Part shown: piece after piece, positions 1 to 64,000 of the stretch
Layout of the letters: the number at the start of each line of letters is the position of its first letter
Position numbering within the stretch: the stretch's first letter is position 1
Source: Prochlorococcus marinus str. MIT 9215
GTDB taxonomy: Bacteria; Cyanobacteriota; Cyanobacteriia; PCC-6307; Cyanobiaceae
Reading direction: 5' to 3'
NCBI RefSeq assembly: GCF_000018065.1
Contig: NC_009840.1
Location: 1,116,001-1,180,000, forward strand
DNA: 64,000 bases
Position numbers and translations under genes: made by a program
The notes under the pieces: model-generated
Seen by the model: the letters and a program-made list of their open reading frames with translations, nothing else
Database searches by the model: none
What the model was told of the DNA's origin: nothing

Positions 1-46
1 TTAAAAAAACTTTTTTAAGATGTCATAAGTCAAATTTCTAATAAAA

Positions 47-298
47 ATGAATAAATTCAAAGATAATTTTTTCAGCGAAAGTTTTTACCCAGACTCTAAT
101 TTCTACATTGATAATAAAGAACATGAAGAGAATCTAGTTTCAGAAAATCAAATATCCAAAATGGGGGAGGGATTTAAATGGCCTAATAGCTATTGGTATA
201 TTGCTGAAAGGACTAATGGTCGGCTTGCAATGATCGGATTTATGGCTGTGATTATTAACTACACCTTATTTGGCTGGATAGCGTATCCTTTCCTATGA
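47..298 (+). CDS. hli: High-light-inducible (Hli/HLIP) protein
   Basis: An 83-residue single-helix member of the chlorophyll a/b-binding superfamily. The C-terminal half carries the Hli signature, with AERTNGRLAMIGF at about residues 53-65 followed by a hydrophobic helix. Hli proteins bind chlorophyll and carotenoid in thylakoids and protect photosystems under excess light. The first 45 residues are acidic and polar and not part of the conserved domain, so this is a longer form than the 42-residue protein at 20.6 kb. It stands alone, away from the three-gene hli cluster. The family call is certain; the specific photosystem partner is not. Confidence 0.93.
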   Translation: MNKFKDNFFSESFYPDSNFYIDNKEHEENLVSENQISKMGEGFKWPNSYWYIAERTNGRLAMIGFMAVIINYTLFGWIAYPFL

Positions 299-928
299 AT
301 AGGCAATGCAAATTTCGATAAAAATTGAGTTTATAGTTCTGTAGTTTATTGACTATAGTCAATTTCTTTTGTTATAACTGCATTTGGCATTTATTTTGGT
401 TATTTCTTTAAATGATCCTAACTTTCATCAGTTTGCTCTAAAAATATTCAAATTCTGGAATTGCAATTGATATGACCCATTAAGTTTTTGCATAATGCAT
501 TGGAAAGTAGATTTTGATCCTTAAAAATAATTTCCATAACTGTACCCATTCTTACTTTTATTAGTTCGTATGATCTTTAAAACCTCAAAGAGCTCTAGGT
601 TGATTTTCGAGAATATTTTTGGAAAATCTAATAATATTCCTAACCCTTTAAGGTTTAAGAAGAAAAAAGTTTTCATAACTAAAGTTTTAGCCTCAAATTG
701 TATTAGTACGATCTTCTGTATTAATGATTTGGAAGCACTAGGGCACAGGTTCGAATTCTGTCATATTGCCTAAGCATATTCAATTAATACTAAAGAGTTT
801 CCAAACTATCGTTTTTTACTTCTCATTGCTATTAAAATCTTTACGGGATGGTTCTTTTATATCATTGGATAACTTATAAGGTTATATCACTCACCTTTAC
901 TAAAAAAAACATAGTGGTTGATTTTTAA
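299..928. other. Non-coding stretch with a tRNA 3'-end-like remnant
   Basis: No convincing gene is seen here. A 67-codon open frame at 570-773 has no family resemblance and runs through a tRNA-like T-arm, so I do not accept it. The only structured element is the T-arm-like segment near 745-770, listed separately. Confidence 0.5.
745..770 (+). other. tRNA 3'-half remnant (T-arm plus acceptor strand)
   Basis: The bases ACAGG-TTCGAAT-TCTGT form a 5-bp T-stem (one G-T wobble) around a canonical seven-base TTCGAAT loop. An acceptor-like strand, CATATTG, follows. No matching 5' acceptor, D-arm or anticodon arm is visible upstream, so this is not a whole tRNA gene. Such 3' halves are what tyrosine-recombinase integration at a tRNA leaves behind; that origin is inference. 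Confidence 0.4.
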
Positions 929-1651
929 TTAGTCATAAGTTTTTGAGGACTTTTTAAGTAGACGATTTAATTCAAGGAGTTCTTCTTTTGTAAATTCTCG
1001 ATATTTTCCCGTTGATACGTCTAATTCAATATTCATAATTCTTACTCGTTTTAATGATCGTACTCTGTACCCCAAGGACTCACACATTCTTCTAATCTGA
1101 CGGTTAAGTCCTTGAGTAAGTATTATTTTAAATTTTTTTGGACCCAATTGTTTTACGAAACAATTCTTAGTTATGGTGTCTAATATCTCAACTCCACTAC
1201 TCATGCTTTGAATAAAGTCGCTATTTATCTGACGATTAACTTTTACAATATATTCTTTTTCATGATTATTTCTTGCTCTGAGTATTTTATTTACGATATC
1301 TCCATCATTAGTCAAAAAAATCAATCCCTCACTAAGCTTATCTAATCTTCCGATAGGAAAAATTCTCTTGGGATATTTAATGAAATCTATTACATTATTA
1401 GGTTCTACTTTTCTATCTGTTGTACAAACAATTCCTACAGGTTTATTAAAGGCTAAGTATATGTTTTTTTGTCCCGTTATTTTTTTTATTCTTTGACCTT
1501 TTACTTCTACTTGATCACTTTCTTCTACTTTGGAGCCAATTTTTGGAATTTTACCATTAATGGTTACTTTTCCTTCATGGATTAATCTATCAGCTTCTCT
1601 TCTAGAACAATAACCGACTTCGCTTAAATATTTATTTATTCTAGTAGCCAT
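929..1651 (-). CDS. rluF: 23S rRNA pseudouridine synthase, RluF type
   Basis: A 240-residue RsuA/RluB/RluF-family enzyme that isomerises a uridine in rRNA to pseudouridine. An S4 RNA-binding domain occupies about residues 1-60. The catalytic motif GRLDKLSEG puts the active-site aspartate at D104. The stretch with NDGDIVNKILRARNNHEKEY, and QGLNRQIRRMCE near residue 180, match the RluF subgroup (E. coli U2604) better than RsuA or RluB; this is recognition, not alignment. The C-terminus is short compared with E. coli RluF, which has a long basic tail. It is transcribed away from the accessory region to its left. Confidence 0.85.
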   Translation of the reverse strand: MATRINKYLSEVGYCSRREADRLIHEGKVTINGKIPKIGSKVEESDQVEVKGQRIKKITGQKNIYLAFNKPVGIVCTTDRKVEPNNVIDFIKYPKRIFPIGRLDKLSEGLIFLTNDGDIVNKILRARNNHEKEYIVKVNRQINSDFIQSMSSGVEILDTITKNCFVKQLGPKKFKIILTQGLNRQIRRMCESLGYRVRSLKRVRIMNIELDVSTGKYREFTKEELLELNRLLKKSSKTYD

Positions 1652-1806
1652 TTTAAATGTTTCTCTTTTATCTGCACTAAATAAAATAATTAACTAATTT
1701 CTTCATAATTTATTTTAGATCGGCTGTCAATTTAAATTTATATTTAGTTCATTGGATTTCAAATTATTTTCATCAGTAAATTCTGCCCCACAGATAAACT
1801 ATCTTT

Positions 1807-2052
1807 CTAAGTCCAAACTTTTTCAATTTTCCTCCATCCCTGTGAAAGTAATCTTTCATAAATTTCTCTTGCCAAATCTATTTCAACAGAAACTGTATTT
1901 GTCATTACTGGTTGTTTATTTCCCAATCCTCCCACTATTTTTCCAGTATCTATGAACATATACTCAAAAACCCCATCAATGCTCTTATCGTTTTTCATGA
2001 ATCTTTTAACTTCTGACCTATTTGAATTAATTAACCAATAAGATTTAGCCAT
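1807..2052 (-). CDS. DUF1651-family small protein
   Basis: An 81-residue protein of the marine-cyanobacterial DUF1651 type. WLINSNRSEVKRF near the start and LLSQGWRKIEKVW at the end are the family's characteristic ends. There is no signal peptide or membrane segment. The function is unknown. It lies just downstream of the SRAP gene on the same strand, with 32 bases between them, and could share its transcript. Confidence 0.75.
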   Translation of the reverse strand: MAKSYWLINSNRSEVKRFMKNDKSIDGVFEYMFIDTGKIVGGLGNKQPVMTNTVSVEIDLAREIYERLLSQGWRKIEKVWT

Positions 2053-2084
2053 TAATCTAAACTTGGGATACTTAAGCGTTCAAT

Positions 2085-2723
2085 TTAAAACAAACTCATT
2101 TGATCAGTTTCTTTTTTCTTTACATCCTCTACTAGCCAACCATCCGGTGACCAACCCCTCATGATTGGAAATAATACTTCTAATTCATCTACATCTTTAA
2201 CTTGCTCTGTCCATTGTTCTGCATAACCATTAGGCACGATTACAGGCATGCGGTGATGTAAAGGTTTAACCAAATCATTGGGTTCAGTTGTTAAGACGCA
2301 GCAACTTTCAAGTTCTGCTCCATCTAGGGAGCTCCACTTACTCCAAATCCCTCCCAACCAAAAAGTCTCATAATTCGCTTTTCGAATACGATATTTTTTT
2401 TCAAAAAAACCACTAGCAGGTATTAGGCATCTTTTATATTTCCAACTTCCACTAAATAATTTTTTTTCTTGTACGGTTTCTGATCTTGCATTGAATGGTC
2501 TTGATCTTTCTTTATCAAATGGATCTTTTGCCCAAGGGGAAATAAAGCCCCATGTCATAAAATCAGTTTTAATTCTTCCTTCGTTCTTGATTACAAGCAA
2601 GGGATCATTTGGTCGTATTAGATTTTGAGTCTCGTATTTAGAATCAAGGCCACTTGGATAGTCTTGTTTCAAAAGCTTTGGTAACTTCTCAAATTTAGTT
2701 TTCAGCTCAAATCTTCCGCACAT
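2085..2723 (-). CDS. SRAP-domain (YedK/HMCES-type) abasic-site protein
   Basis: A 212-residue SOS-response-associated peptidase family protein. These proteins crosslink covalently to abasic sites in single-stranded DNA and shield them from error-prone repair. The catalytic set is visible: Cys2 right after the initiator Met (MCGRF), Asn78 in FNARSET, Glu108 in SGFFEKK, and His156 in the HHRMP motif (the usual form is HDRMP). The length is normal for the family. The start is fixed by the need for Cys2 to become the N-terminus. Confidence 0.92.
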   Translation of the reverse strand: MCGRFELKTKFEKLPKLLKQDYPSGLDSKYETQNLIRPNDPLLVIKNEGRIKTDFMTWGFISPWAKDPFDKERSRPFNARSETVQEKKLFSGSWKYKRCLIPASGFFEKKYRIRKANYETFWLGGIWSKWSSLDGAELESCCVLTTEPNDLVKPLHHRMPVIVPNGYAEQWTEQVKDVDELEVLFPIMRGWSPDGWLVEDVKKKETDQMSLF

Positions 2724-3264
2724 TGATTTTTAAAAACTTTTTAAGTTTCACTTTAATAAAGTAGCAATTTATCCTTATTTTAGATCTACTTTTAGATTTC
2801 TCAAAAAAATAACAATTTTTTCATTGCAGAAAGTTTTCATCTTATGATTAAAAAAACATATAGATATTGAAAAGCTTCCTCAATTTTAATTTTAATGTTT
2901 CAAATTAAATTTATGGCAGATCCAATTCTCTAGTTATCAGTGTTAATGGGACTTTAAGGAGTTTATGTATTAATCTCTTACTTCTATGATGATGATGGAG
3001 AAAAAGATAGTATAAGTCTTGAAAAAACTTATTTAGCGCGATAGCTGATGTATTTATAAAGAAACAGAATCTCGGGTGATAATTTTTAAATTTGATCTTA
3101 TTATAAAGGATTTTTAGGAAAATAAAATCATCCCGCTCATCCGATAAACATCGTTATATTATATTATTTTTGAAATTTAATTGTTGGTCCTCTATCCGTA
3201 TATGTTTGTACCTTAAACCGTACATTTTTATTAGTCGTTTAGTAAGAATGCTTAGTTAGAAATA
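2724..3264. other. Intergenic region without a recognisable gene
   Basis: AT-rich sequence between divergent transcription units. A short open stretch near 2989-3046 (YDDDGEKDSISL...) has an in-frame stop just upstream and no start, so it is at most a decayed gene. It presumably holds promoters for the flanking genes, but no motif is clear. Confidence 0.4.
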
Positions 3265-3471
3265 ATGATATCAGATATAAATCAAATGCCTTCAACACCA
3301 ATCAAATCTTGTAATAAATATGTGTTGAGTTACAAAGATTCATCAAATAATACACATGAAGTTGGCTTTTATGCTCGCGATTCATACGATTGCTTAATGC
3401 TTGCAAGAGAATTCAACTCTTATGTACATAAAAATCCAGGATCTGTAATCAGAATTCAACAAAAATTTTGA
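3265..3471 (+). CDS. Small hypothetical protein
   Basis: A 68-residue soluble protein of no recognised family. The central part (YVLSYKDSSNNTHEVGFYARD, then CLMLAREFN) reads like a small alpha/beta fold. A 54-residue ORF begins 12 bases after its stop on the same strand, suggesting a two-gene operon. Codon use resembles the surrounding genes. Confidence 0.6.
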   Translation: MISDINQMPSTPIKSCNKYVLSYKDSSNNTHEVGFYARDSYDCLMLAREFNSYVHKNPGSVIRIQQKF

Positions 3472-3482
3472 GGTAAGAAATT

Positions 3483-3647
3483 ATGAATTTAAAGAAATCA
3501 CAATTCGCTATTCAAGATAAAAACACAAGAGACCTTGATAATGCAAAAGATTTACCAACTATTACAGATTTAATGAGAGAAAAAAAGGTGCCACAAGATG
3601 ACTCAAATACAGTTCACTATAGAAGAGATTTAGACTCTCTCGGTTAA
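3483..3647 (+). CDS. 54-residue hypothetical protein
   Basis: The ORF begins MNLKKSQFAIQDKN and ends VHYRRDLDSLG. It is polar with no membrane segment. Close spacing behind the 68-residue gene and an AGGTAAGAA ribosome-site-like stretch before the ATG support translation. The family is not recognised. Confidence 0.5.
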   Translation: MNLKKSQFAIQDKNTRDLDNAKDLPTITDLMREKKVPQDDSNTVHYRRDLDSLG

Positions 3648-3941
3648 TTTACCAGAATAGCTAATTATAAATTTTAAAAATAAACAATAAAGGTGAATTT
3701 CCTCTCATTTCGTTTCATTAATAAGATACTATTTTCTTCATCAAGTTTTTAAAATCACTCCAAGCAAATAAGTAATATCTTTCTTTTTTGCATTAATAGA
3801 ATCTAACCTGGCATTAAAGTACAACTAAAATCATTTCTATTAAATTGTATTGATTTCCAATTACTTGAATAAATTCTCCTCTAAAAGATACGCATTACCT
3901 TCTTTGTTAGATCAAATTTTAATTACTTTAAAGATTAACAA

Positions 3942-4253
3942 TTAATTGGAGGCCGCTGAAATTTCTCTATGAACAGAAAGAAATTCATCATCTGTTAAAA
4001 CTGGTGTAACTTCAATTTCTACGCCAAAATTATCGACCCAGATACTACTCCATTTCCAAATGTTCTGATGGTTTGAAGATTCAACTATTGCCCAACCATT
4101 AGCTCCCTCAGGATTTACCACTCGATTAAGAACGTTAAACCCATCAAATTTATCACCTTTGCATCCTTCTTCCACAAAACCCGCAAAAGCTTCGGCCCCT
4201 TGCATATGACTTTCTTGATCTGGAAATTGCCAATGTACGATGTAAGTTTGCAT
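3942..4253 (-). CDS. DUF3303-like small protein
   Basis: A 103-residue protein starting MQTYIVHWQFPDQESH, with WAIVESSNHQNIWKWSSIW in the second half. This pattern, a short ferredoxin-like fold with a tryptophan-rich second half, is that of cyanobacterial DUF3303 proteins. The function is unknown. It is monocistronic, with large gaps on both sides. Confidence 0.65.
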   Translation of the reverse strand: MQTYIVHWQFPDQESHMQGAEAFAGFVEEGCKGDKFDGFNVLNRVVNPEGANGWAIVESSNHQNIWKWSSIWVDNFGVEIEVTPVLTDDEFLSVHREISAASN

Positions 4254-4376
4254 AAATAAAATTATTTTTTTAATTATTAATTATCGAATTTAAAAATTAA
4301 ATAATAAGTCCTGAAATAAAAATCAAAAACGAATAACCCTAAAAGGCAAATAAAAAAAAAGACTCTTACGAGCCTA

Positions 4377-4500
4377 GGTGATGGGGACTCCTATAATGAC
4401 AAATTAAACAGAAACAAACAACCCCATCAATAGGTATTTTAAAATCCTTACAAACACCATATGTAGTGCTAAGATTTTATAAAGGGCTGGGTGATGGGGA
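4377..4500 (+). repeat. 11-base direct repeat GGTGATGGGGA, two copies
   Basis: Identical 11-mers lie at 4377-4387 and 4490-4500, both preceded by a CT(A/G)GG-like context. In such AT-rich DNA, a G-rich 11-mer recurring within 115 bases is unlikely to be chance. One copy sits just before a TATAAT box and the other just before a terminator. Confidence 0.55.
4392..4397 (+). promoter_or_regulatory. Consensus -10 box TATAAT
   Basis: A perfect -10 hexamer within an otherwise gene-free stretch. No good -35 box is seen 17 bases upstream. It would start a transcript near 4404 that ends at the terminator at 4516-4542. Confidence 0.4.
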
Positions 4501-4542
4501 TTGTCCTGCTTTTTGAAAAGGGCGAAGTTAACGCCTTTTTTT
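4404..4542 (+). ncRNA. Candidate small non-coding RNA
   Basis: A roughly 139-base interval bounded by a consensus -10 box (4392-4397) and a GC hairpin with a T-run (4516-4542). It contains no credible ORF on the plus strand and has more G than its surroundings, as structured RNAs in AT-rich genomes often do. It does not match a cyanobacterial RNA family I can recall, such as Yfr1, Yfr2 or 6S. Confidence 0.4.
4516..4542 (+). terminator. Rho-independent terminator
   Basis: A GGCG/CGCC stem extended by A-T pairs, with loop AAGTTAA, followed by seven T. It fits termination of a plus-strand transcript in a gap with no upstream protein gene on that strand. Confidence 0.55.
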
Positions 4543-4868
4543 ATGGAAAAATTTACTTTAATCAATAAAGCTGAATCAAGGATCAAATTATTTGAACCTT
4601 TTGAAGATAGTTCTAAAAAATCTTCTATTGTTAATGCAATTTGAATCTATTATTGTTGTGTTTTTAAGCGATCAAGTAAACCTGTTACGAAAGGCTCCAG
4701 CATTTAATCTATCGAAAAAGCAAGAAACAAATATTAATAACTATTAGAGAAAGGCCGGGAAACATTATAGATTCAATAGTAAAAAAAAATGGTGAGTAGG
4801 TACTTTACCCAAAATTTGACATTATCAGAAATTAATTGCTAGAAAAGCTTCATAATGAAAGATTGAAC

Positions 4869-5036
4869 ATGAAAAAAGACATTTATTCAAATATTAAAGA
4901 TTCAGATGCTTTGGAGAGTTTTTTTGATTGTATAACTTCTTGTAGCATAAATAGTGAAGGAGTAGATTGCACAACAGCATGTTATGTAAAACATTTAGAA
5001 CCAAACAATATTGATTACCCTTTAAAATTTTCATAA
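4869..5036 (+). CDS. Small cysteine-containing hypothetical protein
   Basis: A 55-residue product if translation starts at the ATG at 4869 (MKKDIYSNIKDSDALE). An upstream in-frame TTG at 4836 would add 11 residues with no family character. The core FFDCITSCSINSEGVDCTTACYVKHL has four cysteines in a CxxxC...CxxxC spacing, which suggests metal binding or a paired disulphide helical hairpin. The role is unknown. Confidence 0.6.
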   Translation: MKKDIYSNIKDSDALESFFDCITSCSINSEGVDCTTACYVKHLEPNNIDYPLKFS

Positions 5037-5069
5037 ACGAAGCCGATTAATAATTGTTATATTTTATTT

Positions 5070-5183
5070 ATGTTATTTCCGCCACCGCAAGTTATTTTTG
5101 GGCTATTGCTTTTATCTATAGCGGTAGTTCTCATCTGGGATATTAGATACAACCCTTTTGGAGAAGATGAAAACGGGATTTAA
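5070..5183 (+). CDS. 37-residue single-helix membrane microprotein
   Basis: The ORF begins MLFPPPQVIFGLLLL, and one hydrophobic helix (about residues 8-23) is followed by a charged tail, NPFGEDENGI. It starts 33 bases after the preceding small gene. It resembles small thylakoid subunits in size and layout only; no family is assigned. Confidence 0.5.
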   Translation: MLFPPPQVIFGLLLLSIAVVLIWDIRYNPFGEDENGI

Positions 5184-5488
5184 ACTTCAACATGGAAGCT
5201 GATTTGTAAGGGATGAATGAAATCGATGCTTCTTTATTTTTAGTCTTTTGAAAGCAACCAAAGAGCTTAATAATAACAATGTAATAGCTATTGAGCCAAT
5301 CTTATCAAGTACCTTTATAAAGGTAAAACAAATATGTTTTAAATATCAATGATTAAAATTTATTTTTTTAAAAAGTACCCTTTTATGGAATAGTTTTTAT
5401 TTATACCTTTGACAGTAGGTGTCCAAAACCACCAAGGGTAAATGCTTATGTAACCAAAAGGAATTAATTGCTAAGCGATAAGAATAAA
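5184..5488. other. Intergenic region, nothing recognised
   Basis: AT-rich sequence between a plus-strand microprotein gene and a minus-strand one. No ORF above about 20 codons, no strong hairpin and no RNA motif was found. Confidence 0.4.
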
Positions 5489-5593
5489 TCACTTTTTCTT
5501 ATTTCTCATTTGATACTGAAGAATAGCTTTTAGGTGCTGAACTTCTTTTTCTAAAGTCTCAATTCTTTTTTCTAATTCTTCATTAGTTGACAT
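5489..5593 (-). CDS. 34-residue coiled-coil microprotein
   Basis: The product starts MSTNEELEKRIETLEKEVQH and has an unbroken heptad pattern (L7, I11, L14, V18, L21, I24), so it should form a short coiled coil or oligomer. It ends in a lysine-rich tail. The low-complexity heptad makes homology hard to judge; coding potential is moderate. Confidence 0.5.
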   Translation of the reverse strand: MSTNEELEKRIETLEKEVQHLKAILQYQMRNKKK

Positions 5594-5737
5594 AATTCTT
5601 GGGAGATAAATTCCTTGATATTAATACTATTAAAAAAGTAACTTATTACCCATGTAAAATGACGAATAAGTATTAGAGCCTATTGATGGATATAATTTAT
5701 CTAGATAAATTATGCAGAGTTTAAATTTAAGGAATTT

Positions 5738-5884
5738 ATGAGTGGAGATTATGAGACACTAGAAATCAATCAGCCAAATATCAGATATTTCCAGAAAAGA
5801 TCCCAAAATGATACAGAATGGTTAGATGAATTAATCAACCAAATTGAAGATATGAAAAACAATATACCCAAACCTGCTCAGTGA
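5738..5884 (+). CDS. 48-residue acidic hypothetical protein
   Basis: The ORF begins MSGDYETLEINQPNIRY and continues with an amphipathic helix, WLDELINQIEDMKNNI. It is soluble. An AAGGAATTT stretch lies just before the ATG. No family is recognised. Confidence 0.5.
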   Translation: MSGDYETLEINQPNIRYFQKRSQNDTEWLDELINQIEDMKNNIPKPAQ

Positions 5885-5982
5885 AAGAAAAAAGTTGAAG
5901 GAATTGGAGAAATTTCCACAAGAAAATGGATATAGCAACGAGCTAAAAGATATATTCTAAGCCAAGTCAAAAATCTAATTAA

Positions 5983-6183
5983 TTAATTAATACTATTTGC
6001 TCCTCCACTGACTAAGAAAATTATGGCTCCTAATGCCATTGTTGCTACACCCATATAAGGATATTTCTTGATTCTTGATTTTGTAATAGGAAGCCAAGAA
6101 AAATATCTATCAGATTTATTTAATTCAACCTTTTTTTGTCTAGGTGGCAAACCTAATTCTTCTCTTCTTTTAGCTTCGCCCAT
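5983..6183 (-). CDS. DUF2839-family small membrane protein
   Basis: A 66-residue protein with the hallmark N-terminus MGEAKRREELGLPPRQKK of the cyanobacterial DUF2839 family, followed by one C-terminal membrane helix (about residues 43-60). A paralogue with the same N-terminus lies at 8377-8592. The function is unknown; the invariant basic N-terminal motif faces the cytoplasm if the usual positive-inside rule holds. Confidence 0.85.
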   Translation of the reverse strand: MGEAKRREELGLPPRQKKVELNKSDRYFSWLPITKSRIKKYPYMGVATMALGAIIFLVSGGANSIN

Positions 6184-6286
6184 AATCTTAAATTTATTTA
6201 TATCAATACTAAAAATTATGTTCTACACCTGCGAGTTAATTTTATTTAAAAATTAATACCTTAAATAATGATAAATTATTTCAAAT

Positions 6287-6433
6287 CTATTTTGCCTTCC
6301 TTAAATATAGATTCTTTGTATTGGCCTGATCTGATGTAAATAACAAAATCAATATAGTTCCAACTAGAAATGAAAAAATCATAGTTAAACCAACAACTTC
6401 AACCATCTCACTAGGCAAATAATTTAGAAACAT
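6287..6433 (-). CDS. 48-residue membrane microprotein
   Basis: The ORF starts MFLNYLPSEMVEVVGLTM and has one strong helix (about residues 12-33), then the polar tail SDQANTKNLYLRKAK. It lies 103 bases upstream of the DUF2839 gene on the same strand, so the two may be co-transcribed. No family is recognised. Confidence 0.55.
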   Translation of the reverse strand: MFLNYLPSEMVEVVGLTMIFSFLVGTILILLFTSDQANTKNLYLRKAK

Positions 6434-6580
6434 AATGAATAGATCTATTATTTTAAACTTAGCAATTGAATTTTTTATGTAAAGTAGAAATTCCCACTTT
6501 AATTTAAAAAGAACTTTGTGAGACTTTATAAACTTAAATTTTTTTCAGGATCAATCTTGTCTTAGTCCATCACAAATTTC

Positions 6581-6871
6581 TTACTTAGCTATTCCTATTT
6601 TTTTAAGCATTTTCAGGTAAGGCAAGGCCCAATTACCAAAGGTAAAAGAGATAGTCGTATTTTTTGTAGCTGGCAATAATGCTTTAGAACGTAGAGAGGC
6701 TAATTTATAGAATTTCTTAATAGTTTCAGCTTCTAGATTATCCATATACAATTTTTTTTGAACACCTCGATCTTTCTTCTGGGGCAAATAATTTTCTATA
6801 AAAAATAAGACTTGATCTAACAGTGATTGATTGGGCGAGTCTTTAAATTGTTTATATTTCTTTTTAAACAT
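6581..6871 (-). CDS. Hypothetical protein, 96 residues
   Basis: A basic, soluble, mostly helical protein (MFKKKYKQFKDSPNQSLLDQ...), with a moderately hydrophobic segment FTFGNWALPYLKMLKKIGI at the end that is too short and charged to be a clear membrane helix. No family is recognised and no operon partner is evident. Confidence 0.5.
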   Translation of the reverse strand: MFKKKYKQFKDSPNQSLLDQVLFFIENYLPQKKDRGVQKKLYMDNLEAETIKKFYKLASLRSKALLPATKNTTISFTFGNWALPYLKMLKKIGIAK

Positions 6872-7017
6872 TTTTACTTAACTAATTATTTCTTAATTAA
6901 ATTTGCCATTTATATATTTGAAAGCAATAGTAAAAAATCAAAATTTTATTGTTTTTCTAATCTAGAAGAGGAAAAATAAAAATTTTAAATTAGCTTATTT
7001 GTATATTTTTTTGAAAA

Positions 7018-7048
7018 AAAGAGAGAGTTTCAGCCCTCTCTTTGATCA
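7018..7048 (-). terminator. Terminator after the 56-residue gene
   Basis: A GAGAG/CTCTC stem around TTTCAGC. On the minus strand it is followed by a long T-run (the A-run at 7014-7020 on the plus strand). It lies 16 bases beyond the stop of the small gene at 7064-7234. Confidence 0.6.
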
Positions 7049-7063
7049 GTGAAAAGTAAGAAT

Positions 7064-7234
7064 TTAATTTTTAGATTCTTTCAGTTTCATTTCTTTTTGT
7101 GTTCGCCTGATTCTTTCTTCAAAAATTGATCTTTTATATGGAGTTACTTGTCCATTTTTAGTCGCCAAGAGTTGGGCTTCATAAAGCCTGTTGGCCCTAT
7201 TGATTTTTTCTCTTATTAGTAAGAGGTTATTCAT
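7064..7234 (-). CDS. 56-residue basic hypothetical protein
   Basis: The product begins MNNLLLIREKINRANRLYEA and is helical and highly charged (IFEERIRRTQKEMKLKESKN at the end). A clean rho-independent terminator directly follows the stop, which supports it as a real transcription unit. No family is recognised. Confidence 0.6.
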   Translation of the reverse strand: MNNLLLIREKINRANRLYEAQLLATKNGQVTPYKRSIFEERIRRTQKEMKLKESKN

Positions 7235-7421
7235 GGTCTTCTGCAGTTAATGAGAATCCCGTTCCCTATTCCCATGTCATGCGTCCAGAGATATAACTTG
7301 GATGAACGTTAATGAATAGTAACACCTTAGAAAAATAAATGCGAGAGTAATTTTTACTAATTTTTTTTCTAAAAAAATTTTTTGAATAAATAGGATAAAT
7401 AAGCTTTGAATATTAGGTAAA

Positions 7422-7697
7422 TTAGTATAAGAAAATTGTTTGCGACCCATCATTATTATCCTGAATCACTATTTTTTTATTTGGGAAAATATCTGATAAT
7501 ATTCTTTTCAAATTTGAATTATCTGAAGAAATTTTATTTTCCATATTTTTTGAATTAATTTTCCAATTTTCATCTACAAATAGCTCTTTATTATCACTTT
7601 TATTATTCTCGACTGAGGTCTTATTTAGAATTTTAAGTAACAATTCGGAATCATAATCTTTAAATTCTTCAGAGCTCTCATTGAAATTATCAATCAT
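7422..7697 (-). CDS. Acidic hypothetical protein, 91 residues
   Basis: A strongly acidic, asparagine- and serine-rich protein (MIDNFNESSEEFKDYDSELL...), probably disordered in the middle, with a more ordered end IFPNKKIVIQDNNDGSQTIFLY. No family is recognised. Low complexity and short length keep confidence moderate. Confidence 0.45.
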   Translation of the reverse strand: MIDNFNESSEEFKDYDSELLLKILNKTSVENNKSDNKELFVDENWKINSKNMENKISSDNSNLKRILSDIFPNKKIVIQDNNDGSQTIFLY

Positions 7698-7921
7698 TAT
7701 TTAGAAATCTTATGTTTCTAAATCTTGCTTGAGAAATTTAAAGAATACAAGGTATTAATTACCTAAAAAATTTTTTCAAAATATAAAGTTGATATAAAAA
7801 TAAAATATTTTTTTTTAGAATTTTAAATTCAAAATAACAAAAGAATGATATTTAAAAAGATGAATTAATCATTTACAGCATTTATTTACTTGCTAAGTTG
7901 CAAATAAGAGATTAAGGCAAA

Positions 7922-8053
7922 ATGCCAAGAGTAATAAACAAAAGAATTAGACTTTTGAGGTGGTTAAACTCAGGCATGATACTACCATTCATTTTTATGG
8001 CTGCAACCTCTACTATTATTCTTTATGGTGTTTTATTAATATTAATAAAATAG
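7922..8053 (+). CDS. 43-residue membrane microprotein
   Basis: The basic N-terminus MPRVINKRIRLLRWLNSGM is followed by one long helix (about residues 19-42) reaching the C-terminus. A basic cytoplasmic end and a single helix are typical of small thylakoid or plasma-membrane subunits. No specific family is recognised. Confidence 0.55.
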   Translation: MPRVINKRIRLLRWLNSGMILPFIFMAATSTIILYGVLLILIK

Positions 8054-8062
8054 TTTTCTAAT

Positions 8063-8197
8063 TTAAGCAGCTAAATTCCCCTCAGATTTAGACCTAATCA
8101 TTGCAGCTTTTTTTAATAAACTAACTACTTCTTTTCTTCCAACTGCATTATCAGCTTGACGCATCATTTCAGCATATTTTTTATTTATTTTTTTCAT
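8063..8197 (-). CDS. 44-residue basic hypothetical protein
   Basis: A helical, soluble product, MKKINKKYAEMMRQADNAVG... ending RSKSEGNLAA. It is convergent with the 43-residue gene; only nine bases separate their stops. No family is recognised. Confidence 0.5.
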   Translation of the reverse strand: MKKINKKYAEMMRQADNAVGRKEVVSLLKKAAMIRSKSEGNLAA

Positions 8198-8376
8198 AAA
8201 AAGTTTTAATTTAATCCAAAATTACAGCACCCTTATTTTGTGTCAATAGTAAACAATTCTCATAAATTATTTTTTTTTCATTTTCGCGCAAAACAATTTT
8301 CAAAAAATTACTCCAAAGAGACATAAATAATTCAAATTAATATGTAAATTACTCTTTAGATATGCAATTCTCATGA

Positions 8377-8592
8377 TTATGTAATCTTAAAGGATTGAAA
8401 AACATATAATAAACCTCCTATTAGGATCACTATGGCAGCTCCATAAAAAAGAAAAGGTATTATTGGATATTTATATAGTATGGACCTAACTTTTTGCTGT
8501 ATGACTTTTTTATCAAGTTGAGGCAACTTTATATCTTCAGTTTGTTCTCTTGGAGGAATTCCTAAATTTTTTCTTCTCTTTGCTTCTCCCAT
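8377..8592 (-). CDS. DUF2839-family small membrane protein (second copy)
   Basis: A 71-residue product if started at the ATG at 8592, which gives the family N-terminus MGEAKRRKNLGIPPREQ. A longer frame to 8619 adds nine residues that other members lack. One membrane helix lies near the C-terminus (about residues 45-66). It is paralogous to 5983-6183. Its start lies nine bases within the longer frame's overlap with the next upstream gene, consistent with an operon of 9097-8377. Confidence 0.85.
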   Translation of the reverse strand: MGEAKRRKNLGIPPREQTEDIKLPQLDKKVIQQKVRSILYKYPIIPFLFYGAAIVILIGGLLYVFQSFKIT

Positions 8593-8600
8593 AATTAATT

Positions 8601-8825
8601 CTAAGGTATACCCATGCATTTTAAATAATTATTATCAGCTAAATCTAGAATTAGGACCCATTCTTCACGAGGTGTTTCTAAAGGGATTTTAAAATCTTTC
8701 TCAAATTTACGAATACATCTTTTTTCTATATTTTCTGGGGAATTATAATATCGTAAAAAAGTTACGCCTAAATAAGATAATGTTGAAAAAATTATAATTA
8801 TCTTAACAATCCCAAAACGATTCAT
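8601..8825 (-). CDS. Membrane-anchored hypothetical protein
   Basis: A 74-residue product, MNRFGIVKIIIIFSTLSYLG..., with one N-terminal helix and a charged C-terminal domain (CIRKFEKDFKIPLETPREEW). The start at 8825 overlaps the stop of the upstream DUF3764 gene as ATGA, the usual sign of translational coupling, and is preferred over a start six bases upstream. The function is unknown. Confidence 0.6.
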   Translation of the reverse strand: MNRFGIVKIIIIFSTLSYLGVTFLRYYNSPENIEKRCIRKFEKDFKIPLETPREEWVLILDLADNNYLKCMGIP

Positions 8826-9097
8826 ATCCAAGATGATTCTTCCATATATGAGAAATTGACTTTGTGAATTTTAATCCATTTACTATTTGCTTTAACAAAC
8901 TTTTGAATATTTGCCTCTGTAGCCTGATTTATACAAATAAACTTTTTAGGATCATCTTTACTTAATCCTCTAAAAAGTGTCTTAATATCAAATTCAGAAT
9001 GTCTTAGATCTGATTCTTTACTATCAAAAATTTTTATCCATTCTTCAAATTTAGTCTCAATATTAAAAGAAATTAGGGTTGTTATTTTCCTTGTCAA
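8822..9097 (-). CDS. DUF3764-family protein
   Basis: A 91-residue soluble protein matching the cyanobacterial DUF3764 pattern: FEEWIKIFDSKESDLRHSEF, then LFRGLSKDDPKKFICINQA. The start is a TTG at 9097 giving MTRKITTL; no ATG is available upstream. It is the first gene of a compact minus-strand group (9097 to 8377) with an ATGA overlap to the next gene. The biochemical role is unknown. Confidence 0.72.
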   Translation of the reverse strand: MTRKITTLISFNIETKFEEWIKIFDSKESDLRHSEFDIKTLFRGLSKDDPKKFICINQATEANIQKFVKANSKWIKIHKVNFSYMEESSWI

Positions 9098-9292
9098 AAA
9101 GAATAAGTAATTTTTTTTATTTTAAAAGTTATGTCAAATATTCTCAATTATAAAGACCATCTAATTTTGAAAAAAAAAATATAAGATAAAAAATTTCATC
9201 TTAATCTTTTAAGTAAGTTTCAATAAAAATTTAAAAGAAATAGGAATATAATTTTTGTTTCCTAAAAATTAGATAATAGAATTTAAAAATAC

Positions 9293-9706
9293 TTAATTAA
9301 AAGGTGTAGTGTTATTCGTAGGAGCTATTAACAATATTTCAAAAACTATCCCAGTTAGGGCAATTGGTAAAACCCAAATACCTATAAATCTATGATCAAA
9401 AAATCTCAAATGATCTTTACCCTTGAAAACACTTCTCAAAGCAGTAAATAGTGTTTCAGGTTGCTTATATGAAGGACCATTTACAGAGGGAGAATATGGT
9501 TTAACAAACGCGGATGAGGAAGAAAACTTTGCAAACTTTCTAATGAAATAAATTGGCAAAACCCATATAGCAACAAATCTTCCTCCTAACCATTGCCTTG
9601 CATTAGGAAGAGCATACTCTTTGATAGATTTATTCTCTGGCATCCCAGATTCTAAATCTCTATAAATATTTTCTAATGTATCTTTTTTATTTAATTCATT
9701 AATCAT
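9293..9706 (-). CDS. Membrane protein with an internally repeated RF(V/I)xIWVLPI motif
   Basis: A 137-residue protein with two hydrophobic segments sharing a motif: GGRFVAIWVLPIYFI near residues 41-55 and DHRFIGIWVLPIALTGI near residues 103-119. They are separated by a polar linker rich in Ser, Pro and Lys. The repeat implies internal duplication of a one-helix unit. The R-x-x-A/G-I-x-x-L-P pattern is faintly like the helix start of cytochrome b559 subunits, but with Trp where they have His; this resemblance is speculative. It lies in the cluster of tiny membrane proteins at 9.3-11.5 kb. Confidence 0.6.
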   Translation of the reverse strand: MINELNKKDTLENIYRDLESGMPENKSIKEYALPNARQWLGGRFVAIWVLPIYFIRKFAKFSSSSAFVKPYSPSVNGPSYKQPETLFTALRSVFKGKDHLRFFDHRFIGIWVLPIALTGIVFEILLIAPTNNTTPFN

Positions 9707-9819
9707 TAAATTAAGCCGTTAATGAAGTAAATTCTAATATAATAAATCGTCTAAAAGTTAAATATTTAATAAAAATATTCCTAACTACTAAAATAACTAA
9801 AACGTAGTTAAGAATATTT

Positions 9820-10117
9820 TCGTTGGCTAGGTTCATAAAGACGGGTTGTAAACCGTTGCAGATGCGCCAAATATCTACATATTCTTTATAAATAAAAAAC
9901 TATTTTTTTAAAAGTAAATAATATACAAATGCATAGATATTTTTTAATTGAAAAAGTTTGTTTTTGATACTGAATTATAACTTTATATTAAATTTTTTCT
10001 AAATAATATTTAAACCTCATTTTCTAAGATTGCAAAAAGAAAATGAGGTTAAAGGGAGGTTCTCATTACAAACCGTACTTATCAAAGCTAGCGGCTAGTA
10101 GATTGCCCTAATATCTA
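9820..10117. repeat. Two similar GC-richer blocks ending in ATATCTAC
   Basis: Block 1 (about 9820-9877) and block 2 (about 10054-10117) each carry an AGGTTC-like start, an AAACCGT core and an AGAT(T)GC(G/C)C-(T)AAATATCTAC-like end. Block 1 folds as ACGGGTT-GTA-AACCGT with a bulge. Neither encodes a protein. They could be diverged copies of a small RNA or regulatory element. Confidence 0.35.
10013..10050 (-). terminator. Perfect 13-bp inverted repeat, probable terminator
   Basis: AACCTCATTTTCT and its exact reverse complement flank a 12-base loop. Read on the minus strand it is followed by a T-rich tail, so it most likely ends the minus-strand transcript of the small membrane-protein genes from 10831 down to 10202. 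Confidence 0.5.
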
Positions 10118-10201
10118 CTTTTCTATTTATATAATGATTTTCTTAATTTAGAAAGATCAATTTTATACAAATATGTGTTTAATATTTTATGTGATTATTA
10201 T

Positions 10202-10300
10202 TTAGGAAAAGCTTATTAGCGCACTTACTATTTTTATTGAAAGAAGAAAAAAAGCATAAAGAGAAACTGCAAAAAATAAATACTGTTCTATGGGAATCAT
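10202..10300 (-). CDS. 32-residue membrane microprotein
   Basis: MIPIEQYLFFAVSLYAFFLL followed by a short hydrophobic tail; essentially one transmembrane helix. The first 20 residues recall the N-terminus of NuoK/NdhE (MIPLxHxLxLAAxLFxxGL), but such a short hydrophobic match can arise by chance. It is 35 bases downstream of the PsbY-like gene on the same strand, then a strong hairpin follows. Confidence 0.5.
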   Translation of the reverse strand: MIPIEQYLFFAVSLYAFFLLSIKIVSALISFS

Positions 10301-10335
10301 AATAATTTAATGAATAAAAGATACATTAATTCAAT

Positions 10336-10521
10336 TTAATTTTTTGTTAAAAAGATATTTTCCAAATTATAACTTTGTTCTATTGATTCATTTTTTAAAC
10401 TCATTTTTTTTGGCAAATTATCATCAGTCAAGTTAAATGCACCCCATTTTCTCAACCAATATAAGGTATAGAAAAAAGCAATTATGAAGGGTGCGCCTAC
10501 AATTAAATATCTTATATCCAT
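10336..10521 (-). CDS. PsbY-like small membrane protein, tandem paralogue
   Basis: A 61-residue product from the ATG at 10521: MDIRYLIVGAPFIIAFFYTL, then WLRKWGAFNLTDDNLPKK and a polar tail. The N-terminal half aligns by eye with the upstream gene's [11 protein letters not shown]...[12 protein letters not shown]...LPKK, so the two are tandem duplicates. MDxR-hydrophobic-P is also the opening pattern of PsbY. Unlike its neighbour it lacks the PsbF-like C-terminus. The upstream gene ends 13 bases before this start. Confidence 0.6.
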   Translation of the reverse strand: MDIRYLIVGAPFIIAFFYTLYWLRKWGAFNLTDDNLPKKMSLKNESIEQSYNLENIFLTKN

Positions 10522-10534
10522 CAAAATACCTAAA

Positions 10535-10831
10535 TTAATAAGATTTAAACTGCATTGCCAAAATAGCACCTAAAAAGAAAACCGTAGGAATTCCTAAAGC
10601 GTTTACAGCTGCAGTTCTGACAGTAAATACAGGATAACCTTCTGGGGGTCTTCCAGTAGCAGGAACTAGTGCAGTATCATCCCATACTTGATAATTTTTA
10701 AAAGGTGCCACTCCCTTCTTGGGTAATCCTAGTGGAGTCAATCTAAATACATCCCATCTACCTAACCAAAAAACTGTAAAAATCCAAGAAAATACTATTG
10801 GTGTGATAACAAGTACTACTCTAAAATCCAT
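10535..10831 (-). CDS. Two-helix protein with cytochrome b559 beta (PsbF)-like C-terminus lacking the haem histidine
   Basis: A 98-residue protein. Residues 1-30 ([20 protein letters not shown]...) form a PsbY-like helix. Residues 65-98 read [20 protein letters not shown] then [13 protein letters not shown], matching PsbF (YPIFTVRWxAVHTLAVPxxFFxGAIAAMQF) almost throughout. The axial haem ligand His of PsbF (AVHT) is Asn here (AVNA), so it should not bind haem like true cytochrome b559. It is not psbF itself, which is about 45 residues and lies with psbE. It heads a minus-strand group of three small membrane proteins and is divergent from 11058. Confidence 0.8.
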
Positions 10832-11057
10832 TTCTATAAAAGTAAAAATTAATTTGATAATTATTCTGCCCTTTTTAAATAAATAATTGATTAAATCATT
10901 AACTTATATTTATACAAAAACACTTAATAACATTATTTTTAATCATTAATCACAACTAATTATGATTAATTAATTTTCTTAATGTATATTTTTTTAAATG
11001 AAAATATTTGAATATTTACTTTGATGTAGATTAAATTTAATTATAAATTTTAAAAAT

Positions 11058-11423
11058 ATGGAAACTTTTAGATTTTTACTTTTTGGAATCGCAGGTGTAA
11101 GCGTTGTTTTTTGGGTTGCAGTTATAGCATTGTGGCATACTTATATGTTCCCAAAATTCTTTAATGAAGATAAAGGTTTAAATTCAGTTATCAATCAAGA
11201 AGTAAATGTCTCAACAGAACCCATTTTAGGGAGCTTAGTTAATAGTGAAAATTTTAAAAGTAGGGATAAGTACTCAATGAAAAATTTAGTTGTGGCCGAC
11301 TTTTCATCAAGTAATAATTTCACATTAAATAAACTCTACACAACGGTAATGATTGGGGTAACATTTGCAAGTTTTATATTTCTTACTTATGGTTTAAGTA
11401 GCTCTATTACGACTACTAGTTAG
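11058..11423 (+). CDS. Two-helix membrane protein of unknown family
   Basis: A 121-residue protein. An N-terminal helix (METFRFLLFGIAGVSVVFWV...) and a C-terminal helix (about residues 94-114, TTVMIGVTFASFIFLTYGL) flank a polar loop of about 55 residues rich in Asn, Ser and Lys. It is divergently transcribed from the PsbF-like gene across a 226-base AT-rich gap and is directly followed, with no gap, by a 27-residue helix protein. No family is recognised. Confidence 0.6.
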   Translation: METFRFLLFGIAGVSVVFWVAVIALWHTYMFPKFFNEDKGLNSVINQEVNVSTEPILGSLVNSENFKSRDKYSMKNLVVADFSSSNNFTLNKLYTTVMIGVTFASFIFLTYGLSSSITTTS

Positions 11424-11507
11424 ATGGAATCTATATATGTAATTGTTTTCTTAATTTGCTTCGTCTATTTAATTTTCGACTCATTAACAAATACAGGTAT
11501 CAAATAA
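11424..11507 (+). CDS. 27-residue membrane microprotein
   Basis: MESIYVIVFLICFVYLIFDS plus seven residues: a single transmembrane helix. Its ATG immediately follows the TAG of the preceding gene (TAGATG), so translational coupling is likely. The length and layout match low-molecular-weight photosystem or b6f subunits, but no known subunit fits. Confidence 0.5.
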   Translation: MESIYVIVFLICFVYLIFDSLTNTGIK

Positions 11508-11879
11508 GCTTTCTAATGCTTTTCGCCCTTTAATAAAATTTTTCTCCTTATATAAAAGAAAACTAATGTAGTTATTATCATCACCGGTGGGTGAAATGAA
11601 ATTGAATTCAGATATTCATAGTAACTAAAATTTTCCAACTACTTAAAAATAACTTTAAAAACTATATCCTTTTTTCAAATCTCTAATTGAAATAAATAAA
11701 CAATTTCATGTATAAAATGATTTCAAATTCCAACAAGATCAAAATTTTTTACTTAATTCAGATTCACAGATATAAATTCATCTATTTGTTTCTCTTAAAA
11801 TTTAGTCAATGTTTCATCCTAAATAAATATCTTTAAAAGTTGTTTTATAATTTATAAATATATTGTTCAAAGTTATCTA
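11508..11879. other. Intergenic region, nothing recognised
   Basis: A very AT-rich gap between two plus-strand small genes. No ORF above 20 codons with a start, no clear terminator and no RNA motif. Confidence 0.4.
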
Positions 11880-12077
11880 ATGATAAATTCTATTAATTTA
11901 AATCATTTGCCAATTCAGGATTTGGTTGTTTCAGGATTAATAATATTTGTTATATCGACAATTATCGCTAATATTTACAACCCATTATTAGGCATCCTTT
12001 ATGCATTTGGAAATATACTTACACTTACTTTTTTGAGTTGGTTGTACAAAGAAACTTGGAGCGATCCAAGTAAATAA
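11880..12077 (+). CDS. Small two-helix membrane protein
   Basis: A 65-residue product, MINSINLNHLPIQDLVVSGL, with two adjoining hydrophobic segments (about residues 15-34 and 36-56) and a short polar C-terminus, KETWSDPSK. No family is recognised. It stands alone on the plus strand. Confidence 0.5.
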   Translation: MINSINLNHLPIQDLVVSGLIIFVISTIIANIYNPLLGILYAFGNILTLTFLSWLYKETWSDPSK

Positions 12078-12104
12078 ATATAAATCAGACAAAAGATAAA
12101 AAAA

Positions 12105-12218
12105 CTACTTCTGTATTTTTAATTTTGAAGAATACTTTAAATTAACAATATAAGTTGCAATAAGAGAAAGTATCAAAAAAAATAATAAGCTTTCCAATGT
12201 AGATTGGGGCATAACCAT
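12105..12218 (-). CDS. 37-residue membrane microprotein
   Basis: MVMPQSTLESLLFFLILSLI followed by ATYIVNLKYSSKLKIQK: one helix and a basic tail. Translation could also start at the ATG two codons in. It is convergent with the 65-residue gene and lies downstream of the Nramp-like gene on the same strand. No family is recognised. Confidence 0.45.
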   Translation of the reverse strand: MVMPQSTLESLLFFLILSLIATYIVNLKYSSKLKIQK

Positions 12219-12356
12219 GAGAAGTAACAAAATAGTATATCTTTAGAGAAACGAATTCTGAAAAAAAATCAACCCTTTGATTATTTTTATTCTCAAACTT
12301 ATAAATTTAATTAACTTTAAATAATCTCTTAGAATAAAATATTTAGTTATTGACGA

Positions 12357-13661
12357 TTAACCTATTCCTAACCCAAAAAATGAATTTGCAATAAACAATA
12401 AGCTAAATAAAGTTAAGAAAATTAATCCTATCCAACACATTGTTTTTAGAAAAGATCCATATCTATTTTTAATTGGAACTAATTTGCTATTTATGGTATC
12501 CATTGCCATCCATGCAAATAAAGGGGCGGTAAGGAAACTTCCAGTCATTGCCGCGAATACAAAATCTTTTACACCTACACCTCCAGACCTTGCGATTAGC
12601 AAAGCTATTAAAGATGCAAAGATATGTGCAATCATCCAAATTTGAAATCTATTTCTTTCAGCCTTCGAATCCATATGACCAAAATCAGTACCCCTCAATA
12701 AACCTTGAATAGCAGAAATACTTCTTGGATATGCATCTATACAAGTAATTGTAGTACTGAACATTGCGGCAAATGCTGCAGGAATAATTATCCATTTGGA
12801 CCATTCACCAATAGATTTTGTATAAAGTAGTATTAACTTCTGAGCAAAAGATACTCCACTCCCAGTAAGCATTCCATCGCCAGTGCCATACATAGTTATT
12901 GCTCCAAGAGTAAGGAAGAAAATAGCTGTAGCAACAGTTATTGCGTAACCCAGATTAAAATCAAATTCTGCTTCACTGATATTTGGTGTATAGTTTGAAT
13001 CTTTTGCTCGAGAAAACATCCATAAAGAAGGCCATACACATAACTCTACTGGGCAAGGCATCCATCCCATTAAAGGGATCAAAAAAGCTAAATTTGTTAA
13101 CTTCCATGGGCTAATTTCTGGTTCAAAAAAACTGATATTTAGAGACTCATTGATTGAACCTTTAAATAAAAGCGATAAAACTGCAAATAATGTTAAAAAA
13201 GTTAGCAGAGCTACCAAAAATTTTGAAATTCGATCAAGGGCTTTGTATTTACCAAGAATCAATATCATTCCAGAAAAGATAAGGATTCCTATAGATAAAT
13301 CCATCGCTGGGAAAGCTTTAAAAAATGGAATATTAGTTAATAGAACACCAGAAACAAAACTTACAGCCGCTATTGTAAAAGTACCTGTGATTAGACTAAC
13401 TATTAGAAATAAAGGAAGATAATAAGGATTCCTCTCTTTGAAACCTTCTAATAATGATTTACCGGTAGATGCTGTAAATCTAGTCCCGACCAATAAAAAT
13501 GGATATTTTAAAAGATTAGTAAGGAGGATTAGGCCTAATAATGAAAATCCAAACCTCGCACCAGCCGTAGTTGATGACAGCAAATGAGAGCCTCCAATAG
13601 CCGCTCCAGCCAACAAAATCCCTGGACCTAAACTTTTTTTAATTCCTTTTGTTAAATTCAT
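12357..13661 (-). CDS. Divergent Nramp-family transporter
   Basis: A 434-residue inner-membrane protein with about 11 helices and the Nramp opening LGPGILLAGAAIGGSHLLSS. In classical Mn/Fe Nramps helix 1 has DPGN and helix 6 has an MPH motif for metal binding. Here the corresponding stretches read GAAIGGSH and, around residue 195-205, LMGWMPCPVEL. The fold is conserved but the substrate site differs, so the transported ion cannot be assumed to be Mn2+ or Fe2+. It is monocistronic. Length is normal for the family. Confidence 0.78.
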   Translation of the reverse strand: MNLTKGIKKSLGPGILLAGAAIGGSHLLSSTTAGARFGFSLLGLILLTNLLKYPFLLVGTRFTASTGKSLLEGFKERNPYYLPLFLIVSLITGTFTIAAVSFVSGVLLTNIPFFKAFPAMDLSIGILIFSGMILILGKYKALDRISKFLVALLTFLTLFAVLSLLFKGSINESLNISFFEPEISPWKLTNLAFLIPLMGWMPCPVELCVWPSLWMFSRAKDSNYTPNISEAEFDFNLGYAITVATAIFFLTLGAITMYGTGDGMLTGSGVSFAQKLILLYTKSIGEWSKWIIIPAAFAAMFSTTITCIDAYPRSISAIQGLLRGTDFGHMDSKAERNRFQIWMIAHIFASLIALLIARSGGVGVKDFVFAAMTGSFLTAPLFAWMAMDTINSKLVPIKNRYGSFLKTMCWIGLIFLTLFSLLFIANSFFGLGIG

Positions 13662-13818
13662 GTTTTTTAATCAAATAATTTAATTTAATTTTTGATCCCA
13701 TCAAATTTATTTTTTAATACACTTTTTTAAATGCAATATCCGATAATGAGTGAAAAATAAAAAGTATAATAAGAAATCTTTTTTTAACTTCATAAGATAT
13801 TTTTTTAATATCCTTTTA

Positions 13819-13935
13819 TCAGATATTTATTTTGTATTCAACCTCTTTTTTCCATAAAATTCTTAAAAACCTATCTAAAATATCCAAATCCTTTTTATCA
13901 ACCTTTTTTAGTATCTTATCGTTTTGTTTTTGCAT
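13819..13935 (-). CDS. 38-residue basic hypothetical protein
   Basis: MQKQNDKILKKVDKKDLDIL, then DRFLRILWKKEVEYKINI: an amphipathic basic helix, possibly nucleic-acid or membrane-surface binding. It is short and Lys-rich in AT-rich DNA, so chance coding cannot be excluded. Confidence 0.35.
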   Translation of the reverse strand: MQKQNDKILKKVDKKDLDILDRFLRILWKKEVEYKINI

Positions 13936-14026
13936 AAATTATTACTCAATTATTTCAACTTTAAACTGAGCTGAAAAAAACACAATAAGCAAATCTTCTT
14001 AAAATTTATTGTTGTTTAATTTATCT

Positions 14027-14383
14027 TTAAGTTGATATGTATTTTTCTGCCCTTCTTAAGGCTTTTATTGCTCCTCTATAATCAAGATTTTTTAATTTTT
14101 CCTCACTTTTAAGTTCCAACAATTTTACTATTTCATTTATCTTAATTTCATCAATTTTCAGTTTATGATCGAATATGAGATCGAATTTCGAGGAATACAA
14201 ACTAGATAATTCTTTTTTATATTTATCAATAATTTTTTCATTACAAGATTTAGATTTCAATATTTTATTAGCATTCATTTTGTCCTCTAAAGCGCCTTTG
14301 TAATTTCCTAGCTTAAATTTCTTTTCACTTGCTCGGGTTAATTTAATAATATTTTCCAGCATCAATTCATCAGAATCTTCCAT
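14027..14383 (-). CDS. TPR-like helical protein
   Basis: A 118-residue, soluble, all-helical protein. Two segments look like degenerate tetratricopeptide units: KFKLGNYKGALEDKMNANKI near residues 22-41 and KLKNLDYRGAIKALRRAEKY near residues 96-115, both with the G/A-L pattern of TPR helix A. It is probably a small protein-interaction module. Family not recognised. Confidence 0.5.
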   Translation of the reverse strand: MEDSDELMLENIIKLTRASEKKFKLGNYKGALEDKMNANKILKSKSCNEKIIDKYKKELSSLYSSKFDLIFDHKLKIDEIKINEIVKLLELKSEEKLKNLDYRGAIKALRRAEKYIST

Positions 14384-14462
14384 TTTTTTTTAGCTCTAAA
14401 TTAATCCTATCAGCATACATAAAAAACAACTTATTTTTTTAAACACTCAAATAATTGAATAA

Positions 14463-14762
14463 TTATCCAATAACAAGTCCTTTTTCAAGAAGTAATTCGA
14501 AAACCTCTACACTTTTTGTTTTTCCTAATTTGGGAGGCTTATGTAAATCTAATATTTCAGCGAGGCACATAATCCAAGAAGTATCTTTTTTTAAATTAAG
14601 TCTTTCACATATATGGGAGGGGGCTGATTCAAAACAACCAAATTCTGTTGATATATTAATGTTCATGATTTGAGTTTCAAGTTCTAGACTTAAGAGTTCT
14701 ATTTCTGGCTCAGATAGGACTGTCCCAAAAGAATATGATTCAATTAAAAGTTGATAATTCAT
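14463..14762 (-). CDS. Conserved-looking hypothetical protein, 99 residues
   Basis: A soluble protein with balanced composition, MNYQLLIESYSFGTVLSEPE..., three Cys, and an ordered C-terminal half (CLAEILDLHKPPKLGKTKSV). Better amino-acid complexity than most small ORFs nearby supports it as a genuine gene. No function is recognised. Confidence 0.55.
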   Translation of the reverse strand: MNYQLLIESYSFGTVLSEPEIELLSLELETQIMNINISTEFGCFESAPSHICERLNLKKDTSWIMCLAEILDLHKPPKLGKTKSVEVFELLLEKGLVIG

Positions 14763-14777
14763 AAAAGATTTATTTTT

Positions 14778-14955
14778 TCAAGAACTCCCGTGAATTATTT
14801 TTGTACCTTCATAAATATGACCTGAAGCTTCAACAATATGTTTAGTTTCATGATTCATAAAAATATCGTATAGAACATTTTCTGATCCTTGAAAAATAAC
14901 AGTTGGTCTTTGAAAATCATTTAATGATTTACCAATATTAAGATGTTTTTACTCT
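14778..14955 (-). pseudogene. Remnant of a small hypothetical gene
   Basis: An open frame without a usable start reads KHLNIGKSLNDFQRPTVIFQ, then GSENVLYDIFMNHETKHIVE and ASGHIYEGTKIIHGSS. The composition is protein-like, but an in-frame stop lies just upstream and the only ATG is internal (14858, giving 26 residues). It is most likely a truncated gene. The family is not recognised. Confidence 0.4.
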
Positions 14956-15182
14956 CATTTCCATAAGGACCTATTGTTGTTATTTAGCATTCATATGTGA
15001 TTCATACTCCTAGAAGGCATTACTTATTTGAAAATCTAGAATAGTAATAAAAATAATAAAATTTTTATGATTCTAAATCTTTTTTAAGAAAATTAAACTA
15101 AAAAAATTAGTTTTTATTAAGCAAAGTATTAACTAATTTTTATTTATGAGTTATAAATCAACTATAAAAAACGATTTTAATT

Positions 15183-16526
15183 TTGAACTCAAAAATTTCT
15201 CAAAGAGAACAATGGACTAGTAAGCTAGGATTCATTCTCGCAGCTGCTGGTAGTGCAGTAGGTCTAGGCAACCTTTGGGGTTTTGCTTACAGATCATCTC
15301 AAGGTGGAGGCGCCGCTTTTGTACTTTTATATGTATTGATAGTCTTAATCGTATGCCTTCCGGTATTTGTTGCGGAAATGGCTTTAGGAAGAAACGCAAT
15401 GGCAAGCACTTTACTTGCGCCTGTTAAGCTGGCTGGGAAAAATTGGTATCCATTAGGAATTCTTTTCTTTATAGCTCCCTTAGGAATAGCATCATATTAC
15501 TCAGTGATAATGGGATGGACAGCAGATACCTTGTTCCATTCTTTATTTTTTGGATTACCGAAGAATTTAACTGAAGCAGAAACCTTCTTTGGCTCGATTA
15601 GTAGTGGTAGCAGTGTTTTGTTGGGGCACCTATTAAGTCTTGTACTTACAGCAATAATAGTTTCATCAGGTATAAAAAAAGGTATAGAAAAGGTTACTAG
15701 ATATTTCATGCCAATCCTTTTCATAATTATTGTGATTCTTGCTATTTGGGCTACTTCACTTTCAGGCGCATGGGAAGGATATAAAACATTTCTACTGAAG
15801 TTTGATTTGAATGAATTAAGAAATCCTCAAACAATTAGAAACGCTTTTACACAAGCATTCTTTTCATTAAGCTTAGGAATTGGGATTATGGTTACCTACG
15901 CATCCTATTTGAATAAAAAAAGTAATCTTCCAAAACTAAGTCTTGGAGTCGCATCATTAGATACTTTGGTTGGACTAATGGCTGGATTTATAACTTTCCC
16001 AATAGTTTTAACATTCGGTTTAAGTGACGCTATTTCTGAATCCACTGTTGGTGCATTATTTATATCAATTCCAACAGGCCTTGGTTCCTATGGGGTAGCA
16101 GGAAGAATCGTGGCTGTTGCATTTTTTGCACTAGCTTATATCGCTGCCATAACTTCTTCAGTTTCATTGTTAGAAGTTCCAGTTTCTTCGTTAATGGATA
16201 AATTTGGCTTTAGGAGAGGAAAATCAGTTTGGTTGATAACTTTATTCTTATTCTTAGCAGGTATTCCTTCTGCATTAAACTTAAATATTCTTGGAACAGT
16301 TGATTCGATTTTTGGAGGCGTATTACTAATCTTCGGTGGATTCTTAGTAACTTTCTTTATGGGATGGGTAGTCCCAGGAAAGTTCAATGAAGAGCTTAGT
16401 GATTCAAAAGTTGGAGTCAAAACGACCCGTTATTTAAAATTCATGACAAGATGGGTTGCGCCTCCAATTATTGGATTTGGACTATTTATAAGTGTGTTTG
16501 ATTTACTGAAAGGTTGGGTAAGTTAG
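15183..16526 (+). CDS. Sodium-dependent neurotransmitter-symporter family (NSS) transporter
   Basis: A 447-residue LeuT-fold transporter with about 11 membrane helices. The N-terminus has the NSS signature REQWTSKLGFILAAAGSAVG followed by LGNLWGFAYRSSQGGGAAF, which forms the sodium and substrate sites in helix 1. Such proteins import amino acids or related small organics with sodium. The start is a TTG at 15183; the nearby ATG at 15146 is in another frame and an in-frame stop lies at 15165. It is monocistronic. Helix 1 has RSSQGGG rather than the RFP found in many family members. Substrate unknown. Confidence 0.9.
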   Translation: MNSKISQREQWTSKLGFILAAAGSAVGLGNLWGFAYRSSQGGGAAFVLLYVLIVLIVCLPVFVAEMALGRNAMASTLLAPVKLAGKNWYPLGILFFIAPLGIASYYSVIMGWTADTLFHSLFFGLPKNLTEAETFFGSISSGSSVLLGHLLSLVLTAIIVSSGIKKGIEKVTRYFMPILFIIIVILAIWATSLSGAWEGYKTFLLKFDLNELRNPQTIRNAFTQAFFSLSLGIGIMVTYASYLNKKSNLPKLSLGVASLDTLVGLMAGFITFPIVLTFGLSDAISESTVGALFISIPTGLGSYGVAGRIVAVAFFALAYIAAITSSVSLLEVPVSSLMDKFGFRRGKSVWLITLFLFLAGIPSALNLNILGTVDSIFGGVLLIFGGFLVTFFMGWVVPGKFNEELSDSKVGVKTTRYLKFMTRWVAPPIIGFGLFISVFDLLKGWVS

Positions 16527-16896
16527 AAAATTTGTACAAGACATTATAGTGCGGAAATAAAGGAGCTGTTATTAGTCGATCAACAAATTAAATTGTGAAC
16601 ATTTTTCTCATTATTTTAAAGCAAGCCTAAAAAATTCTCGTCAACATATTAGTAATTGCAGTAGTTCTTATTTAAAAAATTGATATCTTGGAGAAGTTCT
16701 TTTTAATTTTAAAATTCTAAAAATTTCCAAGAAAATGTTTTACTGCGGACACTGTTTTTAATTAAGAATTAAATTTTAAATTAAATTTAATCTCAAACGT
16801 ATCGGCAAAACCATCCCTAAGAGAAACTATATAAGATACATTTAGGTGTCTAATATAAAGAAATTAGAACTTCTACAAGAATAGATAACAAATTTG
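16527..16896. other. Intergenic region, nothing recognised
   Basis: AT-rich gap between two plus-strand genes. No ORF, no clear terminator after the symporter gene, and no RNA motif seen. Confidence 0.4.
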
Positions 16897-18600
16897 ATGT
16901 CAACCAAATCTGATTTATTAAAAGTAAAGCTTACAGAAAATTTTTCTGAATTTTCTCAACTTTCTGACTATTCTTTTATGAATTCTCTGAAAGCAGATCC
17001 TCAATCAACAAAAGATGGAAATGATCATAAGCCACGTTCAGTCTATTCAGGTCATTACGTACCAGTAGTTCCAACAGCGATTCCAGAACCAGAATATATT
17101 TCCCATAGCAACAAACTTTTTAAAGAACTAAGGCTAAGCTCAGATCTAACAAAAGACCGAAAATTTTGTAGTTTTTTCTCAGGTGATATGTCTGTTGCTA
17201 ATTATCCAATGAGTCCTTTTGGTTGGGCAACAGGCTATGCATTATCAATTTACGGGACTGAATATACCCAGCAATGTCCCTTTGGCACAGGTAATGGTTA
17301 TGGCGATGGCAGAGCAATTTCTGTTTTCGAAGGTTTATTCAATGGGAAAAGAATGGAAATGCAACTTAAAGGAGGAGGTCCAACTCCCTACTGTCGCGGA
17401 GCAGATGGTAGAGCTGTCTTAAGGTCTAGCGTACGAGAATTTCTTGCACAGGAATTAATGGATGCCTTAGGAATCCCTACCTCAAGATCTTTAACACTTT
17501 ATGTCTCACGTTCAGAAATAGTTAGAAGACCATGGTATTCCAAAAGGTCCAGATATTTTGAACCTGACATCATGATTGATAATAAAGCGGCAATTACTAC
17601 GAGAGTCGCTCCATCTTTTTTACGTATAGGCCAGATTGAACTTTTTGCAAGACGAGTTCGTAATAATGCGCATGCTGAGGCCCTCAATGAATTAAAGATG
17701 ATAGTTCAACATCTTATATATAGAAACTATAAAGATGAAATTGAAAATGAGATTTCACTTGAGAGTGGGGTAATAAAACTCGCTTTTTTATATAGATCGA
17801 GACTTATATCCCTCGTAGCTAATTGGATGCGAGTTGGTTATTGCCAGGGTAATTTCAATAGTGATAATTGTGCTGCAGGTGGCTACACCTTGGACTATGG
17901 ACCCTTTGGATTCTGTGAATTATTTGATCCAAGATTTCAGCCCTGGACAGGCGGAGGGGAGCATTTCTCATTTTTTAACCAACCTACTGCTGCAGAAATT
18001 AACTTTAAAACATTTTGTTCTTCTCTTAGCCCCTTACTTTCAGAAAGCAAACAAGCTCAAGAAAAGTTACATCAAATCGAAAAGGATTTTTCGGAATTGA
18101 TGAAAAAAGAGTTGAAAAAAATGTGGGCGAGCAAACTTGGATTAGAGAATTACAACGGAACTCTTTTTAATGAATTGTTTAATCTTATGGTCATTTCAAA
18201 AGCAGACTATACAATTTTGTTCCGTAAACTCTCTGAAATTCCTAATAGCTTAGATTCTATAAAAGACAGTTTCTATTTACCAATTAATGATGAGCTCAAT
18301 AATAGATGGGAAGTATGGATTGAAAACTGGCAATCAGTCTTGAATAAAGAAGGAAATATTAAAGCAAAATCGGCATCAATGAAATCACTTAATCCAGTCT
18401 ATACTTGGCGCGAATGGATGGTCGTTCCCGCATATGAAGAGGCTGAAAAAGGAAATTACAAAAAAATAAAAGAGTTACAGGATGTCTTTAGCAATCCATA
18501 TATAGAACAACCCTCAGAAATAGATAAAAAATATAATCGACTAAAGCCAAGCCAGTATTTTAACTATGGAGGCGTCTCTCACTACAGCTGTTCTTCATAA
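16897..18600 (+). CDS. SelO-like (YdiU/UPF0061) protein adenylyltransferase
   Basis: A 567-residue pseudokinase of the SelO family, which transfers AMP from ATP to Ser/Thr/Tyr of target proteins and is linked to oxidative-stress responses. The nucleotide-binding core includes LKGGGPTPYCRGADGRAVLR (about residues 157-176), TTRVAPSFLRIGQIE (near 234), and the metal/catalytic stretch FNSDNCAAGGYTLDYGPFGF (about 320-339). The usual HGVMNTDN is replaced by CQGNFNSDN, so this is a divergent branch. It ends SHYSCSS; the terminal CSS is the conserved redox tail of the family, without selenocysteine. I chose the ATG at 16897 over the TTG just before it. Confidence 0.85.
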   Translation: MSTKSDLLKVKLTENFSEFSQLSDYSFMNSLKADPQSTKDGNDHKPRSVYSGHYVPVVPTAIPEPEYISHSNKLFKELRLSSDLTKDRKFCSFFSGDMSVANYPMSPFGWATGYALSIYGTEYTQQCPFGTGNGYGDGRAISVFEGLFNGKRMEMQLKGGGPTPYCRGADGRAVLRSSVREFLAQELMDALGIPTSRSLTLYVSRSEIVRRPWYSKRSRYFEPDIMIDNKAAITTRVAPSFLRIGQIELFARRVRNNAHAEALNELKMIVQHLIYRNYKDEIENEISLESGVIKLAFLYRSRLISLVANWMRVGYCQGNFNSDNCAAGGYTLDYGPFGFCELFDPRFQPWTGGGEHFSFFNQPTAAEINFKTFCSSLSPLLSESKQAQEKLHQIEKDFSELMKKELKKMWASKLGLENYNGTLFNELFNLMVISKADYTILFRKLSEIPNSLDSIKDSFYLPINDELNNRWEVWIENWQSVLNKEGNIKAKSASMKSLNPVYTWREWMVVPAYEEAEKGNYKKIKELQDVFSNPYIEQPSEIDKKYNRLKPSQYFNYGGVSHYSCSS

Positions 18601-18642
18601 AAGTTCAATCCTCATGCAGATTGAATAACTTTGAGAAAGATC

Positions 18643-19074
18643 TCATTTATTTATGGCCGTGGACATTCCAACTACTGATAAAACTCCCTCATGAAGTACG
18701 GCAGGATTCTTCCCAACATTTTTCACATAGTGGGGGGGGCCATATATTACTCTCTATAAATGCATACCTGCTTTAAAGAAATTAATTTCTTCACCCCTCA
18801 CATGCTTTAATCTTACTCTTGTCACATGAATCAACATTGGGGAAGGATGAGTATGAATTGGAGTTTTCAATCCAACCGGAATTTTTACTTTTAAAAGTCA
18901 TAATTCAGGTTTACCCTCGAGGTAATTAAAATTTTTACCACTAAGTCCTTTTCAACTTTGAATAAGGGGTATAACTTCAATCTTTTCTTCAGAAAGAGAT
19001 GGGTATGGTAAAGCTAAAATCCCAATAAAAAGTGAGCAAAATGGGATAAATTTTTTTTTTATTTCATTAAACAT
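18643..19074 (-). pseudogene. Secreted cupin-domain protein, interrupted by three stops
   Basis: A 144-codon frame with no frameshift starts MFNEIKKKFIPFCSLFIGIL (a signal peptide ending near LPYPSLSEE). It continues KVKIPVGLKTPIHTHPSPML, the HTH metal-binding motif of cupin_2 proteins, and GPPHYVKNVGKNPAVLHEG. Three in-frame stops break it: TGA after IPLIQS, TGA after EGKPEL, and TAG after KAGMHL. Relatives typically have Trp or other residues at these places, so point mutations are the simplest cause. The conserved frame suggests recent inactivation. Confidence 0.7.
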
Positions 19075-19118
19075 TTGATTTTCACTAATGATAGGTAGTT
19101 AGCAAAATAAAAACTAAT

Positions 19119-19280
19119 TTATTTTTTATATAACTTTTCTAATTGCTTAATTTCCTTTCTTAAATCCTTACCTCTTTTATTTAATTTATTATTCTTAATA
19201 ACTATTGGGATAATCCACCAAGCTTGAAGACCTATAAATATAAATACTAGAATCAATAATTCAAAAGTTCCAAGCTGCAT
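19119..19280 (-). CDS. 53-residue membrane microprotein
   Basis: MQLGTFELLILVFIFIGLQA begins one membrane helix, followed by WWIIPIVIKNNK and a basic helical tail (KRGKDLRKEIKQLEKLYKK). The layout resembles small membrane-anchored coiled-coil proteins. It shares its strand with the gene at 19354-19536. No family is recognised. Confidence 0.55.
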   Translation of the reverse strand: MQLGTFELLILVFIFIGLQAWWIIPIVIKNNKLNKRGKDLRKEIKQLEKLYKK

Positions 19281-19353
19281 TTTATAAATTTACCTTCTTA
19301 GTAAATACCAATATTCTAAAAGCTATAAAATATTCATGAGATTTGCAATATTT

Positions 19354-19536
19354 CTAGGCTGCTTCTAATTCAATATTAAGTTCAATGCCCTTTAAGATGA
19401 TTGCTTCTTTAAATTCAATAAGTTTTGAAATTATTCTTTGTTTCTCATGATCAGTTTTATAGATATCCTCTACAACTTCCTGCATTGCAAGTGTTACTTT
19501 TTGTAGTTTAATTTCTAAATCTTCCCTGTAATTCAT
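19354..19536 (-). CDS. Small helical hypothetical protein
   Basis: 60 residues from the ATG at 19536 (MNYREDLEIKLQKVTLAMQE...), acidic and coiled-coil-like. A TTG at 19620 would add 28 residues forming a membrane helix (LLILLRLSTYLLIIILFFN), which would make it membrane-anchored like its neighbour; I cannot decide between them. Function unknown. Confidence 0.5.
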   Translation of the reverse strand: MNYREDLEIKLQKVTLAMQEVVEDIYKTDHEKQRIISKLIEFKEAIILKGIELNIELEAA

Positions 19537-19683
19537 TAGCTTAGATAAATTATCCTTTCTATTAAAAAACAAAATAATTATTAGTAAATAAGTACTTAGC
19601 CTTAAAAGGATTAACAGCAAAAGAGTAAGAATATATTTTATAGTACAAGTGTATTAAAATAAACTAGCCGTTTAGGGAAAAGC

Positions 19684-20002
19684 GTGGAGCCTAAGTACCC
19701 ATTTGGATGCAACACTAGCAAACCAACAGGATGCCTACTAAATCCTGAAGGCAGCAGAATAATCTTTTTCGAAGAATGCAAAAACCCCCCTAAACCGAGC
19801 CTAAAAATTATTACTCATCTTTTTATACAAATCACATGGAGAACCTAGAGGGCGCAAATCCTCAGAAAAACTAAATATTGATGCAGCTTGGGAAAAGCGG
19901 CACGAAATTTTATCAAAAAGGCTGGACGGAGGACAATTGCCATTATGGATGAGGATTCCCCTTTACGAAATATCCAAAAATCAACTATTTAACCTTACAT
20001 GA
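19684..20002 (+). pseudogene. Small gene apparently split by a frameshift
   Basis: Frame 1 opens with GTG at 19684 and reads MEPKYPFGCNTSKPTGCLLN, then PEGSRIIFFEECKNPPKPSL, ending at TAG 19846-19848. Frame 2 is open from 19805 to the stop at 20000-20002 and reads RGRKSSEKLNIDAAWEKRHE then ILSKRLDGGQLPLWMRIPLY; it has no start codon. Both halves look like genuine protein and overlap where a one-base indel would fuse them into about 100 residues. Frame 1 alone could still be expressed. Family not recognised. Confidence 0.5.
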
Positions 20003-20013
20003 AACGAAATTGT

Positions 20014-20025
20014 TACATATATGTA
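20014..20025. promoter_or_regulatory. 12-bp palindrome upstream of the hli cluster
   Basis: TACATATATGTA is a perfect palindrome about 90 bases before the first hli start. It could be an operator, but AT-rich palindromes of this length also occur by chance. Confidence 0.25.
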
Positions 20026-20114
20026 GCATACATCTTGAAAATAACTTATTTTTGACCTTTTACTTTACATTTGTTAATAGTCGTGTTACATTAGTTAACA
20101 ATTACAAAACTTCA

Positions 20115-20321
20115 ATGGCTAATTCAAACGTTACTACTGAATCAGGTGGCAGGCAGAATATGTTTCCTACCGAGACACGTCCTTACATAGATGAGTCTGT
20201 TTCTTACGACAGCTACCCACAAAATGCAGAAAAAGTTAATGGTCGTTGGGCGATGATTGGGTTTATTGCTTTAGTAGGTGCTTACGTTTCAACCGGACAA
20301 ATCATTCCTGGCATTTTTTAA
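20115..20321 (+). CDS. hli: High-light-inducible protein, cluster gene 1
   Basis: 68 residues from the ATG at 20115 (MANSNVTTESGGRQN...); a longer frame to 20010 adds unrelated sequence. The C-terminus has the Hli motif AEKVNGRWAMIGFIALVGAY and ends STGQIIPGIF. It is a photoprotective chlorophyll-binding single-helix protein of the thylakoid. The stop TAA overlaps the next gene's ATG by one base (TAATG), so the cluster is translationally coupled. Confidence 0.95.
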   Translation: MANSNVTTESGGRQNMFPTETRPYIDESVSYDSYPQNAEKVNGRWAMIGFIALVGAYVSTGQIIPGIF

Positions 20322-20581
20322 TGAGTCCACTTTCAGGTTTCTTAGCCGTAATTGTATTCTTTACGGCCATCCTTGTTGCTTATCTAACCAAGCAATTTCA
20401 AAAAGAAAATTTAAACTATTCATCTTCTAATCAAATGAAAAACACAAACACAAAAGTAAAAACAATCGAGAAAGAAAAAGTTGTTGCTGAAACACTTAAC
20501 GGCAGATTCGCAATGCTTGGATTAATTGCTGCTGTTGGAGCATATCTAACAACAGGTCAAATAATTCCTGGTTTCGTTTAA
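20321..20581 (+). CDS. hli: High-light-inducible protein, cluster gene 2
   Basis: An 86-residue variant with an extra N-terminal membrane helix (MSPLSGFLAVIVFFTAILVA) before a polar linker and the Hli domain (AETLNGRFAMLGLIAAVGAY ... TTGQIIPGFV). The start overlaps the previous stop by one base. A two-helix layout is less common for Hli proteins and may place it differently in the membrane. Its C-terminus is nearly identical to that of gene 1, suggesting duplication. Confidence 0.92.
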   Translation: MSPLSGFLAVIVFFTAILVAYLTKQFQKENLNYSSSNQMKNTNTKVKTIEKEKVVAETLNGRFAMLGLIAAVGAYLTTGQIIPGFV

Positions 20582-20616
20582 AACTAACTAATTAATAAAC
20601 CTTCAACTCAAATAAA

Positions 20617-20745
20617 ATGGAAAATTCAAAAACAACTTATTGGCAAAATGCTGAAAGAACCAATGGAAGAATGGCAATGATGGGCTTGTTTGCATTAGTT
20701 GTAAATTATGGCTTATTCGGCTGGATTATCCCAGGAATCTTTTAA
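20617..20745 (+). CDS. hli: High-light-inducible protein, cluster gene 3 (minimal)
   Basis: 42 residues, almost only the Hli helix: MENSKTTYWQNAERTNGRMA then MMGLFALVVNYGLFGWIIPG. It resembles the C-terminal part of the Hli at 47-298 (AERTNGRLAMIGF...NYTLFGWI) and the short Hli type shared with cyanophages. One base separates its stop from the next ATG. Confidence 0.93.
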   Translation: MENSKTTYWQNAERTNGRMAMMGLFALVVNYGLFGWIIPGIF

Positions 20746-20746
20746 A

Positions 20747-20926
20747 ATGAATTTAGGCTTACTTTTTCTTAAAGTAAATACTTTAGGTGTAATAACTCTT
20801 TCAGAACTTGATTGGATAACTAACCATCAATCCGAGTTTTCCAGGTTAGATATGGCTTTAGTTATCAAAATTGGCCGTCTTATGGATTCTGGAGTGGTGG
20901 AAATCGATAATAGATTACCTGTCTAA
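20747..20926 (+). CDS. Small protein encoded at the end of the hli operon
   Basis: 59 soluble residues, MNLGLLFLKVNTLGVITLSE, then LDWITNHQSEFSRLDMALVI and KIGRLMDSGVVEIDNRLPV. The start follows the hli stop by one base, so it belongs to the operon, which ends at a strong terminator 23 bases later. It is probably a small helix-rich regulator or partner; no function is known to me. Confidence 0.75.
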   Translation: MNLGLLFLKVNTLGVITLSELDWITNHQSEFSRLDMALVIKIGRLMDSGVVEIDNRLPV

Positions 20927-20948
20927 TTTTCATAAATTGATCGTCATG

Positions 20949-20987
20949 AGTGTTTGTCATTAGGGATACTGACAAACACTTTTTTTA
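20949..20987 (+). terminator. Terminator of the hli operon
   Basis: A perfect 11-bp stem, AGTGTTTGTCA/TGACAAACACT, with a ten-base loop and seven T after it. It closes the hli operon. Confidence 0.9.
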
Positions 20988-21005
20988 TGAGAAAAAATAA
21001 AAAAA

Positions 21006-21036
21006 AGAGATTGTTTCTTAGCTAAAAACAATCTCT
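21006..21036 (-). terminator. Terminator of the convergent minus-strand gene
   Basis: An 11-bp stem, AGAGATTGTTT/AAACAATCTCT, followed on the minus strand by a long T-run. It ends the transcript of the gene at 21130-21345. Confidence 0.8.
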
Positions 21037-21129
21037 CAATTACCTAATTCTTACATGAAAATTTCAAGTAAGCTCACAGATTTTAACTGATTTTTTTTTA
21101 TAGTAAATACGCAAAAATACTTTTGTTAT

Positions 21130-21345
21130 TTATCTTTTTAAACCACCTCTTTTTATCCATAGGAACCATGTAAGCCAAATGGGAGGAAGGAATCTGATTA
21201 AAAAGGAAACTTTATAAATATAAAATGGAGCATTTTCACTTTGAAATAAATTTAGCAAAAAAGAAGATATAGTTACCCATAGCAAAATTATTAATATATT
21301 TGCTCCCAACAAAGCGAACTTATTTTGTTTGAATATCTTTGGCAT
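21130..21345 (-). CDS. Small two-helix membrane protein
   Basis: A 71-residue product, MPKIFKQNKFALLGANILII..., with two hydrophobic segments (about residues 11-32 and 42-64) and a basic end, IKRGGLKR. A terminator 94 bases downstream supports its expression. No family is recognised. Confidence 0.55.
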   Translation of the reverse strand: MPKIFKQNKFALLGANILIILLWVTISSFLLNLFQSENAPFYIYKVSFLIRFLPPIWLTWFLWIKRGGLKR

Positions 21346-21403
21346 AAGAAAATTTTTTTATAATCTTAATTTTAAATAATCTCGTGAGATTAATCATAAA
21401 TTT

Positions 21404-21655
21404 TCAAAAAAACTTTAAATTTAAAATCCATATCCAAATAAAAAAAATACTAAATTTCAATCCCTCTCCAAATAATATTCCAAAAACAATAGGAGGCGAA
21501 AATATTAAAAAAATAATAGAAAATAAACTAAATAAAGCAAACGATCCTCTTAAAAAAAAATTCTTTCTTTTTGTTCTTCTTAGATTTTTTAACGTATTCC
21601 ACTCCCATTCGATAAACCTATAGAACTTTTCTGATAATAAAAATAAATACTTCAT
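21404..21655 (-). CDS. Hypothetical membrane protein, 83 residues
   Basis: An N-terminal amphipathic basic part (KFYRFIEWEWNTLKNLRRTK) is followed by two hydrophobic segments to the C-terminus. The competing plus-strand frame here is Lys/Asn-rich and unconvincing. Start MKYLFLLSEK at 21655. Function unknown. Confidence 0.45.
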   Translation of the reverse strand: MKYLFLLSEKFYRFIEWEWNTLKNLRRTKRKNFFLRGSFALFSLFSIIFLIFSPPIVFGILFGEGLKFSIFFIWIWILNLKFF

Positions 21656-21709
21656 TTAATATTATTAATTTTATCGGGCTTTTCCTATTTATAAAAATAA
21701 TATCTTCTG

Positions 21710-21997
21710 TTAGCAATAAACTTTATCCCCTTCTTCAGAAAGATAGTAAATTCTATTTTCTGAACTTACAAAGAAAGTTAATCCCTTATATTGTGATCTT
21801 CTAAATTTATCTAATCTAAGTTTGTGTAAATCCCAATTATCTGTACTTATATCAGGATTAAATTCTTGTTCTTTTAAAAAAGAGACATAAGGTGGACTAA
21901 TTGTTGTTTTTTTGGGTAATCTTTTGTTTCGTTTTGAATAAAAAAATAATAAAAATAAAAGTACAAAAAAAAGAATTAATAATAATATATTTGTCAT
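21710..21997 (-). CDS. Membrane-anchored protein with a YY(L/I)...G.KVYC C-terminus
   Basis: 95 residues from the ATG at 21997: MTNILLLILFFVLLFLLFFY (anchor), a basic linker, then a small domain ending GLTFFVSSENRIYYLSEEGD plus KVYC. The ending resembles the PBCV-specific basic adaptor-type motif (G.RGG.YY....G.KVY) and the end of the ORF at 30605-30769 (FYVGTRGSIYYINSRGTKVYC). A TTG two codons upstream is possible. Role unknown. Confidence 0.55.
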   Translation of the reverse strand: MTNILLLILFFVLLFLLFFYSKRNKRLPKKTTISPPYVSFLKEQEFNPDISTDNWDLHKLRLDKFRRSQYKGLTFFVSSENRIYYLSEEGDKVYC

Positions 21998-22158
21998 TGT
22001 CAATTTTTCTTATTTGAAAAAACTTTTTTTTGGAGAATCAAGAACTTTTCACAATAATTTCTTAATAAGTAAAAAATCCTATTTTTATATTCTTGTATTT
22101 TTGAATACTTATCAAGGGTATACCTAAATCAGATTATAAAGTGAGTCGCATTTCCAAC

Positions 22159-22302
22159 ATGACTCAAAATTCCATGAATACTCCTTATGCAAAAAGAGTA
22201 GCTGAAAAATTTAGAGAAGCTCAAAACTATTTAAAAACTAATGGTTTTAGTAGATCAACTAAACATTTACTGGAAGATATTGAAAATTCTGTTGAAAAAT
22301 AA
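22159..22302 (+). CDS. 47-residue hypothetical protein
   Basis: MTQNSMNTPYAKRVAEKFRE, then AQNYLKTNGFSRSTKHLLED and IENSVEK; helical and soluble. The stop overlaps the next ATG by one base (TAATG), so the two small genes form a coupled pair. Confidence 0.55.
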   Translation: MTQNSMNTPYAKRVAEKFREAQNYLKTNGFSRSTKHLLEDIENSVEK

Positions 22303-22460
22303 TGCCAATACCTCCTCACTTACCACAATTACAATATGGCTACGACGATGGCTTTACAAGCATTGTTTTGGGGTTGGTAGTAAGTTGCTTAGGATATATC
22401 TTAATTTTATTAATTTCATTTTTTGAATTTAAATTCAAAAAGCAAAATAGTAAGCCTTAA
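22302..22460 (+). CDS. 52-residue membrane microprotein
   Basis: MPIPPHLPQLQYGYDDGFTS then one helix (VLGLVVSCLGYILILLISFF) and a basic tail, EFKFKKQNSKP. It is translationally coupled to the preceding gene. The ORF ends eight bases before the convergent ychF gene's stop. Confidence 0.55.
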   Translation: MPIPPHLPQLQYGYDDGFTSIVLGLVVSCLGYILILLISFFEFKFKKQNSKP

Positions 22461-22468
22461 CAGACTTA

Positions 22469-23560
22469 CTAAACATTAAATAAGAACTCCATCACATCAC
22501 CTTCGTTAACAATATATTCCTTTCCTTCACTTCTTAAAAGACCTTTAGTTTTTGCATTGGCAATTGAACCTGAATCAATTAAATTTTGATATGAAATAGT
22601 TTGAGCTCTTATAAATCCTTTTTCAAAATCAGTATGAATTACTCCTGCTGCCTGTGGAGCAGTCATCCCATCTTTTATGGTCCATGCTTTTGTCTCCTTT
22701 TCTCCGGTAGTGAAATAAGTTTTTAATCCCAATAATTTATATGTTGATCTAATTAAAGAACTTAATCCTCCCTCTTTTACTCCTAAACCCATAAGATAGT
22801 CTTTTTTATCTTCTGGTTCTAACTCTATTAATTCAGATTCGACTTGCGCTGATATTTTTATGCATTCTGTATTTTCACTGCTTGCAAAACTCTGAACTTT
22901 TGAAGAGAAATCATTACCTTCAGCTAAATCATTTTCATTCAAATTTGTTGCATAAATAATTGGTTTTGCGGTAAGGAAGCCTAATTGCTTAATTATTAAA
23001 TTTTCTTCTTCACTTAAAGATATTGATCTAACTGAAAGTCCTTTCTGTAGCTTTTCTTCAATTTTTTCTAATAAAGTATCTTCTTTTGCTGCCTCTTTAC
23101 TAGTTCTAACTTGTTTTTTAATTCTTTCTCTTCTTTTTTGCAGTTGGGATAAATCAGCTAAATTCAATTCCAGATTAATTATCTCAATATCATCCAAAGG
23201 ATCTACCTTTCCGGATACATGAATTACATCACTATCTTCAAAGCACCTTACAACATGAACTATTGCATCAACCTCCCTAATATTTGATAAAAATTTATTT
23301 CCCAAACCTTCACCTTTACTGGCTCCTTTTACTAGTCCTGCAATATCAACAAATTCAATTTTTGTTGGGATAATATTTTGGCTAGAACTTAAATCACCTA
23401 ACTCTTTTAACCTTTGATCTGGAACTGAAACTATACCTTTATTAGGTTCTATAGTACAAAAGGGGAAATTAGCCGCTTGTGCTTTAGCATTTTCTACAAG
23501 TGCATTAAATAAGGTTGATTTTCCAACATTTGGTAGTCCAATAATACCTGCTTTTAACAT
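22469..23560 (-). CDS. ychF: Ribosome-binding ATPase YchF (Obg-related)
   Basis: A 363-residue P-loop NTPase of normal family length. The G1 motif GLPNVGKSTLFNAL is at residues 8-21, DIAG (G3) at about 73, and TNLNEND replaces the NKxD of true GTPases, in line with YchF preferring ATP. A C-terminal TGS-like domain (TGEKETKAWTIKDGMTAPQA...) is present. It binds ribosomes and is linked to stress responses. Confidence 0.96.
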   Translation of the reverse strand: MLKAGIIGLPNVGKSTLFNALVENAKAQAANFPFCTIEPNKGIVSVPDQRLKELGDLSSSQNIIPTKIEFVDIAGLVKGASKGEGLGNKFLSNIREVDAIVHVVRCFEDSDVIHVSGKVDPLDDIEIINLELNLADLSQLQKRRERIKKQVRTSKEAAKEDTLLEKIEEKLQKGLSVRSISLSEEENLIIKQLGFLTAKPIIYATNLNENDLAEGNDFSSKVQSFASSENTECIKISAQVESELIELEPEDKKDYLMGLGVKEGGLSSLIRSTYKLLGLKTYFTTGEKETKAWTIKDGMTAPQAAGVIHTDFEKGFIRAQTISYQNLIDSGSIANAKTKGLLRSEGKEYIVNEGDVMEFLFNV

Positions 23561-23704
23561 TTGAAAAAATAAATGGAAAAATTATCAAGAAAACGTCTTC
23601 TAGTAATATAGTATTTACTTAACCAATCTTGGATAAGTTAATTATAATCGTCTTGATTATTTATTTAGTTTCTAAATATTATCTGCCGCTGTTTTTCAAA
23701 AGAA

Positions 23705-24766
23705 ATGCTTGATTTAATAAAAAAAAATATAAATCTAAGAAGTGGAATTATATTGCTTTCTTTAACTATATTTTTCGTTTTTATAACCAATTCCTTCAAG
23801 AAAAATAAATCAAAAGACATTTCTGATTTTGTAGTTCAAGTTGAAAAAGGAATCCTCTCAGATTCAATTAATACTAGTGGTGAAGTAAAAGCAATCAGGA
23901 CAAGCAATATTGGACCTCGTAAGCAAGGGGTAATAAAAGAAATCAATGTAGATGAGGGCGATCTTGTAAAAAAAGATCAGGTTTTAGCATCTCTTGATGA
24001 TGAAGACTTTATCTATAAAATTGAAGAACTAGAATTAAATTTCGAAAAACAAAAATCTGAATTTTTAAGAAGAGAATATTTATATCAAGAAGGTGCAGTA
24101 AGCAAAGAAGATTACGAAAGTTATAAAAATAACTACAACATTAGTAGTGCCAAACTTAATGATGCAAAAGCTGAAAAAAGTTTCTATCTAATTAAAGCTC
24201 CTTATGGAGGAAAGATAACTGCAAAATATGCGGAGATAGGATCTTATGTCACACCAAGTACAAACTTAAGTTCAGACCCTAAAACCAAAAACTTTATTTT
24301 TGAACTATCAGAGGGTCTAGAAATTGTTGCCAAAGTTCCTGAGAGTGACATTGGCAGAATAAAAATAGGTCAAGAAGCCTCAGTAAGAATTGAGGCTTAT
24401 CCCTCAAAAAAATATAGCGCCGTAGTTAAAAAAATAGCTACAAGAGCTGTAAAAGATAATAATGTAACCTCATTCGAAGTAACTTTAAATTTTAAAGATA
24501 TTTTTGAAGAAATTAAAATTGGAATGACTGCAGATCTCGAATTTAGAGTCGAAGGTAATGAAGAAAAAATCCTAGTACCAACAGTTTCTATTGTCACAGA
24601 AAAAGGTGAAAAAGGAATTTTGAAAGTTGATAAAAATAATTCTCCCAAATTTGAAAAAATCGAAATTGGTATTAGTAGTGGAAATAAAACTTCAGTCATT
24701 GATGGATTAGAACCTGGAGAGCAAATCTTTATTGATATTCCACCTTGGGCCAAGAAGAGAAAATGA
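23705..24766 (+). CDS. HlyD/MacA-type membrane-fusion protein
   Basis: A 353-residue periplasmic adaptor with one N-terminal membrane anchor (about residues 13-29). A biotinyl-lipoyl-like half follows (VKAIRTSNIGPRKQGVIKEI...VDEGDLVKKDQVLASLDDED). Then come a coiled-coil hairpin (about 95-155), the second lipoyl half (IKAPYGGKITAKYAEIGSYV), and a beta-barrel domain. Such adaptors link inner-membrane exporters to outer-membrane channels. No exporter gene lies next to it. The stop overlaps the polA start as ATGA. Confidence 0.88.
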   Translation: MLDLIKKNINLRSGIILLSLTIFFVFITNSFKKNKSKDISDFVVQVEKGILSDSINTSGEVKAIRTSNIGPRKQGVIKEINVDEGDLVKKDQVLASLDDEDFIYKIEELELNFEKQKSEFLRREYLYQEGAVSKEDYESYKNNYNISSAKLNDAKAEKSFYLIKAPYGGKITAKYAEIGSYVTPSTNLSSDPKTKNFIFELSEGLEIVAKVPESDIGRIKIGQEASVRIEAYPSKKYSAVVKKIATRAVKDNNVTSFEVTLNFKDIFEEIKIGMTADLEFRVEGNEEKILVPTVSIVTEKGEKGILKVDKNNSPKFEKIEIGISSGNKTSVIDGLEPGEQIFIDIPPWAKKRK

Positions 24767-27693
24767 GTTTAAAATCTGAAAACTCTAAAAAACCAATTTT
24801 ACTTTTAGTTGATGGCCACTCACTTGCTTTTAGGAGCTTCTATGCATTCAGCAAAGGGATCGATGGAGGTTTAACCACCAAAGAGGGATTCCCAACAAGT
24901 GTCACTTATGGATTTCTAAAAAGCCTTCTGGATAATTGCAAAAATATTAGTCCTCAGGGTGTTGGTATTACGTTTGATACCGAAAAACCAACTTTCAGGC
25001 ATGAATTAGATCCAAATTATAAGGCCAATAGAGATGTAGCACCAGATGTTTTTTTTCAGGATATTGAACAACTAGAAATCATTTTAGAAGAAAGCCTTAA
25101 TTTGCCAATTTTTAAATCTCCAGGATACGAAGCAGATGATCTCCTAGGCACAATTGCAAATGATGCTTCTTCTAAAGGATGGTGCGTGAATATTCTTTCT
25201 GGAGATAGGGACTTATTTCAATTAGTAGATGATCAAAAAGATATTTATGTACTTTATATGGGTGGTGGTCCATATGCTAAAAGTGGCAATCCAACTCTTA
25301 TGAATGAAAATGGAGTAAAAGAAAAATTAGGTGTTGCGCCAGAAAGAGTAGTTGATCTTAAAGCCCTAACTGGTGATAGTTCTGATAATATTCCGGGTAT
25401 TAAAGGGGTAGGTCCAAAAACTGCAATTAATCTACTAAAAGAGAACGACACTCTTGATGGAATCTATCAGGCTTTGGACAAGATTCAGAAGAACAACGAT
25501 AAGAAATATAAAGGATTCATCAAAGGTTCAGTTATAGAAAAGCTCAGAAACGATAAACATAATGCTTTTCTTTCCAGGGATTTAGCAAAAATAAATACTG
25601 AGGTGCCTTTGATTTTAAGTAACGGTTATGAATTAAAAAATATAAATCAAGAACTACTTTCAGAGTCACTGAAAAAATTAGAACTATCAACACTACTTAG
25701 ACAAATTGATATTTTCAATTCAACTTTCAGCAAAGGTGGTTTTGACAAAAATAATGTAGCTAAAGAGGAGGAGAAGGCCCCAAAAGTCACAGGTAATAAT
25801 GAATTAGAAAATAGTGAAAATAAAATCCCCAAAATAAACGTAACTGTTGTGAATGATTTCGAATTACTTGATAAATTAATTCAAAGATTAGACAAGACCA
25901 ATCAAATAGTTTCTTTAGATACAGAGACCAATAGTTTGAATCCAATCGATGCGGAACTTGTTGGGATAGGGTTATGTCTTGGAGAAGAAAATGATGATTT
26001 ATTTTATATACCTCTTGGTCATCAAACAAAAAAGGAGACCCCTAATCAATTATCAATTGAATATGTTTTCTCAAAGCTAAGAAATTGGATAGAAGATCCA
26101 AAAAAAGAAAAGGCGCTCCAAAACTCTAAATTTGATAGACAAATATTTTTTAATCATGGACTTATTCTTAAAGGCGTAACCTTTGACACCTTGTTAGCAG
26201 ACTACCTTCTTAATAATCAGGAGAAACATGGGTTAAGTGAAATTAGTTTTAGATTATTTGGATTTAAGCCTCCTTCATTTAAGGAAACAGTTGGAAAAAA
26301 TAAAGACTTTTCATTTGTTGATATTGATGAAGCTAGTATTTACTGTGGTTATGATGTATTTCTAACTTTTAAGATTGTCAAAATTTTTAAAGAAAGATTT
26401 TCAAAGGAAAAAGATGAATTAATCAAATTGTTCGAAGAAATCGAGCTACCTTTAGAGCCGGTATTATCTCAAATGGAAATGAATGGAATAACCATCGACA
26501 TCCCTTATTTAGATAAACTCTCAAAAGAACTAAAAAGTACCTTAGAAGATATTGAAAGTAAAGTTTATGAATTGGCCGAAGAGAATTTTAATCTATCTTC
26601 ACCAAAACAACTTGGTGAGATCTTGTTTGAAAAATTAAATTTGGATAAGAAAAAATCACGGAAAACAAAAACAGGATGGAGCACTGATGCAGTAGTTCTT
26701 GAGAGATTAGTCGACGAACATGAAATAATCCAACATTTAATAAAACACAGAACTCTTAGCAAATTACTAAGCACCTATATTGACGCTCTTCCAAATCTTA
26801 TTAACGAAAAGACAGGAAGAGTTCATACAAACTTTAATCAAGCTGCTACAGCGACTGGGAGACTAAGTAGTAGCAATCCTAATCTTCAAAATATCCCAGT
26901 TAGGACTGAATTTAGTAGGAGAATCAGAAAAGCATTCTTACCTGAAAAAAATTGCAAACTTTTATCAGCGGATTATTCTCAGATCGAATTAAGAATACTT
27001 GCTCATTTAGCAGATGAAGAAATACTAATTAATGCGTTTCATAAAAATGATGACATTCACTCTTTGACTGCAAGATTAATTTTCGAGAAAGAACAAATAT
27101 CATCCGACGAAAGAAGAGTTGGAAAAACAATAAATTTTGGAGTTATCTATGGTATGGGTATAAAAAAGTTTGCTCGTTCAACAGGAGTAAGTACACCAGA
27201 GGCAAAAGAGTTCCTAATAAAATATAAAGAAAGATATTCAAAAATTTTCAAATTTCTAGAACTCCAAGAAAGGCTTGCCTTATCAAAAGGTTATGTAAAA
27301 ACAATATTTGGTAGAAAGAGGGAATTTAAATTTGATAAAAATGGACTTGGAAGATTAATAGGGAAAGATCCTTACGAAATTGACCTGCAATCTGCAAGAA
27401 GGGCTGGCATGGAAGCACAGTCATTAAGAGCCGCAGCTAATGCACCAATTCAGGGTTCAAGTGCAGACATTATTAAAATTGCAATGGTTCAACTAAATAA
27501 GAAATTCATAGAAATGAATGTTCCCGCAAAAATGCTTTTGCAAGTACATGATGAATTATTGTTTGAAGTTGAACAGGATTCTTTGGAAATTACGACGAAA
27601 TTAGTAAAGAAGACTATGGAAGATTGTGTAAAATTAAATGTGCCTCTTTTAGTTGATATTGGTATTGGAGACAATTGGATGGAGACAAAATAA
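24763..27693 (+). CDS. polA: DNA polymerase I
   Basis: 976 residues from the ATG at 24763, which overlaps the upstream stop (ATGA); an in-frame start 18 bases earlier is less likely. Domains in order: 5'-3' flap nuclease (LLLVDGHSLAFRSFYAF ... YEADDLLGT ... GDSSDNIPGIKGVGPKTA), 3'-5' exonuclease from about residue 350 with the intact DxE motif SLDTETNSL, and the polymerase domain with motif A (LLSADYSQIELRILAHL) and motif C (LLQVHDELLFEV). Both exonucleases look active. It fills gaps in repair and removes Okazaki primers. Confidence 0.98.
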   Translation: MSLKSENSKKPILLLVDGHSLAFRSFYAFSKGIDGGLTTKEGFPTSVTYGFLKSLLDNCKNISPQGVGITFDTEKPTFRHELDPNYKANRDVAPDVFFQDIEQLEIILEESLNLPIFKSPGYEADDLLGTIANDASSKGWCVNILSGDRDLFQLVDDQKDIYVLYMGGGPYAKSGNPTLMNENGVKEKLGVAPERVVDLKALTGDSSDNIPGIKGVGPKTAINLLKENDTLDGIYQALDKIQKNNDKKYKGFIKGSVIEKLRNDKHNAFLSRDLAKINTEVPLILSNGYELKNINQELLSESLKKLELSTLLRQIDIFNSTFSKGGFDKNNVAKEEEKAPKVTGNNELENSENKIPKINVTVVNDFELLDKLIQRLDKTNQIVSLDTETNSLNPIDAELVGIGLCLGEENDDLFYIPLGHQTKKETPNQLSIEYVFSKLRNWIEDPKKEKALQNSKFDRQIFFNHGLILKGVTFDTLLADYLLNNQEKHGLSEISFRLFGFKPPSFKETVGKNKDFSFVDIDEASIYCGYDVFLTFKIVKIFKERFSKEKDELIKLFEEIELPLEPVLSQMEMNGITIDIPYLDKLSKELKSTLEDIESKVYELAEENFNLSSPKQLGEILFEKLNLDKKKSRKTKTGWSTDAVVLERLVDEHEIIQHLIKHRTLSKLLSTYIDALPNLINEKTGRVHTNFNQAATATGRLSSSNPNLQNIPVRTEFSRRIRKAFLPEKNCKLLSADYSQIELRILAHLADEEILINAFHKNDDIHSLTARLIFEKEQISSDERRVGKTINFGVIYGMGIKKFARSTGVSTPEAKEFLIKYKERYSKIFKFLELQERLALSKGYVKTIFGRKREFKFDKNGLGRLIGKDPYEIDLQSARRAGMEAQSLRAAANAPIQGSSADIIKIAMVQLNKKFIEMNVPAKMLLQVHDELLFEVEQDSLEITTKLVKKTMEDCVKLNVPLLVDIGIGDNWMETK

Positions 27694-27717
27694 ACCTTAT
27701 GAAATACTTAATTTAAG

Positions 27718-29187
27718 ATGATCAAACTTTTTAATACTTTAAGCAAAAGAGTTGAGGTTTTTAAGCCTATTGATGATGTAGTAAAAATTTATTGTTGTGG
27801 AGTAACCGTTTATGATTTATGTCATCTTGGTCATGCCAGAAGTTATATAGTTTGGGATATATTGAGAAGATTTTTAATTTATAGTGATTTCAAAGTGAAG
27901 TATGTTCAAAATTTTACAGATATTGATGACAAGATCTTAAAAAGAGCTAAAGAAGAAAGCAGTTCAATGAAGGAAGTATCTGAAAAAAATATTATTGAAT
28001 TTCATAAAGATATGGATTCTTTAGGAATAATGCGTCCGGATAGCATGCCAAAAGCAACGAATCATATATGCAATATCTGCTCCTTTATAACAATCCTAGA
28101 GGACAAAGGTTATGCATACTCTAGAGATGGAGATGTTTATTATTCTGTTTTTAAAAATAAAAATTATGGAAAGCTAAGTAATCAAAATATACAAGAACAA
28201 AATATCAATCAGCAAGGAAGAATGGCTAATGATGAAAATAGTAAAAAACTTAATCCGCAAGATTTTGCACTATGGAAAAAAGCCAAAGATGATGAACCAT
28301 TTTTCGATTCGCCATGGGGTAAGGGTAGGCCAGGATGGCATATTGAATGTTCGGCAATGGTTAAAGATGAATTGGGAGATACTATTGATATCCATTTAGG
28401 TGGGTCTGACTTGATTTTTCCACATCATGAAAATGAAATCGCCCAATCAGAGGCAGCCAATGGCAAAAAGCTAGCTAATTATTGGTTACACAATGGAATG
28501 GTCAATGTAAATGGACAGAAGATGAGTAAATCCCTGAAAAATTTTACAACTATCAGAGAGCTAATAAAGTCAGGCATAAGCCCTATGTCTTTACGATATT
28601 TTGTTATGACTGTGAATTATAGAAAACCACTTGATTTCACTGAAGAAGCTTTAAGGAGTGCGTCAGAAGCTTGGAAAAACATTAATATAGCCCTTTCTTT
28701 TATGGACCTTACAAAAGGTGCTTTTAGATATATTGATAAAAATGAATCTATCGAAGAAGAATATAAAGAGAAAATAAGTTTTGAATTATCTCAAAAAAAG
28801 CTTAAATTTTCTGAGGCTCTAGGAAATGACCTTAATACAGCAGGTGCTATTGCAATTATTTATGATTTAGCGAAACCATTAAAAAACTTTTTAAACCAAT
28901 TTCAAAGGGTTGAAGGGTTTAAAATAGACCTAAATGAAAAATTCTTTCTAATTGAGAATTTTAAAACTCTTGAAAAGTTGACTAAGGTACTTGGTCTTGA
29001 AAAAGAGGTTTTAGTAAAAGAAAGTAAAATAACGGAAGAAGAAATATCATCGCTTATTAATGAAAGATTAAAAGCAAAAAAGGGAAAGAATTATGCGAAG
29101 GCCGATGAAATCAGGAATTTGTTAAATGAAAAAGGTATTGAACTTATTGATCAATCAAAGGAAATAACGACATGGATAAGGCTCTAA
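27718..29187 (+). CDS. cysS: Cysteinyl-tRNA synthetase
   Basis: A 489-residue class I aminoacyl-tRNA synthetase. The ATP-binding HIGH motif appears as HLGH in VYDLCHLGHARSY (residues 31-43), and KMSKS near residue 268. The zinc ligands include Cys27 and the Cys and His residues around WHIECSAM and HHENEIAQSE. It begins 24 bases after polA and is probably co-transcribed. Confidence 0.98.
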   Translation: MIKLFNTLSKRVEVFKPIDDVVKIYCCGVTVYDLCHLGHARSYIVWDILRRFLIYSDFKVKYVQNFTDIDDKILKRAKEESSSMKEVSEKNIIEFHKDMDSLGIMRPDSMPKATNHICNICSFITILEDKGYAYSRDGDVYYSVFKNKNYGKLSNQNIQEQNINQQGRMANDENSKKLNPQDFALWKKAKDDEPFFDSPWGKGRPGWHIECSAMVKDELGDTIDIHLGGSDLIFPHHENEIAQSEAANGKKLANYWLHNGMVNVNGQKMSKSLKNFTTIRELIKSGISPMSLRYFVMTVNYRKPLDFTEEALRSASEAWKNINIALSFMDLTKGAFRYIDKNESIEEEYKEKISFELSQKKLKFSEALGNDLNTAGAIAIIYDLAKPLKNFLNQFQRVEGFKIDLNEKFFLIENFKTLEKLTKVLGLEKEVLVKESKITEEEISSLINERLKAKKGKNYAKADEIRNLLNEKGIELIDQSKEITTWIRL

Positions 29188-29269
29188 ATTTTAAGAAAAA
29201 AACCAATTTGAAATTTTTGTTTTTTAAATACACCTTTAAATGGGAAGATATTAGAAATATCAGAGAAAA

Positions 29270-30499
29270 TTGAAATACATTACTGTGCTCGGTTCTACTG
29301 GTTCAATTGGGACTCAAACTCTCGAAATAGCTAGTGAGCAGCCTGATAAGTTTAAAGCCGTAGCTCTTTCGGCAGGAAGAAATATTAATTTATTAACGGA
29401 ACAAGTTAAAACACATAAACCAGAAGTAGTTGCAATTGAAGATGAAAATCTTATAGAAGATTTAAAAGATAATATAAATAACCTAGATTTGGATAGTGCT
29501 CCTTTGGTTTTAGGCGGTAAGGAGGGGCTTAACGAAGCTGCAGCATGGGATAAGGCAGATACTGTAGTAACCGGGATAGTAGGCTGTGCAGGCTTAATTC
29601 CAACAATGTCAGCAATTAATGCGGGGAAAAATATTGCACTTGCTAACAAAGAAACTTTAATTGCAGCAGGGCCAATTGTTATTCCTGCATTAAAGAAAAA
29701 TAATAGTAGGCTTTTACCTGCCGATTCAGAACACTCTGCTATATTTCAATGTTTACAAGGATTACCTAATTATGAAAATGCAGATTTTTCAACAGGAGAG
29801 CTACCTAAGGGTTTAAAAGCTATACATTTAACAGCTTCTGGTGGTGCTTTCAGAGATTGGGCCGTTGAAGATTTAAAGCATGTCACAGTGGAAGATGCGA
29901 CTTCACATCCTAATTGGGATATGGGAAAAAAAATAACTGTAGATTCTGCAACTCTCATGAATAAAGGATTAGAAGTTATAGAAGCACATTATTTATTTGG
30001 GACCGCTTACGAAAATATCCAAATAGTTATCCACCCTCAAAGTATTATTCATTCAATGATTGAGATGGAAGATTCATCAGTATTAGCTCAATTAGGTTGG
30101 CCAGATATGAAGCTACCTATTTTATATGCAATGAGTTGGCCTGAAAGAATTCAAACAAATTGGAAGAGGTTAAATCTAAGTGAAATTGGACAATTGACTT
30201 TTAAAGAGCCTGACGAGTTTAAATATCCATGCATGGGATTAGCTTATGCTGCAGGAAAATCTTCTGGTACTATGCCTGCAGTCTTAAATGCTGCGAATGA
30301 AATGGCCGTTGAACAATTCCTTAAAGAAAAAATTTCTTTTCAAGAAATTCCAATATTTATTAGCAAAGCTTGTGAATCACATATAAAGAATTTTAATTTG
30401 AATCCTGCATTAGAGGATATTCTTGAAGTGGATAATTGGGCCAGACTTTTTGTTATGCAAGAAATTAAAAAAGGGAAAAAATACGTAAGTATTGCATAA
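29270..30499 (+). CDS. dxr: 1-deoxy-D-xylulose-5-phosphate reductoisomerase
   Basis: A 409-residue enzyme of the MEP isoprenoid pathway that turns DXP into MEP with NADPH; it supplies carotenoid and chlorophyll side chains. The N-terminal NADPH-binding motif is [14 protein letters not shown]. The active-site loop includes [16 protein letters not shown], with acidic metal ligands, and [18 protein letters not shown]. The start is a TTG at 29270: it gives the right N-terminus, and the upstream ATG at 29240 runs into a stop at once. Confidence 0.97.
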
Positions 30500-30604
30500 A
30501 AGTGAATATTAAAAAGAAGCTAAGATTCTAAATCCATTCTTACCCTGTTAGCAAATTCCTAAGAACCTTGTTTTACAATCCTTTGGAAGCAAGAAAGACT
30601 GTAG

Positions 30605-30769
30605 ATAAAAAGAGAAAAAGATACAACTTTAGGTACTAATGACTGGGAACAGCATCAACAAAGCCTTAATAAATACTCAAAATCAACTTTTAAAAACACT
30701 ACTTTCTATGTTGGAACTAGAGGAAGTATTTACTATATTAATTCTAGAGGAACAAAAGTTTATTGCTAA
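30605..30769 (+). pseudogene. ORF with PBCV basic-adaptor-like ending and no start codon
   Basis: A frame open after TAG at 30602-30604 reads KDTTLGTNDWEQHQQSLNKY, then STFKNTTFYVGTRGSIYYIN and SRGTKVYC. The FYVGTRGSIYYINSRGTKVY block is a recognisable adaptor-type motif and matches the end of the protein at 21710-21997. There is no ATG, GTG or TTG in frame, so the 5' part is lost or a rare start is used. Its TAA overlaps the next ATG by one base, a remaining sign of an operon. Confidence 0.5.
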
Positions 30770-30948
30770 TGAAACGCTTACTACTTTCATTACTTATTAC
30801 CCTAGCTTTACCTACATCACCAATTTTAAGTCATGGAAACAGTGGGCATTGTTTAGAGAAATGCAATGATTATTATTGCCCTTCAGAGCATCAACTAGAA
30901 AAAGAAGAAAAAGTAAAGGTTAAAAATAATATTCCTTCAAAGAAATGA
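30769..30948 (+). CDS. Small secreted protein
   Basis: 59 residues from the ATG at 30769. The signal peptide MKRLLLSLLITLALPTSPIL-SHG is followed by HCLEKCNDYYCPSEHQLEKE with three cysteines, and a basic tail. Because of His and Cys spacing (H-x-x-C...C...C...H) metal binding outside the cytoplasm is possible, but that is inference. The ATG overlaps the stop of the upstream ORF. Confidence 0.6.
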   Translation: MKRLLLSLLITLALPTSPILSHGNSGHCLEKCNDYYCPSEHQLEKEEKVKVKNNIPSKK

Positions 30949-31030
30949 GTGCTTACTAGGCTTTACAAAAAAGGTCTAAACAATTTTTGCATTGGATAAA
31001 GCTACGAATTTTATAATGTGTTGTATATTT

Positions 31031-31579
31031 CTAAATTTGTTTATAAATCTCCTTAATCAATGGTCTTTTAATTTCAGGCAATATTTTGCCATATCCTACC
31101 CAAATAAATCCTATTATTTCCTCTAATGTACTATCAATATTAAGTATATTATAAATTCTTTTACTTCTAATTATTTCACCAGAAGACCATTTAATTTGAA
31201 CTCCACTCGAAGCAAGAGATATTGCCAAATTTTGGATAGCACATGCACAAGCTGCGTAATCTTCCTTTTTTATTAATTCATCTTTATTTAAAATTTGACT
31301 TGAAATTAATAAATGAGAAGGATTCAGAAATTTATCTTTAAGAATTTTTTTGGAATTCTCATCTAACGACTTTTTTGATGATTTAATATCAATTGCTAGT
31401 TTTAAGATCTCATTTCTTTTTCTTATACCAATTGAATAAAATCTCCACGGGAAAGTTAATCTGTGACAAGGAGCCTGATTTGCAGCATTAATAGCATTAT
31501 AAATTAATTTCTCGTCAACTTTTTTTGAATTAAAAGCATGAACAGTTCTTCTTTCAAAAATTGCGGTATTTGTATCCAT
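31031..31579 (-). CDS. Nitroreductase-family flavoprotein
   Basis: 182 residues from the ATG at 31579. It has the nitroreductase layout: the FMN-phosphate-binding ERRTVHAFNSKKVDE, then AANQAPCHRLTFPWRFYSI, and KKEDYAACACAIQNLAISLA in the dimer core. Members reduce quinones, nitro compounds or flavins with NAD(P)H. The true substrate cannot be told. A TTG two codons upstream is possible but less likely. Confidence 0.85.
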   Translation of the reverse strand: MDTNTAIFERRTVHAFNSKKVDEKLIYNAINAANQAPCHRLTFPWRFYSIGIRKRNEILKLAIDIKSSKKSLDENSKKILKDKFLNPSHLLISSQILNKDELIKKEDYAACACAIQNLAISLASSGVQIKWSSGEIIRSKRIYNILNIDSTLEEIIGFIWVGYGKILPEIKRPLIKEIYKQI

Positions 31580-31758
31580 AACCAAATAATAACAGCTTAC
31601 TACTTACACCTCTATGTAAATACGACTGAAAGTCGATCTAAACTGAGAGAGATAAAACCCTCTTTTTTTGTGGGAAATTTCAAAAATTTTACTTATATTA
31701 TTATGAATATTGAGACAACAGAAAATATATTTAAAAAAAACACCATTTTTAAATAGTC

Positions 31759-32844
31759 CTAGATACTGATAAACCAATTCTTTACAGCTTCGTCTGACCA
31801 GCAGCCATTAATAGAGTGAAACCCATTATGCCCGCCTTTTTTAGTTATTAAAATAGTAAATTTATCGATAGATTCTTTTCCTAAAGTCAAAGTATCCTTA
31901 TATGGAACCCAAGGATCATCCTTAGAATGAATAAAAAGCATTGGAGGTGTTTTTTTGATTGATTTGTGGATTCTAAATATTGGAGAAGCTTTAAAATAAT
32001 AATCTTCTAAAGAATTAAATCCCCAACTTGGGGCTGTAAATTTCTGGTCAAATTCCCTTATACTTTTTAAATTCCTAATTGTTTTTCTTAATTTCGCGTT
32101 ATTAAGAATTTTACCTTCATCATTATATCCATCCCATAACTGATTTTTTAAGCGGTGAAGCAACCATTTTTGGTAGATATGATTTCTAGGTTTCTCAATA
32201 CAAAGACTGCATGATGATAAATCTAAAGGACTACTTACGCAGGCTAAACCATCTAAAAGTTTTTCTCCATCGTTTTCATCGTAATCTAAGCAGGCATTTA
32301 AAAGAATTGTTCCACCTAAAGATAATCCAACTCCGTAGATTGGAAGATTATTCATTTTAATTAGATCTTTGAACTCTAAATTAATTAATTTTTTAAAATT
32401 TTTTATTGCTGAAATAACATCACTGGAGCATCGGGCACAATAATTTCCTTTAGCTAAATATCTCGCAGCACCAGATCCTCTTAGATTTAATTTAAGAACT
32501 CCAAAACCGTTTTTTACTAATTTCCTAGAGATTCTTCTTAAGCCAAACCTTTTAGTTGACCCACCTAATCCATGTGTAACTATAATAAAACCCCTAAGAG
32601 AGCCAAGTTTTTCAGGCAATTCTAAGAATCCCAGAAGATAATCACATTCGAACTTTTCAGAAAGAATTTTATTAATCGGAAAGAATATTTTTTTATCTTT
32701 TTTTGATTTTTCAAAGTCAATGACAAAGGTATCTCTCAAGGTTTGTAAGTCGCCACCAATCCAAGGTAAGACTTCTCGAAATGGCTTATTTTTTAAATAA
32801 TCTGAAAACCCAGAAGGTATAGTATTATTTCTCCCCAACTCCAA
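31759..32844 (-). CDS. YheT-type alpha/beta hydrolase
   Basis: A 361-residue hydrolase of the YheT/ABHD1-3 type. The oxyanion segment is VTHGLGGSTKRF, the nucleophile elbow GVGLSLGGT, the acid HSKDDPWVP, and the His GGHNGFH. The start is a TTG at 32844 inside the end of pntB (20-base overlap), so it is likely coupled to the transhydrogenase operon, although a functional link is not established. It probably acts on an ester. Confidence 0.85.
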   Translation of the reverse strand: MELGRNNTIPSGFSDYLKNKPFREVLPWIGGDLQTLRDTFVIDFEKSKKDKKIFFPINKILSEKFECDYLLGFLELPEKLGSLRGFIIVTHGLGGSTKRFGLRRISRKLVKNGFGVLKLNLRGSGAARYLAKGNYCARCSSDVISAIKNFKKLINLEFKDLIKMNNLPIYGVGLSLGGTILLNACLDYDENDGEKLLDGLACVSSPLDLSSCSLCIEKPRNHIYQKWLLHRLKNQLWDGYNDEGKILNNAKLRKTIRNLKSIREFDQKFTAPSWGFNSLEDYYFKASPIFRIHKSIKKTPPMLFIHSKDDPWVPYKDTLTLGKESIDKFTILITKKGGHNGFHSINGCWSDEAVKNWFISI

Positions 32845-34264
32845 GATCCTTCAATTCTCCAATCAGATCATTTAATACCTTTTTTGCATCACCAAATACC
32901 ATAGAAGTATTTGGCAGATCAAATAAATCATTTTTTATTCCGGAGTAACCTGCACTCATGCCTCGTTTAATTACAAATACCGTTCTTGCCTCCTGGACAT
33001 CAAGAACTGGCATACCATATAGAGGAGAAGAACTATCATTTTTAGCCTGAGGATTAACTACATCATTTGCTCCTAAAACTAAAACAACGTCAGTCGCAGG
33101 AAAATCAGGATTTACAACGTCCATTTCTTTAAGTTGTTCGTAAGGAACATCTGCTTCTGCTAAAAGTACATTCATATGACCAGGCATCCTCCCTGCTACA
33201 GGATGTATTGCATAGACAACTTCAATACCACTTTGCTCTAGTTTTTTTGTCACTTCCCTTAAAGTATGCTGGGCTTGAGCTACTGCTAGACCATAACCAG
33301 GGACAATTATTACCTTATTTGCTGCCTCTAAAGTCAATGCACATTCTTCAACACTACAAGAAGTTATATTTGTATATTCTCCTGATCCAGCGGAGGCCGT
33401 ACTTTGCGCTGATAAAGATCCTCCAAAAAGTACTGAGATCAAAGATCTATTCATACCCTTGCACATTACTTGAGTAAGTATTAGACCTGCGGCTCCGACC
33501 ATTGCGCCAGCTACTATTAGAAGCTGACTATCTACAACGAAACCTGCTGCTGCTGCAGCAATACCTGAATAGCTATTTAATAACGATATAACCACTGGCA
33601 TATCAGCTCCTCCAATAGGCAAAGTAACTCCGATACCTAATAAAGAAGAAACTATAACCAATAGCCAAATAGAACTTGTATTCCCGTTTATCAAGTCAAA
33701 AAAGGATATCAAGGAAGCAACCGCAAAAACAATATTTACAAAATGTCTAACTTTGCTCTGTGTCCATCCTGGAGTTGACAACCAACCCTGTAACTTTGCC
33801 ATTGCGACAATCGAACCAGTAAAAGTTATAGCACCCACAAATATTGAAACAGATATAGAAACTTGGTTAATTAGTGACTTAAAAAAATCAAGTTTTTCTA
33901 AACTATTAGATATTGGGAAAATAGCAACTCCCAAGGCAACTAAAAGTGATGACATTCCACCACAACCATTAAACAATGCTACTGTCTCAGGCATGGAGGT
34001 CATCGGTACTTTTTTTGCAAGAATTGCTCCAAATAAACTACCTATGACTGTTCCAATTATTATCCAAATCCAAGACTGAGTAGCAATTCCGGATGTACCC
34101 AAATAATAGGATAGTAATCCTATTACTGATAGCGACATTGCAAATGCAGCTAGTCTATTTGCATCTCTCGCTGATTTTACTTTTGATAATCCTTTTATTC
34201 CCAAAGCCAGTAAAAGTACAGCTAGAAGGTCAATAACGAATTTAATGATTACAGGTAGATTCAT
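32825..34264 (-). CDS. pntB: NAD(P) transhydrogenase beta subunit
   Basis: A 479-residue subunit with about nine membrane helices forming the proton channel and a C-terminal NADP(H)-binding domain III (VIIVPGYGLAVAQAQHTLRE near residue 315). The enzyme couples proton entry to hydride transfer from NADH to NADP+. It is the last of three pnt genes in order AA-AB-B, eight bases after pntAB. Confidence 0.97.
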   Translation of the reverse strand: MNLPVIIKFVIDLLAVLLLALGIKGLSKVKSARDANRLAAFAMSLSVIGLLSYYLGTSGIATQSWIWIIIGTVIGSLFGAILAKKVPMTSMPETVALFNGCGGMSSLLVALGVAIFPISNSLEKLDFFKSLINQVSISVSIFVGAITFTGSIVAMAKLQGWLSTPGWTQSKVRHFVNIVFAVASLISFFDLINGNTSSIWLLVIVSSLLGIGVTLPIGGADMPVVISLLNSYSGIAAAAAGFVVDSQLLIVAGAMVGAAGLILTQVMCKGMNRSLISVLFGGSLSAQSTASAGSGEYTNITSCSVEECALTLEAANKVIIVPGYGLAVAQAQHTLREVTKKLEQSGIEVVYAIHPVAGRMPGHMNVLLAEADVPYEQLKEMDVVNPDFPATDVVLVLGANDVVNPQAKNDSSSPLYGMPVLDVQEARTVFVIKRGMSAGYSGIKNDLFDLPNTSMVFGDAKKVLNDLIGELKDLGVGEK

Positions 34265-34272
34265 ACTAATAA

Positions 34273-34566
34273 TTACTTCTTATTTGATGTTTTACGGCTA
34301 AACATTGCGAGCATTCGATCAGTTACAAAGAAACCACCAACAACATTGAAAAGGGCGAAACCAAGAGAAACTGAACCAATAATTAAGAGTGGCACATTTT
34401 CTCCTGCTTTTATAATTAAAGTCAATGCTGCGAGCATTGTTATTCCTGAAATTGCATTTGCTCCGCTCATTAAGGGAGTATGAAGCGTTGGAGGAACTTT
34501 TCCAATTAACTCTAGGCCTAACAAACTACCGAGTAAAAGGACCCAAAGAAGATTTATAAAAGACAT
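34273..34566 (-). CDS. pntAB: NAD(P) transhydrogenase subunit alpha, part 2
   Basis: A 97-residue membrane domain II fragment (MSFINLLWVLLLGSLLGLEL..., TLHTPLMSGANAISGITML). The alpha subunit is split in two genes, as in other cyanobacteria, whereas E. coli has a single PntA. It lies between pntAA (12 bases) and pntB. Confidence 0.96.
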   Translation of the reverse strand: MSFINLLWVLLLGSLLGLELIGKVPPTLHTPLMSGANAISGITMLAALTLIIKAGENVPLLIIGSVSLGFALFNVVGGFFVTDRMLAMFSRKTSNKK

Positions 34567-34578
34567 AATCTTAAAACC

Positions 34579-35709
34579 TCAATTTTCAAAAACTTTATTT
34601 TGAAGGATAACTCCTTCATCACTTAATAGGCATCCAGAAATAAGTTCATCCTCTTTATCTAATTTAATTAGACCATCTTTTATAAATGGTGTAATCAAAG
34701 ATGTTAAGTTCTTAGCATAAAGAGAACTCGCATCGTAAGGAACTGATGAAGGTAATTCGCCAGCACCTATAAGTTTCACTCCATCTTTAATGATAGTCTC
34801 ATTTGATTTTGTTCCTTCGCAGTTACCTCCTTGAGAAACTGCTAAATCAATAATTACTGCACCAGACCTCATTTTTTCAATCATTGGCGCGTCTATTAAA
34901 ACAGGAGCCTTCTTACCTAGAACTTGCGCTGTACAAATAGCAACGTCAGCTTCAGATAAATATTTAGTTAAAGTAGCTTTCTGTTTTGATAGAAATTCAG
35001 GAGTTACGGCCTTTGCATAACCTCCTGCTTCTGCTGGTTTTTCATCAACTTCAGGAAGCTCTATAAATCTTGCTCCTAAGGACTCTACTTGTTCTTTAAC
35101 AGCAGGTCTTATATCGGATACAAAAACTATTGCACCAAGCCTTTTTGCAGTAGCAACTGCTTGCAATCCTGCAACGCCTCCACCAAGAACCACAACTTTG
35201 GCTGGTTGAACCGTTCCTGCGGCAGTCATAAGCATCGGAAAATATCTATCCAACTCACTTGCAGCTAAAAGAACTGCTTTATATCCAGCGATATTGGCTT
35301 GAGAAGAAAGAACATCAGAAGATTGAGCTCTACTGATTCTAGGAAGTAACTCTAGTGATAAAGCTGAAACCTTATTACTATTTATAATCCTGAGAAGCTC
35401 TTTATTACCATATGGGTTAAGAAGGCCCAATAATATAGCACCTTTTTTTAATTTCGTTAAATGATCTTCAGAAGGTGTTTGAACACAAAATACTATATCC
35501 GCTTCACTCCAAATTTTTTGATCTAAGTCATTGATTATTTTGCCGCCTGACTCTACATATGATAAGTCATTAAATCCTGATAATTTCCCAGCTGAGCTTT
35601 CTATATAAACATCACATCCAAGGTCTTTTAATTTCTTCACCGCTTCTGGCGTGGCTGAAACTCTCCTTTCACCAGAGCTTTTTTCAGAGGGAATAAGTAT
35701 TTTTGTCAA
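34579..35709 (-). CDS. pntAA: NAD(P) transhydrogenase subunit alpha, part 1
   Basis: A 376-residue soluble domain I that binds NAD(H), related to alanine dehydrogenase. Visible motifs: ERRVSATPEAVKKL near the start, LPRISRAQSSDVLSSQANIA in the middle, and the Rossmann motif VVVLGGGVAGLQAVATAKRL near residue 173. It is the first gene of the pnt operon and is divergent from 35836. Confidence 0.97.
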   Translation of the reverse strand: MTKILIPSEKSSGERRVSATPEAVKKLKDLGCDVYIESSAGKLSGFNDLSYVESGGKIINDLDQKIWSEADIVFCVQTPSEDHLTKLKKGAILLGLLNPYGNKELLRIINSNKVSALSLELLPRISRAQSSDVLSSQANIAGYKAVLLAASELDRYFPMLMTAAGTVQPAKVVVLGGGVAGLQAVATAKRLGAIVFVSDIRPAVKEQVESLGARFIELPEVDEKPAEAGGYAKAVTPEFLSKQKATLTKYLSEADVAICTAQVLGKKAPVLIDAPMIEKMRSGAVIIDLAVSQGGNCEGTKSNETIIKDGVKLIGAGELPSSVPYDASSLYAKNLTSLITPFIKDGLIKLDKEDELISGCLLSDEGVILQNKVFEN

Positions 35710-35835
35710 TTTATTTATTTTTTTAACATACTAAATATAAATTCAAGAAAGTCAAAAGTCTTGGATTTTTGTTAAAAATATATTTTCTTTTCTAAAAATA
35801 ATAGCTATCTAGAATATATAGGTACTAATAATCTA

Positions 35836-36414
35836 ATGAGTATAAAAGCAATCGAATGTCCCGATGGAGTATGCCACAGCCATCATGGTGGTCATGCTGT
35901 ACCCAGACAAGCTATGCAGAAAAATCTAGAGAAGCATGGCAAAGACTGGTGCGAGAAATTAGCCGAGAGAATTTATGAAATGTCAGTTGATACTTATTCA
36001 CAGACAGTCATGCCCAGTCTCCACTCAGCAGGTTGGCAAAGAAGACATTTAGATTGGGAATTCAAGCTAGCAGAAAATGATTCTGAACCTGATGAAGCTC
36101 TAGTTGAAGGAATTATCAATGCAACAGAAAGCTTTCTAAGGAGTAGTGAGGTGCATCGATTATTTATTCAGGAATTAGTCCAAGGCACATTTGAGGAGGC
36201 AAATGACAAAAAAATAATTTCTAAAGCAATAAAATCTATAATTGAGGAAGAAATTGTAAGTTCACTAAGAGAAAAGAAAGAAAATCTTTTAAAGAAAATA
36301 TCTGCAAAATTAATGTCAGAAGAGAAAGTTAGCGAGGAACTTGCTATAAATTCAGCTAAAGAGGGTTATGAGGAAGTAGAAAGGCTACTTGCGAATCATA
36401 GCGAGGCAGTTTAA
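35836..36414 (+). CDS. Conserved hypothetical protein with His/Cys-rich N-terminus
   Basis: A 192-residue soluble helical protein. The first 25 residues (IECPDGVCHSHHGGHAVPRQ) hold two Cys and five His, suggesting metal binding. The remainder is charged and helical (HSAGWQRRHLDWEFKLAEND, then a long coiled-coil-like C-terminus). I recognise the type as a picocyanobacterial conserved hypothetical without a known function. It is divergent from the pnt operon. Confidence 0.65.
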   Translation: MSIKAIECPDGVCHSHHGGHAVPRQAMQKNLEKHGKDWCEKLAERIYEMSVDTYSQTVMPSLHSAGWQRRHLDWEFKLAENDSEPDEALVEGIINATESFLRSSEVHRLFIQELVQGTFEEANDKKIISKAIKSIIEEEIVSSLREKKENLLKKISAKLMSEEKVSEELAINSAKEGYEEVERLLANHSEAV

Positions 36415-36568
36415 GGTTATTTATTTATATTTTATTTACAATTCATTCGAAAAATAGTTCAAATATAAAGTAAAGATTAAATTATTGTTTGGAAGTACAA
36501 AGTTGTAACGTATTAGACAATACATATTCCTTTTTTTGTGTTTATGTATATACAATGTATGAGTTCCA

Positions 36569-36793
36569 ATGGAAAATTTCATTAGAAAAAGAATAGACAT
36601 TGCGACATGTTGGGCTACTAACAGAATTTCTGCAATGGACACTCTTGAAAGATATGAAGACAGTTATGCAATAGCAGAAGAATTCAGAGAGTGGATATTA
36701 CATATTGGAGAAAAGAACGAAAATTTAAGTAGTTCTGTTTTAAACTTTCCAAAGGAATTAAAAGAATTATTAGACCAAAAAGTTAACGATTGA
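36569..36793 (+). CDS. Hypothetical protein, 74 residues
   Basis: A soluble acidic helical protein, MENFIRKRIDIATCWATNRI..., ending NFPKELKELLDQKVND. It lies between 35836-36414 and the NTRC gene on the same strand, each with gaps of about 80-150 bases. No family is recognised. Confidence 0.55.
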   Translation: MENFIRKRIDIATCWATNRISAMDTLERYEDSYAIAEEFREWILHIGEKNENLSSSVLNFPKELKELLDQKVND

Positions 36794-36872
36794 ATAATAA
36801 CTCCATCAATAGAAACCAGACCTTCATAATTTGAGTTTATTTATTATTATTGAAAATGAAATTAGCAAATAA

Positions 36873-38249
36873 ATGGAAAATAAAGAGACAAATTCAAATG
36901 TTGAAAACGTTGTAATTATTGGTTCAGGGCCAGCAGGTTACACAGCAGCAATATATGCAGCAAGAGCAAATCTGCAACCTTTACTTGTGACGGGATTTAA
37001 TTCCGGAGGAATTCCAGGAGGGCAATTAATGACTACAACATTTGTTGAAAACTATCCAGGTTTTCCTGATGGAGTACTCGGGCCAGAATTAATGGACCTA
37101 ATGAAGGCTCAAGCAGAAAGATGGGGCACAAACTTATACGAAAGTGATGTTGTTTCAATAAATACTGATTCTCATCCCTTTGAACTAAAAACTTTAGAAG
37201 GAACTATAAAAACTAACTCAATTATTATTGCTACTGGAGCAAGTGCAAATAGATTAGGCGTGATAAATGAAGATAAATACTGGAGTAAAGGAATAAGTGC
37301 TTGTGCAATATGCGATGGAGCGACCCCACAATTCAGAGAGGAAGAATTAGCTGTTGTAGGAGGAGGGGACTCCGCATGTGAAGAAGCAGCATACCTGACA
37401 AAGTATGGCAGTAAAGTGCATTTGATTGTTAGATCAGAAAAATTAAGGGCTAGTGCAGCAATGGTTGATAGAGTAAAAGCTAATCCAAAGATAGAAATCC
37501 ATTGGAATACAAAAGTTGATAAAGCTGAAGGTTCTGAATGGCTTGAGAAAATAGAAACTATTCACTCAAAAGAAGGCAAAGGAGAAATAAAAATAAAAGG
37601 TCTTTTTTACGCGATAGGACATACACCAAATACGAAGTTCCTAGGCAAGAAAATTGACTTAGACAATAAAGGATATATTGCTTGCAAATCAGGTAGACCA
37701 GAAACCTCTATTGAAGGCATCTTCGCAGCAGGCGATGTTGTTGATTCAGAGTGGCGACAAGGAGTTACTGCTGCAGGAACAGGATGTATGGCAGCATTAG
37801 CTACCGAAAGGTGGCTAGCCGAGAAAAAATTAGCAAAAACTATAGTCAGAGAAACACCCGAACCAGAAAAAAAACTTAATTCATCAGATTTTAATGATGA
37901 AGAAGTTAATGAAGATACTTTCGATTCAAACTCTGAATGGCAAAAAGGCAGTTATGCATTAAGGAAACTTTATCACGAGAGTAAAAAACCTCTCTTAGTT
38001 ATTTTTAGTTCCCCAAGCTGCGGCCCATGTCATGTTTTAAAACCTCAACTAAAAAGAGTAATTAAAGAACTTGATGGTGCGGTGCTAGGCGTTGAAATAG
38101 ATATTGATAAAGATCAAGATATTGCAAAACAAGCTGGCATTAACGGCACTCCTACAGTTCAACTTTTTAAAGAAAAACTTTTAAAAAAACAATGGCAAGG
38201 TGTTAAGCAAAGAAGTGAGTTTAAAGAAGCGATTAAAAATATTATCTAA
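36873..38249 (+). CDS. NADPH-thioredoxin reductase with fused thioredoxin domain (NTRC)
   Basis: A 458-residue fusion. Residues 1-315 are an FAD/NADPH thioredoxin reductase: FAD motif VIIGSGPAGYTAAIYAARAN, redox pair in SACAICDGAT (usual form CATC), NADPH motif VVGGGDSACEEA. The C-terminal 110 residues are a thioredoxin with the active site CGPC in SSPSCGPCHVLKP. NTRC links NADPH to 2-Cys peroxiredoxins and other stromal or cytosolic targets in phototrophs. The linker (about 330-350) is acidic and probably flexible. Confidence 0.95.
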   Translation: MENKETNSNVENVVIIGSGPAGYTAAIYAARANLQPLLVTGFNSGGIPGGQLMTTTFVENYPGFPDGVLGPELMDLMKAQAERWGTNLYESDVVSINTDSHPFELKTLEGTIKTNSIIIATGASANRLGVINEDKYWSKGISACAICDGATPQFREEELAVVGGGDSACEEAAYLTKYGSKVHLIVRSEKLRASAAMVDRVKANPKIEIHWNTKVDKAEGSEWLEKIETIHSKEGKGEIKIKGLFYAIGHTPNTKFLGKKIDLDNKGYIACKSGRPETSIEGIFAAGDVVDSEWRQGVTAAGTGCMAALATERWLAEKKLAKTIVRETPEPEKKLNSSDFNDEEVNEDTFDSNSEWQKGSYALRKLYHESKKPLLVIFSSPSCGPCHVLKPQLKRVIKELDGAVLGVEIDIDKDQDIAKQAGINGTPTVQLFKEKLLKKQWQGVKQRSEFKEAIKNII

Positions 38250-38258
38250 ATTATTTGT

Positions 38259-38528
38259 TTACTTATTGTTTCTCTTAGGATTATTTTTATTAGTTGTAGG
38301 TCTGGCTCCACCACCTGCATTCCTCTCACGATAAGTTATCCTCCCTCTAGAGAGATCATAAGGACTTATTTCAACTAACACTTTGTCACCAGCTAATAAT
38401 TTAATTCTAAATTTAGTCAATTTACCTGCAGCTCTGCATAAACATTGGTGACCTTCAGGTTGCTCTAATGTAACCAGATAAAATCCATTTCCCTGCTCTT
38501 TTTCAATTACACCTGAAGTTTCAATCAT
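38259..38528 (-). CDS. infA: Translation initiation factor IF-1
   Basis: An 89-residue OB-fold protein: GVIEKEQGNGFYLVTLEQPE, CRAAGKLTKFRIKLLAGDKV and ISPYDLSRGRITYRERNAGG. The core is the usual 70-odd residues; a basic Gly/Asn/Lys-rich tail of about 17 residues follows. IF-1 occupies the ribosomal A site during initiation. It is convergent with NTRC and not next to ribosomal protein genes. Confidence 0.93.
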   Translation of the reverse strand: MIETSGVIEKEQGNGFYLVTLEQPEGHQCLCRAAGKLTKFRIKLLAGDKVLVEISPYDLSRGRITYRERNAGGGARPTTNKNNPKRNNK

Positions 38529-38619
38529 TAATTAATCTTTTACTAAATTAATATTATCAGAAAAAGATTGGCCAAAATTGATTTAAGAAAAATTAAATAC
38601 TTAGAATATGAAATTCAAT

Positions 38620-38832
38620 TTAAATTGAAAATTTGATTTCATTAATTATTTGTAGTTGACCATAGTAAAAATTTGCTTTCGCAATTTTTTCAGAATCTTT
38701 TAATTGATCAAAAAAAACAAAACCAAGGCTTTCCCATAATGTAGAGCCACAAACATTATTCAATTCATTTTTTGCTTCTTTTGCAAAAATATCTAGTTTT
38801 CGTTCAAGATTTTTAGACTTAGAAACAGACAT
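38620..38832 (-). CDS. Hypothetical protein, 70 residues
   Basis: Soluble helical product, MSVSKSKNLERKLDIFAKEA..., then CGSTLWESLGFVFFDQLKDS. It is upstream of infA on the same strand. Reasonable complexity supports coding; no family is recognised. Confidence 0.5.
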   Translation of the reverse strand: MSVSKSKNLERKLDIFAKEAKNELNNVCGSTLWESLGFVFFDQLKDSEKIAKANFYYGQLQIINEIKFSI

Positions 38833-38886
38833 AGATAAGTAGATAGTTATAGTACAAATATACTATATAAGTCTAAAATTGCAATA

Positions 38887-39849
38887 TTAAAAAGGTAATC
38901 TCTTTTTTTCTTCAACATTTAGATCAGCTTCCATTTCCCTTAATCTCTTAAGTATTTGTTGATAGTACTCTTTGATATAACTTTCTAAAGACGTCATATC
39001 TTCTTTTTTTAGATCCAATATTTCGTAGGTTTTGCTCATATCAGCATCTAATGATTCTCCACTACTGGTTACCTCAGCGAAAGCCAATCTTTCCGCGACA
39101 TTTAAAGAATCTTGAAAAAAGGAAACTACTTTTTGAGTGACATTAATTAGAAAAGGAGAAACTCTAAAAATTTTAGCCTTCTTTTCGCTAAATTTTTCAC
39201 ATAGGGATATGACTTCGTTTGAATCCCATGCTTTGGGACCAACCAATGGTAACGATGTTCTATGAGTTTTTGGATTATTAACTGCTGCGACAATAACTTT
39301 AGCCATGTCTTGAGTATTCATGTATGCGATTTTAGTTGGAGTTCCACTCATCCATACTGCTTGACTATCTAAAATTGGAATGGCAAATTGACCTATAATT
39401 CCTTGCATAAATGCTGCACATTTAAAGATTGTATAATCTAGATCAGATTTCTCAAGAAGTTTTTCAGTACAATATTTAATGTCCATTAATGGAACTTTTC
39501 TAAATTTTTCTGTTAAGAGAATTGAGAGGAATATGACTCTTTTTATATTTAGAGATTCACAAGCATTGAACAAGTTAACTTTCCCATCCCAATCTATTTC
39601 ATAAATACTTTTAGGATCATCTGGTTTGCTGGTAGCGGCATCAATAACAGCTTCAATATCTTGCAATGCATATTCGATATCAGAAGAATTTAATAAATTA
39701 CCTTTTGTTAGTTCACAACCCCATTCTTGTAAGAAGGAAGCTTTTCTTGGGTTTCTTACAAAGCATCTTACCTCATGTCCATCTTCTGTAGCTTGCTTTG
39801 CTATTTGTCTACCAAGTGTCCCTGTTGCTCCTACTAAAAGAATCCTCAT
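38887..39849 (-). CDS. ycf39: Ycf39-type PSII assembly factor (NmrA-like)
   Basis: A 320-residue atypical short-chain dehydrogenase. The N-terminal dinucleotide motif is ILLVGATGTLGRQIAKQA, followed by HEVRCFVRNPRKASFLQEWG. Ycf39 acts in early D1/PSII assembly, with Hli proteins, delivering chlorophyll to nascent D1; the four hli genes in this window make that link relevant. The length fits the family. Confidence 0.92.
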   Translation of the reverse strand: MRILLVGATGTLGRQIAKQATEDGHEVRCFVRNPRKASFLQEWGCELTKGNLLNSSDIEYALQDIEAVIDAATSKPDDPKSIYEIDWDGKVNLFNACESLNIKRVIFLSILLTEKFRKVPLMDIKYCTEKLLEKSDLDYTIFKCAAFMQGIIGQFAIPILDSQAVWMSGTPTKIAYMNTQDMAKVIVAAVNNPKTHRTSLPLVGPKAWDSNEVISLCEKFSEKKAKIFRVSPFLINVTQKVVSFFQDSLNVAERLAFAEVTSSGESLDADMSKTYEILDLKKEDMTSLESYIKEYYQQILKRLREMEADLNVEEKKRLPF

Positions 39850-39906
39850 ACTTAAGATTTACTTAACTTTAAGACCATAACTCAAATTGTGATGCATTCG
39901 TGAGAA

Positions 39907-40005
39907 TCAATCTCCCTGGAACTTTAATAACAAAGCACCACCAACCAATCCTATTGGTATCAGTATCCAAAAAACTGCTGCAATACTAAAAATTTCTTTA
40001 GCCAT
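39907..40005 (-). CDS. petM: Cytochrome b6f complex subunit PetM
   Basis: A 32-residue single-helix subunit, [20 protein letters not shown] followed by [12 protein letters not shown]. This matches the PetM family along its whole length (AxEIFxIAAVFWxLIPxGLxGGALLLKxQGD). It sits at the periphery of the b6f dimer in the thylakoid. It is too short for routine ORF calling. It lies just upstream of ycf39 on the same strand. Confidence 0.95.
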
Positions 40006-40080
40006 AGTAAAATTTAATGATTACTATAATTTACATTTAATATACATTTATTTGTTAAAAATGTAGATAATTCAAATATC

Positions 40081-41040
40081 TTGAAAATTTTAGATTATAT
40101 GAATAATAATTTTAAAGAAAATATAAACTTTCCTAATTACTGGAATTGGAATGGTTTTAAAATTTGTTGGAGTGTTAGAGGCGAAAACAATAAGATTCCA
40201 ATTATCTTTCTCCATGGATTTGGCGCCAGTCGACAACATTGGAGGAACAATTTAGAATATTTCTCAAAAAGGAATTGTGCCTCATATTCTTTAGATCTAA
40301 TTGGATTTGGGGATTCAGATCAACCTGGGATAAGAGAAATTGGAAAATTAAATAATGAGATTTGGTGTAATCAAGTGAAAGACTTTATTGCACAGGTGAT
40401 AAGACCAAAGAATTCTGGAAAAGTTATTCTTATTGGCAATTCCCTCGGATCATTAGTGGCTTTAACATGCGCTGTTTCATTAGAGGATCAGATTGCAACA
40501 GTTATTGCTTCCCCTCTTCCAGATCAATTTCTAGAGCATAAAAAGTCAATAACAAAAAAATCATCATTTAAGAAGTTTCAAGATGGATGCATAAGAATAT
40601 TTTTTATATTTTTCCCTTTGGAGATTATTTTATTTTTAATAACTAAATTTGGGGTTATAAAACTCGGACTAAATTTTGCCTATTTCAAAAAAGATAATAT
40701 TGATCGCGAACTTATAGATTTGGTAACAAAACCAGTTTTAAGGAGAACTTCAGCCAGAGCATTGAGAGCAATGTGTATTGGAATGTCTTCAAGAGATGAA
40801 AAGTTTCAGGCTTCTTATCTTTTAAGAAAACTTAGCGCCTCAAAAAAAGTTCCTTTTTTATTGATTTGGGGAGATAAAGATAATTTCATACCTTCGTTTG
40901 TTGGTAAAAAGATTGCAAATTTTCATAGATGGGTAAAATTAAAAATAGTATCCAATTCAGGGCATTGTATTCATGATGAAGATCCTGGAGTATTCAATAG
41001 AATCTCTTATGAATGGATTAGAGACTTAAAAACCTTTTAA
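40081..41040 (+). CDS. Alpha/beta-fold hydrolase
   Basis: A 319-residue hydrolase with oxyanion motif FLHGFGASRQHWRNN, nucleophile elbow IGNSLGSLVAL, acid WGDKDNFIP and histidine SGHCIHDEDP, so the Ser-Asp-His triad is complete. The cap region (about residues 165-215) is hydrophobic and may contact membrane lipids. The start may be the TTG at 40081 or the ATG at 40099. It is three bases from ilvN. Substrate unknown. Confidence 0.87.
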   Translation: MKILDYMNNNFKENINFPNYWNWNGFKICWSVRGENNKIPIIFLHGFGASRQHWRNNLEYFSKRNCASYSLDLIGFGDSDQPGIREIGKLNNEIWCNQVKDFIAQVIRPKNSGKVILIGNSLGSLVALTCAVSLEDQIATVIASPLPDQFLEHKKSITKKSSFKKFQDGCIRIFFIFFPLEIILFLITKFGVIKLGLNFAYFKKDNIDRELIDLVTKPVLRRTSARALRAMCIGMSSRDEKFQASYLLRKLSASKKVPFLLIWGDKDNFIPSFVGKKIANFHRWVKLKIVSNSGHCIHDEDPGVFNRISYEWIRDLKTF

Positions 41041-41043
41041 AAT

Positions 41044-41568
41044 ATGAAACATACATTATCAGTTCTTGTAGAAGACGAATCTGGAGCTTTAAGCAGGATC
41101 TCAGGTCTCTTTGCTAGGAGGGGGTTTAATATAGATAGCCTTGCAGTAGGGCCTGCAGAATCTAAAGGGATTTCAAGATTAACAATGGTAGTAGAAGGTG
41201 ATGATGAAACTCTTCAGCAAATGACTAAACAACTTAATAAGTTATTTAATGTTCTGGGAGTTGTAGATTTTACTAATCTCGCAGCTGTTGAGAGGGAATT
41301 GATGTTACTAAAGGTTTCATCAAAAGAAGACACCAGAAGTAATATCCTAGATATAGTACAGATTTTCCGTGCAAAAGTTGTTGACGTATCAGACATCGCC
41401 TTAACTCTCGAGGTGGTTGGCGATCCTGGGAAATTGGTTGCTTTGGAGAAATTACTGGAGCCATACGGTATCCTTGAGATTGCAAGAACTGGTAAGGTTG
41501 CACTTAAACGCTCTTCCGGAGTTAATACAGAAATGTTGAAAATAAACAAATATTCTCTAGAAATTTAA
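41044..41568 (+). CDS. ilvN: Acetolactate synthase small (regulatory) subunit
   Basis: A 174-residue regulatory subunit for branched-chain amino acid synthesis. The N-terminal ACT domain is clear: [40 protein letters not shown]. The C-terminal domain (about 80-160) contains [20 protein letters not shown]. It confers valine feedback inhibition on IlvB. It follows the hydrolase gene by three bases; the stop overlaps the convergent cyclophilin gene's stop by four bases. Confidence 0.97.
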
Positions 41569-42221
41569 TTAGATATCTTGACTGCTTTGATATAGTCATC
41601 TCTATTGATTTTTTTAAGCACATCTAATCCTTTAATAATCTTTCCAAAATTTGAATATCTTCCATCTAGTTCTGGGATCTTACCAGTTACAAAAAAAAAT
41701 TCAGTAGATGAAGACTTATTCTTACCGCTCTTGACCATAGCGATTGAACCATTTTCAAAAGTATTAACTAAATTTTCAATTTCAATAGGATTTTTTATTT
41801 GATAGTTATATCTTGGTTTAATTTTTTCTTTGAATTTTATTTCTAAAGGTATTGATGGGCCTAGCTTGTTTAGGGTTTGATTTCGTTCAATATAAAATTT
41901 ATTGTCTGGATTAATACCACTATGTACAAACCTTATTTGGGGAAAATTTATTATTTTATAAAATTTTTGATCTACATAAATATTATTATCTACATTGTCT
42001 AGAAAGTTTGAAACTGTTAGTGGATTATCTTTACCAAATAATTCAACCTCAAAATCACCTTTTGTAGTTTTAAAATAAACTATTTTATTAGTCTGAATAC
42101 AACTTAATTTAAATTTTTGACAGTAATAATTCGAGTCAACTTCATTTTTAAAAATACAAGATTGAAATAAAAATAAAATCGAAATAAAAGGAAATGTTTT
42201 TAAAAAATATTTTTTTTTTAT
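41565..42221 (-). CDS. Cyclophilin-type peptidyl-prolyl isomerase, lipoprotein, with ATA start
   Basis: A 218-codon frame without any stop encodes a lipoprotein-like signal ([21 protein letters not shown], Cys22), then a cyclophilin domain: [60 protein letters not shown]. The only well-placed start is ATA at 42219-42221, seven bases after GGAGG and overlapping the ycf4 stop as ATAA. ATGA would be the normal arrangement, so one G-to-A change explains both. A ten-A run directly follows the start. The cyclophilin assists protein folding outside the cytoplasm. Whether it is still translated is unknown. Confidence 0.8.
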
Positions 42222-42775
42222 TTTAAGCCCTCCAAATTTACATTTAAAAACTTAGCAAGCCTAGCTCCCTCTTCTTCAACTTGAAGAAGTGGTTTAAGTT
42301 CACCTGCTCCGCTTATAGGGAGAGGTTTTTTTCTACCTTTTATTACTAAAGCAATTCTTCTTCTAGGATTGAATCCCTCACTTATATCTAACTTAACTGA
42401 TTTAATTTCATCGAAATCCAATCTAACTTCAATATCTTTAAAAAGACCTTTTCTTTTTATTTCTACAGATTTTGATGATTTATCAAAAGAATTACTTCCC
42501 GAACCAAAGTTAATGTAAACCATATACCACAGATAAAAATTTAGTAAATTAGCTATTACTCCATATGCTCCCATGATTATTCCTTGAGGTATAAACAATA
42601 AAGCTGAAGGGTTTCCCAAAGGTAAAAGATCCCTTCCTGTGTAACTAGATATAGATGCCAAAAGGAAGCCAATCCCTCCTATCGTTAACATTCCACCTAT
42701 AATATAATTAGAAATTTTTCTTGACCCATCAATTTTTTGTTCGATTTTATCGAAAGACGTGAGGTCTGAATTCAT
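42218..42775 (-). CDS. ycf4: Photosystem I assembly protein Ycf4
   Basis: A 185-residue thylakoid protein with two helices (about residues 23-47 and 63-88) followed by a cytosolic domain (IKRKGLFKDIEVRLDFDEIK, VIKGRKKPLPISGAGELKPL). Ycf4 scaffolds PSI assembly. The gene is divergent from psbD and its stop overlaps the putative ATA start of the cyclophilin gene. Confidence 0.95.
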   Translation of the reverse strand: MNSDLTSFDKIEQKIDGSRKISNYIIGGMLTIGGIGFLLASISSYTGRDLLPLGNPSALLFIPQGIIMGAYGVIANLLNFYLWYMVYINFGSGSNSFDKSSKSVEIKRKGLFKDIEVRLDFDEIKSVKLDISEGFNPRRRIALVIKGRKKPLPISGAGELKPLLQVEEEGARLAKFLNVNLEGLK

Positions 42776-42957
42776 TTTTTTATCTTTGTTGTACCTAGTT
42801 CAGATAATTTAACAAACTTAGGGAGTATTCTTACCTATTTTTTAAGAAAAAAGTCAGGAAAGCTTTACAAGGCATTTCAGATATACAAATATTTCCCCAC
42901 ATTACTCTCAATCTTTGTTACAGTCACTGCGTATCCCGAAGCTAAAAACGATTTCTC

Positions 42958-44034
42958 ATGACGATCGCAGTTGGTAGCGCCCCACAAAGAGGATGGTTCG
43001 ATATCCTCGATGATTGGTTGAAGCGCGACCGCTTTGTATTTATTGGTTGGTCCGGACTACTCCTACTTCCTTGTGCATATCTTGCTATAGGTGGTTGGTT
43101 TGTCGGAACAACATTTGTTACCTCTTGGTACACACACGGAGTTGCAAGTTCATACCTTGAAGGTTGTAACTTTTTAACAGCAGCTGTAAGCACCCCTGGT
43201 GATGCCATGGGACACAGTCTTCTATTTTTATGGGGTCCTGAAGCCCAAGGTAGTTTTGTAAGATGGCTACAACTTGGTGGTCTTTGGAACTTCGTTGCAT
43301 TACATGGAGTATTTGGCCTAATTGGCTTTATGCTTCGTCAGTTTGAAATTGCAGGCCTTGTTGGAATTAGACCATACAACGCACTAGCTTTCTCAGCAGT
43401 AATTGCAGTATTCACAAGTATTTTCCTTATTTATCCTTTAGGACAGCATAGTTGGTTCTTCGCACCTTCATTCGGTGTTGCAGCAATCTTCCGTTATATT
43501 CTGTTCATTCAAGGTTTTCACAATATTACTTTAAATCCATTCCACATGATGGGAGTTGCTGGAATTCTTGGTGGTGCTCTACTTTGCGCTATTCATGGAG
43601 CTACAGTACAAAATACTTTGTATGAAGATACAAGTATCTACACAGATGGTAAGGTTCAAAGTTCAACATTTAGAGCTTTTGATCCGACTCAAGAAGAAGA
43701 AACTTATTCAATGATTACAGCGAATAGATTCTGGAGTCAAATCTTCGGTATTGCTTTCTCAAACAAGCGTTTCTTACATTTCTTGATGCTATTTGTACCT
43801 GTTATGGGTATGTGGACATCTTCAATTGGTATCGTCGGCTTAGCACTAAACTTAAGAGCTTATGATTTCGTAAGTCAAGAAATACGTGCAGCAGAAGATC
43901 CAGAATTTGAAACTTTCTATACAAAAAATATACTTTTGAACGAAGGTATGCGAGCATGGATGTCTTCTGTGGATCAACCACACGAAAACTTTGTATTCCC
44001 TGAGGAGGTTCTTCCACGTGGAAACGCCCTTTAA
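42958..44034 (+). CDS. psbD: Photosystem II D2 protein
   Basis: A 358-residue PSII reaction-centre protein with five membrane helices, starting [20 protein letters not shown]. It carries the expected chlorophyll, quinone and iron ligands in stretches such as [40 protein letters not shown] and [12 protein letters not shown]. With D1 it binds the primary donor; QA is on D2. The 3' end contains the Shine-Dalgarno site and start of psbC (17-base overlap). Confidence 0.99.
44002..44008 (+). promoter_or_regulatory. Ribosome-binding site for psbC inside psbD
   Basis: GAGGAGG lies nine bases before the GTG at 44018 and inside the psbD coding sequence. It decides the psbC start in favour of GTG over the frame's upstream ATG at 43991. 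Confidence 0.85.
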
Positions 44035-45400
44035 TAATTTATTAAGAGCTCCAAACCAAAGTATTGAGGAAACTGGTTATGCCTGGTATGTAGGTAATGC
44101 TAGATTAATCAATCTATCTGGACGTTTATTAGGAGCTCACATTGCTCACTCTGGACTAATAGTCTTTTGGGCGGGAGCAATGATGCTCTTTGAGGTTAAT
44201 CATTTTACTTTTGATAAGCCAATGTGGGAGCAAGGTTTAATCTGTATGCCACACGTCGCAATGTTTGGTTATGGAATAGGCCCTGGTGGTGAAGTTACTG
44301 ATATCATGCCTTTCTTCCAGGCAGGTGTGGTTCACTTGATAGCTTCTGCTGTTCTTGGTTTTGGTGGTATTTACCATTCATTAGCAGGTCCAGAAAAACT
44401 TGAAGAAGATTTTCCATTTTTTTCCACCGATTGGAGAGATAAAAATCAAATGACAAATATCCTTGGATACCATTTGATTGTTTTAGGTGTAGGTGCGTTA
44501 GCATGGTCAGTCAACTGGTGTTTTATTGGCGGTGCATATGACACATGGGCACCTGGTGGTGGTGAAGTCAGACTTGTTAACCCAACTCTAGATCCAAGAG
44601 TTATTCTCGGTTATCTATTTAGATCTCCATGGGGAGGAGCTGGTTCAATAATCGGTGTTAACTCCATTGAAGATATTGTTGGTGGACATGTTTATGTGGG
44701 TGTTACTGCAATTATTGGAGGAATATTCCATATCTTTACCAAACCTTTTGGATGGGCAAGAAGAGCATTTATCTGGAATGGTGAAGGACTATTAAGTTAC
44801 GCTCTTGGTGGAATTTGTGTTGCAAGTTTTATCGCTTCAACATTCATCTGGTTTAACAACACTGCTTACCCTTCAGAGTTTTACGGTCCAACAAATGCTG
44901 AAGCTTCACAGGCTCAAAGCTTTACTTTCCTAGTGAGAGACCAAAGAATTGGAGCTAATGTTGGTTCAACAATGGGACCAACAGGTCTAGGTAAGTATCT
45001 CATGAGATCTCCTACTGGTGAAATTATATTTGGTGGTGAAACTATGAGATTTTGGGATTTCAGAGGTCCATGGTTAGAGCCTTTAAGAGGACCTAACGGA
45101 TTGAGCCTTGAGAAAATCCAAAATGATATTCAGCCTTGGCAGGTAAGAAGAGCAGCTGAATACATGACTCATGCTCCTAACGCTTCTATCAACTCTGTTG
45201 GTGGAATTATTACAGAACCTAATGCTGTTAATTTCGTTAACCTAAGACAATGGTTAGCTGCAGCTCAATTCTTCCTAGGATGGTTTACATTCATCGGTCA
45301 CCTTTGGCATGCTGGACGTGCTAGAGCAGCCGCTGCTGGTTTCGAAAAAGGAATCGACAGAAAGAGTGAACCAGCTCTAGAAATGCCTGATTTAGATTAA
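44018..45400 (+). CDS. psbC: Photosystem II CP43 antenna protein
   Basis: 460 residues from a GTG start ([20 protein letters not shown]). CP43 is the six-helix inner antenna that binds chlorophyll a and, through its large lumenal loop ([20 protein letters not shown]), contributes Glu and Arg near the manganese cluster. It overlaps psbD by 17 bases, as is usual in cyanobacteria. A strong terminator follows the stop. Confidence 0.99.
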
Positions 45401-45415
45401 TTTCTAATTCATCTC

Positions 45416-45447
45416 AAAAAACCCTATCTTTTGATAGGGTTTTTTTT
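45416..45447 (+). terminator. Terminator of psbD-psbC
   Basis: ACCCTATC/GATAGGGT stem, flanked by A- and T-runs, with loop TTTT. The A-run before the stem lets it also serve the convergent maf gene. Confidence 0.9.
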
Positions 45448-45455
45448 GGTCAATT

Positions 45456-46070
45456 TTAAGATCTATATAAATTTTCTCTGAGCCATGGCAAACTTAAACC
45501 CATTACATTACTGAAACAACCCTCTATTTTTTCTATATATTTACCGCCTATACCCTCCAAGGCAAATCCTCCAGCACAATATAACGGTTCATTTGTATCT
45601 ACATAACTCTTGATTTCCCAATCTTCCAACTTAGAAAAATAAACTCTTGAACTTACTGTTTTTTTTATTATTTCAGTGATTTTAAAAATTTTGGAAGTTG
45701 AATCAAAATGTCCAATTATTAAAGTATGACCAGTATGTAAAAATCCAAATTCTCCAGACATTTTTTTCCATCTAATAAATGCCTCCTCTTTATTAGATGG
45801 TTTTCCATAAGCTTCTCCTTTAAATTCAAAAATTGAATCGCACCCAAGTATTTCCAAAGGACCGTAATTAAATTCTTCGGGCAATGATATGTTTTGAATA
45901 TTTTCAGATAAACTATTGGCCTTTTGGAAAGATAATTCCAAAGCTAAATTAAATATATTCTTTTCTTGAATAGTAGTTTCATCAAAGTTACTTGATATTT
46001 GGATAAATTCGATTTGACAATTTTCTAGTAATTTCTTTCTAGATTGAGAAGCAGAGGCTAGAATTAACAC
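45456..46070 (-). CDS. maf: Maf-type nucleotide pyrophosphatase
   Basis: A 204-residue Maf/YhdE-family protein that hydrolyses non-canonical or modified NTPs. The family signature is at the N-terminus ([14 protein letters not shown]), with [20 protein letters not shown] and [10 protein letters not shown] further on. It is convergent with psbC and divergent from cobQ. Confidence 0.93.
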
Positions 46071-46136
46071 AAAATTTTTACCAAATTATAATTCAATTTA
46101 ATAATTAATAAATTTATAAATTAATATAAATTACTA

Positions 46137-47666
46137 ATGGATTTAGAAGCAAAATTACATGAAATAAGGAAACCCATAATGGTTCTGGGCACTTCCAGTG
46201 GAGCAGGAAAATCGTTAACGGTTACTGCTATTTGCAGGATTCTTAAAAATTTAGGAGAAGAACCAATACCTTTTAAAGGACAAAATATGAGTAACAACGC
46301 TTGGATTGATTGGGAAGGTGGAGAGATGGCATATTCACAAGCACTTCAAGCTTTTGCTTGTGGTATTAATCCCTCTGCAGAGATGAATCCCATTTTATTA
46401 AAACCACAAGGAAACTCAACAAGCGAGGTTATTCACCTTGGTAAAAGCATAGGGACCACAACCGCACAAAATTACTATAAGGATTGGTTTATCCCTGGCT
46501 GGGAAGTAATTAAAAAAAGTTTAAAGTCTATTTACGAACTTAATCCTAATTGCCGTCTAATTATCGAAGGGGCTGGTAGTCCGGTAGAAATGAATTTGAT
46601 TCATAGAGATCTGACTAATTTAAGAGTTGCTAAGTATTTAAATGCAAACTGCCTTTTGGTTACTGATATTGAAAGGGGAGGCGTATTTGCACAAATAATT
46701 GGTACTCTTGAATTAATGAAGCCTGAAGAAAGGAAGCTTATTAAGGGAATTATTATAAATAGATTCAGAGGAGACCTTTCATTATTTGAAGATGGGAAAA
46801 AATGGATAGAGAATAAGACTCAAATCCCTGTTATTGGAATTATTCCATGGTTAAATGATTCATTCCCTCCAGAAGATTCTTTAGATTTAATAGAAAAAAA
46901 ATCACTTTCTAAAAATCATGAAATCAAAGTTGGAATTATAAAATTACCATCTATTAGTAACTTCTCGGATTTTGATCCGCTAGAGAATGAAGAAACAATA
47001 TTAATTGAATGGATTAGAAAATCAAAAAACCTAAGTACGTATGACTTTATTATTCTGCCGGGCAGTAAACAAACGATTAAAGATCAAAAATTTCTTGAAA
47101 ACTCTGGCTTATCTCAGGATATAAGGGACTATTCAAATAACGAAGGAAATATTATTGGAATATGTGGAGGTTTACAAATGTTAGGGACTACACTTGAAGA
47201 TCCTTATTTTAAAGAGGGTGCCAAAAATTATTCTGAACAAAAAATTAATGGTATTGGATTACTACCATTAAAAACGACTTTCTTTAAAAAAAAATTAACA
47301 CGTCAAATCAACACTAAATCTATATGGCCATGCCAATCACAAATTAATGGATTTGAAATTCATAATGGTCAAACTATATTAGATGACAGCCAAAGTTCTT
47401 TAAAGATTAATCCTATTTTTGAAGATTTAGATCTCGGTTGGTTCAAAGAAAATAATAAAGGGGGAACTATTGCAGGAACATACATTCATGGGATCTTTGA
47501 AAATGACAGCTGGAGAGAGCAATATATTAATTTGATAAGGAAGAGTAAAAATCTACCAATATTAAATAAGAAATCAATATCTTATAAAAAGAAGAGAGAA
47601 TCCATTATTGATAATCTTGCGAATGAATTCCACAAACATTTAAATCTCACATCATTTTTAAGTTGA
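46137..47666 (+). CDS. cobQ: Cobyric acid synthase
   Basis: A 509-residue enzyme that amidates four carboxylates of adenosylcobyrinate a,c-diamide using glutamine. The N-terminal dethiobiotin-synthetase-like ATPase has the P-loop LGTSSGAGKSLTV. The C-terminal class I-like glutaminase has GICGGLQMLG with the catalytic Cys, and a late His in GTYIHGIFEN. It belongs to B12 (pseudocobalamin) synthesis. The ferredoxin gene overlaps its stop. Confidence 0.97.
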   Translation: MDLEAKLHEIRKPIMVLGTSSGAGKSLTVTAICRILKNLGEEPIPFKGQNMSNNAWIDWEGGEMAYSQALQAFACGINPSAEMNPILLKPQGNSTSEVIHLGKSIGTTTAQNYYKDWFIPGWEVIKKSLKSIYELNPNCRLIIEGAGSPVEMNLIHRDLTNLRVAKYLNANCLLVTDIERGGVFAQIIGTLELMKPEERKLIKGIIINRFRGDLSLFEDGKKWIENKTQIPVIGIIPWLNDSFPPEDSLDLIEKKSLSKNHEIKVGIIKLPSISNFSDFDPLENEETILIEWIRKSKNLSTYDFIILPGSKQTIKDQKFLENSGLSQDIRDYSNNEGNIIGICGGLQMLGTTLEDPYFKEGAKNYSEQKINGIGLLPLKTTFFKKKLTRQINTKSIWPCQSQINGFEIHNGQTILDDSQSSLKINPIFEDLDLGWFKENNKGGTIAGTYIHGIFENDSWREQYINLIRKSKNLPILNKKSISYKKKRESIIDNLANEFHKHLNLTSFLS

Positions 47667-47914
47667 AAGAAACAAATATAAAAGTAATATGGCCAAATAA
47701 TAAAGAAACATTTGTTTCAAAGGGTGATGACTGGTTTTCTTCTGCTGAAAAAGCAGGTTTAGAAATACCTACTGGCTGTCTTACAGGAAGTTGCGGAGCT
47801 TGCGAAATAGATGTAAATGGCGAAACAGTAAGGGCTTGTATCAGTGAAATTAAAAACAATCAAGAATGTCCATTAAGGGTTTCATTAACTACAGACCCCT
47901 TTTGGGAAAACTAA
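47663..47914 (+). CDS. [2Fe-2S] plant-type ferredoxin-like protein
   Basis: An 83-residue ferredoxin. Four Cys ligands are visible: C39, C44, C47 (GCLTGSCGAC) and C59 (VRACI). The last Cys is much closer than in photosynthetic ferredoxins, and the protein is shorter, as in the domains of ferredoxin-like reductases. The start is TTG at 47663, overlapping the cobQ stop as TTGA. An electron-transfer role tied to cobalamin synthesis is suggested only by position. Confidence 0.85.
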   Translation: MKETNIKVIWPNNKETFVSKGDDWFSSAEKAGLEIPTGCLTGSCGACEIDVNGETVRACISEIKNNQECPLRVSLTTDPFWEN

Positions 47915-47927
47915 ATTTTCTGTTTTT

Positions 47928-49754
47928 TTATAGTAAAAAATTCAATTTGATTCCCAACCTATAATCTTTATCCTTAAGAAATTGCCCAATGTCTTGTACT
48001 CCAACAGCATTAGAATAATATAAATCTAATGACTTTTCGGGAGTGAAAGAATATCTCAATGCAAGAGTAGAATTCATATCCGAATCATTTTTAAATGAAG
48101 TATTTATTTCTGGAATAAGCATTAAATTATCAAATAAATTTATATAACTTGAGAAGCCTATCCCTCCGAAACTTTCAACCCCACTAAAGAAGTATTTTGG
48201 ACTAACATTAAGGGTTAACCAGTTGTTGACTCTAAAAGTATTAATAAATTCTGAGAATAAATAACCTTGATTAGTATCATTATTTCTTCCGACTGATGAT
48301 CTTAGTGAAACCCAATAAAGATCATTTTTTTGTGGACTAAATATTAATAATTTTCCTCCTAACCTGAAATTAAGATTACTATCATCTAAGTAAGTTGAAT
48401 ATAAATTTGAATTTTTATTCCCGCTTATGTTTACTTCATTAAAACTTCCAATATTTATAAGCTCTAATTTGAATATATTTGATAAAGAGTAACCATAAGA
48501 ACTAAACAAATTCCCCTTGCTATCATAGTTAAACTTAATTTGTGAAGTTCCAAATCTTGGTATTAAGGCATTATTTACAGTAATCCCACCATTGCTAATC
48601 AATTTATCTCTTTCATTTAGAGGATTAAGATATGTATCCTCTCCGTGAGGTTTATAACTTATATTGGCAGAATAGAGTGGTTTATTGTCTGATGGGATAG
48701 TTAGCAAACCAGTCGAGGGGGAAGCTCCAAATGAATTTGTTATTTTCCCTTCAATCCCAATCTTAGAATTAACATCCCATCCCAAACCAATACTATAAAT
48801 AGGCTTTCTGGAGTAATTTAAATCCTTGTCAAAATAATTATTACCTGGGCCTAAAGGAGATGTATATGAGGCAAGAAAATTAAAATCTTTAGCTATATCT
48901 AATACAATGCCACTTCCAATATAGAAATTATTACCATATGCATTTTTACCAATTCCTTTTGAACCTAATTTCTCAGGCAAGAATATAACTCCAGGAACAA
49001 TTAAAGCAGTAAAGTTATCATTTAATTTTTTTGATATAGGTAAAGATAAAGATCCAATCAAATTATCAAATCTATCTCTACTTTCTAAACTATCTTTCTG
49101 ATTATAAATACTTTTAGAATCCTTAGACCCACTAGCGTGCCTCCAATACTCAAGGGTAGGTACTATTGATATTACAAAGCTATTTTCATTATTATTTAAT
49201 ATTTTTTTCTTAAATGAAAAAGCGTAATTTTGCCAATGGTAATCTACTTTTTGACCATTGATTTTATTGTATAACTTATCATCAGCCTCAGAAAAATTAA
49301 TTGTAATTAAAGAAGAATCTGAAATCCCATAGTCAAAAATAAATGAGGGTATTTGTTGCCCAGTCCCGCCAGAAGCTCCTCCTTCAAAAGATGATTTCCA
49401 CCTAACTGAGGTTTGAAAATTACCTTTTTCTAGAAAATTATTGAGAGGTAAATAAGGTTCAATTTCAGTAATTGAGGATCCTAAATTTTTTAAGGATTCA
49501 GAAATTCTCTCTTCTTTTGATGAGTTAGTTCTGTTTGTTATTGAACCTTGTTGCTGTTTTTCATTTCCAAAATAAAATTCATCATTTTTGTAGGATTTCC
49601 AAATAATCTTTTTCAATGATTTAGATTTATTTTCCTCTACCTTTTCCCACTTAACTGAATTTGATCCATACAAATCTTCTTTTACTTTTTCTGCAAAGAC
49701 TCCAAGAAAATTTAAGAGTTGACTAATTAAAAAAATATAAAAAATCAACCGCAT
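47928..49754 (-). CDS. Outer-membrane beta-barrel-like protein
   Basis: A 608-residue secreted protein. The N-terminus MRLIFYIFLISQLLNFLGVF is a signal peptide. After a charged segment (about 25-90), the rest shows alternating strands with aromatic girdles (YSIGLGWDVNSKIGIEGKIT, NNWLTLNVSPKYFFSGVESF) and ends DYRLGIKLNFLL, typical of a barrel closing strand. It lacks the repeats of porins such as the one at 56037. Likely a picocyanobacterial outer-membrane protein; substrate unknown. Confidence 0.7.
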   Translation of the reverse strand: MRLIFYIFLISQLLNFLGVFAEKVKEDLYGSNSVKWEKVEENKSKSLKKIIWKSYKNDEFYFGNEKQQQGSITNRTNSSKEERISESLKNLGSSITEIEPYLPLNNFLEKGNFQTSVRWKSSFEGGASGGTGQQIPSFIFDYGISDSSLITINFSEADDKLYNKINGQKVDYHWQNYAFSFKKKILNNNENSFVISIVPTLEYWRHASGSKDSKSIYNQKDSLESRDRFDNLIGSLSLPISKKLNDNFTALIVPGVIFLPEKLGSKGIGKNAYGNNFYIGSGIVLDIAKDFNFLASYTSPLGPGNNYFDKDLNYSRKPIYSIGLGWDVNSKIGIEGKITNSFGASPSTGLLTIPSDNKPLYSANISYKPHGEDTYLNPLNERDKLISNGGITVNNALIPRFGTSQIKFNYDSKGNLFSSYGYSLSNIFKLELINIGSFNEVNISGNKNSNLYSTYLDDSNLNFRLGGKLLIFSPQKNDLYWVSLRSSVGRNNDTNQGYLFSEFINTFRVNNWLTLNVSPKYFFSGVESFGGIGFSSYINLFDNLMLIPEINTSFKNDSDMNSTLALRYSFTPEKSLDLYYSNAVGVQDIGQFLKDKDYRLGIKLNFLL

Positions 49755-49987
49755 ATTAATATTTCTTATATTTGAAATTCTTTCAATAATACTCTATAAA
49801 AACTTTAAAAATCAATTTAAAAATTTTTCAAGCATATAATTTTCAGGTTAACAAACCAATTTTTGATATAGATTTTGTATTTTAGAGAATTACTCATATT
49901 ACTCAGCACTATTCAAACTCCATATTTTTCGTATTTGTAGGAATTTGGAAAGATTTGAGAGAATCAATAAAGGAGTGCCTGCCATTA

Positions 49988-50014
49988 AAAAAACCCCTAT
50001 TTCTAGGGGTCTTT
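49988..50014 (-). terminator. Terminator of the Yfr2-like RNA
   Basis: A 7-bp ACCCCTA/TAGGGGT stem with loop GAAA, followed on the minus strand by seven T. It forms the 3' end of the ncRNA. Confidence 0.75.
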
Positions 50015-50085
50015 CTATGTTTTACTAAATCAAGTGTTTCCTTGTTTCCACTTTTTCCAGTAAAACATCTCCTTCACACATCAAT
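49988..50085 (-). ncRNA. yfr2: Yfr2/Cyano-1-like small RNA
   Basis: On the minus strand a perfect 10-bp stem (ATGTTTTACT, 50059-50068, with AGTAAAACAT, 50017-50026) encloses an inner AAGTG/CACTT stem whose loop is GAAACAAGGAAA. A terminator hairpin follows after a few bases. A hairpin with a GGAAAC-rich loop plus a terminator, near 90-100 bases in total, is the architecture of the abundant Yfr2-5 (Cyano-1) family of picocyanobacteria, as I recall it. The 5' end is estimated. Confidence 0.7.
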
Positions 50086-50138
50086 AACAATATCTCATAT
50101 TTTTTTATTTCGTGGAAGAGGCGAATGGAATGTTACTT

Positions 50139-50158
50139 AACTGTCACATGTGCCAGTT
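50139..50158. promoter_or_regulatory. 20-bp near-perfect palindrome upstream of the Yfr2-like RNA
   Basis: AACTG-T-CACATGTG-C-CAGTT has 18 of 20 bases in symmetry. It lies about 50-75 bases upstream of the ncRNA's likely 5' end and beyond the rhomboid gene's stop, so it may be an operator. Confidence 0.45.
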
Positions 50159-50205
50159 GTCTTTTACATTAAATTCGTCCTTAAAAATGCCATAATTAAC
50201 CTTAA

Positions 50206-50808
50206 TTATATTAAGAATAAAAAACATCCTGAAATAAATCCACTTAAATGACCTAACAAACTCACCCTTGGCAAAAAAGAGAAAATCAAACCTATAAGGC
50301 ATATTGTCTTTAACATTTTATGCACTTCATAATTGGACTTAAAACAAATTTCTTTACCTAAAAAATATTTCTTTCCATAAAAAGAAGTTAATAGTAAAAA
50401 TCCAAATAAAGCATAAATTATTCCACTAAATCCTAACGCGGCATAATTCGGATAGATAATAAAAAACGATAAAAATTTTTCATAAATCCAAATAATAAAA
50501 AAATTTAAAAAAGAACAAATTAAAATAAATTTCAAATAAAAAAATCTGCTTTTAATTCCGAGTCTCATCAAAAAATATCTACTGATAATTATTCCACCAA
50601 GATTACTTAGTAAATGATTTAAGTCTCCATGAGTTAGTATTGATGTGAAAATCCTATAGGGTTGATCACTAATTAATCTTGGTACAAAGTAAAGATGTTC
50701 TTTATCAATAACTCCAATTAAATCTGTAAAAATAAAAACTGAGATTAAAAAAAATCCAGTTACCATATATTGCCAATCATATTTTGATATTGAATATTTA
50801 AAAAGCAC
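50206..50808 (-). CDS. Rhomboid-family intramembrane serine protease
   Basis: A 200-residue protein with about six helices. The catalytic dyad is visible: Ser128 in ALGFSGIIYAL and His187 in LLGHLSGFISG. The helix-2 motif ILTHGDLNHLLSNLGG matches the conserved H-x-x-x-H-x-x-x-N of rhomboids. It cleaves membrane proteins within the bilayer; its substrate here is unknown. Confidence 0.9.
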   Translation of the reverse strand: MLFKYSISKYDWQYMVTGFFLISVFIFTDLIGVIDKEHLYFVPRLISDQPYRIFTSILTHGDLNHLLSNLGGIIISRYFLMRLGIKSRFFYLKFILICSFLNFFIIWIYEKFLSFFIIYPNYAALGFSGIIYALFGFLLLTSFYGKKYFLGKEICFKSNYEVHKMLKTICLIGLIFSFLPRVSLLGHLSGFISGCFLFLI

Positions 50809-50897
50809 TTTTTTTGTTTTAAATTAAAAAAATATCTTCTTCAATATGAAGAAAAGACCCTAAAGGATCTTTATTGATATCTTAATTTATATTGCCT

Positions 50898-51056
50898 TTA
50901 ATAAACTTTGCAATGAGAACTTGTTGGGTGGTCTATGCATTCTTTTTCCCAATAATCTTGTCTATGATCTTTAGGTAGTTGATAATTAAAATCATGCATT
51001 CTCCAAATATCTAAAGTTGCATTTCTGAGGGCAGTAAATGGAGTGGTGAGTCGCAT
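50898..51056 (-). CDS. 52-residue conserved-looking small protein
   Basis: MRLTTPFTALRNATLDIWRM, then HDFNYQLPKDHRQDYWEKEC and IDHPTSSHCKVY. The C-terminal part (D-Y-W-E-K-E-C-x(8)-C) has two Cys eight residues apart and good amino-acid complexity, unlike a random frame. A 22-bp palindrome lies 52 bases upstream. Function unknown. Confidence 0.65.
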   Translation of the reverse strand: MRLTTPFTALRNATLDIWRMHDFNYQLPKDHRQDYWEKECIDHPTSSHCKVY

Positions 51057-51436
51057 AAAACCTCCTACATCTCTACTCTTTAATTATCATGTTATTTAAT
51101 TGAAATTACTAGAGTATTAATACCCTAGTATTAGTACTTTGTGGTTGTCGTGACTATCTTTTCCCATAAAGTAGGAGTAGAAATAATTCAGGCGCAAACA
51201 CTTTTCATCGACTTTGTGAACAGCTAGGTGCATAAGTTTCCAAAGAGGCAAAAAATGGCATCTTTTTTTAATTTCATTAGTGTTTTTTGTTAGAGAATTA
51301 AACTTACAAGCTAAAACATACTATTTCTTATTCAAAGGATAATGATTAAAATCTCTTTTGATGAGTTCAAAAAGTATTCAAGGAAAGTATGTGCGCTAAA
51401 TGGGATGATAAATCTTGGTAGAAAGATTTCTTAAAC
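51057..51436. other. Intergenic region with an operator-like palindrome
   Basis: No gene is seen apart from very short frames. The notable element is the palindrome at 51108-51129. The remaining sequence (51130-51436) shows nothing recognisable. Confidence 0.45.
51108..51129. promoter_or_regulatory. 22-bp near-perfect palindrome
   Basis: ACTAG-A-GTATTAATAC-C-CTAGT: 20 of 22 bases are symmetric. It is upstream of the minus-strand gene at 50898-51056 and could be a dimeric repressor or activator site. Confidence 0.45.
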
Positions 51437-51571
51437 ATGAAGTCACATTCTCCTTCAGATGCAAAACTCTTAATGGGAGGCGTAGAAGGGTTAAAAGATT
51501 CATGGCGTCTAGGTGTTCTACATGTTGAATACGAAAGATTGAAGAAAATAAAGGAGGAACAGCAACAGTAA
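51437..51571 (+). CDS. 44-residue small protein
   Basis: MKSHSPSDAKLLMGGVEGLK, then DSWRLGVLHVEYERLKKIKE and EQQQ. Composition is protein-like and helical; codons are normal. The preceding ten-codon frame ending 16 bases earlier is probably chance. No family is recognised. Confidence 0.5.
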   Translation: MKSHSPSDAKLLMGGVEGLKDSWRLGVLHVEYERLKKIKEEQQQ

Positions 51572-51871
51572 TGATAGAAAAAATGATCTGACATTACTAG
51601 AATCTACCTGACAACATGAGACACTATTTTCTAGAAGAAATTAAAAAACCGCTACAAAAACATGTCTTATCATAGATTTTGAATCTATCAAAATACTTCT
51701 GACACTGTCAGACACTCAAAATAATCCGGAGAGGGTGTAAGTCCAGTTAGCGTTGTCTGACTCTAATTGACACAAACTTGAGAGCGAAATGTGCATTTTA
51801 CCCGTATTTTTACTCGTGATTTTTTTAATTTACCTAATCATCAATTATTTTTCTTTTAATTTAAAATAAAA
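51572..51871. other. Non-coding stretch with nested inverted repeats
   Basis: It contains ATAGATT-TTG-AATCTAT (51672-51688), CTGACA-C-TGTCAG (51699-51711), and an 8-bp pairing GTCAGACA (51707-51714) with TGTCTGAC (51754-51761) enclosing a GC-richer 39-base segment. These could be parts of a structured RNA. No gene is seen. Confidence 0.4.
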
Positions 51872-52162
51872 TTATTCTTTTAGATAATCTATAGCTGTTT
51901 TTTGTTTTTTATCTTTATCTATATAACTATTAGCCCATATCAATGCTGCGACCCAGCCGATGAATGTCCATCCCAAAAATAAGTTTAAGGTTGATATTGA
52001 GCCTTGATTAGGATGCCCCCTTGATGAAGCCAGCCAAGATGGCAACATATAAATGCCAATAATAAATGTCACTGAAAATCCTGTCGCAATATCTCCAGAT
52101 AATATTGAAATTAATATCGCTATTGCTAAAAATCCTATTAAAAAATTAAGTAGAGTCTTCAA
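51872..52162 (-). CDS. Superinfection-immunity-like membrane protein
   Basis: A 96-residue protein with three helices. The core IIGIYMLPSWLASSRGHPNQ followed by LNLFLGWTFIGWVAALIWAN matches the Imm_superinfect domain (Y-x-L-P-x-x-x-A-x-x-R-x-H...LNLxLGWTxIGWxxALxWA). T4 Imm of this family blocks DNA injection by related phages; most bacterial members are uncharacterised, so a defence role is only suggestive. Confidence 0.8.
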   Translation of the reverse strand: MKTLLNFLIGFLAIAILISILSGDIATGFSVTFIIGIYMLPSWLASSRGHPNQGSISTLNLFLGWTFIGWVAALIWANSYIDKDKKQKTAIDYLKE

Positions 52163-52250
52163 GATATTAGAATCGGATGTTTAAAATAATTATTTTAATT
52201 GAGAATCTGCAAATCTCAAAGTATTATTTATAAAATCATTAATAATATAG

Positions 52251-53282
52251 ATGAAGAAAAATGCATCAAATATTTTGATTGGCTATAAAACAAGGTCTGG
52301 ACTTGTTTTTAGATTAGAAGGTAATGAAGAAATAATTGTAGATTCTTTTAATTTTCGATCTGTAAATAATAATGTCTCGTATATAGGTTTCATCTCAAAT
52401 AAACGTTTTATTTTTAAACAAACTAAGTGGGTTTCATTTTCAGGAAGTGGAAGTAGTGAAATGATTTCTTCCGAAATTAAATATATTTATTGGAAAGATA
52501 TAAAAGGTATTGTTTTTGGAAACATTTGGAATTCCAACTTAAGAATACTAGGCAAAGTTATTGATTTTTCCCCCGAAAAGAAAAAAGTTGATTGGGAAAT
52601 GGGTAAACTTTTTAGAGGTTTTGGTGGTCTGAGTTATAAAAACAAAAAAGAGTTAGAAGAAATCCTCTTACCAACATTAAGAGATCTCTGTTTAGAAAAT
52701 AAAATACCATTTGGAACAACAAAAAAATATAATAAATTTTCGACAATACCTTTTAAAGAAACAAGATCGATAATAAAAGAAATTAGAAATAAATGGCAGA
52801 AAAACACTTTAGCAATTCTTGCTGTTCTTTTTGGCATAACCGTAGCTCTATTGGGGATGGCTACAATTTGGTCTATTTTAAGCAGAAATAAAACACCAGA
52901 TAGTTATGATTATTCCACCGAAATAACTCCTAAAAAAAAGCAATTATATTCTCAACAAAATAGATATGATCTAATGTTAATTGAATTTCAAAACTCATAT
53001 TTTGATTACTGTAAAAAGACATCACTTTATTACCTATTTGGAAACTATATAAGCAATCTGAATTGGGAAGCTTATAAACAAAATAATTTTGAATTTATAA
53101 AAGTAACAGGCAATATCACTTACAATTATCAACAAACTCCTGTTGCTTTATATTTTAATATTGAAAACTATACGCCAGAAAAAAGTTTAAGATTTAATTT
53201 AGTCGATAGTTATCTGAATAATCAAAGAATGTCGTATGAATTGGAAGATGCATTACTAACTAGTATTTGCAATGAGTATTAA
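52251..53282 (+). CDS. Membrane protein with cytosolic beta-rich N-terminal domain
   Basis: A 343-residue protein. Residues 1-165 look like a small beta domain (YKTRSGLVFRLEGNEEIIVD, YIGFISNKRFIFKQTKWVSF), comparable to PH/GRAM-type folds. One helix lies at about residues 187-210 (NTLAILAVLFGITVALLGMA). The C-terminal 130 residues are polar and presumably outside. No family is recognised. It is monocistronic and divergent from the gene at 51872-52162. Confidence 0.55.
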   Translation: MKKNASNILIGYKTRSGLVFRLEGNEEIIVDSFNFRSVNNNVSYIGFISNKRFIFKQTKWVSFSGSGSSEMISSEIKYIYWKDIKGIVFGNIWNSNLRILGKVIDFSPEKKKVDWEMGKLFRGFGGLSYKNKKELEEILLPTLRDLCLENKIPFGTTKKYNKFSTIPFKETRSIIKEIRNKWQKNTLAILAVLFGITVALLGMATIWSILSRNKTPDSYDYSTEITPKKKQLYSQQNRYDLMLIEFQNSYFDYCKKTSLYYLFGNYISNLNWEAYKQNNFEFIKVTGNITYNYQQTPVALYFNIENYTPEKSLRFNLVDSYLNNQRMSYELEDALLTSICNEY

Positions 53283-53647
53283 CGATGAAATATTTATCTA
53301 AAAATTTATCTAAAAATTTCCGGAAAAAGAGTAGATCTTAAGCAATTTGAAGAGTTATCTATATCAAAAAGAAGATAATATTTATTATTTATAGTTTTAA
53401 TAAAATAGGTTTCTGATAGATATTAAGTAATGAAATATTCTTAGAAAAGGATAGTTAAGAGGTTAAATTCATGAAAAATAATATTATGTGAAAGGTAGGA
53501 AGGGTAAATCAACTCATAGTTCATAATCCAACAACACATTTAATCAATATGATTAAATTCTTTTAAAATCTTAGTAACTATAATTTATCAAAACGATTGC
53601 TAATAAATAACTTTTTCACAGCAAAAATCTTCCCCAGAAAAAATCAA
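53283..53647. other. Intergenic region, nothing recognised
   Basis: AT-rich gap before the tRNA-Ser gene. No ORF above 20 codons and no clear terminator or RNA motif is seen. Confidence 0.4.
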
Positions 53648-53732
53648 CGGAGAGGGTGGGATTCGAACCCACGAATAGTTTCCTATTAAACGATTTCGAG
53701 TCGTTCGCTTTCGACCACTCAGCCACCTCTCC
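53648..53732 (-). tRNA. tRNA-Ser(CGA)
   Basis: A complete 85-base type II tRNA. The acceptor GGAGAGG pairs with CCTCTCC; the D-arm GTGGCTGAGTGG and T-arm TGGGTTCGAATCCCA are canonical. The anticodon loop CTCGAAA within AACGA/TCGTT gives anticodon CGA (codon UCG). The long variable arm (AATAGGAAACTATT) is the serine class mark. CCA is not encoded. Confidence 0.97.
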
Positions 53733-53785
53733 AAATTTTATTAATTTTATCTAAAAAATTAGAATCTATTTAATTATCTTAATCT

Positions 53786-54808
53786 TCAATTCCAGCCTGC
53801 ATCTTTCATCAATTTAATAGCTAAAGAATTTTTTTCTCCAAGGTCCTCTACAGTGACACTATCGGGTAAAAACTCTCCAAAGTTTTTTACTATTTCATTC
53901 TGATTAACTTGCTTTAAAGGATGTTCAAAAGTTGGAGCGGCTAAACCTTTACTTCCTTCTGGAGATGCTAAGAATTCAAGCAACTTAATAGCTTCATTTC
54001 TATTTGTTGCATATTTAGCAACACCTCCGGCACTAATATTTACATGTGCAGGATTAGGAGTAAGGACCTTTGTTTTTTTCGCATACAAAGAATCTCTTCT
54101 TCCATTAACACCCGCTAACATTCTTGCAACGTAATAATGATTAACGATTCCAACGCCACATTTTTTCTTAGAGACTGCTCTAACTATTGCAATATCTCCT
54201 GGGAAGAATGGTTGTGAGACATTTGAAATCATTCCGCTTAACCAAGATTTAGTTGCCGATTCACCTTTATTGATTATTTGATTGGCAACTAATGATTGAT
54301 TATATGGACTTTTTCTATTTCTTAAACATACTTTACCTTTTAAAGAAGGATCAGCTAAATCACTATAATCATTGATTTTGCTTACATCTACTACTCTTGG
54401 ATTAGCTACCATCACTCTTACTCTTCTTGTTAATGCGTACCATTCCTTATTTGGATCTTTCAATCCAACTGGCACATCATTTTCTAAACTAGAAGATTGT
54501 ATTGGTTGAAGTAATCCAGCTTTGGCTGCATTTGTGATTCTTGCAGCATCTACTAGCAATATTATATCTGCTTGAGAATTCTTCCCTTCTCGTTTTAATC
54601 TTTCAATTAAGGAAATTCCTGCTGCTTCTATAAGCCTAACTTTAATGCCTGTTTCTTCTGCAAATTTTTTAAAAACACTTCTATCTGTGTTGTAATGTCT
54701 ACCCGAATAAACTTTGACTTCCTTTTCTGTTGAATTAACTGGAATATTTACATTCATTAAAAATGTACATGTTAGTGCTGTGTAAAATAGTTTCTTGAGT
54801 TTTTGCAA
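53786..54808 (-). CDS. Iron(III) ABC transporter substrate-binding protein (FutA/IdiA type)
   Basis: A 340-residue periplasmic protein with signal peptide MQKLKKLFYTALTCTFLMNV.... Typical features: VKVYSGRHYNTDRSVFKKFA after the signal, then ADIILLVDAARITNAAKAGL and CGVGIVNHYYVARML, whose Tyr residues (YSGRHY, NHYY) bind ferric iron in this family. The permease and ATPase genes are not adjacent, as often in cyanobacteria. A palindromic element lies in the promoter region. Confidence 0.92.
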   Translation of the reverse strand: MQKLKKLFYTALTCTFLMNVNIPVNSTEKEVKVYSGRHYNTDRSVFKKFAEETGIKVRLIEAAGISLIERLKREGKNSQADIILLVDAARITNAAKAGLLQPIQSSSLENDVPVGLKDPNKEWYALTRRVRVMVANPRVVDVSKINDYSDLADPSLKGKVCLRNRKSPYNQSLVANQIINKGESATKSWLSGMISNVSQPFFPGDIAIVRAVSKKKCGVGIVNHYYVARMLAGVNGRRDSLYAKKTKVLTPNPAHVNISAGGVAKYATNRNEAIKLLEFLASPEGSKGLAAPTFEHPLKQVNQNEIVKNFGEFLPDSVTVEDLGEKNSLAIKLMKDAGWN

Positions 54809-54818
54809 TTTTTCAAAT

Positions 54819-54836
54819 AAGTATCTATCGTTACTT
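54819..54836. promoter_or_regulatory. AAGTA-N8-TACTT inverted repeat upstream of the iron-binding protein gene
   Basis: A short inverted repeat 10 bases before the start of an iron-uptake gene. A Fur site is plausible from position, but it does not match the GATAATGATAATCATTATC consensus well. Confidence 0.25.
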
Positions 54837-54911
54837 TATCTCTAACTAACTAGCAGGGATTCTAAAAGACAATTCCTATACCTTAATTTGTATAATTTTT
54901 AATAAAAAATA

Positions 54912-55577
54912 ATGAATTATTTAACTCATCAATTACTAAATCCTAAAGAAATAAATCTTTTAAAGAAAAATCTAACCCTACAAGATATCTCATGGGAAGA
55001 TGGTAAAAAAACGGCTGGAAATCACGCGGCAAAAGTAAAGAATAATCTTCAACTTGATAGAAGTTCTAATATCTCAAAAAAATGTACTGGATTGATTGAA
55101 AAAAAAATACTTAGTGATGTTCTAATAAAAAGTTTTGCTCTACCTAAAAGAATTCATGGGACAATGTTTACTAAAACATTGAAGGGAATGAAATATGGAA
55201 GACATATTGATAATGCCTTTATGTCTAGTGGGAGGGCAGATTTATCATTCACAATTTTTCTTAATGAAAAAGATAAATATTCAGGAGGTGAATTATTAAT
55301 TGAAGGCCTTAATTCAGAAGATAAATTTAAGCTTGATTCAGGAGGTATTATCATATATCCCAGTACATATTTACATTCTGTTCTAGAAGTTTTTAGTGGT
55401 GAAAGATTTGTCGTTGTTGGTTGGATAGAAAGTTATGTAAAAAGTATCGAGGAAAGAGAATATTTATTTGATCTAGATGCTGGAGCCAGAAGTTTACTTG
55501 CTAAGCATGGTAGATCTGATGAACTAGACCTTATCTTTAAATCCTATTCAAACTTGCTTCGTACATTAGGAGAATGA
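54912..55577 (+). CDS. PKHD-type Fe(II)/2-oxoglutarate-dependent hydroxylase (PiuC-like)
   Basis: A 221-residue dioxygenase. The iron ligands are His98 and Asp100 (KYGRHIDNAF) and His155 (STYLHSVLEV); Arg165 (SGERF) binds 2-oxoglutarate. YbiX/PiuC proteins are commonly found with iron-uptake genes, and here it is divergent from the iron-binding protein with 103 bases between starts. The hydroxylated substrate is unknown. Confidence 0.92.
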   Translation: MNYLTHQLLNPKEINLLKKNLTLQDISWEDGKKTAGNHAAKVKNNLQLDRSSNISKKCTGLIEKKILSDVLIKSFALPKRIHGTMFTKTLKGMKYGRHIDNAFMSSGRADLSFTIFLNEKDKYSGGELLIEGLNSEDKFKLDSGGIIIYPSTYLHSVLEVFSGERFVVVGWIESYVKSIEEREYLFDLDAGARSLLAKHGRSDELDLIFKSYSNLLRTLGE

Positions 55578-55648
55578 TAAGAATCATTTTATACACCAAA
55601 TAGAATTTCAAATTAAATTTGATTAAAATAAAAAAAATTATGATATTC

Positions 55649-55870
55649 ATGCCAAAAAAAAGTTCTATAGCTATTTTCCTTGCCGCAACAAGCGCCCTAA
55701 CGATTACAACAAATGCTGGTGAAAATGATCTAGGTGGTTTAAAGGAATGGAACACTGATATGCCTGTAGATGCTGATTTTGTACTAGATGCAGAAGCACA
55801 AAAGATTGCAGATGAAGCAGCTAAGTCAAGTATGTGTATACCAATCGGTGAAGGTGAAAACTGCTGGTAA
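55649..55870 (+). CDS. Small secreted protein
   Basis: 73 residues from the ATG at 55649. A signal peptide (MPKKSSIAIFLAATSALTIT-TNAG) is followed by an acidic mature part, NDLGGLKEWNTDMPVDADFV, and an end with two Cys, SSMCIPIGEGENCW. Starts at 55640 (ATG) or 55619 (TTG) are possible. A terminator follows. No family is recognised. Confidence 0.6.
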   Translation: MPKKSSIAIFLAATSALTITTNAGENDLGGLKEWNTDMPVDADFVLDAEAQKIADEAAKSSMCIPIGEGENCW

Positions 55871-55907
55871 TTAAACACTGATAAAACTTATTAAAAATAA
55901 GTTAAAG

Positions 55908-55938
55908 AAAAACCACTTGATAAATCAAGTGGTTTTTT
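55908..55938 (+). terminator. Terminator of the small secreted protein gene
   Basis: AACCACTTGAT/ATCAAGTGGTT stem with a two-base loop, A-run before and T-run after. Almost identical to the hairpin at 55979-56012. Confidence 0.8.
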
Positions 55939-55978
55939 AGTGTTCTAAATATTTTTTTCAACTTATTAAATTAAGTAA

Positions 55979-56012
55979 AAAAAAACCACTTGATTTATCA
56001 AGTGGTTTTTTT
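55979..56012 (-). terminator. Terminator of the porin gene
   Basis: AAAAACCACTTGAT/ATCAAGTGGTTTTT with a TT loop, 25 bases beyond the porin stop on the minus strand. It is symmetric and can act in both directions. Confidence 0.8.
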
Positions 56013-56036
56013 GTGTTCTAAAAATATTTTTGTATT

Positions 56037-57314
56037 TTAGAACTTGAATGATGTTTCAACAACAACACCGGTGTTGTCATTACCCGCTGTACCATCTCTA
56101 TCTGAGTTACCAAACACAGTAGTTCTCAATTTTGTTGCATCATTAACGGTGTACTCGTAATAAGCTTCATAAGCGAATGGATCTACAGTATCATTTTCAT
56201 TTGTTTGTGGCTGACCGAATGCAAGACCGATCTTGTCATCAGCTGTAATCATATCTGACCAGTTTAAACCAACAAAAATCATATCAGTTGAGTCAGCAGA
56301 AGAAGCTGCGCCATCGATTGATGAGACATCATAACCTACAGATATTGAAGGAGTAGCTGTACCAGTTTCTTGAGGTCTCCACCAAGCTCTTAAGCCAACG
56401 TTAGTACTATTGAGAGCAGTTCCTCTAGAATTTCCATTCGAAGTACCAAAGTAGCTATCAGCCCAACCATTGTACTTAAGGTTGAGTATGGCAGAAACTG
56501 AATACTGAGGTTTTGTGTAACCAACTTGAGTAGCCCAACTTGTTTTAGCTTCGTTAGTTAATAAACCTGCAGTAGCTACGTTTGTTTGTTGAGAAACAAA
56601 GTTTGAACTAACTGCAAAACCATTATCAGCATTGTATGCCCAACCAAAACCTGAGTTAGTACTAGCACCATATGCAGAAGCATTACCACCAAGAGTAAAT
56701 TGCTTCAATGTTGGGCTATAAATAGAAGGTGTTGTAGCGTGCATATAGTAGTTTTCAACTTCTGGTCCTATCCAGAAAGTGTTACGCTCGCCTACTGGGA
56801 ATGAGTACCAAATTTTGTCAACTTTCAGTGTATCACCGTTTGAATTATTTGAAACTAGATATCCACCTTGGGTAGTTGTAGCTGTCCAACCTTTTCCATT
56901 ACCTGTTTTAATTCTTACGTACAGATTGTCATCACCTGTGAAACTAGAATTAAGGTTCATTGTGTAGCTGTACTGCATCTGCAATGATTCGCCATTGGTA
57001 GCGTAATTACCGTTATGGTCAGCCGCAGCTAGAGCGAATACTGCTTTACCGTCAAGAGTAGTTGTATCTGAGAAGCTACCTGCTTCAAAATCATTTTGCT
57101 TTGCTTCAAGTCCGTCTACACGGCCTTTAAGGTCTGCAATTTCTTCACTAACATTGTTAATAAATGTTGTGCTATCTAATCTAGAGCTAGCTTGTTCACT
57201 ACGAACAAAGCCATTCATTTCCTCTAAATTAATTGTTTCGGAAGCTTGAGATGCTACTGGAGCGATTAAGCTCAAAGCAGATCCTGCTACCAACATTTTT
57301 TGGAAGAGTTTCAT
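56037..57314 (-). CDS. Major outer-membrane porin
   Basis: A 425-residue porin. The signal peptide is MKLFQKMLVAGSALSLIAPV-ASQA. A short coiled coil (VSEEIADLKGRVDGLEAKQN, near residues 52-71) precedes the barrel, replacing or reducing the SLH domain of other cyanobacterial porins. The barrel has alternating strands and ends TGVVVETSFKF, with a terminal Phe for BamA recognition. Codon use and the strong terminator suggest high expression. It handles general small-solute uptake. Confidence 0.9.
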   Translation of the reverse strand: MKLFQKMLVAGSALSLIAPVASQASETINLEEMNGFVRSEQASSRLDSTTFINNVSEEIADLKGRVDGLEAKQNDFEAGSFSDTTTLDGKAVFALAAADHNGNYATNGESLQMQYSYTMNLNSSFTGDDNLYVRIKTGNGKGWTATTTQGGYLVSNNSNGDTLKVDKIWYSFPVGERNTFWIGPEVENYYMHATTPSIYSPTLKQFTLGGNASAYGASTNSGFGWAYNADNGFAVSSNFVSQQTNVATAGLLTNEAKTSWATQVGYTKPQYSVSAILNLKYNGWADSYFGTSNGNSRGTALNSTNVGLRAWWRPQETGTATPSISVGYDVSSIDGAASSADSTDMIFVGLNWSDMITADDKIGLAFGQPQTNENDTVDPFAYEAYYEYTVNDATKLRTTVFGNSDRDGTAGNDNTGVVVETSFKF

Positions 57315-57431
57315 TTTACCTCACACGAAAATACCCACAAAAATGGGTAACTATACTGTATCGAAGGTAACAAAAAACGAAAGAAATATAAGTTTCATTT
57401 CTATGTAGCTTTTGATACTATAAATTTTCTT

Positions 57432-58319
57432 CTATAAAAAAATCTCTTTACTATTTTTCATCAATGGAAAGTGTAGGGATTCTCTTTCATCTATCCATGA
57501 AGATGCAACTTCTCTTGCTAATTTTCGAATCTTTTCAATATATTGTGCACGATCTGTAACTGAAATAACTCCTCTAGCATCAAGTAGATTAAAATTATGA
57601 CTACATTTAAGAACAAAATCAAGCGCAGGGTAAGTTAATTTCTTTTCTATTAAAGAAATTGCCTCGGATTGATAAATTTCAAATAATTTTCTTAGATTGT
57701 CAGCACTAGATTCTTTAAAATTATAAGAGCATTGACTTTTTTCGAATTGAAGCCAAATATCGCTATATTTTAAATCTCTGTTCCAATTTAAGTCCCAAAT
57801 ACTCTCCTTATCCTGTAAAAACATTGCAATCCTTTCTAGCCCATAAGTGATCTCAATTGGGATTGGTTTACAATCTATACCCCCGCATTGTTGGAAATAA
57901 GTAAATTGAGTAACTTCCATGCCGTCTAACCAAACTTCCCAACCTACACCCCAGGCTCCAAGTGTTGGAGACTCCCAATTATCTTCCACAAATCTTATGT
58001 CATGATTTCTGGGATTAATTCCAAGAGAATCTAAAGATGTCAAATATTTTTCTTGAATTCCTTCCGGTGAAGGTTTAATAATTACCTGATATTGAAAGTA
58101 ATGTTGTGCCCTATTTGGATTATCGCCAAAACGCCCATCTGCAGGTCTTCTACATGGCTCTGTATATGCCACACTCCAAGGTTCTGGTCCAATAGCCCTT
58201 AAAAAAGTGTGCGGATTCATCGTTCCAGCACCCTTTTCGGTATCGTATGGCTGCATAATCAAACAACCTTCTTCTGACCAAAAATTATTTAAATTTTTTA
58301 TTATATCCTGAAAAAACAT
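57432..58319 (-). CDS. glyQ: Glycyl-tRNA synthetase alpha subunit
   Basis: A 295-residue alpha subunit of the bacterial alpha2-beta2 enzyme, with class II motifs in [40 protein letters not shown]-like ([20 protein letters not shown]) and [13 protein letters not shown]. The beta subunit gene is not adjacent. The upstream gap to 58477 is AT-rich. Confidence 0.98.
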
Positions 58320-58476
58320 TTAATTAAAATAGTGAAAAAATTTAGTTCAATGCCAGTCGTTATAATAACAAAGCTTTAAGGTAGACAGTATTCTTAAATC
58401 CAAGTTCTCAAAAATATCATCAGATCAAAAAATGTCATTAAATTAGATCCTTGATAAAAAATAAATGTGGAATTTA

Positions 58477-58863
58477 TTATCTAAAAAAATCTAATGGCAA
58501 TGGTCCAAAAGTATTAGAGTCTTTATTATCCTCATTATACTGACATGTTATTAAAATTCCTTCTCCAAGGCCATTTTCAGATCTAACAAAAACATTACCA
58601 GTTTTTTGATTGGCCTTTAAAAAAACGTATCCATCAGCATGTAGGGAGCTTAAATCACGAAATTTTATTGAGGAATATTTCTTAGAAATTGATTGTAATG
58701 CTTCAATGGCTCTATTATCGCTAGGTGCCATTATTCCTATTGTTATCCAATCGGTATTAAAAAGAATTAATTCTAGTTCCTCCAAAAGTTTTTTTTCTTG
58801 ACTATTACTTAATTGGGGTGCAGTTCTACAATTATTTAAATCAACTAATTTATTTATTTCCAT
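58477..58863 (-). CDS. DUF1824-family protein
   Basis: 128 residues from the ATG at 58863 (MEINKLVDLNNCRTAPQLSN). The longer frame to 58986 runs into the MIF gene and adds residues foreign to the family. ILFNTDWITIGIMAPSDNRA, then YVFLKANQKTGNVFVRSENG and GILITCQYN, are as in cyanobacterial DUF1824 proteins. Function unknown. It lies 22 bases after the MIF-like gene. Confidence 0.8.
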   Translation of the reverse strand: MEINKLVDLNNCRTAPQLSNSQEKKLLEELELILFNTDWITIGIMAPSDNRAIEALQSISKKYSSIKFRDLSSLHADGYVFLKANQKTGNVFVRSENGLGEGILITCQYNEDNKDSNTFGPLPLDFFR

Positions 58864-58885
58864 AAGATTTATACCAAAAAATTCC

Positions 58886-59218
58886 TTAACCAAATGTTCT
58901 CCCATTCCATGCCCAAAATGAAGCGGGCACATCTTCGAAAGAGATATAAATCCTATCTTTTGGAATTCCCATTCTCTCATGTACAAACTCGGATATTGGC
59001 TTTGCCATCTCTGAAGGATTTAAAGAGCCTATTGACTTGATCTCTAAAAAGCAACAAGGGCTTTCATCTTCAAAATACATTTCGTAATTATCAGCTAATT
59101 TAGCCATAACAAATCTTTTCGATTTATTTGTTAAAGACGAAACTAATATTGAGATCTCTTCAAGTAATTTTTTCTTATCCTCTATTTTTGCTGACGTTGA
59201 GATATTAATGAAGGGCAT
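58886..59218 (-). CDS. MIF-like tautomerase
   Basis: A 110-residue homologue of macrophage migration inhibitory factor. Pro2, the catalytic base of the superfamily, follows the Met (MPFINISTSA). The C-terminal ISFEDVPASFWAWNGRTFG is the MIF signature. These proteins catalyse keto-enol tautomerisation; MIF-like proteins have been described from Prochlorococcus. The physiological role is unclear. Confidence 0.92.
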   Translation of the reverse strand: MPFINISTSAKIEDKKKLLEEISILVSSLTNKSKRFVMAKLADNYEMYFEDESPCCFLEIKSIGSLNPSEMAKPISEFVHERMGIPKDRIYISFEDVPASFWAWNGRTFG

Positions 59219-59220
59219 AT

Positions 59221-59391
59221 TTATGCAGCTAGATTATCTTTTTGAAAATCATTTACTAGATTAAAAGTTTTATTTTTTAAAACTTTTTTTGATGAAAGAT
59301 ATGCCATATCGTATTGACTTATTCCGTTTTTATAGGGATTGAAAAGGGCATTTTTAGATCTACTTTTTTTGCTCCTTCTGAATTCAATCAT
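59221..59391 (-). CDS. 56-residue basic hypothetical protein
   Basis: MIEFRRSKKSRSKNALFNPY, then KNGISQYDMAYLSSKKVLKN and KTFNLVNDFQKDNLAA. It is basic at the N-terminus and may bind nucleic acid. It ends three bases before the MIF-like gene's start and is probably in the same operon. Confidence 0.5.
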   Translation of the reverse strand: MIEFRRSKKSRSKNALFNPYKNGISQYDMAYLSSKKVLKNKTFNLVNDFQKDNLAA

Positions 59392-59541
59392 TTCTAACTA
59401 AATTATTAATTAGTAATTTAACTTTTTTTGAATAGATGTCTAGTTTTTTTCAAGATTTTGAATTAATTAAATTAGGAACAGATTGCTAAAACACAAATAG
59501 AATTTTTATTTACTAAATTTGATATACATTAATTATCTGTT

Positions 59542-60180
59542 TTGGAAGTTTTAAATAATTATCAAAGAAAAAAACTTGATGAGACTAATGATGAAGAATT
59601 TTATTCAGATCCAAAATTTGTTTATCATCTAGATGCAAACTTCAGACAATATCTTTCAGATCTTTATGAAAGTGAAATTAGTAATAATTCAATTGTCCTT
59701 GATTTAATGTCCAGTTGGGATAGTTATTTACCTAAAGGGAAAAATTATAAAAAAGTTATTGGACATGGATTAAACAAGCAAGAACTTAAAAAAAACAAGA
59801 TTTTTGATTCTTATTGGATACAAAATTTCAATTTAAATCAAGAAATTCCGCTAGATCAAGAAAGTGTTGATTATTGCTTAATGGTGGCAGCATGGCAATA
59901 TTTACAATATCCAGAGAAAATAACAAAAGAAATCTCGAGAATTTTGAGTTGTCAAGGTAAATTTATTATTGCTTTTTCAAACAGAGCATTTTGGCATAAA
60001 GCTCCTAATATATGGACTGAATCTTCTGAAGAAGAAAGAGTCCAATATGTAAGAAAAGTATTAATCCTAAACGGATTTCATGAGCCAAAAATTATTAAAA
60101 AATTTAATGAACCATCACTTAATTTATTTAATTTTTTAAATAAAGATCCATTTTATTGTTTAATCGCGACTAAAAAGTAA
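59542..60180 (+). CDS. SAM-dependent methyltransferase-like protein
   Basis: A 212-residue class I methyltransferase-like fold: motif I is SIVLDLMSSWDSYLP (G-poor), with an acidic stretch VIGHGLN, a motif IV-like SVDYCLMVAAWQYLQ, and ISRILSCQGKFIIAFSN. The glycine-rich loop is degenerate, so SAM binding is likely but uncertain. The start is TTG at 59542. Substrate unknown. Confidence 0.7.
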   Translation: MEVLNNYQRKKLDETNDEEFYSDPKFVYHLDANFRQYLSDLYESEISNNSIVLDLMSSWDSYLPKGKNYKKVIGHGLNKQELKKNKIFDSYWIQNFNLNQEIPLDQESVDYCLMVAAWQYLQYPEKITKEISRILSCQGKFIIAFSNRAFWHKAPNIWTESSEEERVQYVRKVLILNGFHEPKIIKKFNEPSLNLFNFLNKDPFYCLIATKK

Positions 60181-60288
60181 ATAATTACCTTTATTACACT
60201 AGACAATAACTCTATTAAAAGTTACCAACGATTATTCATAGCCATACTTTTAAATCTTTACTAATATTGGGTAGTTAAAATTAATCAT

Positions 60289-60534
60289 ATGGGTTCTAAA
60301 AGAGAGAAATATCCTGAAAAATGTCCCTGGGATCTTGGTCCTAACCAACATTTAGCAAAAGAAGAGAACTGGACTTTAAGATTAGGAGAAGCAAATGTAT
60401 GCTTCAGTAAAAACAAATTAGATAATAATTATTTTCACGTAATTAGCAATGAAAATGAAGAACAAATTTTAGCTTTCAGAGCAAGACTCCTATATCAAAA
60501 ACTACTTGATAAAGGATTTAGACTGGTTGAATGA
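60289..60534 (+). CDS. Hypothetical protein, 81 residues
   Basis: A soluble protein, MGSKREKYPEKCPWDLGPNQ..., ending ARLLYQKLLDKGFRLVE. The end loosely resembles DUF1651 proteins (LLSQGWRKIE at 1807-2052) but the rest does not. It ends six bases before the convergent DUF3386 gene. Confidence 0.6.
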   Translation: MGSKREKYPEKCPWDLGPNQHLAKEENWTLRLGEANVCFSKNKLDNNYFHVISNENEEQILAFRARLLYQKLLDKGFRLVE

Positions 60535-60540
60535 AAAAAA

Positions 60541-61194
60541 CTAATTTAATAAACGTATATCATCGAAAACAAATTTTTGTGTCTCTTCTTCTTTATTTTG
60601 GTTTAGGTATTTAATTGTTCTAGAACTTAATATCCAATAATCCTTTTTATCTATATTCACAAATTCATCCTCGTATTCTAATTTCTGAGATTTTGCCTTA
60701 AGTGTATTTGGATCAATTTGTTGACTACTATATTTTTTACTAAGGAAACCTTTTCCTGTATCTAAAAATTCTTCTACAAAAATTTCAATTATACTTCCAT
60801 GAATTGTTCTATAGACCATATTAATACAGTCATTTTTTACCCTATACTTATCACCTTGATTCTTGCCTGAAACATTCATTAAAATCCCACTCTCAGAATT
60901 TTTGAGTAAATTAAAATTATTTTCTGAATGAACAGATTCGAATTCTCTCTTTACCCTATGTATACACACTTCAAATAATTGAGAGGCAATACTTTTAACA
61001 ATATTCTCATCTTCTATTTTTTGAATATTTGGTTTAAAATCTTTACCTAAAGCGAAACTACCTTTGTGAATAATATTATTTCTCAAAAAAATACATTTAC
61101 CTTGGTAACCTTTAAAATCATTTCTCCAAGTATACCTTCTTTCATAAGCCTTTCTAAAAATCTCCTTACAGTTAATTTCTTTTAGATTATCCAT
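60541..61194 (-). CDS. DUF3386-family protein
   Basis: A 217-residue soluble cyanobacterial protein. YERRYTWRNDFKGYQGKCIF near the start, SGKNQGDKYRVKNDCINMVY and EFLDTGKGFLSKKYSSQQID match DUF3386. It is predicted beta-rich; function unknown. It follows the Pcb gene in position but a terminator separates them. Confidence 0.78.
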   Translation of the reverse strand: MDNLKEINCKEIFRKAYERRYTWRNDFKGYQGKCIFLRNNIIHKGSFALGKDFKPNIQKIEDENIVKSIASQLFEVCIHRVKREFESVHSENNFNLLKNSESGILMNVSGKNQGDKYRVKNDCINMVYRTIHGSIIEIFVEEFLDTGKGFLSKKYSSQQIDPNTLKAKSQKLEYEDEFVNIDKKDYWILSSRTIKYLNQNKEEETQKFVFDDIRLLN

Positions 61195-61222
61195 AGATTT
61201 TTTTCATACCTGAAATGATACT

Positions 61223-61259
61223 AAAAAAAACCTCCCTGTTAGAGGAGAGGTTTTTTTTG
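61223..61259 (-). terminator. Terminator between the Pcb and DUF3386 genes
   Basis: AACCTC/GAGGTT stem with A- and T-runs on both sides, 11 bases past the Pcb stop on the minus strand. Confidence 0.75.
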
Positions 61260-61269
61260 TAAGGTTAAG

Positions 61270-62328
61270 TTAGTTTTGAGTAATTTTTGTATTTTCAATG
61301 TTGTCAAAAGCTTGACCAATTTTCTTAAAGTCAAATCCCATTGCTCTTAGTGCATGCCAAAGATGACCTTGTAAGAAAAAGAAACCCAAATAAAAATGAG
61401 TATTAGCAAGCCAAGCTCTTGAACTATATGCACCTGAACCTAAATCTACTGTATCAGTAAAATATGGTGCAAATTCAAATTGAAGCTTTAAGGGCTCTCC
61501 ATATAAATCAACTGGATATATAGTTGTATTTGAAGCACACCAAAATGCAGCAACAAAAGCCATATAAGATACACCCACCACTGAGTATGACAAAATTGCC
61601 TCAGCACCTAGTAATCCTTTTCCTTTGAATTCTGTATATTCTCCAAATTGTTTAGTACAAATATGGAAAACTCCTCCAATTATTTCAAGGAAAGCTAGGA
61701 AAGCATGTCCTCCCATAACATCTTCTAAACTATCTATTTTTAAAAAATCAAATTGATGATTCCAGATAGCTGCAATATCTAAATTGTAAACAACTTGCCT
61801 GGTAGATCCTATTGCTGGGTCGTAAATTCCATGTATACGAGCCCATTCAACAAACATGATTGCTCCAAGCCCAAGAAAAATTAAATGATGACCAAGAATA
61901 AAAGTTAATTTATCTGGATCATCCCATTCAAAATCAAATTTTTGTGGCTTACTATTTTCTGGATAGTCTCCAAGATCACCTGCAAATTTATTGGAGTGTA
62001 GTAATCCACCTGCACCCAATACTGCTGAAAAAATTAGATGTAATGTGCAGATTACAACAATTCCATAAGGTTCAGTAATAACACCATTTTCAACGCCACC
62101 AATTCCAATACCCGCTAGGTGAGGCAAAACAATTGCTTTCTGTGCACCCATTGGAATACTGGCGTCGTAACGTGCCAATTCAAATAATCCAAAAGCTCCT
62201 GCCCAAAACATCATTAGGCCTGCATGGGCAGCATGAGCAGCTATGAATTTACCTGAACGGCCTACAACACCAGAATTCCCTGCGTACCAGTCATAGGTGA
62301 CATCAGATTTTCCGTAAGTTTGTAACAC
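61270..62328 (-). CDS. pcb: Prochlorophyte chlorophyll-binding antenna protein (Pcb/IsiA family)
   Basis: A 352-residue six-helix antenna that binds divinyl chlorophyll a/b. It starts with GTG at 62328, giving MLQTYGKSDVTYDWYAGNSG. Conserved histidine-rich helices include FIAAHAAHAGLMMFWAGAFG, FILGHHLIFLGLGAIMFVEW and LEDVMGGHAFLAFLEIIGGV. It lacks the large lumenal loop of CP43 (460 residues, encoded at 44018). The gene is next to flavodoxin, the isiA-isiB arrangement of iron stress, so it is more likely the iron-responsive type than the constitutive PcbA; this is inference. Confidence 0.93.
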   Translation of the reverse strand: MLQTYGKSDVTYDWYAGNSGVVGRSGKFIAAHAAHAGLMMFWAGAFGLFELARYDASIPMGAQKAIVLPHLAGIGIGGVENGVITEPYGIVVICTLHLIFSAVLGAGGLLHSNKFAGDLGDYPENSKPQKFDFEWDDPDKLTFILGHHLIFLGLGAIMFVEWARIHGIYDPAIGSTRQVVYNLDIAAIWNHQFDFLKIDSLEDVMGGHAFLAFLEIIGGVFHICTKQFGEYTEFKGKGLLGAEAILSYSVVGVSYMAFVAAFWCASNTTIYPVDLYGEPLKLQFEFAPYFTDTVDLGSGAYSSRAWLANTHFYLGFFFLQGHLWHALRAMGFDFKKIGQAFDNIENTKITQN

Positions 62329-62471
62329 TTGATTTAAGTAAACAGCAAATTGAGCATATTGCTTATCAGTTTTGTTTTTACATGTTCTTTACAGATTTAA
62401 TTACTTATGTAAAAAAAACATCTTGTAAGAGAACAAATGTTACAAATTCTGGGAAATATATCTGAAAAAGC

Positions 62472-62996
62472 TTACGCCAATGCGGGAATTTCACCCTTAA
62501 GCTGAGAAGCCCATGTTTCAAGACGTGAATCGGTCAAATCGGATTCACTATCCTCATCAAGAGGTAATCCGCAAAAGCTTTCTCCAATAACACTTTTAGA
62601 TTCATCAAATGTATAAGTAGATTTATCTACATAACCTACCATTTCTGCACCTGCTTTAATGAAGTAGCTATGAAGCTCTTCCATTGCATCACAATAGTTT
62701 TCTGTGTAGGTAGAAGAATCTCCTAAACCAAAAATTGCAACTTTTTTCCCTGATAAACTTAATTCACCAATATCCTCTAAAATTGAATCCCATGCAGTTC
62801 CTGACCTTTCTTCATCCGCACCAGTATTCCAAGTAGGAATGCCACAGATAATTCCATCAAGACCTTCAAATTCTGAAAGATCATCTACATCAGATACATC
62901 TTTAGGTGATTCTGCTGAAGAAATAAAGTTGTGAAGACGATCAGCTACGTCTTCAGTTTTTCCGGTTGTAGTTGCGTAATAAATTCCTACAGTCAT
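62472..62996 (-). CDS. isiB: Flavodoxin
   Basis: A 174-residue long-chain flavodoxin. The FMN-phosphate loop is YYATTTGKTEDVA, with CGIPTWNTGADEERSGTAWD and GLGDSSTYTENYCDAMEELH around the isoalloxazine ring. It replaces ferredoxin as PSI electron acceptor when iron is scarce. It is upstream of the Pcb gene on the same strand (143 bases between), as in isiAB-like loci. Confidence 0.97.
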   Translation of the reverse strand: MTVGIYYATTTGKTEDVADRLHNFISSAESPKDVSDVDDLSEFEGLDGIICGIPTWNTGADEERSGTAWDSILEDIGELSLSGKKVAIFGLGDSSTYTENYCDAMEELHSYFIKAGAEMVGYVDKSTYTFDESKSVIGESFCGLPLDEDSESDLTDSRLETWASQLKGEIPALA

Positions 62997-63135
62997 AACT
63001 TCAATTTGTTTACATTAAAATCATAAAATCTAAAAACGTTAAATTAATTTCCAGAAAAACTTTTTCATGTAAAATTTTATACCAATCAAGGTAAGAAAAT
63101 TTTTCAAGAGCAATTTCTAAAGCATTTAAAACATC

Positions 63136-63867
63136 GTGACTGACAAATTTCAAACTAATATCAACAATCTTGTTGAAGAATTCAATCTAAATGGGCCGAA
63201 AAGATTAAAATTAATTGTATTATTTGGTTTATTGGGAGATTTTGATAGCTTTGAATACGCAATAAATTTGAAAAGATTTATCGATAATGATCAAGATAAA
63301 AATTTAGATATTTTTGCAATTGCTATTGGGAACAAACATGGAAAAGAAAAATTCTGTAACTTTACTGGCTTTCCTAGAGAAAATTTAATAGTCGTTTCAA
63401 ATAACCAAATTCATAAAAATCTTAAAGTTTCAAGAGGATTAGATATTGGTTTAGGAGGTTGGATAAATATGCTTTTAATGTTATCTGGAATAAACTCTTT
63501 TAAAACAATCAGAGAAGTTATTAGAGGTTATCTCGGAGACCGCAAAGCAAAGCAAATCTATTCAGAATTTGACAACATTGAAATTTTAAAATTTCTAAAA
63601 TTTTCAGGAAATTCATTTAGAAAGGTTTTTGGTGATGGTTATTTGAGACCATTTGAATTGGCAACATTTAGATTAAATAACATGAATGAAATAATTCAAA
63701 ATTGGAGTGATTATATTCTTAACGAAGAATACCTTCCTCAAAGAGGGGCTTCTTTTCTTTTGAACAATAAAAATCAAGTAATTTATAAATTTTTTTCAAA
63801 TGATGTGCTTGGATATTCATCAAATATGAGGGATCCCCTAGGATTTTTGACTGATTTAATTAAATAA
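63136..63867 (+). CDS. AhpC/TSA-like (peroxiredoxin-like) family protein
   Basis: A 243-residue soluble protein starting with GTG at 63136. LIVLFGLLGDFDSFEYAINL, IFAIAIGNKHGKEKFCNFTG and LPQRGASFLLNNKNQVIYKF resemble the thioredoxin-fold AhpC-TSA_2 family found in cyanobacteria. The single Cys in KFCNFTG is not in a CxxC pair, and no peroxidatic-Cys motif is seen, so peroxidase activity is doubtful. Confidence 0.65.
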   Translation: MTDKFQTNINNLVEEFNLNGPKRLKLIVLFGLLGDFDSFEYAINLKRFIDNDQDKNLDIFAIAIGNKHGKEKFCNFTGFPRENLIVVSNNQIHKNLKVSRGLDIGLGGWINMLLMLSGINSFKTIREVIRGYLGDRKAKQIYSEFDNIEILKFLKFSGNSFRKVFGDGYLRPFELATFRLNNMNEIIQNWSDYILNEEYLPQRGASFLLNNKNQVIYKFFSNDVLGYSSNMRDPLGFLTDLIK

Positions 63868-63885
63868 TAGTTTTAAAATAATTTT

Positions 63886-64000
63886 ATGAATATTGATATA
63901 TTTGGATATTTTGCAGCGATTTTAACAACAGCAGCATTTCTACCTCAATTGATAAAAACTTTAAAAACAAAAAAGGCGGATGATGTTTCTTTGACAACAT
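63886..64000 (+). CDS. SemiSWEET-type transporter, 3' end cut by the window
   Basis: The first 38 residues, MNIDIFGYFAAILTTAAFLP then QLIKTLKTKKADDVSLTT, contain the PQ-loop motif (PQLIKTLKTKKADDVS) of MtN3/SWEET proteins. SemiSWEETs are about 90-residue dimeric sugar transporters with three helices; the remaining two lie outside the window. Confidence 0.82.
   Translation, partial: MNIDIFGYFAAILTTAAFLPQLIKTLKTKKADDVSLTT

Follow-up and report, generated by a model that had tools for sequence, protein, structure and literature searches.

Clustered genes for small membrane proteins in Prochlorococcus marinus str. MIT 9215 include one for YF98, a protein in which a PsbY-like helix is fused to a PsbF helix carrying an asparagine in place of the heme-ligand histidine. 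In two related genera, g4 and g56 (the latter probably low-light clade I), the fused gene has apparently taken the place of both the normal psbF and the normal psbY. Reading from the sequences, we consider that the cluster probably encodes a variant of the part of photosystem II (PSII) where cytochrome b559 and PsbY sit, with a b559 that is either apo or ligated by one His.

The cluster lies in the window, i.e., the whole stretch of 64,000 nucleotides that was analyzed (NC_009840.1, positions 1,116,001 to 1,180,000), on both sides of a divergent intergenic region (10832-11057) that is presumed, from the head-to-head arrangement of YF98 and tm121, to be a shared promoter region. The same arrangement is found in g4 and g56, with around 180-220 bp from start to start. 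The minus strand encodes YF98 (10535-10831; 98 aa, PsbY-like helix at about 1-30 and PsbF helix at about 63-95), Y61 (10336-10521, taking the ATG at 10521 as the start; 61 aa), which is a second PsbY-like paralogue with no PsbF half, the 32-residue hydrophobic protein tm32 (10202-10300), and the 137-aa protein dup137, or dup (9293-9706). On the plus strand are tm121 (11058-11423; 121 aa, two hydrophobic stretches) and, directly after it, the 27-residue hydrophobic protein tm27 (11424-11507). A conserved neighbour, hpp41 (11513-11638, minus strand), encodes a small protein with a TTG start and a SFHPPV...F.YIRRK segment.

We surveyed selection and gene order in 80 named Prochlorococcus loci. 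The dN/dS values were 0.08 for YF98 (80 loci), 0.14 for dup137 (77 loci), 0.15 for tm121 (78 loci), 0.16 for hpp41, 0.23 for tm32 (79 loci), 0.25 for Y61 (79 loci), and 0.31 for tm27 (74 loci). Each of the six ORFs had in-frame stops in at most one locus, and YF98 and tm32 had none. Three of the four control ORFs had stops in 21/80, 12/79, and 55/75 loci; the fourth, antisense to tm121, had a dN/dS of 0.15 and a stop in 1/76 loci, so that dN/dS alone does not discriminate at tm121. The order tm121 <> YF98-Y61-tm32 is kept in 77 of the 80 loci and extends to dup137 in 75. Among the five departures, four are loci where the sequence stretch ends, and one, HNLC2 (L114), is rearranged. When the whole order is kept, tm27 adjoins tm121 in 73 of 75 loci. 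The gene hpp41 was found in 73/80 named loci, adjoins tm121 or dup in loci from g4, g56, g17, g11, g39, and g33, and belongs to the cluster as a seventh member. The six ORFs are more than chance. The initial annotation, which had described six small membrane-protein genes, had named beforehand the absence of co-occurrence, of conserved order, and of purifying selection as what would speak against it; we searched for all three properties and found them present.

Judged by its profile matches, YF98 is a true PsbY-PsbF homologue. A Pfam search placed its PsbF half in PF00283 (33.1 bits, cut-off 30, residues 63-88), the whole protein matched the NCBIfam model NF002720, "cytochrome b559 subunit beta, long form", over 98/98 positions (212.2 bits, cut-off 127), and the PDB profile matches of the PsbF half are PsbF chains. 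The window's copy is under the TIGR01333 cut-off of 61.15 (55.0 bits, and 56.5 in the genome scan), as are the HL fused copies, while those of g56, g4, g11, g34, and others are above it. For the N-terminal helix, hhalign gave a probability of 97.8 against PsbY, and the five PDB sequences retrieved by its profile at E<=1 are all PsbY chains (best E 0.0048). With PF06298 (cut-off 24 bits) there was no match for the window's YF98, and fused starts scored 15-18 bits in four genomes. Y61 matches NF002717 and NF002720 at its N-terminal 39-40 positions only, with around 30 bits, under the cut-off. The YF98 family has 25 invariant columns across 44 diverse sequences. AlphaFold modelled YF98 as two helices with a mean pLDDT of 65.4, and dup with one of 58.9; both models are too weak, and Foldseek returned no match at E<=0.001 with either of them. 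These results bear out the two PsbY-like paralogues, one with a PsbF-like end, of the initial annotation. Its link to photosystems stands through this homology, while its terms "mimicking" and "accessory" do not, YF98 being a true homologue and the only PsbF found in g4 and g56. The likeness of the 32-mer to NuoK found no support, since tm32 had no match in Pfam, NCBIfam, or PHROGs at E<=1, with HMMER filters that are weak on 32 residues.

The PsbF half differs from canonical PsbF at the heme. Asn77 of YF98 occupies the position of the heme-ligand His, and this position is Asn in 156/156 fused copies versus His in 54/54 canonical copies, counts that include overlapping stretches and correspond to 97 and 34 distinct sequences. 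The Trp one turn before the ligand is replaced by Thr in nearly all fused copies. Apart from these two changes, the PsbF helix of YF98 is nearly unaltered.

The fused gene is outside the psbE-psbL interval in every locus read, and canonical psbF, where present, comes after psbE. The operon reads psbE-psbL-psbJ, with no psbF, in all 21 of the g4 and g56 genomes where psbE was found, and the gap from psbE to psbL is 29-34 nt in these genera versus 160-172 nt with psbF. In whole-genome searches with TIGR01333, the fused gene was the sole match over the cut-off in 7/7 g56 and 2/2 g4 genomes tested. No stand-alone PsbY was found with PF06298 in the 13/13 g56 and 3/3 g4 genomes tested; this profile overlooks diverged PsbY, including Y61 and most of the fused N-termini, and may have passed over a diverged stand-alone PsbY in these genera. 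The incomplete genomes G116, G066, and G046 likewise gave no PsbY. A candidate for an independent psbF loss, G013, has the fused protein as its only PsbF-like or PsbY-like match; psbE was not found there, so the operon is just unassembled, and the genome was left out of the count. G060, G094, G036, G019, and the g56 genomes G185 and G233 (96-97% completeness) were left out of the 21 for the same reason. Since the fused proteins of g4 and g56 group together (support 88/80), the loss of psbF and the change in PsbE described below are perhaps one event and not independent support. Normal psbF and psbY are both retained in the genome to which the window belongs.

Across the family, YF98 is present in 62 genomes, and 57 of these have both dup and tm121, which are found in 72/300 and 70/300 family genomes, respectively. 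The fusion is found without dup and tm121 in five genomes (G036, G271, G277, G283, and G295), and dup and tm121 without the fusion in nine. When 145 genomes from across the class were searched, 14 of them from the family itself, the six full-length matches among those listed were all in the family. A phage origin was rejected: a pattern search gave 28 stretches in viral contigs, none confirmed, and phage records had no match at E<=0.01.

The two partners dup and tm121 are two unrelated, undescribed membrane protein families, with no match in Pfam, NCBIfam, or PHROGs. As the initial annotation had it, dup137 has a duplicated helix, and we read RFVAIWVLPI and RFIGIWVLPI (RFxxIWVLPI) in the 137-aa protein; in low-light relatives its N-terminus is longer and acidic. 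In tm121, an invariant LWHxYMF-type motif stands at the end of the first hydrophobic stretch. By eye, the RFxxIWVLP helices of dup resemble those of b559, a likeness for which profile comparison gave no support. As candidates for further PsbE/PsbF-like subunits, dup and tm121 were rejected (profile comparison probabilities of 0.1 and 0.2), and a PDB profile search gave nothing convincing (one match for dup at E 0.58, none for tm121). Between tm32 and dup137, two non-coding blocks are conserved (9776-9925 and 10001-10125), mostly with 0.87-0.99 identity per 25-bp bin and with variable flanks. On the minus strand, each block terminates in a strong hairpin. None of the Rfam families scored above its gathering score, and in neither block was there a pair in which both sides had changed. 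These blocks, the gene hpp41, and the loss of the PsbF heme ligand were absent from the initial annotation.

In the arrangement that we propose, the PsbY part would come first in the chain and the PsbF part second, with the linker on the cytoplasmic side. As PsbY and PsbF are in one chain, YF98 could fill both neighbouring sites beside PsbE. In g4 and g56, the fused protein would be the PsbF of every PSII, within a PsbE/YF dimer whose cytochrome b559 either is apo or has a five-coordinate heme with the PsbE His as sole axial ligand. In genomes with both versions, the window's included, YF98 may build an alternative or transient form of PSII, and dup and tm121 (in HL also Y61, tm32, and tm27) may be partner membrane subunits or assembly factors. 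A plausible benefit would be the removal of a redox-active heme, which would save iron and put an end to cyclic flow and oxygen chemistry there. We give roughly even chances to the more specific proposal that the g56/g4 lineage, which belongs to the abundant marine cyanobacteria, photosynthesizes with a heme-less b559 site, the fused chain replacing PsbF and PsbY, and that in sister lineages the same chain makes, with dup and tm121, a second PSII isoform.

The heme may instead have stayed, with the PsbE His and, as second ligand, Asn, water, or the His of tm121, giving a high-spin or re-potentialed cytochrome. We regard this as possible, if somewhat doubtful. Each of the 64 PsbE stretches that we read retains the heme His, and the Arg before the ligand position (R72) is invariant in fused proteins, which could mean that heme is still bound and counts against our main reading. 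In addition, His27 of tm121 is invariant (12/12 aligned) at the end of the helix, and tm121 accompanies the fusion in 57/62 genomes. Against this, G036 and four g34 genomes carry the fusion without tm121, although the g34 four all keep canonical psbF. Moreover, three residues past the heme His, PsbE has Ala in 21/21 g4/g56 stretches versus Thr in the 43/43 others. Together with the change of Trp to Thr in PsbF, this suggests that the heme face is free of its usual constraint.

In genomes with both versions, YF98 might also be a placeholder in assembly or repair, outside working PSII, that holds the PsbE/D2 module together, heme-free, until canonical PsbF and PsbY enter. This would agree with the presence of the fusion beside canonical psbF in 19 of the 24 genomes from the window's genus, with dup and tm121 having no PSII homologue, as expected of assembly factors, and with an excerpt of PMC12661325 in which PSII assembly begins from cytochrome b559 together with D2. 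However, such a role is impossible in g4 and g56, where canonical PsbF was not found, and the genus includes five genomes that do without YF98. We consider it unlikely. Finally, it is extremely improbable that YF98 is a decaying, functionless paralogue retained by chance, as its patchy presence and the remnants of neighbour genes in one fusion-less genome of the genus (G095) might suggest: it is conserved (dN/dS and in-frame stops as above, 25 invariant columns) and is the only PsbF found in g4 and g56, which refutes this reading.

If the b559 of g56 and g4 is indeed heme-less, the heme of cytochrome b559 would be dispensable in nature. An excerpt of PMC12661325 reports "no consensus" on a physiologically relevant redox role of this cytochrome in PSII. 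Closely related strains with the His pair, with both versions, or with the His-less fusion only seem to form a natural experiment on the b559 heme, and comparing PSII across them would test its role without laboratory mutants, which often destabilise PSII. The dup and tm121 families gain a concrete partner hypothesis.

Among the closest known families are the "long form" models NF002720 and NF002717. YF98 fits NF002720 over its full length and is hence not wholly undescribed, so that the "undescribed system" of the initial annotation does not hold in full for this protein. Yet the name of NF002720 is silent on the PsbY first half, the Asn ligand, and the replacement of psbF, and the available excerpts of open-licence literature hold no description of a fused His-less PsbF or of its replacement of psbF. 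A "PsbF-like protein" is named as a transcript of MIT9312 in an excerpt of PMC6517427, and we tentatively take it to be the YF98 gene. Like PsbF (TIGR01333, PF00283), YF98 has a helix, 26 residues of which align gap-free to PsbF chains; unlike PsbF, it lacks the heme-ligand His, has a fused N-terminal helix, and is encoded outside the psbEFLJ operon. Profile comparison likens its N-terminal helix (MD.R..LV..PI.FS) to PsbY, although this helix scores under the PF06298 cut-off. A solved PSII also has the same two subunits joined, as chain F of PDB 7ymi/7ymm, the former being an Acaryochloris marina PSII-Pcb complex according to an excerpt of PMC12661325. There, the order is reversed (PsbF 8-44, PsbY 62-84), and the printed alignment shows the PsbF His in place. 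YF98 also resembles engineered b559 heme-ligand mutants in lacking one axial His. According to excerpts of PMC9214863, most such mutants of Synechocystis and Chlamydomonas accumulate little PSII, and alpha-His mutants of T. elongatus assembled active PSII with apo-cytochrome b559. Those are laboratory mutants, with the apo case on PsbE, whereas the change in YF98 is natural, on the beta side, and conserved across genera.

The minus-strand gene YF98 (10535-10831) encodes a 98-residue protein in which a PsbY-like helix is joined to a PsbF helix. Residues 63-88 match the Pfam family Cytochrom_B559 with 33.1 bits (cut-off 30), and a PDB search with a profile of 13 relatives recovered PsbF chains. 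The N-terminal helix aligned to PsbY with an hhalign probability of 97.8, and its own profile retrieved five PDB sequences at E<=1, all of them PsbY (best E 0.0048); PF06298 stays under its cut-off on the fused N-terminus.

The axial heme ligands of cytochrome b559 (PsbE + PsbF) are described as histidines of these two subunits (PMC4823308, PMC9214863). In a gap-free alignment, the ..YPIFTVRWLAVHALAIP.. of the canonical proteins, i.e., those encoded by the unfused psbF of the psbEFLJ operon, is replaced in the fused copies by an altered 17-residue segment. The ligand position is Asn in 156 of 156 fused copies and His in 54 of 54 unfused ones, a tally that includes overlapping stretches and corresponds to 97 and 34 distinct sequences. 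One turn before the ligand, Thr replaces Trp in all fused copies except those of genus g14, where Trp stays, and the preceding Arg is invariant among the fused copies.

The window's genome also has a normal psbEFLJ operon and a PsbY above the cut-off. In two other genera of the family, g56 and g4, the fused gene is the sole whole-genome match of TIGR01333 above the cut-off (7/7 and 2/2 genomes). In most of these genomes, the second-best match, at 12.6 bits, falls within an ORF of 86-88 aa, which is psbE in G110, a genome that we take to be NATL2A and that would put g56 in low-light clade I. The operon reads psbE-psbL-psbJ in all 21 genomes where psbE was found (19 of g56, 2 of g4; G185 and G233 of g56 and G060 of g4 are thus left out), with 29-34 nt from psbE to psbL, compared with 160-172 nt in operons that contain psbF. 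PF06298 revealed no stand-alone PsbY in the 13 g56 and 3 g4 genomes tested, meaning none visible to this model, since it misses Y61 and most fused N-termini. Its only match in G060 falls at the beginning of the fused gene, and that in G110 (12.8 bits) lies inside a 276-aa ORF. PsbY scored above the cut-off in all 10 genomes tested of the window's genus and in most of the other genomes that have canonical psbF, the exceptions being the incomplete G116, G066, and G046, and G052 (22.5 bits, a YF-like PsbY). The helix of this stand-alone PsbY (L224, G052 C1 near 169077) is closer to the fused N-terminus than to the usual PsbY, and it is possibly a relative of the fused half's ancestor. PsbE retains its His in all 21 genomes and has an Ala three residues after it, a position occupied by Thr in each of the 43 other PsbE stretches read, some sharing one genome. 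As the fused proteins of g4 and g56 cluster together (support 88/80), psbF loss and the PsbE change may be a single event.

The initial annotation placed six small membrane-protein genes at 9293-11507, and all were found there: YF98, Y61 (10336-10521), tm32 (10202-10300), and dup137 (dup, 9293-9706) on the minus strand, tm121 (11058-11423) and tm27 (11424-11507) on the plus strand. A seventh gene, hpp41 (11513-11638, minus), accompanies them. It had also proposed checking gene order and purifying selection, and both were observed. Among 80 named Prochlorococcus loci, retrieved via YF98, 77 retain the order tm121 <> YF98-Y61-tm32, and in 75 it reaches dup. Two loci lack dup and two tm121, each at the end of the available stretch; a genuine rearrangement is seen in HNLC2 (L114), where tm121 lies 3.4 kb off and dup is absent from the stretch. 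The dN/dS values range from 0.08 to 0.31, which alone is no proof of coding since one antisense control ORF gave 0.15 with one stop. No gene has stops in more than one locus, and this, together with gene order, establishes the ORFs as real genes. The source genome is a single contig of 1,738,790 bases.

The fused form occurs in at least 62 of 300 family genomes, including at least 19 of the 24 of the window's genus (G017, G095, G152, G202, and G238 are not among the matches listed). We found dup in 72 and tm121 in 70 of the 300. Counting YF98 by the matches listed, the three occur together in at least 57 genomes, YF98 without dup and tm121 in G036, G271, G277, G283, and G295, dup and tm121 without YF98 in nine, dup alone in six, and tm121 alone in four (two at weak E-values). 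The Fisher P-values of co-occurrence (<1e-40) ignore shared ancestry. Better evidence for association is that linkage persists despite changed gene order: dup follows YF98 in g4, g56, and the high-light relatives, precedes it in g39 and g17, and is on the opposite strand in G010, and tm121 lies at a separate location beside hpp41 in G010 and G039. Within the window's genus, G202 lost only YF98 and Y61, and scraps of dup and hpp41 remain in G095. A class-wide scan of 145 genomes gave six full-length fused matches among those listed, all from this family, and none was found in phages and viral contigs. Outside the family, PsbF-like matches within 102-aa open frames (G369 C94:21920, G379 C646:7676) are possibly further long or fused forms.

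Two conserved non-coding blocks (9776-9925 and 10001-10125, minus) lie between tm32 and dup. They have a start motif in common (GTAGATATT), carry strong hairpins at the 3' end, and are more conserved than the flanking genes. Searches gave no Rfam family and no proof of covariation; the blocks are candidate small RNAs or a structured leader. Nearby are a Glutamine-II riboswitch aptamer (7250-7311, minus; 44.6 bits, gathering score 33) and a DUF3764 protein (8822-9097, minus; 87.5 bits), which adjoins the cluster in some high-light loci. A 65-aa hydrophobic ORF (11880-12077, plus; dN/dS 0.21) has DNA-level matches in 16 of the 80 loci and hence adjoins the cluster in some strains only. In G003 (L025/L116), an ORF downstream of tm121 resembles flavodoxin by eye, hinting at an iron link. 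A 'PsbF-like protein' transcript of MIT9312, assumed here to be the fused gene, is reported to drop on exposure to plastic leachate, along with psbB, J, K, T, and O (PMC6517427), and PsbF of SS120, copy not specified, to increase under azaserine (PMC5451487).

From these sequences, we infer that YF98 would occupy the PsbF and PsbY places of photosystem II (PSII) in g4 and g56, where cytochrome b559 would then be apo or held by one His. This seems feasible, since active PSII containing apo-cytochrome b559 is reported to form in PsbE-His mutants of T. elongatus; little PSII accumulated in most of the Synechocystis and Chlamydomonas mutants (PMC9214863). Arabidopsis without PsbY is described as having an altered b559 potential (given with PMC9214863). 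Where a genome carries both versions, YF98 may mark a second form of PSII or a state of its assembly or repair. Both dup and tm121, which resemble none of the families searched, are best seen as putative partners. Predicted structure models of dup and YF98 were poor. The invariant His at a helix end of tm121 could, speculatively, bind pigment or heme.

Over its whole length, YF98 scores 212.2 bits (cut-off 127) against the NCBIfam model NF002720, named 'cytochrome b559 subunit beta, long form'. The initial annotation was right about a PsbY-like and PsbF-like protein with linked genes, and its interpretation is partly supported, as the protein is not wholly undescribed. The literature searched contained no description of a lost heme ligand in this protein or of its taking the place of psbF. 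The best PDB match of the YF98 profile is a chain labelled 'Photosystem II protein Y', chain F of 7ymi/7ymm, the former being a PSII-Pcb complex of Acaryochloris marina (PMC12661325). In this chain of 99 residues, PsbF and PsbY are fused in the reverse order relative to YF98. PsbY is described as adjoining PsbE and PsbF within PSII (PMC4823308). Given the topology of PsbY and PsbF, both fusion orders would be compatible with an antiparallel pair of neighbours.
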